Virus record (IMG/VR): IMGVR_UViG_3300037070_004396
Coordinates: 1 to 21,799 of that record
Strand: one strand, 5' to 3'
Source of the DNA: a virus
DNA: 21,799 nt
Both the position numbers and the translations under genes were made by a program. Numbering within the stretch: position 1 is the stretch's first letter; each line of letters begins with the position of its first letter. The notes beneath the pieces were generated by a model. The model did no database searches. It had not been told where the DNA came from and worked only from the letters and a program-made list of their open reading frames with translations. This document shows positions 1-21,799 of this stretch, piece after piece.

Positions 1-2
1 TT

Positions 3-278
3 GACCGCGGCGCACTCGTCGACATCACAGGCGACGTCGACCCATGGGACGGATACGCACACGTCGCCGGGCACTACTCGTCCGCCGGAGGACCGATGCG
101 CCCGGCCGCGAACCTGAACGGCGGCGACGTCGTCTCGTACTCGGGTCGGACGTTCGTCGTCGCCGGACGGGGAGCGTCCGCCGCCGGAGCGGTCATCGAC
201 TTCCGGGAGGGTCTCACCCTCCAATACTCCGGATGCGGCGGAGTGTGTCTCGTCTACCTGAACCCGGCCGAAGGATGA
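3..278 (+). CDS. Hypothetical protein, 5' end outside window
   Basis: The reading frame is open from the left edge to a TGA at 276-278. Before the internal ATG at 96 it reads DRGALVDITGDVDPWDGYAH, which looks like ordinary protein rather than out-of-frame noise, so I treat the gene as running in from outside. The alternative is a start at ATG 96, which has GGAGG four bases upstream and would give a 60-residue protein. The visible part is rich in Gly, Val and Ala with alternating hydrophobic residues (VVSYSGRTFVVAGRG), which suggests beta structure, and has two cysteines in CGGVC near the end. I do not recognise a family. Its stop overlaps the next start (ATGA at 275-278). Confidence 0.6.
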   Translation, partial: DRGALVDITGDVDPWDGYAHVAGHYSSAGGPMRPAANLNGGDVVSYSGRTFVVAGRGASAAGAVIDFREGLTLQYSGCGGVCLVYLNPAEG

Positions 279-502
279 CCGCCGTCATGCCCGAAGAACT
301 GACCGATCTGGACCGAGCGATCCGAGCCGTCCAGTCGTCCGGATGGTCCGTGCTGAAGATCATCCCGACCGGCGACGGCGGGTTCTACGCGTGGTCCGTC
401 CCAACCGCGAACGGCGGGCGCATCCCGCGGACCCTGATCGTCCGGTTCCGGGACGGCGCCGCCTATTGGATGCTCCCCGAAGCGATGGCGCGCCCGGCGT
501 GA
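275..502 (+). CDS. Small hypothetical protein (75 aa)
   Basis: ATG at 275 lies in the ATGA overlap with the preceding stop; a second in-frame ATG at 287 would remove four residues. The protein begins MTAVMPEELTDLDRAI and has an amphipathic helix followed by beta-type stretches (WSVLKIIPTGDGGFYAWSV, then RTLIVRFRDG and AYWMLPEA). This alpha-plus-beta outline is common in small phage proteins but I recognise no family. It sits in a run of four tightly coupled plus-strand genes facing the late operon. Another frame over the same DNA is Arg-rich and is judged a shadow. Confidence 0.6.
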   Translation: MTAVMPEELTDLDRAIRAVQSSGWSVLKIIPTGDGGFYAWSVPTANGGRIPRTLIVRFRDGAAYWMLPEAMARPA

Positions 503-747
503 CCGAGCCGCCCGCCGTGGTGAAGGTCGTCGCGTTCATCCCGATCTCGCACGATCTGTGGGAAGAGGGAGATCGGCTCCGGCGACCGTGGCTCTACCCG
601 GACCGACCGCTCCGGATCCGAAGGTTCGACCTCTTCCCGAGATTGACCCTCTGGACCGACCGGGCGACGGTCGTCCGGCGCCGGGTCCGGGCGGCGTGGT
701 GGGTGCTCCACGGCGACGCCGTCATCGACGAAGACTCGCTCCGATGA
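499..747 (+). CDS. Small hypothetical protein (82 aa)
   Basis: The GTG start at 499 overlaps the preceding stop in GTGA, the same coupling used by its neighbours, which is why I prefer it over longer out-of-phase readings. The protein opens VTEPPAVVKVVAFIPISHDL and continues with a basic, Trp-rich stretch (RRPWLYPDRPLRIRRFDLFP, then VRAAWWVLHGD). It has no signal peptide, membrane segment or catalytic motif that I can name. Function unknown. Its TGA overlaps the next gene's ATG at 744. Confidence 0.55.
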   Translation: MTEPPAVVKVVAFIPISHDLWEEGDRLRRPWLYPDRPLRIRRFDLFPRLTLWTDRATVVRRRVRAAWWVLHGDAVIDEDSLR

Positions 748-926
748 GCCGGAAGGCGCGAGACGTCCACTACGGGAGGCGCGGCGGGCATTGGATCGAC
801 GGCGACCCACCCGCCGCGCCTTCGCCGTGCACCGAGTGCGGCTCCCCGGTGCACTCCGGCGGAACGATCCATGAGACGTGTCGACCCGAAGAGGTCGCCG
901 ACGTCCAGCCCGAAGCGTTGTTCTAG
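744..926 (+). CDS. Small Cys/His protein, probable zinc-binding (60 aa)
   Basis: ATG at 744 overlaps the upstream stop (ATGA). Residues 28-45 contain a C-x2-C-x4-H-x6-H-x2-C arrangement (CTECGSPVHSGGTIHETC), which looks like a small zinc-binding knuckle. The N-terminus is basic (MSRKARDVHYGRRGGH) and the C-terminus acidic. Small zinc-ribbon proteins of this kind are frequent in actinobacteriophage genomes and are often assumed to bind nucleic acid or protein; that role is inference here. It is the last gene of the plus-strand run, and its TAG stop at 924-926 overlaps the stop of the opposing gene. Confidence 0.6.
   Translation: MSRKARDVHYGRRGGHWIDGDPPAAPSPCTECGSPVHSGGTIHETCRPEEVADVQPEALF
923..926. 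other. Overlapping stop codons of convergent genes (CTAG)
   Basis: The four-base palindrome CTAG provides TAG to the plus-strand gene (924-926) and TAG to the minus-strand gene (923-925). The two transcription units therefore meet with no intergenic space, and no hairpin terminator can lie between them. Confidence 0.85.
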
Positions 927-1054
927 ACCGGGTCGGAGAACGGATGCCGGGCGTGGAGCGACATCGCCGCCCGAAGAACGACCTCGCCGACGACCCAAAT
1001 CGCGCACCCGATCACGGCGCCGAACGCCGGAGGGATCAACCGGTACCGGCTCAC
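923..1054 (-). CDS. Tiny single-pass membrane protein (43 aa)
   Basis: The GTG start at 1054 overlaps the upstream stop (GTGA at 1051-1054), matching the coupling seen across this operon. A longer reading from an ATG at 1135 is possible but would overlap the upstream gene and begins with Arg-rich shadow-like sequence. The protein starts VSRYRLIPPAFGAVIGCAIW and has one hydrophobic segment at about residues 8-31, with a basic N-terminus and the ending HARHPFSDPV. It is the last gene of the late operon. A small membrane protein here could be a lysis accessory, but nothing in the sequence proves this. Confidence 0.5.
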   Translation of the reverse strand: MSRYRLIPPAFGAVIGCAIWVVGEVVLRAAMSLHARHPFSDPV

Positions 1055-1407
1055 GTCAAGATCTGCGACTTCGCAACCGGGATCGAACCCTCGTCGGCGG
1101 CGACCAACCCCGACGGCGACCACACCCGCCACCAATACTGTCCATGCTCCTCGAGGACGATCGTCGTCCGATAGACCGGCCCGGACCCCGGGAAAGTCGC
1201 GCCGTCGCCGTCGACCGCCGGAGTCACATCGACGACCGTCCCGGACACCGGCTTCTTGTATTTCGCGAGGACCGACGCCGGAGCCGTCGTCACGTACTCC
1301 AGCCCGGCGGCTCGGAGGACCGTGTTCTCCTCATCCGTGAACTCCGTGACGATCGTGACCGACTGACCACGGTCGAACTGTCGCCGGGTACCCGTGAGTC
1401 CACTCAT
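1051..1407 (-). CDS. Ig-like beta-sandwich phage protein (118 aa)
   Basis: ATG at 1407 overlaps the stop of the large repeat protein (ATGA). The middle and C-terminus carry alternating beta strands: VSGTVVDVTPAVDG, then YRTTIVLEEHGQYWWRVWSP, then GLVAADEGSIPV. The pattern of a polar strand, 'G-x-Y-x-W/R-W' and a final 'AADEG' resembles small Ig-like domains often encoded next to actinophage tail genes; this is from memory of such proteins, not a search. It probably forms part of, or decorates, the tail tip with the fibre protein encoded just upstream. There is no signal peptide or catalytic motif. Confidence 0.6.
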   Translation of the reverse strand: MSGLTGTRRQFDRGQSVTIVTEFTDEENTVLRAAGLEYVTTAPASVLAKYKKPVSGTVVDVTPAVDGDGATFPGSGPVYRTTIVLEEHGQYWWRVWSPSGLVAADEGSIPVAKSQILT

Positions 1408-3179
1408 GGATCCAACAGTACGACGGACCACGCCTCCGGCCACGCCATCCGAGACGACGCGTCCGGCCACAGAATCGCCGAGAGAGCGGCGCCGAGCTCG
1501 TCCAGGACCACGTTCCCGGAAGCGATCACACCGGGGAACGACACGACGACGAGGACCGGTCCCGGCGACGCCGACCCCCCGGCGGACAACACCGGAACCG
1601 GAAGCGTGACGGCGACCGCGAGGGTCGCCGGAGTCCTCGTCCCACCCGTACCACCCGCCGCCGTCACCGCGGGGAACGTGGTGACGACAGCGAGCGGAGA
1701 CGGCCCGCGCGAACCCCCACCCGACAGCCCCGGAGTCGGTAGGGAGACCGCGACGAGGAGGGATGCCGGCGCCGCCGTCCCCGCGGATCCGCCGGTGGGC
1801 GACGGAGCCGGGAGGGTGACGACGACCGGCATTGTCACCGGAGTCCGCGACCCGCCGCCTGATACGACGAACGCCGGGAAACTGACGGCGACGGCGAGCG
1901 CGGCGGGTGCGGCGGACCCGGCCGACCCGCCCGAAGCGGACACCGCGGGGAACGTGACGGCGGCGGCGAGCGCTACCGGCGCCGGAGACGACCCGGCGTG
2001 TGGCACCACGCCCGGGTCTGTGACCGCTACAGCGATCGGAGACGGCGAAGCGGTACCAGAACCCCCACCGGACGCCGAGACGCCGGGAAACGTCACGGGG
2101 ACCGCAACGGGAGCCGGTGCGGGTGTCGCTCCGGCGTGCGGAACGACCGCCGGGAACGTGACGGGGACCGCGACGGTCGCCGGAGAGGACGAGGCGCCGA
2201 CGGTGACGGTCGGCGCCGGGAGCGTCGTGACGACCTGGAGGACCGCCGGAGCCTTCGACCCTCCCGCCGACGCGACCGGTGCGGGCATCGTCACCGGGAC
2301 CGACAGAACGGCCGGAGCCTTCGACCCTCCAGCGGACAGAGCGGGCGCCGGGAACGTGACCGGCGCGGCGATCGTCGCGGGGAGCGCGATCGCTCCAGCC
2401 CCCGCGGACACCGCGGGGAACGACACACCGGCGACGAAGTTCTCCGGCGCCCGAGTCCCTCCGGCGGACGGCGCCGCCTGAGGAGCGGTCACGGCGACGG
2501 CGAGCGTCGCCGGTGTCGCCGTAGCGCCTCCTCCGCCACCAGCTGCCGCCTTGTAAGCGACGATGACGGAGTCCCAATCGCCGGACCCGGAAGGCGTCGT
2601 CAAGTTCCCCGAGTAGGACCCGGCGGTCGTCGTCGTCCGGTAGCCGGACCCGCCCGAGCATGACGACCCGCCGCCGTTGTAGCCGGTGAAGTCGGAGAGC
2701 GCGCCGCCGCCGGTCGTCGTCGGCGTCCCATTGTCGTTCCAGTCGGTGCCGACCACGACCAGGAGCGCCCCGGCGTCGTCCGTCGTCATCGTCGGATTCA
2801 CGCCCGCCGTCGAAGACGAAGCGGTCCCCGGCGTCCCGGCGAGAGGATCCGCCGTGTCCACACCGGTCAGGACCGCGCAGACGATCGACTGACGACCCTC
2901 CGGCGACGAAGCGAACCCGAGCACCAGCGTCCCGGCGCCGGTCACCGGGACCCGCCACTCCGACGCCTGACCGCCAGTGTTCAGCGTCGCGTTCCGGACC
3001 GGCGTCCCGATCGTCGCCGTCCCGGAGATCTTCGTCGGCGCCGTCGAAATGTCGCCGCCGTTCGCGTTCAGCGAATGAGCGATCGACACAAAGTCATCGA
3101 CGGCGACCGTCATCGACCCCGACGAGATCGCGCCGGAAGCGACAGTGACTCGGGTACCGACGACGCGGGAGATCGCCAT
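1404..3179 (-). CDS. Tail-fibre-like protein with ~15 tandem 22-residue repeats (591 aa)
   Basis: ATG at 3179, three bases after the upstream gene's stop. Residues 1-212 form a beta-rich, Gly/Ser/Thr-rich domain (examples: RVTVASGAISSGSMTVAV, GDWDSVIVAYKAA) of the kind found at the head of phage fibre or receptor-binding proteins. A glycine run (214-218) leads to about 15 repeats of 21-24 residues over 219-555, consensus roughly (S/G)xxPAxLAVxVTFPAPxxSAGG. The last 36 residues (NVVLDELGAALSAILWPDAS and onward) are non-repetitive. The chain is extremely rich in Ala, Val, Pro, Gly, Ser and Thr. Placement at the distal end of the tail genes suggests an elongated virion appendage that binds the host surface. 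No enzyme motif is visible. A role as a secreted adhesin is less likely because there is no signal peptide. Confidence 0.75.
   Translation of the reverse strand: MAISRVVGTRVTVASGAISSGSMTVAVDDFVSIAHSLNANGGDISTAPTKISGTATIGTPVRNATLNTGGQASEWRVPVTGAGTLVLGFASSPEGRQSIVCAVLTGVDTADPLAGTPGTASSSTAGVNPTMTTDDAGALLVVVGTDWNDNGTPTTTGGGALSDFTGYNGGGSSCSGGSGYRTTTTAGSYSGNLTTPSGSGDWDSVIVAYKAAAGGGGGATATPATLAVAVTAPQAAPSAGGTRAPENFVAGVSFPAVSAGAGAIALPATIAAPVTFPAPALSAGGSKAPAVLSVPVTMPAPVASAGGSKAPAVLQVVTTLPAPTVTVGASSSPATVAVPVTFPAVVPHAGATPAPAPVAVPVTFPGVSASGGGSGTASPSPIAVAVTDPGVVPHAGSSPAPVALAAAVTFPAVSASGGSAGSAAPAALAVAVSFPAFVVSGGGSRTPVTMPVVVTLPAPSPTGGSAGTAAPASLLVAVSLPTPGLSGGGSRGPSPLAVVTTFPAVTAAGGTGGTRTPATLAVAVTLPVPVLSAGGSASPGPVLVVVSFPGVIASGNVVLDELGAALSAILWPDASSRMAWPEAWSVVLLDP
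1515..2525 (-). repeat. Tandem repeat tract coding ~15 units of about 67 bp
   Basis: This is the DNA behind the repeats of the fibre-like protein. Unit length varies between about 63 and 72 bases and always keeps frame. Units share a proline start, a four- to six-residue Leu/Val/Ala strand, a (T/S)(F/L/M)P(A/G) core and a Gly/Ser linker. Examples: SKAPAVLSVPVTMPAPVASA and SSSPATVAVPVTFPAVVPHA. Copies are clearly related but none is identical to its neighbour at the protein level, so this is an old or selected expansion rather than a fresh duplication. Confidence 0.8.
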
Positions 3180-3182
3180 CGT

Positions 3183-3587
3183 CTACGCGCCGTTGATCGG
3201 GATCGTCCCGTCCTGAATCCGGGCGTTGATCGTCGCGACCTGAGCGTCGAACCCTCGAGCGGTCATGAACGTCATGAGCCGGGTCAGGTCGGTCATGAGC
3301 CACAGACCGGAGGACTGCTCGGCGGGTGTCGCCTCCGGCCAGTTCTTCAGGTGACGGACACCGCGGGACTGCATCTCGTCCCGGAAGTTGTGGAACGAGT
3401 CGGGAGCGAGCGTCCCATTCGCCCGGAGCCAATGAAACGTGTGGTTCCCGTCCGGGTTGTAGACGCCGTTCAGAGCCGGCCAATCCCGCCAGTTCCCATC
3501 GAACGGAGTGTCCGGACCGCGGGACCATCCGAGCGCCCGCGGCGTCGGAGTGAGCCGGAGCACATACATCACATTGTCGACGGTCAT
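3183..3587 (-). CDS. Hypothetical protein in tail/lysis region (134 aa)
   Basis: ATG at 3587 overlaps the upstream stop (ATGA at 3584-3587); upstream in-frame codons read as Arg/Gly-rich shadow. The protein begins MTVDNVMYVLRLTPTPRALG and is rich in Trp, Asn and Asp in its first half (FDGNWRDWPALNGVYNPDGN). The second half looks helical (FHNFRDEMQSRGVRHL, then MTDLTRLMTFMTARGFDAQV). I recognise no family. It lies between the exported LysM protein and the repeat fibre protein, so a structural or host-surface role is possible but unproven. Confidence 0.65.
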   Translation of the reverse strand: MTVDNVMYVLRLTPTPRALGWSRGPDTPFDGNWRDWPALNGVYNPDGNHTFHWLRANGTLAPDSFHNFRDEMQSRGVRHLKNWPEATPAEQSSGLWLMTDLTRLMTFMTARGFDAQVATINARIQDGTIPINGA

Positions 3588-4870
3588 CCTTCCGTGACCT
3601 CCACGTCGTCCCAATGCCATGTCAGGTGATCGTCCGAAGCGTCGTCACCCTTCGGTGGGTCGTAGTTGTCATCTTGGAACACGACCCGGACATCGCCGTC
3701 CGGGAACTGACCGTCCAGGAGCCACACCCGGGACCCTCCCGGCCGATCCTGTGTCACCCGGATCCCGCCCGCCACTTCCTCCGCGCAATGCCGATACCGG
3801 GTCGCTTCGTCCTGAAGACCGTCCACCGGATCAAAGTCGTAGTCGTACTCCTGAGCGTTCCCGGACGTTCCCGGCGCGACCCACGTGAACGCCGACCCCC
3901 GATAGATCTTCACGCCGAACGTCCCGAAGTGAGGAAAGATCCCGGTGTTCGGCTCCGACGGACCGAACCCCGGCCCACCCATCCCCAGCTGTCCGCCGTA
4001 CTCCTCCGCGTTCTGACGGACGACGAGGACGACGTTCGTCCACTTGCGGGACCCGAGCGACGTCAGGTTCTGCGACCAGCACACCCGCTTGACGTTCGTG
4101 AAGTACCGAGCCGGGGAGAACCACACGATCTGATAGCCGACCGTGTTGATCGACGTCATGACGTGACCCTTAGCCGGGTCGTTCCCCGGCGCGCAGTACC
4201 AGAAGAGTTCCGAGTCCGGAGGTCCCGACTCGGCGCGGAGATGAACGGTGCGGTCGCCGTTCACTCCGGGCGGATCACATCCGGCGTTGTGGTCACCGCG
4301 CCACGTTTCGATCGCCGCCGGGTTCCCGTGCCAATCGAACCCGGACCGTCCGTAGTCGAACCGGGCGAAGAACCCGGCCGACGTTTCGAACGACTCCGAG
4401 AAGGAGCCGCCCGCCGGGAGGGACGAGGTCGTCGAAGTAGCGACGGGTTCCGTCGTAGACGTCGTCGATGTCGGCCCGGTCGTCGTAGAGGTCGGCGGCG
4501 TCGTGGTCGTAGTCGGCGCGTCGGTGCTCGAGGTCGGCGTGATGGTCGTGGTCGGCGGCGATGGTGGGACCTCCGGGACATGCACGATCTCTCCGGGCTG
4601 GAGGACGGCGGCGTCGGATGTGGTGACGGCGACCCGGTTCGCCCGCTGGAGCTTGTCGCCCGCGGTGGAGACCGTCGCGTCGGTCCCGGAGCCGGCGCCG
4701 GTCAACCCGTGCGAGACGGCGACGTTCTGCCACGTGTCGCCCGGGACCGCTTCGTAGTGCGCCGGGTCGACGTCTCCGGCGGAGATCAGTCCGGCGGCGG
4801 ACACTCCGGCGATGGACGCGAACGAGACGACGAGGAGCGACGTGACGACGCGACGCCGGACCGAGATCAT
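3584..4870 (-). CDS. Exported protein: signal/anchor, LysM-like domain, Thr-rich linker, beta-rich C-terminal domain (428 aa)
   Basis: ATG at 4870 overlaps the upstream stop (ATGA). Residues 1-32 are a basic N-terminus plus hydrophobic core (SLLVVSFASIAGVSAAG), a signal peptide or membrane anchor. Residues 39-101 resemble LysM: YEAVPGDTWQNVAVSHGLT, then LQRANRV, then LQPGEIVHVPEV. Residues 102-153 are a low-complexity Thr/Ser/Pro linker. Residues 155-428 form a beta-rich domain with several Trp/Tyr and four Cys (198, 226, 264, 362), ending HLTWHWDDVEVTEG, which recalls a concanavalin/LamG-like jelly roll. LysM domains bind N-acetylglucosamine polymers, so the protein is probably exported and held at the cell wall. 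Lying two genes after the endolysin, it may aid lysis or modify the host envelope. No catalytic residues are assigned. Confidence 0.75.
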   Translation of the reverse strand: MISVRRRVVTSLLVVSFASIAGVSAAGLISAGDVDPAHYEAVPGDTWQNVAVSHGLTGAGSGTDATVSTAGDKLQRANRVAVTTSDAAVLQPGEIVHVPEVPPSPPTTTITPTSSTDAPTTTTTPPTSTTTGPTSTTSTTEPVATSTTSSLPAGGSFSESFETSAGFFARFDYGRSGFDWHGNPAAIETWRGDHNAGCDPPGVNGDRTVHLRAESGPPDSELFWYCAPGNDPAKGHVMTSINTVGYQIVWFSPARYFTNVKRVCWSQNLTSLGSRKWTNVVLVVRQNAEEYGGQLGMGGPGFGPSEPNTGIFPHFGTFGVKIYRGSAFTWVAPGTSGNAQEYDYDFDPVDGLQDEATRYRHCAEEVAGGIRVTQDRPGGSRVWLLDGQFPDGDVRVVFQDDNYDPPKGDDASDDHLTWHWDDVEVTEG

Positions 4871-5160
4871 GCGATGAACGTCCAGACGATCGGGACGTTC
4901 GGGAACACCCATGAGAACGCTCCGTTCCGGCCGGTCGGACCGTAGTAGACGACGCCGTTCGTGCCGACCGCCGCGATGCGACATGATCCGCCGTTCGGCG
5001 AATACGCATACGCGTACATGTAGCCGGTGTGTTTGACGCAATAGGCGGCTTCGACCGTGGCGGGAGCCACGACGTCGGCGACCGCTCCGATGCCGACGCC
5101 GGCCACAGCGAGGGACCCGCACACGGCGAGCCGGCGGACACGATTCTTCATGCTGTTCAT
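4867..5160 (-). CDS. Small secreted protein with signal peptide (97 aa)
   Basis: ATG at 5160 overlaps the endolysin stop (ATGA); another ATG at 5151 would begin MKNRVRR. The basic start (KNRVRR) is followed by a hydrophobic core (LAVCGSLAVAGVGIGAVA) and a likely signal peptidase I site near PATVEAA at about residue 39. The mature part is about 58 residues, rich in Tyr and Gly (CVKHTGYMYAYAYSPNGGSC, then GVVYYGPTGRNGAFSW), with two cysteines at 41 and 60 that could pair. It is sandwiched between the endolysin and the exported LysM protein, all overlapping, so the three are probably made together. Function unknown. Confidence 0.7.
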   Translation of the reverse strand: MNSMKNRVRRLAVCGSLAVAGVGIGAVADVVAPATVEAAYCVKHTGYMYAYAYSPNGGSCRIAAVGTNGVVYYGPTGRNGAFSWVFPNVPIVWTFIA

Positions 5161-5972
5161 CCTGTGAACCCTTCCAGTTGTGCCCACGTCTTCGGTCCGA
5201 CCTGACCGTCCGACGTCAAGCCGAACACGGTTTGAAAGTTGCGGATCGCGGTGTCGGTCGCCTGACCGAAGTCGCCGTCAATCGTCGCCGGTCCACCGGT
5301 GATCAGTTGACAGGCGAACTGTGCCCGCTTCACCATCTTCCCGGTTGACCCGAGCTTCACTGTCGAACGGGTCGCTTCCACTGGATACTCCTTCGTCGGG
5401 GGAACGGGTGTCGGAGGGATCGGGTCGGGAGGGACGGGGACGCCGACATCGGGGAGCGGCCACACCGCGAGCGGAGGGAGGACCGTCGCGAACCGGCGCG
5501 ACGTCGGGATCTCCTTCGGTTGGATGTGCCACGGCTCCGACCCGACCAGCCGGAACGTCCGCAACCCGAACGCCGCACAGTTCGTGACCCGGGTGTCATG
5601 CCGGAAGGGTTGCTCCATCCACGCCCACGACGACGCCGGGACCGTGTCGATCGCGAGAGCGGTCGCCGAGCTCGGGGACACCGGAACGGACTCATGCCAT
5701 GAGTTCCCCGGCTTCGCGAACCCGGGCGGCGGCGGGTTCGGCTGGATCCTCCACCCGGTGCCGACGCCGAGCGGGACGCCTTCCGACGACGCATATTCGA
5801 AGAACGCCCGGACCCGGCGGAGGACCTCCGGGTGGAGCTTGTTCACGGTGATCCGGGTCATCATCTGAGACCACGTCAGATAGACGCCGGTCCCGGCCGG
5901 GTCGCCGGAGTAGCCGAACGGGAAGACTGTGTCGCTCATGGGAACGACCTGGACGAGACGACACGGGGCCAT
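5157..5972 (-). CDS. Endolysin: M15-type peptidase with peptidoglycan-binding domain (271 aa)
   Basis: Cleaves peptide cross-links of the host cell wall at the end of infection. ATG at 5972 has a clear ribosome site six bases upstream (AGAAGGGAG). Residues 15-160 match the D-Ala-D-Ala carboxypeptidase / L-Ala-D-Glu peptidase (M15, VanY-like) fold: probable zinc ligands His93 (NSWHES), Asp109 (LAIDTV) and His149 (EPWHIQ), with Glu146 as the likely catalytic base. Residues about 172-198 are a Pro-rich linker. Residues 203-267 match the three-helix peptidoglycan-binding domain (LGSTGKMVKRAQ, GDFGQATDTAIRNFQ, DGQVGPKTWAQL). There is no signal peptide, so a holin is expected, and candidate membrane proteins lie upstream in the operon. 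Confidence 0.9.
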   Translation of the reverse strand: MAPCRLVQVVPMSDTVFPFGYSGDPAGTGVYLTWSQMMTRITVNKLHPEVLRRVRAFFEYASSEGVPLGVGTGWRIQPNPPPPGFAKPGNSWHESVPVSPSSATALAIDTVPASSWAWMEQPFRHDTRVTNCAAFGLRTFRLVGSEPWHIQPKEIPTSRRFATVLPPLAVWPLPDVGVPVPPDPIPPTPVPPTKEYPVEATRSTVKLGSTGKMVKRAQFACQLITGGPATIDGDFGQATDTAIRNFQTVFGLTSDGQVGPKTWAQLEGFTG

Positions 5973-5977
5973 GTCGG

Positions 5978-5986
5978 CTCCCTTCT
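5978..5986 (-). promoter_or_regulatory. Strong ribosome binding site of the endolysin
   Basis: On the minus strand AGAAGGGAG lies five bases before ATG 5972, in the 16-base gap after the preceding gene. It fixes the start at 5972 and gives the lysin its own translation initiation signal. Confidence 0.65.
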
Positions 5987-5988
5987 GG

Positions 5989-6432
5989 TTACGGAGTGTT
6001 GTCCTCGAGGATCGCGCCGTTCGCGTGGATCGTGACGAGGAGCAACCCGGCCGACGTGGAGACGGCGGTCACGAAGTCGAGCAGATGGTCCAGCGGGTCC
6101 GTCGCCGCCGTGCCGACGTTGAAGTACCAGACGAACGCCATCGCGTTCGCGATGGTCGACGTTGTCCACTGAGGATCGTCGTAGTCGTACTTCAGCGACC
6201 CGGAGACGACCGTGATCTCCGTCCCGGTCACGGTCGCGCCGCCCGCCGTGTACCCGGTCCCGGTCACTTCCGCCGTGATGTCGTTCCGGAAGTCGTGGGT
6301 ATCGAAGTTCGGCGCCTCCGAGTCCGTGACGAGGAGCCCCTTGTGGGTCTCCGCTTCGAACGACTGACCGAGCGTGTCGATCTGCTTCTTCTCTTGTGTC
6401 AGGTTGTAACGCCCGCTCGCGGTGATTGCCAT
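5989..6432 (-). CDS. Probable virion-associated protein (147 aa)
   Basis: ATG at 6432 is four bases after the upstream stop; AAGGG lies about 11 bases ahead. The sequence opens MAITASGRYNLTQEKKQIDT and continues with HKGLLVTDSEAPNFDTHDFR and EVTGTGYTAGGATVTG. I associate this pattern (cargo of 'lvTdseaPNFdtHd..n.vt.EvtGtgYtaGG') with a widespread family of small phage proteins encoded among tail and accessory virion genes; their exact role is not established. It is beta-rich, has no export signal, and contains 'AMAFVWYFNVGT', as expected for a soluble beta-sandwich. Its place between lysis genes is typical of mosaic late regions. Confidence 0.65.
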   Translation of the reverse strand: MAITASGRYNLTQEKKQIDTLGQSFEAETHKGLLVTDSEAPNFDTHDFRNDITAEVTGTGYTAGGATVTGTEITVVSGSLKYDYDDPQWTTSTIANAMAFVWYFNVGTAATDPLDHLLDFVTAVSTSAGLLLVTIHANGAILEDNTP

Positions 6433-6436
6433 CGGT

Positions 6437-6688
6437 TCAGCTGCCCTTCTTGTTCGCGGCGGATGCGACGGCGAGCGCGGCCGGTGCGGCGACGGCATCT
6501 CCGTCGGCGACCTCCGGTTCGAACGCCGTCCGGATCTCGCGCCAGTAGGTCCGGAACTCGGAGAACGCCTTCTTCGCCTTCTCGTACTTCGGGGAGCCGC
6601 GCTCCTCCGTCTCCTTCGCGTCCAGGTACGCGGCGCGGAGCTTGTCCCACTCCACGTAGAGAGCGATCTCGTCGGTCGTCAAGTTCAC
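6437..6688 (-). CDS. Small helical hypothetical protein (83 aa)
   Basis: The start is a GTG at 6688, preceded by AGAAGGTAGGT, a good ribosome site. The protein is highly charged and helical through residues 4-58 (TTDEIALYVEWDKLRAAYLD, then KYEKAKKAFSEFRTYWREIR), followed by an Ala-rich tail (VAAPAALAVASAANKKGS). This looks like a short coiled coil. Family unknown. It lies four bases ahead of the next gene and six bases after the preceding stop, so it is a compact member of the operon. Confidence 0.65.
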   Translation of the reverse strand: MNLTTDEIALYVEWDKLRAAYLDAKETEERGSPKYEKAKKAFSEFRTYWREIRTAFEPEVADGDAVAAPAALAVASAANKKGS

Positions 6689-6694
6689 GGATAC

Positions 6695-6943
6695 CTACCT
6701 TCTGCGGATGATGATGGGACGGGGACGGACGACCGCGTGGAGCGCCTCGTCCTCTTCGATCTGCGTCGCGATGCCGGAGTCGTCGGTCGTGATCTTCACG
6801 ACGGTCCCGTTCGGAAGGAGAAGGGTCCGTTCGCCCGGCGTCTTCACGCGCATCCCGCGTCCCCCGGCGTGGATGAACCGTTCCCCGCGGCGAGCGCCGA
6901 ACTTGTGCACGGCGGCGGCGATGAGCCGCTCGGTCGTGATCAT
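6695..6943 (-). CDS. Small hypothetical protein (82 aa)
   Basis: ATG at 6943 overlaps the upstream membrane-protein stop (ATGA); upstream in-frame sequence is Arg-rich shadow. It begins MITTERLIAAAVHKFGARRG. A basic first half is followed by a beta-type stretch (RTLLLPNGTVVKITTDD) and an acidic patch (QIEEDEALHAVVRPRPIIIR). I recognise no family. Its coupling to the preceding gene suggests a linked role but gives no function. Confidence 0.6.
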   Translation of the reverse strand: MITTERLIAAAVHKFGARRGERFIHAGGRGMRVKTPGERTLLLPNGTVVKITTDDSGIATQIEEDEALHAVVRPRPIIIRRR

Positions 6944-7326
6944 CGGATGTCCCGCTTCGTGACGGTCCCGGCTTCGTCGCGGACGATCACCTTCTCCGTC
7001 GGCGGGAGACCGGCGGAGTCCATCGTCTTCTGAACGTTCGCCTCCGGATAGGCGGGCACGGCGCCGAACGCCCGGTCGAACAGGCTGGACGCGAACGGGA
7101 CCCCGGCGACCTGGACGTACCGGATCGCCGCGTTCGTGAGTCCGACGGCGAGAGCCGACACTCCGGCGAAGAGGGTCCCCTTGACGGCGGACAGATCGGG
7201 GACGGCGCCGCCCGACGCCCATTCGACGAGACCGGGGAGAGCCGTGGAGAACACTCCGACGAGGACCACGACGAACGAGATCAGCGCCGTCTTGGCTCCG
7301 GCCTTCAGCGCGTCGAGAGGAGTCAT
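6940..7326 (-). CDS. Membrane protein, probable holin (128 aa)
   Basis: ATG at 7326, three bases after the upstream stop. Two hydrophobic segments are visible: residues about 14-34 (ALISFVVVLVGVFSTALPGL) and 50-70 (GTLFAGVSALAVGLTNAAIR), separated by a short loop with WASGGAVPDLSAVK. The C-terminal 55 residues are soluble (PAYPEANVQKTMDSAGLPPT). The two-helix layout, the 'PDLSAVK' loop and position a few genes ahead of the endolysin fit the actinophage holins I know, but holins are assigned mainly by topology and context. The long soluble tail is longer than in minimal holins. The other two membrane proteins just upstream are rival candidates. Confidence 0.6.
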   Translation of the reverse strand: MTPLDALKAGAKTALISFVVVLVGVFSTALPGLVEWASGGAVPDLSAVKGTLFAGVSALAVGLTNAAIRYVQVAGVPFASSLFDRAFGAVPAYPEANVQKTMDSAGLPPTEKVIVRDEAGTVTKRDIR

Positions 7327-7329
7327 CGG

Positions 7330-7824
7330 TCAGTCATCCGCCGTCGGGGGACGGCGCGGTACGGGAGCCGGCGGGACGGGTTCTGGACCACACTCCGCGA
7401 CTGTACGCGGCGGGTAGTCGGTCTCGAGGTCATGCCGAAGTTGATCAATCAGCGCCGTGAGACCGGCGGACGGGGTCGGACCGGCGACGGCGACGAGTCC
7501 GTCGATGATCGTGGAGAGGATCCCGCGGAGTCCGTCGCGCACGACGACGGCGGCGATGCACGCGTCGAACGCCCGGAGATCGTCTTCGTAGTCCTGTCTC
7601 GCGTTCGCCGCTTCAGCGACGGCGGCGGCGGCGGCGGTCGCCGCTTCGGCGGCTTCGACCTCACGACGCGAATCGGCGCGCTGGTTTATGACGAGACCGA
7701 CCGAAGAGAACGCGACGAGGGTCACACACATCAGTGTCAGAGCGGCGCATATCCGGACCCATCTGATCGGGACCGTCCGTTCGCCGCTCTCTCTCCATCG
7801 TCGTCGTAGATCCCCGAGTGTCAT
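7330..7824 (-). CDS. Single-pass membrane protein with helical stalk, spanin- or holin-accessory-like (164 aa)
   Basis: I place the start at ATG 7824, which has AGAGGA ten bases upstream; a GTG at 7833 has that site almost touching it. One membrane segment lies at about residues 22-46 (WVRICAALTLMCVTLVAFSS) after a basic N-terminus, so N-in/C-out is likely. Residues 48-90 are an Ala/Glu/Arg helix (REVEAAEAATAAAAAVAEAA) like a coiled coil, and the end is Pro-rich (PEPVPPAPVPRRPPTADD). This resembles spanin-type or other lysis accessory proteins in layout only. The first 164 bases overlap the preceding gene in another frame. Confidence 0.6.
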   Translation of the reverse strand: MTLGDLRRRWRESGERTVPIRWVRICAALTLMCVTLVAFSSVGLVINQRADSRREVEAAEAATAAAAAVAEAANARQDYEDDLRAFDACIAAVVVRDGLRGILSTIIDGLVAVAGPTPSAGLTALIDQLRHDLETDYPPRTVAECGPEPVPPAPVPRRPPTADD

Positions 7825-8020
7825 CGTCGTCACGTCCTCTCGTCGTGTCCGGCCGAAGAAGGATCATGCCCATGATCGTTCCGGCGAACCCGAGCACTAG
7901 ACCTACTTGCGGCGAGCCGGAGGCGACGGCGAACGCGACGATCCCTAGGACGACCCACATCGTCCACCACTTCCGATCGTCGTCGCTTCGTCGGCCCCGG
8001 GTCCATCTACCCTTCTCCAT
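7661..8020 (-). CDS. Two-helix membrane protein, alternative holin candidate (119 aa)
   Basis: ATG at 8020, with AGGA about ten bases upstream. The N-terminus is basic (MEKGRWTRGRRSDDDRKWW). Two hydrophobic segments follow at about 21-38 and 39-56 (MWVVLGIVAFAVAS, then VGLVLGFAGTIMGMILL), a tight hairpin like a small two-helix holin. The remaining 60 residues are charged and low in structure and overlap the next gene for 164 bases. That tail looks like out-of-frame sequence, so the true protein may be effectively the first ~58 residues with a run-on end. The membrane hairpin itself looks genuine. Confidence 0.5.
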   Translation of the reverse strand: MEKGRWTRGRRSDDDRKWWTMWVVLGIVAFAVASGSPQVGLVLGFAGTIMGMILLRPDTTRGRDDDDTRGSTTTMERERRTDGPDQMGPDMRRSDTDVCDPRRVLFGRSRHKPARRFAS

Positions 8021-8087
8021 CCCTCACCCGTCCTGCATTCTCCGCCCACCGGAGAAGATCCGCCGAAGTGTTCATCGCCCGATCCAT
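8007..8087 (-). CDS. Possible tiny gene (26 aa)
   Basis: ATG at 8087 to a TAG at 8007 encodes MDRAMNTSADLLRWAENAGR plus six residues. It fills most of the otherwise empty 99-base gap between the minor tail gene and the first membrane-protein gene and overlaps the latter's start by 14 bases. The composition is helical and protein-like, but there is no convincing ribosome site. It could be chance. Confidence 0.25.
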   Translation of the reverse strand: MDRAMNTSADLLRWAENAGRVRDGEG

Positions 8088-8099
8088 GCTACGCGTCGG

Positions 8100-8113
8100 C
8101 GGCGAGCTCGCCG
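8100..8113. other. 14-base perfect palindrome after the minor tail gene
   Basis: CGGCGAGCTCGCCG reads the same on both strands and lies seven bases beyond the stop of the minor tail gene. As RNA it could fold only into a short stem with a four-base loop and has no following U run, so it is a weak terminator candidate. It could be chance in GC-rich DNA. Confidence 0.4.
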
Positions 8114-8119
8114 AGTTCC

Positions 8120-10702
8120 TCATGGTCCCGGGAACGCCGAGAACCCATACTCGGCGCGCCACAAGATGCGCCGCTTCGTCATCCCGAGAATCTGATGTCG
8201 CATCGCCGACACACCGGCGACCGCGACGGCGCCGCCGTCCGGCGGACAGATCTCCACAAGGTCGCCGATGTCGGTCGCGAGAAGAGCGTCGATGTTCGCT
8301 TCCTCCGTGAGTGACGACACGGACACTCCTTCGACCCGGCGGATCAACCCGTACCGGCGGCGGCGGACCCGGGCGGCGAGAGCGAGCGTCAACGCGTCGG
8401 TGTTGCACAAGAGGTCGGATCGCTTCAGTTCGCCGGGACCGATCTCCGGGTCCTCCGTGACGGCGTCCGTCTGGACGGTCCCGCCGACCCGGGCGAACTC
8501 CACCCGTGTCAGATGCGCCTGATCGTCGTTCGCTTCCCGATGTGAGTCTCCGTTGTAGACGGCGACCGCGGGCGTGTTCCGGAAGCTGGACCCGTTGATC
8601 GTGACCGTCACGTTCGCGCCTTCGTACTCGTCGGTCGTGAACGTGGAGGTCGCCGCCGCCGTCGGGAAATGGACCGGCTCGATCCGGAACGTCGCGCCGG
8701 TAGCGACCGGGATCCCGCCGGTTCCGATCGCGTTGTCCAGCCGGAAACGCCAGAACTTCCCGACGATCGGAGCCGTCCCGTCGCCGTCCCGGCCGATCGT
8801 GAGCGCCGCCGTGGAGTTGAAGATCGACGTCGTGCCCGCCGTGACGACGTCGGCTCCCAGCTGGTCGCGGTCGGTACGGAAGTCGGTCGTCGGGTTGAAC
8901 GCCGCGTGCGCCGCCCACACGACGGAGGCGTCCGCTTGCCAGAACCGGACGGTCCGCCCGGCGGCTCCGTTGTTCACGTCGATAGTCGCGCCGATCACGC
9001 CGCGTTGACGGTCGGCGAACGTGATCGGCGTCGTCGATGTCGAAGAGAGAAGCGTCGTCCCGTCCGTCGTCCATGAGAACGTGAGGAGACCGGTCGTCCC
9101 GATCGATAGGCACCACCCGAAGTTTGACGACGACGACGCGCGTTGACAGGCGACGACCTGGACCGATCCGGTGATCCAATCGTCTAGAGCGAGTTCGGCC
9201 CATACCGCGAGGTCTCCGGTCACGGAGATCGCGGCGGCGTCCGGTGTGGTCAGGTAGCGACCTCCGCCGAGAATGATGTACGGCGACGGAGCGACCGACG
9301 TCCCGGACGGATGGAAGACCAGACCGTTCGGGAACATGTCCCTCGAGGCGCGCCCCTGAATCGACTTCGACGGCTCCGTCCCGGGTTGCGCGGTGACGAC
9401 GGAATGCCGGGCGTCGACCTCATGAGCGACGCCGTACCCGGACCGGTGAGACCGGAAGTAGAGGTCGGCGGAGTCGGCGGTCAGATGCATCTCTGATAGG
9501 CGGTTGTTCGCCATCGTCGTCGCGAGGACCGCCGGGACCGGCTGGACCGTGTAGTCCGCATAGAACGACCATGGGAAGAGCGCGTCATCCTTGAGTCGGG
9601 TGAACCGGGCGGACGGGGTCTCTCCGGCGCCGACCGAGCCGACGGCGTTCCGGTTGACCCGAGCGAGCCATGCGACGGTCTGCTCGGCGACCACGGAGGC
9701 TTGACGGTCGGCGCCGAGCCCGAACTCCTCATCGACCCACGACGTGACACGGCCGGTCCAGAGCGGAAGCCATGACGTCCCGACGACGAACTGATACCCG
9801 GCGGCGATCTGCCATCCCTCCGGCGACGTCAACGGTTCGTCGACTTGCCACGACGGATACGCGGCGAGACCGGAGAGCGCCGGTGTCGACGCGACGATCG
9901 GAGCCGACGTGGAGATGACCCCGGCGGCGCCGATCCCCGAGCGGAGTTCGAAGTGACGGAGCTTCCCGAGCGCCGCCGTCGTCCCGAACGAGACGGCGTG
10001 CGTCGTGGGTTCATACGTGCCGACGATCGCCGCCGTCACGGTCGTCCCTAGTTGCGTCCAGGCGATCCCGTCCGACGACGTCCAGAACCGGACCGCGTAG
10101 TTCCCGGCTCCGTTGTCCGCGTCATAGGTGACCCCGAGCCAATGATCCGTGCCATCGACGAACCCGGTCCCGACGGTCGACGCGACGTTCACGGTCCCCG
10201 AGAACGTGTCGATCATGAACGTCAGACCACCGGTCCCGTTGATCCCGAACGTCCAGCCGACGAACCCGGACCCCTTCGACGCGACGAGGAACGAGTTCGT
10301 CCAGTCGACCGCCTGATACCGGACGACGATCTGCATGTCCGCCGTGATGTTCAGGCCGGCGTCGTGCGCGATCGTGGAGGTCGTGATCCAGTCGTCGAGG
10401 TCGTCGTTCACGGCGGCGACCCGGATGAGCGCCCCGATCCGGGCCGGCGTGTCGTCGGACAGGAGCCGCGCCGGGGACCACGTGCCCGCCCGGTTCGCGA
10501 GAGTCATCCGTAGTTGACCGGTCTCCGGCCGACCTCGAGGGTCATTGTTTCCGGCGGTCCACTCCATCCCGCGGACGTCGTCGGTGAGCGCGGTCCACAC
10601 TCCGCCGAGCGACAGACCATCGACGCACAGACGCCAGTTGTCCCGGCCGATGTGGTGCCCGGTCGCGGGGAGCGGGCGGGTCTGAATCGCGGCGAGGGTC
10701 AT
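8120..10702 (-). CDS. Minor tail / tail-hub protein with two LamG-like modules (860 aa)
   Basis: ATG at 10702 overlaps the tape measure stop (ATGA). Residues 1-100 (GMEWTAGNNDPRGRPETGQL, then RIGALIRVAA) and 311-460 (WLPLWTGRVTSW, then QASVVAEQTVAWLARVNR) resemble the scaffold of actinophage minor tail proteins that sit below the tape measure. Two concanavalin/LamG-like modules interrupt it: about 104-262 (ending LRHFELRSGIGAAG) and about 480-680 (ending FWRFRLDNAIGTGG). Both contain the 'G-W-x(3)-I-G/N-x-T-G-L-T-F' strand and a '(V/T)RFW' strand. LamG folds usually bind sugars, so host surface recognition is likely. The C-terminal ~180 residues (EDPEIGPGELKRSDLL, VEGVSVSSLTEEANIDALLA) return to the scaffold type. 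No separate distal tail gene is evident. Confidence 0.8.
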   Translation of the reverse strand: MTLAAIQTRPLPATGHHIGRDNWRLCVDGLSLGGVWTALTDDVRGMEWTAGNNDPRGRPETGQLRMTLANRAGTWSPARLLSDDTPARIGALIRVAAVNDDLDDWITTSTIAHDAGLNITADMQIVVRYQAVDWTNSFLVASKGSGFVGWTFGINGTGGLTFMIDTFSGTVNVASTVGTGFVDGTDHWLGVTYDADNGAGNYAVRFWTSSDGIAWTQLGTTVTAAIVGTYEPTTHAVSFGTTAALGKLRHFELRSGIGAAGVISTSAPIVASTPALSGLAAYPSWQVDEPLTSPEGWQIAAGYQFVVGTSWLPLWTGRVTSWVDEEFGLGADRQASVVAEQTVAWLARVNRNAVGSVGAGETPSARFTRLKDDALFPWSFYADYTVQPVPAVLATTMANNRLSEMHLTADSADLYFRSHRSGYGVAHEVDARHSVVTAQPGTEPSKSIQGRASRDMFPNGLVFHPSGTSVAPSPYIILGGGRYLTTPDAAAISVTGDLAVWAELALDDWITGSVQVVACQRASSSSNFGWCLSIGTTGLLTFSWTTDGTTLLSSTSTTPITFADRQRGVIGATIDVNNGAAGRTVRFWQADASVVWAAHAAFNPTTDFRTDRDQLGADVVTAGTTSIFNSTAALTIGRDGDGTAPIVGKFWRFRLDNAIGTGGIPVATGATFRIEPVHFPTAAATSTFTTDEYEGANVTVTINGSSFRNTPAVAVYNGDSHREANDDQAHLTRVEFARVGGTVQTDAVTEDPEIGPGELKRSDLLCNTDALTLALAARVRRRRYGLIRRVEGVSVSSLTEEANIDALLATDIGDLVEICPPDGGAVAVAGVSAMRHQILGMTKRRILWRAEYGFSAFPGP

Positions 10703-13176
10703 AGCGTCTGCCCGAACGGGTCCGCGTATCCGTTGCGTCGCGCATACCGGCGGATGTCATCGACCGACGACCCGGCGGGCATGTTCACGATCGTCTGTCC
10801 GCCGGTCCCGCCACCCTGGAGAGCGCCGATCAGTTCCCGGATGAGCGCCTCCGTCGACTTCTCCGACGTCACCTTCGCTCCCGGCCGGAGCGACGTCGGA
10901 CCGGTGACCATCGACCCGTCGACGAACTCGGGACGGAAGTTCTCTCCGGCGACCGACCGGTTCCCGGCCATCCCGCCCGCGGCGTGGTAGACGACGCCGT
11001 TCGACGAGACCACCGGGATCCGGATCGGGTTCCGGTTGAACACATCCCGGAGGTAGTTGTATCCGTCCCACATCCCCCACCCCGGCCGGCTGTCAACGCC
11101 GACCGACAGAGGCGACCGGTTCAGGTCGACTTGCATCCGGTAGCGGGCGTCGCCGGTGTCTCCGGCGACGGCGTTCGCCCGGGTCGTCACCGGATGCTCC
11201 GCGTACCATCGTTCGATCGTCGCGAGAGCGCCCTGATAGTCGCCCTGGATGATCAGTTGATTCACTCGGACTTCGGTGTCTTTGTCGAGACCGTCAATCG
11301 CCGACTGAAGAAGCCCGATCTTGATCTTCGCTTCCTCGTCCCCGGCCAGATGGAACCGGGCTTCCCAATCTCCATCGGTCAGTCCGAGTTGAGTCCGGAG
11401 CGCCTCCACTTGTTCGGCGGTCAACCCGGACTCTTCGGCGAGCTTCAGGAGGGTCACGTTCGCGATGTCGTTCGCCTTCGTCTTGAACGTCTCCAGATCG
11501 CCGTTCGAATCCTTGTACGCGGCGGCGAGCTCCACGTTCATCACGGTTGCGACCTCGCGTAACGCGTCGCGTTGTTTCTGCCCGGCGGCGGTCGCTAGGT
11601 CCAGGTTGAACCCTTCCGCCTTGACCAGATCCGCGTACGCGGTCCGTGCGGTCACTTGCTCCACGTACAGATCGCCGAGACCGGAGATCTGCTCGGTATA
11701 CGCGGAGAACGCCGTCACCGCGCCGTCGACCGACGCCTTCCCCCAATCGGTGGAACCGGTCGCCGACGACAGGTTCAGAGCGCCGAGCGTCGCTTCCTGC
11801 TGAGCCTGCTGGAGGATCTTCAGCGCGGCGGCTTGCTCCCGAGCCTTCTTGTCGGCGTCCTCATGCGCCTCCGCTTCCTCCTCCGCCGCCTTCGCTACGG
11901 CGGCGGCGGACGGCTCCAGCGCGTCGAACCCGCGACGAAGGATGTCGGCGCCCTCCGCCGCGACGAGGAAATCATCGCCGAGCGTGACCTTCATCCCGTC
12001 GTCGCCGGTCAACTTCCCGAGAAGATCGATCCCCTTCTGAAGACCCGAGATGTTCCACTCGAGCGGCTTCGTCACATAGGTCAGGACCGACTCCGACCCG
12101 ACCTTCGACGTCCCGAGCTTCGCGAGGTCCGCCATGATCGGAACGAACCGTTGCCCGAGTTCGGTCGCCGCTCCCTTCAGTTCGGTCGACATCTTCCCGA
12201 TCTCGTTCTTCATCTCGACCGCTTGCGCGACGTCCTCTTCCGAGATGATCTGTGTGTCCGCGACGTCGTTCATCGCCGAGAGCATCGACCCGCCGATGAT
12301 CGTGGAGAGCTTCTCCGCCTGACGGACACCCTCCTCCCCGAAGAACGCCGACTTCAGCGCCGCCTTCTCGGCGGCGCCGAGCGTCGACCGACCGAGCTTG
12401 TCCATCACTTCGACGAACCGTTCGACGATGTTCTTCCCGTCGTTCAGGTTCACGCCGATCTGAGCGGCCATCTCCGGCGACTGCTGAAGGACGCCGTTCA
12501 TCTGAAGGAGGACGTCGTTCAGATCGTTCACGTCGGCGCCCGACCGGGACCACACGGCTTGAAGCCGGGAGGCGTCCTCCACGGTCGCTCCGGTCAGAGA
12601 CGCCGTCGTCTTCGCCGAGACGGCCATCTCTGCGGCTTCGGTCGCCGCGAACCCGAGCGCGGCGCCCACCGCGACCGCGGCGCCGGCGATCCCGCCGGAG
12701 CCGACCGCCGACGTGATCGCGCCGAGTTGTCCGGGTAGCTCCCCGAGCTTCCCTTGCACCTTGTCCAGCCCGTCGGCGACGACCGAGACCCGAGCCTCGT
12801 CGCCGTCCAGAGCGGCGAGTTCCTGACGGACCGAGTCCAGTTTCGCCGACGCGTTATCGCGGGCGTCCATTAGAACCTGAACGGTCTTCCCGTCCATCGA
12901 CTCCACGTTCCGGAGCGCCTTCAGCGCCTTATCGGCTTCCCGCTCCAGCTGGTCGGCGCGAGCCTTCAGGACGACCGTCACGTCCTGACGTGAGAGACCC
13001 TCCAGCCGGGACGTCAGAGACTTCACGTCGTCCGACGCGTGATCATCCGCCTGGAGGTCGACCTCAGCGGTCCGACCGTCCAGCGCCTCCACGTCGTCGG
13101 CGAGCCGATCGATCGCCGCGGACGCTTTGTCCGTGACGGTCAGAACGGTGTTCAGTTCATCGGATCGTGAAGCCAT
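10699..13176 (-). CDS. Tape measure protein (825 aa)
   Basis: Sets tail length and is packed inside the tail tube. ATG at 13176, four bases after the preceding stop; in-frame sequence upstream is shadow of the gp10-like gene. Residues 11-150 contain about five related segments of 28-33 residues (examples VLTVTDKASAAIDRLADDVE and QVLMDARDNASAKLDSVRQE). A Gly/Ala-rich hydrophobic stretch follows at about 160-188 (GGIAGAAVAVGAALGFAATE). The middle is long helical sequence (KAAEEEAEAHEDADKKAREQ and similar), and the C-terminus is Gly-rich with MAGNRSVAGENFRPEFVDGS. It is by far the most helical large gene, directly ahead of the minor tail gene, as expected. At about 1.5 angstrom per residue the tail would be near 120 nm. 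Confidence 0.9.
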   Translation of the reverse strand: MASRSDELNTVLTVTDKASAAIDRLADDVEALDGRTAEVDLQADDHASDDVKSLTSRLEGLSRQDVTVVLKARADQLEREADKALKALRNVESMDGKTVQVLMDARDNASAKLDSVRQELAALDGDEARVSVVADGLDKVQGKLGELPGQLGAITSAVGSGGIAGAAVAVGAALGFAATEAAEMAVSAKTTASLTGATVEDASRLQAVWSRSGADVNDLNDVLLQMNGVLQQSPEMAAQIGVNLNDGKNIVERFVEVMDKLGRSTLGAAEKAALKSAFFGEEGVRQAEKLSTIIGGSMLSAMNDVADTQIISEEDVAQAVEMKNEIGKMSTELKGAATELGQRFVPIMADLAKLGTSKVGSESVLTYVTKPLEWNISGLQKGIDLLGKLTGDDGMKVTLGDDFLVAAEGADILRRGFDALEPSAAAVAKAAEEEAEAHEDADKKAREQAAALKILQQAQQEATLGALNLSSATGSTDWGKASVDGAVTAFSAYTEQISGLGDLYVEQVTARTAYADLVKAEGFNLDLATAAGQKQRDALREVATVMNVELAAAYKDSNGDLETFKTKANDIANVTLLKLAEESGLTAEQVEALRTQLGLTDGDWEARFHLAGDEEAKIKIGLLQSAIDGLDKDTEVRVNQLIIQGDYQGALATIERWYAEHPVTTRANAVAGDTGDARYRMQVDLNRSPLSVGVDSRPGWGMWDGYNYLRDVFNRNPIRIPVVSSNGVVYHAAGGMAGNRSVAGENFRPEFVDGSMVTGPTSLRPGAKVTSEKSTEALIRELIGALQGGGTGGQTIVNMPAGSSVDDIRRYARRNGYADPFGQTL

Positions 13177-13180
13177 TCGG

Positions 13181-13576
13181 TCACCCGTGTCCTTGTACGG
13201 CGGCGTGGAAATCACGCTCGAGGTCGTTCCGGAGGACGGGGAGAAGCGGGTCGACGGCCCGGTCCCACGTCCGCTTCGCCCGGGTCTTCGTGTCGCCGCC
13301 GCCCGGATGGGACCCATCGTTGATCCAGAACCATTGCGCCCGGGACCGGGACGGGCCGGCGGTCACCTTCCCCGTGACGATCGTGTCTCCTTCGACCTTC
13401 GTCTGAACCTTCAGCGCCTTCCCACCCTTGACGCCGGACAGGATCATGTCGTCGCCGATGTCTCCGGCGAGGTTTCCCTTCACTTCGCGAGAAAGCCGGG
13501 CGACGGCTTCCCTGACGGACCGGTTCGGGAGAGTCCTCAGAGCGGAAGCTGCCGCTCGGCTGTTCTTCGCGGGCAC
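13181..13576 (-). CDS. HK97 gp10-like tail completion/minor tail protein (131 aa)
   Basis: The start is GTG at 13576, 10 bases beyond the tail tube stop. The protein is basic at the start (VPAKNSRAAASALRTLPNRS) with REAVARLSREVKGNLAG, a beta region (GDTIVTGKVTAG), 'AQWFWINDGSHPGGG' and the closing helix RAVDPLLPVLRNDLERDFHA. This outline (helix, beta sheet, an aromatic 'W-x-N-x-G-x-H' turn, final helix) fits the HK97 gp10 family, which acts at the head-tail joint or tail end. In most phages the gene precedes the tail tube gene; here it follows it. The final product assignment is by pattern, not search. Confidence 0.65.
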   Translation of the reverse strand: MPAKNSRAAASALRTLPNRSVREAVARLSREVKGNLAGDIGDDMILSGVKGGKALKVQTKVEGDTIVTGKVTAGPSRSRAQWFWINDGSHPGGGDTKTRAKRTWDRAVDPLLPVLRNDLERDFHAAVQGHG

Positions 13577-13586
13577 GAACCCGAGA

Positions 13587-14018
13587 CTACGCGGTGGTCT
13601 TCGTCACGCCGTCTTCTGTGACCGGCCACGTCTGCGACTGCTGCCGGAGTTGACCGACCTGACCGCCGGTGTTCAGAGCCATCACGACGATGGTCCCGAC
13701 GAAGTGAGGGTTCGACACGGACGTCGCTCCCTCCTCCAGGTTCCCGGCGAAATCGAGTTCGGCGTCGTCGGTGTAGATCGCGTCCCACAGTTCCGCCCAA
13801 ACGGACGTCGCCGCCATGTCCGAGTGGAACTGGATCTCCAGCGTCTCCGAGATCGCTCCCGGCCGGACCGAGCCGCGAGGCTTCCCGAGCGTCGGAGGAG
13901 TGTTGATCCCTTCCCGCGTCGTCGTGATGATCATCTGCGAGATGTAGTCGGAGTAGTCGACGAGAGGACCGCCGACGGGTCCGAGTTGAAGGTTCCCGCC
14001 TAGCTGAATGGTGGACAT
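13587..14018 (-). CDS. Probable major tail (tube) protein (143 aa)
   Basis: Forms the stacked rings of the tail tube. ATG at 14018 has AGGAGG eight bases upstream, one of the strongest ribosome sites in the window, as suits an abundant protein. It begins MSTIQLGGNLQLGPVGGPLV and is beta-rich throughout: SQMIITTTREGINTPPTLGK, SETLEIQFHSDM, HFVGTIVVMALNTGGQVG, and ends EDGVTKTTA. Size and position, between a tail-terminator-like gene and the tape measure, fit a compact tube protein. The assignment rests on context and beta content rather than a specific motif. Confidence 0.65.
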   Translation of the reverse strand: MSTIQLGGNLQLGPVGGPLVDYSDYISQMIITTTREGINTPPTLGKPRGSVRPGAISETLEIQFHSDMAATSVWAELWDAIYTDDAELDFAGNLEEGATSVSNPHFVGTIVVMALNTGGQVGQLRQQSQTWPVTEDGVTKTTA

Positions 14019-14026
14019 GGTCGTTT

Positions 14027-14032
14027 CCTCCT
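14027..14032 (-). promoter_or_regulatory. Strong ribosome binding site of the tail tube gene
   Basis: AGGAGG on the minus strand, eight bases before ATG 14018, in a 43-base intergenic gap. It indicates independent high-level translation of this gene within an operon where many other genes are coupled by overlap. Confidence 0.7.
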
Positions 14033-14061
14033 GAAGTGGAACGGTACCGAACCCGGCCGGG

Positions 14062-14478
14062 TTAGGCGATGATCCTGTGGGTGATGTCGACGGCGAGCGC
14101 CTTCGTGTCGCCGACGGTGAGCGTGTACGGCTTCCCGGCGCGGACTTGCGCCGCGCCTTTCCAAACCCCGGGGATGACCCGGGAGAGCGACGGAGCGACC
14201 AGACGCGGCGACACGACGAGATCGATCGTCCGTTGCGCCGTCTCCTCGTCGCCGAGCGACACGATCGCCGTCGCGATCTGTGTGACCTCAGCGCCGCCCG
14301 ACAGAGTCCCGTTGTAGTCGATCGACTCATGGGTGCCGATCAGGATCGCCGGAAGGTCAACGCCGGCGGTCACATAGTCCCGCACATGCCAACCCTCGTC
14401 CAACGCCTCCACGTAGACGGCGCCGAGCGTCTTGCGGATCTCGGCGAGCCACGACGTCTCCAGATCGACGAGGGTCAC
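14062..14478 (-). CDS. Tail-terminator-like protein (138 aa)
   Basis: The GTG start at 14478 overlaps the upstream stop (GTGA). It begins VTLVDLETSWLAEIRKTLGA and contains DLPAILIGTHESIDYNGTLS, TAIVSLGDEETAQRTIDLVV and KPYTLTVGDTKALAVDITHR. An N-terminal helix, a 'DLPAI..g...s.dyng' segment and a beta-sheet core fit the small alpha/beta tail terminators and minor tail proteins (gpU/Gp17-type) found between the connector and the tube gene. The position matches that role. There is no catalytic motif or export signal. Confidence 0.6.
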   Translation of the reverse strand: MTLVDLETSWLAEIRKTLGAVYVEALDEGWHVRDYVTAGVDLPAILIGTHESIDYNGTLSGGAEVTQIATAIVSLGDEETAQRTIDLVVSPRLVAPSLSRVIPGVWKGAAQVRAGKPYTLTVGDTKALAVDITHRIIA

Positions 14479-14852
14479 CAATCGATCCTCGCCGGGATAT
14501 GACCGGACCCGGACGCCGCGCAGAGCGCCTTGCGGTACCGGGAGAGCAGACCGTCGACATCCGGATCGAACCGGGACACCCGGATCACGCCGAACTCGCC
14601 GACACCGGCGACGCCTCCAGGAGAACCCGGCCGGGTCGACAGCTGAGCGGCTTGCAAGATCAGAGCGAGGTCGGCGTCCTGATCGCGCAACGGGAGCGCC
14701 GCCGTCACAAGGAGCGGATCCGCCGTCCAGTTGTACGACGCCGCGAAGCGCGCCTCCACCGCGGCGACGATCATCTCCATCGCCTCGCGCTTCGCTGAAG
14801 CCGGGTTCTCCAGCTTCATCCATGCGAAGACGTCGTCCGCGGTGATCGTCAT
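14475..14852 (-). CDS. Head-tail connector/adaptor protein (125 aa)
   Basis: ATG at 14852 overlaps the preceding stop (ATGA). It begins MTITADDVFAWMKLENPASA and continues AMEMIVAAVEARFAASYNW, then DQDADLALILQAAQLSTRPG, then EFGVIRVSRFDPDVDGLLSR. The all-helical opening with 'T.dDV..wm' and the 'A..L.L.AA.L..RPgSP.Gv.gvgefG.irVsR.DpDV..LL..Yr' ending closely resembles gp6-type adaptors that bind the portal and receive the tail. Position between capsid genes and the terminator agrees. Confidence 0.75.
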   Translation of the reverse strand: MTITADDVFAWMKLENPASAKREAMEMIVAAVEARFAASYNWTADPLLVTAALPLRDQDADLALILQAAQLSTRPGSPGGVAGVGEFGVIRVSRFDPDVDGLLSRYRKALCAASGSGHIPARIDW

Positions 14853-15127
14853 CCGTCCTCCGCGACGGCCTTCTCTGTCTCGGCGACCTCCGCCTTCATC
14901 CGCTCCAGTTCGGCGAGGAGTTCGGCCTTCCCGGCGGCGTGTCGGGCGTCGGCGTCGGCGGCGAGCCACCGGCGGCGAGACATCCCGTCGGCGAAGATCG
15001 GGCGTCCGTCGATCGGGTCCAGAAGAGCGCCGGTCCGGAGCGACCGGAGCGGCTCGAGGACCTCTCCCTCGTCGCCGTCCTCGTCGACCTGGACGTCTTC
15101 GTCTGTGGTCTTCTTCGCTCGCGCCAT
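14849..15127 (-). CDS. Small charged hypothetical protein, head-tail region (92 aa)
   Basis: The ATG at 15127 is preceded in frame by GTG at 15130, which would add one residue; both lie just after the upstream stop. The protein begins MARAKKTTDEDVQVDEDGDE, is very acidic at first, has 'RTGALLDPIDGRPIFADGMS' in the middle and ends in a Glu/Ala/Lys helix (ELLAELERMKAEVAETEKAV) likely to be a coiled coil. No family recognised. Similar acidic small proteins occur between capsid and connector genes in other phages. Confidence 0.65.
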   Translation of the reverse strand: MARAKKTTDEDVQVDEDGDEGEVLEPLRSLRTGALLDPIDGRPIFADGMSRRRWLAADADARHAAGKAELLAELERMKAEVAETEKAVAEDG

Positions 15128-15131
15128 CACA

Positions 15132-15452
15132 TCACCGCGTGTTCACTCGGGCGCACGTGACGTTCGTGACCTGTGAGAACTGGACGGTCGCGTTCCCGGT
15201 CGTGGGATCCTTGTAGCGGCGGTCGATCTTGATGAATCGCTTGACGGACGTGAGCGGTCCGATCACCTTGTCCGTGACGGCGACGCCGACCGCGTCGTTC
15301 CCCGGCCGGACGATCGTGATCGTCGTCGCGGTCACGCCGACATCGACGAACAGCCATGAGTTGTCATCGGGCGTCAAGAAAGACTCGGACGTGGTCGGCG
15401 CGGACGGGGTGATCGTCCCGTCGTAACCGGGCGTGAATGTGGGATGTGCCAT
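15132..15452 (-). CDS. Beta-rich hypothetical head protein (106 aa)
   Basis: ATG at 15452 shares one base with the preceding stop (TGATG). It begins MAHPTFTPGYDGTITPSAPT and has strong beta alternation: NSWLFVDVGVTATTITIVRP, DAVGVAVTDKVIGPLTSVKR, TGNATVQFSQVTNVTCARVN. One cysteine, no export signal. The position among capsid-adjacent genes suggests a virion protein such as a stabilisation or decoration component. I cannot place it in a named family. Confidence 0.65.
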   Translation of the reverse strand: MAHPTFTPGYDGTITPSAPTTSESFLTPDDNSWLFVDVGVTATTITIVRPGNDAVGVAVTDKVIGPLTSVKRFIKIDRRYKDPTTGNATVQFSQVTNVTCARVNTR

Positions 15453-15886
15453 CAGTCCTCCGTGTGGATGGTTCCGTCGGGTCCGATGTCGGGGACATCG
15501 GGGAGATCGTGCAAGTCGCTCGCCGACAGAGCGGAGAGCGCGTCGACCGAGTACCCCTGGCGGGTCCGGAACGCGACCCACTCGGCCTTCTTCGCGTTCT
15601 TCGGGGGACGAGGAAGGTCGGCGGCGCGCTCGGCGGCGGCGACCTCGAGGACCTCCGAAGCGGCGACGGCTCCCGCTTCGCGGGCGGCTTCGGCCGGGTC
15701 GGTGATCATCTTCGTCCCCGGACGCGAGATCCCGCCGTACGCCTTCACCCGCTCCACGTACTCCGCCGGGACCGGCTTGTTCGCCGACACGACGAGGAAC
15801 GCCGCGTTCGGGTCTCCCTCGTCGCAGATCTCGCCGGACGCCGTCCGGTAGATCCGCTCCGTCGAGATGAGATCGGACGATGCCAT
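15452..15886 (-). CDS. Hypothetical head-associated protein (144 aa)
   Basis: ATG at 15886 is two bases after the preceding stop. It begins MASSDLISTERIYRTASGEI and continues GDPNAAFLVVSANKPVPAEY. The middle is an Ala/Glu-rich helix (AEAAREAGAVAASEVLEVAA). The C-terminus, PPKNAKKAEWVAFRTRQGYS followed by VDALSALSASDLHDLPDVPD, resembles short SAP-like or scaffold-end motifs ('P.kNAs...w..fa...G.svd.l') seen at the ends of some phage head proteins. Its role between decoration-like and connector genes is probably structural. The family call is tentative. Confidence 0.6.
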   Translation of the reverse strand: MASSDLISTERIYRTASGEICDEGDPNAAFLVVSANKPVPAEYVERVKAYGGISRPGTKMITDPAEAAREAGAVAASEVLEVAAAERAADLPRPPKNAKKAEWVAFRTRQGYSVDALSALSASDLHDLPDVPDIGPDGTIHTED

Positions 15887-15888
15887 GG

Positions 15889-16098
15889 TCAGGTCTGCGC
15901 GCCGACGACGGCCCATGTCGCCGTCGTGGTCCCGTTCGTCGCGGTGCACGTGTACCGGACGCCGTTCGTGATGTTGATGTACTGCGCGCCGATCCGGACG
16001 ATGCCGGCGCCGAAGTTCGCGGCCGGTGCTCCAGCCACTTCGAACGGAACCGTCATGCCATCGGACGGCATCACCTGTCCGCCTGAGATGATCCCCAT
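15889..16098 (-). CDS. Small probable capsid decoration/head-fibre-like protein (69 aa)
   Basis: ATG at 16098 has AGAGGAG eight bases upstream, a strong ribosome site. It begins MGIISGGQVMPSDGMTVPFE and includes GAGIVRIGAQYINITNGVRY and TTATWAVVGAQT. Small beta-rich proteins of this kind, with a 'GalyintTngv.Y.....T..tWt.v' ending, are often encoded right after the major capsid gene and act as decoration or head-fibre components; this is inference from pattern and place. It is the first gene after a 96-base gap behind the capsid gene. Confidence 0.6.
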   Translation of the reverse strand: MGIISGGQVMPSDGMTVPFEVAGAPAANFGAGIVRIGAQYINITNGVRYTCTATNGTTTATWAVVGAQT

Positions 16099-16106
16099 GA
16101 GCTTGT

Positions 16107-16113
16107 CTCCTCT
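16107..16113 (-). promoter_or_regulatory. Strong ribosome binding site of the decoration-like gene
   Basis: AGAGGAG on the minus strand, eight bases before ATG 16098. It gives independent translation to a short gene that would need many copies per capsid if its decoration role is right. Confidence 0.6.
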
Positions 16114-16125
16114 ACGTGTCGTGAT

Positions 16126-16146
16126 GGTCTCGGGTGAGCCGAGACC
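16126..16146 (-). terminator. Hairpin in the gap after the capsid gene (possible attenuator)
   Basis: On the plus strand GGTCTCGG, a five-base loop GTGAG, and CCGAGACC form a perfect 8-bp stem; the same stem forms on the minus-strand transcript. It lies 49 bases beyond the capsid stop, in the largest gap near the capsid gene. There is no T run after it on the transcript, so it is not a classic intrinsic terminator. It may slow transcription, protect the capsid message or mark an RNA cut. The stem is seen directly; the role is inferred. Confidence 0.45.
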
Positions 16147-16194
16147 GGCGACGTCGGGCGCACCACACGGAGCCGACGCCGCCGGTCCGGCCGA

Positions 16195-17448
16195 TCAGAT
16201 GCCGGTGACCGAGCAGAACGCCGTCTGTCGGTACCACATCAGAGCGACGCGCATCTCGGCGCGGAGCGTCTGGAGGTTTTTCCGGAAGTCGTCGTTGACG
16301 TAGCCGACGTCAACCGTCATGCCCTTCCGGACGGCGAGCTCGGAGAAGTTCCCGAAGTCGCCGACGACGCCGGTGTTCTGCGTCATCGCCTGGACGAGAG
16401 CGACGTTCAGACCCCAAATCCGCTCCGGGCCGGCTTCGCTCGGGTTGCCCCAAATGTAGATGCCGTCGGTCGTGCGGAGGAGCCGGATGTCTTGCCAGTC
16501 CAGCGGGTTCGTGATGAACGCGTCCGGCATCGCCATGCCGGTCGTCATCACCTTGACCATCGCCTTGTACACGGCGTCCGGCGTCGGGTCCGCACCCTTC
16601 GCTTGTGTCTGAATGCCGGTCTGATCGAGGATGCCGGACAGGTTCGGCGCGGTGCCATCGCCGACCGCGATCTGAAGAGCGAGCCTCTGACGGACCATGA
16701 ACGGGAGCCTCTGGTCCAGCCACCCGCGGAGACGGGGGACGTCCTCCAGCTGCTCGTCGGTGACCGGGAGCGTGACGGCGATCTTGCGGACCGGCGACGT
16801 CTGCTCGGTGAACCCGAGAGCGGCTTCCGGCTTCGCGGCGCCTTCCGCCGTCTCCGCCGCGTTGTTCGTGAAGGTCGTCTCCTCCATGAACGTCACGGAG
16901 GCTTGCTCGGTCGTCGTGGTCGGGATGATGTCCAGGAGTTCGATCGGGCGGGTCGCCGCGTCGACGACTCGAGGACCGCGGACCACGTCGGGCGCCCAAC
17001 CGGCGGACGTCGACAGGAGGGTCTTCAACTCCATGTCTTCGAACTCCTGGACGAGACCCTTCGTCTTGTGCGCCTGAGAGCCGATGAACATCTCCGAGAA
17101 CGACTTGACGAACCGGCGACCGGCGCCGCCGGGACCCGACCCGTCGCCGGTCTCCACGAACGCTTCGGCGGCTCCGGCTTCCTCGCGGGCGGCGATCAGG
17201 TTCGCACCCTGGACGAGGAGCTTCAGGTCGTCGCGCTTCGCGCCGAGTTCGGCGATCTCGGCGTTCTTCGCCTTCACCCACGCCGCCTTCTCGGCGGTCG
17301 AATCGCACCCGGCGATCTTGACCTTCTTCAGGTCCAGTTCGCCCGACGGCGTCTTCGCGTCGTCGAAGGCTTCGGCGACCTCGCGGTTCAGGTGATCGAT
17401 CTTCCCCTGAACGTCGATCAGTTCGGGGGACTTGACGAGTGCGGTCAT
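16195..17448 (-). CDS. Major capsid protein, HK97 fold (417 aa)
   Basis: Forms the icosahedral shell. ATG at 17448 overlaps the protease stop (ATGA) and also has AGGAG ten bases upstream. Residues 1-110 are helical and charged (SPELIDVQGKIDHLNREVAE, EIAELGAKRDDLKLLVQGAN), as in the delta scaffolding domain that the protease removes. The shell part starts near residue 112 and shows HK97-family features: TTTTEQASVTFMEETTFTNN, the stretch around EQTSPVRKIAVTLPVTDEQL, 'RLRGWLDQRLPFMVRQRLAL' with 'GDGTAPNLSGIL', and the C-terminal 'QTLRAEMRVALMWYRQTAFC'. Length and the adjacent protease are typical of the family. Confidence 0.92.
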   Translation of the reverse strand: MTALVKSPELIDVQGKIDHLNREVAEAFDDAKTPSGELDLKKVKIAGCDSTAEKAAWVKAKNAEIAELGAKRDDLKLLVQGANLIAAREEAGAAEAFVETGDGSGPGGAGRRFVKSFSEMFIGSQAHKTKGLVQEFEDMELKTLLSTSAGWAPDVVRGPRVVDAATRPIELLDIIPTTTTEQASVTFMEETTFTNNAAETAEGAAKPEAALGFTEQTSPVRKIAVTLPVTDEQLEDVPRLRGWLDQRLPFMVRQRLALQIAVGDGTAPNLSGILDQTGIQTQAKGADPTPDAVYKAMVKVMTTGMAMPDAFITNPLDWQDIRLLRTTDGIYIWGNPSEAGPERIWGLNVALVQAMTQNTGVVGDFGNFSELAVRKGMTVDVGYVNDDFRKNLQTLRAEMRVALMWYRQTAFCSVTGI

Positions 17449-18458
17449 GACGTGGGTACTCCTGTCGTGGAGGCGAGGAACTGGAGATAGGCGCCAGCGA
17501 GCGCCTCCTCCTCGTCCCCGCCGGTCGGGTCGGGATCGGTCGGGTCGGGATCGGTGTCGGTCGGGTCGGACGCGAGGACCGTCTCCAACGCCTTCAGTCC
17601 TTCGACGACGAGGGACAGAGCGGCGGCGGAGTCGGCGGCGAGCGCCTTCCCCTTCATCGCACGGAGAGCCACGACCTCCGTTGCCCGATCCGTGAGCCTC
17701 CGAACGTCCGCCATGACGGTCGTCGTCTGCTCCAGGAACCGGGCGCCTGACTTCGGACTATACGCGACGACACGCGCGACATCGGTTTCATCGTCGCCGA
17801 GCGAAGCGACGTCGTCTCCGTCGGCGACCGTGTACCCGACCCGGACGAGGCGCTCGGCTTCGCCGTCGGCCGACACTTCGAAGACGGCCCACGACTCCTC
17901 CGGATCCCAATCCGCCAGCCACACGTAGGTCTCTTCGTTCCCCCATCGTTCCCGTCCAGCGTTCCGGAGGGACTCCGTCACGATCGACGCCGCCGCCTTC
18001 TCGGACTTCGTCGACACGGTCTGTGTGTCGACCCCGGCGCCCATGAGGACCGGCGACACTTCCTTCACGGCTTCGATCTTCTCGAGGAACCGGACCCGTT
18101 GACCGTCGAACTCGCCGCGGGACGACTTGACGCCGCCGACGTGGTACGACCATTCGCCGAGTTCGCCGAGTTCCTTCACGGTTTCGAACGTGTCCCGACC
18201 GTGCGCCGTCTTCATGAAGAACTGACCGACCATCACGGCGTGATCGCCGCGGTCTTCGATCACGCCCTTCCCGACCGGGAGCGCCCCGGCCCACGACCCG
18301 TGACCGTATGCGGAGATGACGACCGGAGCGCCATCGACGAACGCGCCCTTCAGGGTGACGTCGCCGTCCTTGTCGATCACGTCGTACCGGGAGAAGATCG
18401 CCTCCACTTCCCCGGTCGCCGCGTCCTTCACGACGACCCCGGACATCGACTTCCTCAT
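17445..18458 (-). CDS. Prohead protease, HK97 type (S78-like), with extra C-terminal module (337 aa)
   Basis: Cleaves the capsid scaffold domain during head maturation. ATG at 18458 overlaps the portal stop (ATGA). Residues 1-145 are the protease: GVVVKDAATGEVEAIFSRYD, His53 in AYGHGSWAGALPVGKG and Ser104 in GEWSYHVGGVKS as probable catalytic residues, then VKEVSPVLMGAGVDTQT. Residues about 172-234 form a further module (TYVWLADWDPEESWAVFEVS, then RLVRVGYTVADGD) that I have met appended to or near phage head proteins but cannot name. The rest is helical, and the end is acidic with Asp-Pro-Thr repeats (SDPTDTDPDPTDPDPTGG), as for a scaffold-like tail. Confidence 0.88.
   Translation of the reverse strand: MRKSMSGVVVKDAATGEVEAIFSRYDVIDKDGDVTLKGAFVDGAPVVISAYGHGSWAGALPVGKGVIEDRGDHAVMVGQFFMKTAHGRDTFETVKELGELGEWSYHVGGVKSSRGEFDGQRVRFLEKIEAVKEVSPVLMGAGVDTQTVSTKSEKAAASIVTESLRNAGRERWGNEETYVWLADWDPEESWAVFEVSADGEAERLVRVGYTVADGDDVASLGDDETDVARVVAYSPKSGARFLEQTTTVMADVRRLTDRATEVVALRAMKGKALAADSAAALSLVVEGLKALETVLASDPTDTDPDPTDPDPTGGDEEEALAGAYLQFLASTTGVPTS
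17524..17571 (-). repeat. Short in-frame tandem repeat in the protease gene
   Basis: Two perfect adjacent 15-base copies (17524-17538 and 17539-17553) are followed by a partial copy. They encode the Asp-Pro-Thr-rich part of the acidic tail. The unit is a multiple of three, so copy changes would lengthen or shorten the tail without breaking the frame. Confidence 0.7.
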
Positions 18459-19822
18459 GACTCTTCGCCTCCCGTCCCCGCCACCGGAGCGGGTTGCAGT
18501 TGAACACTAAGGACCCCGCGGTGCTCCAGGAGCGACCAATCGCCTCCGGCGGCGACCGCGGCGGTCGCCGACTCGGGGACGTACCCGGCGACGATGAGCG
18601 TGGCGATCGTCTGAGCCTCTTGCGCCTGAATCTCCGCCGCCGCCTTCTCGTCTGTCTGAAGGAACGCGATGTCGCGGGTGTCGACGGCGAGCCGCGAGTT
18701 CGTGCGGCGACCCGGGAACTTCTCCAGAACGCCGGCGGCGGTCCTCCAGAGCGGACGCATCGTCATGTCCGAGAACTGTCGCTTCGCGGCGTCGTAGTTC
18801 CCCGAGTTCAGCGACGACCCTTGCATCCCTTCCGAGAATCGGGCGACCAGCGCGCCGACGCCGGACGCCGCCGCGATGCGGGTCTCCCCGGCGCCTTGCG
18901 TCGCTTTGAAGTCCAGCTGTCGCATGTCGGCGCCGACCGTCGTAGCGTCGGCGCCGCCGCCGAGATGCAAGATCCGATAGGCGTTCTCCACTCCGGAGAC
19001 TTGCTCGTCGAAGAACGTCACGAACTGTTGGAACACTTCCGGCGCGATCGTGGAGTCGTACTTCACGACGAACGACGGAGTCCCGCCGTTCTCGAAGAAC
19101 TTCGTCTTGTGGCGGGTCGCGGCGAGGTCGCCGAAGATTTCGCCGATGACCGGCGTCATCCATGACATGCCGCGCCATTGCGCGGTCGGGTCCGGGATCG
19201 GCGCATAGTGCACGACCCGGTCCGGTGTCAGGAGAACCGGAGCGAGATAGGACCCGTCGGCCCGACGCGGCGAATACAAGTAGTAGAGGACCTCAGCGTC
19301 CAGGTCCCACGGCGACGCGTCCGGGTCGCCGCGGACCCCGGAGATGATCGTCACCCAATCCGGGCGCATCCGACGGATGCGCCCCTTCACGTCCGTCGCG
19401 AAGAAGTTCCCGGCGAGCGAGGCGTCTTGTTCCATCCGGACGAGAAGGTCGGCGGTCGTCGCTCCCGGCCATGGCTCCTCGAGGATCGACAGGCTCGGGT
19501 CCCGGTAGAACCGGCCCGGACGTCCGTCGTCGGCCCCGTACTCCTGATAGAGGAAGCGCGCCTCCGAGAAGAGGAGCGACCGGACGAGGACGCAAGCGAA
19601 CACCGGCCCACATCGCTTGAACAGACCATCGACATACGATTCGAATGCCGGACCGATCTCCTCGCGGTCCGCCCGGTACCGGCCGGACATCGGCGCGCCG
19701 TACCTCCAGAAGTGATCCGGATCGTTGTCCTCCGACGTGACGACGGAGCCGTCCAGAAGCGTCGTGATCGTCAACCCCTTGACCGGGTTCCGGCCGGACA
19801 GGACGGCGGCGAGCGGCTTCAT
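18455..19822 (-). CDS. Portal protein, HK97 type (455 aa)
   Basis: Forms the ring through which DNA enters the head. ATG at 19822 overlaps the upstream stop (ATGA); the in-frame sequence before it is Arg-rich shadow. It begins MKPLAAVLSGRNPVKGLTIT. Family features include FKRCGPVFACVLVRSLLFSE, DLLVRMEQDASLAGNFFATD, the ring-core region KTKFFENGGTPSFVVKYDST, then QQFVTFFDEQVSGVENAYRI, and the helical 'ETRIAAASGVGALVARFSEG' with 'NYDAAKRQFSDMTMRPLWRT'. The C-terminus is helical (DEKAAAEIQAQEAQTIATLI). Length and order (terminase, portal, protease, capsid) are standard. Confidence 0.92.
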   Translation of the reverse strand: MKPLAAVLSGRNPVKGLTITTLLDGSVVTSEDNDPDHFWRYGAPMSGRYRADREEIGPAFESYVDGLFKRCGPVFACVLVRSLLFSEARFLYQEYGADDGRPGRFYRDPSLSILEEPWPGATTADLLVRMEQDASLAGNFFATDVKGRIRRMRPDWVTIISGVRGDPDASPWDLDAEVLYYLYSPRRADGSYLAPVLLTPDRVVHYAPIPDPTAQWRGMSWMTPVIGEIFGDLAATRHKTKFFENGGTPSFVVKYDSTIAPEVFQQFVTFFDEQVSGVENAYRILHLGGGADATTVGADMRQLDFKATQGAGETRIAAASGVGALVARFSEGMQGSSLNSGNYDAAKRQFSDMTMRPLWRTAAGVLEKFPGRRTNSRLAVDTRDIAFLQTDEKAAAEIQAQEAQTIATLIVAGYVPESATAAVAAGGDWSLLEHRGVLSVQLQPAPVAGTGGEES

Positions 19823-20088
19823 GCGGCGCCGCCGTCGGCGAGGATGAGCCACGACCAGACGGCGAGAAGGATCCCGGCGACGATGAACCCGAGCGGCTCC
19901 CACGCCTGAGCGAACCCGACGGCGATGAGTGCGCCGGCTACGGCGAGCACCCCGGCGAAGACCACTTGACGCCATGGGATGACCCGGGCGGGACGGTCAT
20001 CGACCGGCTGGACGTCGGCGAGCTCGGCGACCTGGAGGTCGGCGGCGTCGATGTCGATCACGTCTGTCATCGGGTGAATGCCTCTCAT
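19819..20088 (-). CDS. Small two-helix membrane protein between terminase and portal (89 aa)
   Basis: ATG at 20088 overlaps the terminase stop (ATGA); an internal ATG at 20070 (MTDVID) would drop six residues. The first 35 residues are acidic and soluble (TDVIDIDAADLQVAELADVQ). Two hydrophobic segments follow at about 42-60 (VVFAGVLAVAGALIAVGF) and 66-83 (PLGFIVAGILLAVWSWLILA), ending in Asp-Gly-Gly. Its stop overlaps the portal start. The gene is firmly embedded in the packaging operon, where a membrane protein is unusual. Function unknown; a holin role is possible by topology but the location argues for something else. Confidence 0.75.
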   Translation of the reverse strand: MRGIHPMTDVIDIDAADLQVAELADVQPVDDRPARVIPWRQVVFAGVLAVAGALIAVGFAQAWEPLGFIVAGILLAVWSWLILADGGAA

Positions 20089-21533
20089 CGCGAGATCGCC
20101 ATGAGCGGGACGGTCTCCGTCGGACCGGCTCCGGCCACACCGGCGAAAGCCTGTGTCGCGGCGACCAGCGGACTGATGTCGACGGCGCCCGGCCGCGCCC
20201 ACGTCCACAGATCGCCGACGCCCATCGCCCGCTTCCCGGCGGCGGCGACCGACCGGTTCAGGGTCTCCTGATCGCGGTGATGGACCGTCCCGTTCTTCAC
20301 GGCGACCAGCATGGCACCACACGCCCGGGCATAGGCGCGATCGTCGACCTCGCGGACCGGGATCCGCGCCTCCTCGAGGTCCTTCAGGAAGACGGACTCC
20401 GGTCCGCCCGGGCGGACGCCGAGCGGGACCCCGTACTGATCGCGGAGCTTCCTCGCGTAGTCGACCACCCATCCGGTCCCCGCCGCCCACTTGATCGTCT
20501 CCACGTGATAGGTCCCGTCGGCGCGGCGCCCGGCGAACCCGAACGCCGACGCCAGACCATCCGGCGACACGGCGAGACCGATCTGACGGCGGTCGACGAC
20601 CCGAGACCCGGCGTCGGCGAGCGCGGACCACGTCGCATAGTCGATCACGCCCGGCTCGCCGTCCCCGCCTTCGCGGATCCCGAGAAGTTCCCGGGCGAAC
20701 TCCGCCATCCCTTCCGGCGTCGCCCGATAGGTCCGGTATTCGTTCATCATCGATTCGACCGCGACCCGGATCCCGAGCGTCGGGTTCGACCGGTACCACC
20801 CGTCCGGGTCGTCGAACCGGACATCGGCCGGGTTGCCCCACTCGGCGAGATACAACCGTGGTTCATCGACGCCGGTCTCCGCCCGCTTCAGGAGCGAGTG
20901 AAGGAACGCCGACGAGAAGTGAGGCGCCGATGACGTGTACCACACTTGTGGGTTCGGGCGGGTCCTCATCAGAGGGAGGAGCGCGCCGACCTTCGCCGCC
21001 GGAAGGTCGAACGCCTCGTCCAGGTAGACCACGTCACCGGAGAAGCCGCGGGCACCCGACCGGGTCCGCGCCTTGAACATGATCTGACACCCGTTCAGGA
21101 ATTCGATCGCCTGTCGACCCTCCCCGGTTCGGACGATCTTCACCTTCCGATCGAAGGACGGCGTCGCTTCGATCATCTCGACCAGAGCGTCCATGTGCTT
21201 CAGCGCGGTCGGCATCTCATGCGCGGTGTGCACGACCTCGCGCTCCCCGAACGCGAGAGCGCCCGCCAGTTGACGGGCACGGATGATCGCGTTCTTCCCG
21301 TTCTGACGGGTCACGATCAGAGCGGCTTCGAACGCTGCCCACTTCCCGCCGGGTCGTTCCCCCATCGCGTCATGGAGAACATCGGCTTGCCACGGATCCA
21401 AGATCAGTCCGCCTTCGGCGGCGATCTCTACGCAATCCGGACCGGCGCTACTGACGGCGCCTTCGGGTAGATGCCGGAGGGACGGCGCCCGCGATCCTTT
21501 CCGCTCGGCGTCGTCCGACTTCACTCGCGACAT
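20085..21533 (-). CDS. Large terminase subunit (482 aa)
   Basis: ATP-driven motor and nuclease that packages phage DNA through the portal. ATG at 21533 overlaps the small-terminase gene by 86 bases; GTG at 21524 is an alternative with better spacing to AGAAGG. The ATPase half has ALIVTRQNGKN (Walker A variant, about 72-81), ending in Walker B DVVYLDEAF (167-175), then the YTSSAP coupling motif (199-204). The nuclease half includes RQIGLAVSPDGLASAFGFAG (316-335), VFLKDLEEARIPVREVDD (381-398) and DISPLVAATQAF (452-463) with Asp452 a likely metal ligand. Residue 321 is Ala where relatives normally have Asp ('aLDVSPD'), so the first nuclease acidic residue looks changed. Length is typical. Confidence 0.92.
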   Translation of the reverse strand: MSRVKSDDAERKGSRAPSLRHLPEGAVSSAGPDCVEIAAEGGLILDPWQADVLHDAMGERPGGKWAAFEAALIVTRQNGKNAIIRARQLAGALAFGEREVVHTAHEMPTALKHMDALVEMIEATPSFDRKVKIVRTGEGRQAIEFLNGCQIMFKARTRSGARGFSGDVVYLDEAFDLPAAKVGALLPLMRTRPNPQVWYTSSAPHFSSAFLHSLLKRAETGVDEPRLYLAEWGNPADVRFDDPDGWYRSNPTLGIRVAVESMMNEYRTYRATPEGMAEFARELLGIREGGDGEPGVIDYATWSALADAGSRVVDRRQIGLAVSPDGLASAFGFAGRRADGTYHVETIKWAAGTGWVVDYARKLRDQYGVPLGVRPGGPESVFLKDLEEARIPVREVDDRAYARACGAMLVAVKNGTVHHRDQETLNRSVAAAGKRAMGVGDLWTWARPGAVDISPLVAATQAFAGVAGAGPTETVPLMAISR

Positions 21534-21762
21534 CCTTCTCCGGTTCGGGCGGCTCCGCGGTCGGCGCCGATGGCTCGGAGGGAGACGATAGCCGGGCGGC
21601 GGCTATCGCCTGAATCGTCAACCGGAGTTGAGCGTACAGAGGCGACGTCTTGTGACCGGCCTTCTTCGCCGCCGCTATCTCGGCGACGAGTTCATCGCGC
21701 AACGCCTCCAGCGCGAGCCGCGGGGCTTCCTTCACCCGGGCGGCGAACGGCTTGACGGCCAT
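21448..21762 (-). CDS. Probable small terminase subunit (104 aa)
   Basis: ATG at 21762, immediately after an in-frame TAG. It begins MAVKPFAARVKEAPRLALEA, followed by LRDELVAEIAAAKKAGHKTS and PLYAQLRLTIQAIAAARLSS, then a Ser/Pro/Glu-rich linker and a basic tail (STRRRRQ). Two helices separated by a short turn, a flexible linker and a basic end are usual for the short DNA-recognition subunits encoded just upstream of actinophage large terminases. The small size lacks a visible full helix-turn-helix, so the assignment is mainly positional. The tail region is read in two frames where it overlaps the large subunit. Confidence 0.65.
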   Translation of the reverse strand: MAVKPFAARVKEAPRLALEALRDELVAEIAAAKKAGHKTSPLYAQLRLTIQAIAAARLSSPSEPSAPTAEPPEPEKDVASEVGRRRAERIAGAVPPASTRRRRQ

Positions 21763-21799
21763 CTAGGACTCCGGACGCCGGAACGGATGAGACCACGCG
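21763..21799 (-). CDS. 3' end of an upstream gene (partial)
   Basis: Reading the minus strand from the window edge gives AWSHPFRRPES then TAG at 21763-21765, directly touching the small-terminase ATG. The seamless join is like that of other junctions here, so it may be the end of a real gene, but 11 residues cannot identify it. An HNH endonuclease often sits here in related phages; this is only a thought, not a call. Confidence 0.35.
   Translation of the reverse strand, partial: AWSHPFRRPES

What the first reader, a model, noticed from the sequence alone, without database searches (positions are those of the whole stretch)
3584..5160. Two exported proteins, one with LysM, coupled to the endolysin
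The endolysin stop overlaps a signal-peptide protein, which overlaps a LysM-containing exported protein with a Thr-rich spacer and a beta-rich end. Phage structural proteins do not normally carry export signals. Exported phage proteins that bind the wall could block superinfection, help lysis from outside the membrane, or coat the cell or debris so that progeny are not lost on it. The domain order (anchor, wall binder, long spacer, outward beta domain) suits a surface-displayed module.
Basis: partly seen in the sequence, partly recalled or inferred. Interest (0 to 1): 0.6.

Follow-up and report, generated by a model that had tools for sequence, protein, structure and literature searches.

The report
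Phage-encoded cell-surface lectin-like protein
This virus of bacteria carries a gene for a protein that the infected cell most likely exports to its own wall, where a sugar-binding-type domain is held outwards; eight other environmental phages carry the same domain, so it may be a way for phages to cloak or trim the surface sugars that phages use to attach.

Summary
Behind the endolysin, coupled by ATGA overlaps at 5157-5160, 4867-4870 and 3584-3587, lie a small signal-peptide protein (97 aa) and a 428-aa exported protein: signal segment, LysM, Thr-rich spacer, 274-aa beta domain. Pfam LysM does not call the window protein, but a relative with the same architecture (L083) passes Pfam's cut-off, and its LysM region matches the window's at 53.6 bits (best of 999 shuffles: 9.8). 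Two AlphaFold models, of modest confidence, place the beta domain in the concanavalin-A/legume-lectin fold (Z 10.8 and 14.3). It has no Pfam, NCBIfam, PADLOC, PHROG or PDB sequence match. Nine phage contigs carry the domain, all with four invariant cysteines; every complete copy has an export-type N-terminus. Anchoring differs: N-terminal LysM, or a C-terminal Thr-rich tail with a two-Cys motif. The carriers do not share the window's capsid protein, and 42 records that do lack the domain: an accessory module, mostly beside tail-tip and lysis genes. Best reading: a late, wall-displayed glycan-binding protein that masks surface glycans (superinfection exclusion, fewer progeny lost on debris), working like T5 Llp or Ltp but unrelated to them. 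The function is inferred; an enzyme is not excluded.

The parts
3584..4870 (-). 428-aa exported LysM / Thr-spacer / lectin-fold protein (P0001)
   Evidence: translation; ATGA overlaps at both ends; homologue with the same architecture in L083, BLASTP 3e-52
4793..4870 (-). N-terminal signal segment (residues 1-26: RRR, hydrophobic core, VSA-AG); cleaved or membrane-retained not decided
   Evidence: Kyte-Doolittle maximum 2.34 at residue 8 after 3 K/R; the seven other complete homologues also start with a basic stretch and a hydrophobic core
4568..4765 (-). LysM domain with an insertion of about 14 residues (residues ~36-101)
   Evidence: phmmer to the L083 LysM region 53.6 bits, best of 999 shuffles 9.8; L083 passes the Pfam LysM cut-off
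4409..4567 (-). Thr/Ser/Pro-rich spacer (residues ~102-154)
   Evidence: sequence; 52% Thr over 40 residues
3587..4408 (-). C-terminal ConA-like/legume-lectin-fold domain (residues 155-428), four Cys conserved in all nine members
   Evidence: AF2 pLDDT 59, pTM 0.70; VIA Z 10.8 to arcelin-1, 160 residues, 3.1 A; homologue model Z 14.3, 188 residues, 3.3 A; alignment A4
4867..5160 (-). small exported protein (97 aa, P0008): signal segment, then about 58 residues with two Cys
   Evidence: no family or homologue found
5157..5972 (-). endolysin (PG_binding_1 at the C-terminus; N-terminus resembles VanY/DD-peptidase by eye only); ATG at 5972 or 5939
   Evidence: PF01471 2.4e-11; PHROG endolysin families
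3183..3587 (-). 134-aa protein, ATGA-coupled behind the LysM protein, unknown
   Evidence: no family match above noise
1404..3179 (-). 591-aa protein with an N-terminal domain and repeats of about 24 residues, fibre-like in appearance
   Evidence: sequence; no family match
1051..1404 (-). about 116-aa protein homologous to the gene at the same relative place in another carrier phage
   Evidence: BLASTP 8e-7 to L085:11389-11691, 6e-4 to L091:5343-5654

Best explanation
A late-expressed phage protein is exported through the Sec route into the envelope of the infected (probably Gram-positive, high-GC) host. The LysM holds it on peptidoglycan, the Thr-rich spacer carries the C-terminal ConA-like jelly-roll domain outwards, and that domain binds a surface glycan that phages of this host use for attachment. 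It thereby masks the receptor on the dying cell and on wall debris, which excludes competitors and keeps released progeny from being lost on lysed envelopes. Shown by sequence: gene order, export-type N-termini, LysM homology, spacer, a nine-member family with four invariant cysteines, and module mobility. Shown by model only: the lectin-type fold. Inferred: glycan binding, masking, late timing, and the host.
For: Export-type N-terminus in the window protein and the seven other complete homologues. Four invariant Cys in a domain from otherwise Cys-poor phages. LysM confirmed through the homologue. Legume-lectin fold from two separate models; Foldseek hits include the lectin domain of the staphylococcal surface adhesin Aap. 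Position between endolysin and repeat-rich tail-end genes in the window, and beside tail or lysis genes in L085, L087, L088, L089 and L093. Different anchoring solutions around the same domain. Precedents: T5 llp lies next to the receptor-binding gene oad, excludes superinfection and presumably spares progeny on debris (PMC4728585); Ltp is built as anchor, Ser-rich spacer, active domain (PMC3952083).
Against: No binding, exclusion or timing data. The ConA-like fold is shared by glycosidases and lyases, and the invariant His, Asp, Lys, Tyr, Arg and Trp residues would also suit an active site. A masking lectin might be expected to vary with the receptor, whereas this domain keeps many polar residues invariant. 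Model confidence is modest (pLDDT 58-59).
Confidence: 0.42

Rival explanations
1. It is an exported, wall-anchored carbohydrate-active enzyme (ConA-fold glycosidase or lyase) that trims capsule, teichoic acid or arabinogalactan during late infection, to release progeny or to help the endolysin from outside the membrane.
For: ConA-like fold shared with GH16-type enzymes, which appear in the Foldseek list; invariant polar residues (GDH/GEH, GHxMT, K, R, DxxY...K, TWHWD) in all nine members; position behind the endolysin in the window and near lysis genes in L089 and L093.
Against: No GH16 ExDxxE-type motif is conserved in A4; no enzyme family in Pfam or NCBIfam; top VIA rows are legume lectins; a long spacer and LysM suit display as well as catalysis.
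Confidence: 0.23
2. It is a superinfection-exclusion protein of another type: the outward domain binds an incoming phage's tail protein or blocks DNA entry (as Ltp does with the tape measure protein) instead of binding a host glycan.
For: Same build as Ltp (anchor, low-complexity spacer, active domain; PMC3952083); C. acnes phage gp41 is an actinophage example of an exported candidate exclusion protein (PMC11480721); CwpV blocks phage from the wall without affecting adsorption (PMC4737114).
Against: The fold is a lectin type, not the HTH repeats of Ltp; Ltp lies in the lysogeny module, this gene among late genes; no lysogeny genes were recognised in the window.
Confidence: 0.15
3. It is a virion or tail-fibre component; the N-terminal hydrophobic segment is a membrane or assembly feature and not an export signal.
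For: The gene sits among tail-end genes in most carriers; ConA/LamG-type domains are common in phage fibres (established knowledge).
Against: Basic, hydrophobic N-termini in all complete homologues; four conserved Cys and Thr-rich spacers; LysM; no precedent known to me of Sec-targeted structural proteins in tailed phages.
Confidence: 0.1
4. It is a host-fitness gene (moron): a surface adhesin that helps infected or lysogenic cells stick to substrates or to each other.
For: Fold similarity to the Aap lectin domain; accessory, mobile distribution.
Against: ATGA-coupled to the endolysin, so probably expressed when the cell is about to die; sits next to tail and lysis genes in unrelated phages.
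Confidence: 0.07

Closest known systems
Llp lipoproteins of T5-like phages
   Same: Exported phage protein that acts on the infected cell's surface; gene next to a receptor-binding gene (oad); blocks the receptor, excluding superinfection and presumably sparing progeny on debris (PMC4728585)
   Different: Llp is a lipoprotein that blocks an outer-membrane protein receptor in Gram-negatives; here a LysM/Thr-spacer protein of over 400 aa with a lectin-type fold
Ltp family superinfection-exclusion lipoproteins (TP-J34)
   Same: Surface anchor, low-complexity (Ser-rich) spacer and an active domain held outside (PMC3952083)
   Different: Lipid anchor, HTH-repeat domain, lysogeny module; here LysM, lectin-type domain, late region
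CwpV of Clostridioides difficile
   Same: Wall-bound surface protein with an outward C-terminal domain that protects against phage (PMC4737114)
   Different: Host-encoded and phase-variable, repeat-containing C-terminal domain, does not affect adsorption
Legume lectins / ConA-like superfamily (arcelin-1 1avb, winged bean lectin 1fay)
   Same: Predicted fold, Z 10.8 and 14.3 over 160-188 residues
   Different: About 5-13% identity, four invariant Cys, no sequence match; sugar- and metal-binding residues not shown

Membership tests
LysM (PF01476) | profile match above the curated cut-off | tested here: inconclusive
   The window protein itself has no match; same-architecture homologue L083 28.6 bits against 20.9, and the two LysM regions match at 53.6 bits against 9.8 for the best shuffle
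LysM (PF01476) | binds peptidoglycan / GlcNAc | not testable with these tools
   needs a wall pull-down
ConA-like lectin/glucanase fold superfamily | two-sheet jelly roll | tested here: met
   predicted models only, pLDDT 58-59: Z 10.8 and Z 14.3
ConA-like lectin/glucanase fold superfamily | carbohydrate binding or hydrolysis | not testable with these tools
   needs glycan binding or activity assays
GH16 glycosidases | conserved ExDxxE-type catalytic motif | tested here: not met
   no such motif is conserved in the nine-member alignment A4
Phage superinfection-exclusion surface proteins (Llp/Ltp type, functional class) | exported to the cell surface | tested here: inconclusive
   sequence only, no predictor or localisation data: signal-like N-termini in all complete members and conserved Cys
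Phage superinfection-exclusion surface proteins (Llp/Ltp type, functional class) | expression reduces adsorption or DNA entry of phage | not testable with these tools
   needs an expression and plating assay
Ltp family | lipobox and HTH-repeat domain | tested here: not met
   no Cys in the window protein's signal segment; C-terminal model is beta
Known anti-phage defence proteins (PADLOC) | profile match | tested here: not met
   no match at E 0.1

The most novel reading that the evidence does not exclude
A so far undescribed, mobile family of phage-encoded surface lectins: one conserved jelly-roll domain displayed on the wall of the infected cell by interchangeable anchors (N-terminal LysM, or a C-terminal Thr-rich tail with a two-Cys motif), carried by unrelated tailed phages to mask or occupy the glycan receptor and protect progeny.
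Probability: 0.35. Interest if true: 0.7.

Novelty: new variant of a known kind. Interest (0 to 1): 0.5.

Why it matters
As far as I know, exported phage proteins that remodel the surface of the infected cell are described mainly from Gram-negative hosts and from lysogeny modules of phages of lactic acid bacteria. A glycan-level, wall-anchored version carried by unrelated environmental phages, in the late region, would widen that class. It would make testable whether phages protect their own progeny from re-binding to polysaccharide receptors on debris, and the domain itself could be a reagent for surface glycans of uncultured high-GC bacteria.

Tried and rejected
Exact-peptide scans of viral and genome contigs with the window protein found no relative; a degenerate motif taken from the C-terminus (DNYxP...WHWD[ND]) opened the family. 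tblastn against INPHARED phages and plasmids: nothing. The phage relatives found by capsid protein do not carry the domain. I tested whether the window's repeat-rich protein (1404-3179) shares its N-terminal domain with the gene after the lectin in L085/L086/L087: not supported. The small exported protein is not detectably related to the one in L089. A lipobox was considered for L096 (LLLSQC), but Gln before the Cys is not canonical, so no lipid anchor is claimed. The BFVD fold search gave only weak, mixed hits to phage, archaeal-virus and other viral proteins. Literature searches for an exported phage protein with a ConA-like lectin domain and superinfection gave none.

Full report
Setting. 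The window is a 21.8-kb virus record with the late region of an HK97-type tailed phage. Terminase, portal, protease, major capsid, major tail and tape-measure proteins are recognised. GC is 67%, and the best terminase matches, about 35% identical, are largely phages of actinobacteria, so the host is probably a Gram-positive, high-GC bacterium, but it is not identified.

The observation. On the - strand the endolysin (5157-5972; PG_binding_1) is followed by three genes joined by four-base ATGA overlaps: a 97-aa protein (4867-5160), a 428-aa protein (3584-4870) and a 134-aa protein (3183-3587). Among 24 window genes only the 97-aa and 428-aa proteins and two holin-like membrane proteins have a strongly hydrophobic N-terminal segment. 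No signal-peptide predictor was available, so export rests on the basic, hydrophobic N-termini, on small-residue sites (VSA-AG; VEA-A) and on conservation.

LysM. Pfam's LysM model does not detect the window protein, even in a search of the window alone. A homologue found later (L083) has the same layout and passes the Pfam cut-off with 28.6 bits. The window's N-terminal region matches the L083 LysM region at 53.6 bits, against 9.8 for the best of 999 shuffles. The window copy has an insertion of about 14 residues that probably explains the miss. The call of LysM is therefore sound by homology, although the family's own cut-off is not met by this sequence.

The family. Searches with the intact protein found nothing in Pfam, NCBIfam, PADLOC, PHROGs (no significant match), PDB sequences or INPHARED; homologues found no match in INPHARED or plasmids either. 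A degenerate DNA motif from the C-terminus gave two viral contigs with clear homologues: L083, BLASTP 3e-52 over the full length, and L084, 2e-55 over the C-terminal domain. Profile scans added L086, L087, L088, L091, L093 and L096, and a last scan added none. That makes eight contigs of 2.9 million plus the window. All nine copies have four invariant cysteines in the domain, and also GDH/GEH, GHxMT, VCW and TWHWD motifs.

Architectures. The window and L083 have signal, LysM, Thr-rich spacer, domain. L084, L086, L087, L088 and L093 have signal, domain, long Thr-rich tail and a C-terminal motif with two cysteines (CPxxF...WC); L091 is the same but cut at its 5' end. L096 has a signal-like start, a short Pro/Thr linker and the domain. 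One domain with different ways of being held outside the cell is what a surface-displayed module would look like.

Context and mobility. In L089 (same contig as L083) the order is endolysin, holin-like protein, a 124-aa protein, a small exported protein that overlaps the LysM-lectin gene, then further large genes; this mirrors the window, although the two small exported proteins are not detectably similar. In L085, L087 and L088 the gene follows tail-end genes; in L093 it follows a 996-aa protein and lies 4.7 kb before an endolysin. The gene at 1051-1404 in the window has a homologue at the same relative place in L085 (8e-7). In none of the eight carrier records was the window's major capsid protein found, while the control record G001 has it, and only one carrier has a weak terminase match; several carrier records are fragments. 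The 42 records chosen for a related capsid protein lack the domain, again with the caveat of fragments. It looks like an accessory module that moves between phage backbones.

Fold. AlphaFold models of the window domain (pLDDT 59, pTM 0.70) and of the L084 domain (pLDDT 58, pTM 0.67) both give a beta sandwich. The fold call is therefore ConA-like; lectin or enzyme cannot be told apart from the fold. No GH16 catalytic motif is conserved in the alignment.

Mechanism. Most likely the protein is made late, exported, held on peptidoglycan by LysM, and presents a glycan-binding domain that masks attachment sites on the cell and on debris. This is what T5 Llp does with a protein receptor: its gene lies next to the receptor-binding gene, and it excludes superinfection and presumably lowers phage loss on debris (PMC4728585). 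The build of anchor, low-complexity spacer and active domain also recalls Ltp (PMC3952083). An exported C. acnes phage protein has been proposed as an exclusion factor in an actinobacterium (PMC11480721), and the host wall protein CwpV shows that a wall-displayed domain can stop phage (PMC4737114). These are working analogies; membership in the Ltp family was tested and not met. Rivals are a wall-anchored glycan-cleaving enzyme, an exclusion protein that targets incoming phage proteins, a virion part and a fitness adhesin.

Limits. There are no expression, binding or virion data; export and timing are inferred; model confidence is modest; host genomes could not be searched with the family profile, so a bacterial origin of the domain is open.

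Noticed in passing
L089:13062-13826 (-): A caspase-like (metacaspase/peptidase C14-like by eye) protein is encoded on the 72-kb phage contig that carries the LysM-lectin gene.
   Followed up: no
L084, L086, L087, L088, L091, L093 (protein C-termini): A short C-terminal motif, CPxxF...WCxxV[NE]A, always ends the Thr-rich tail; found only in these proteins among all loci fetched. Possibly an anchoring or disulfide motif.
   Followed up: partly
window 5157-5972: The endolysin has a recognised wall-binding domain but no recognised catalytic domain; the N-terminus resembles VanY-type peptidases by eye.
   Followed up: no
window 6940-7326 and 7330-7833 (-): Two small membrane proteins before the endolysin, holin candidates without any significant family match.
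   Followed up: no
window 1404-3179 (-): A 591-aa protein made largely of about 24-residue repeats (PAxLxVxVTFPxPxxSAGG); several other carriers also have a repeat-rich protein downstream of the lectin gene.
   Followed up: partly
window 5989-6435 (-) and L087:8881-9324: Both encode a phrog_644 protein (unknown function) near the lysis/tail-end genes.
   Followed up: no
L002:7468-8718 and L088: A contig from sample 3300037071 encodes a major capsid protein identical to the window's, and another carrier of the lectin domain (L088) comes from the same sample, so two carriers may co-occur.
   Followed up: no
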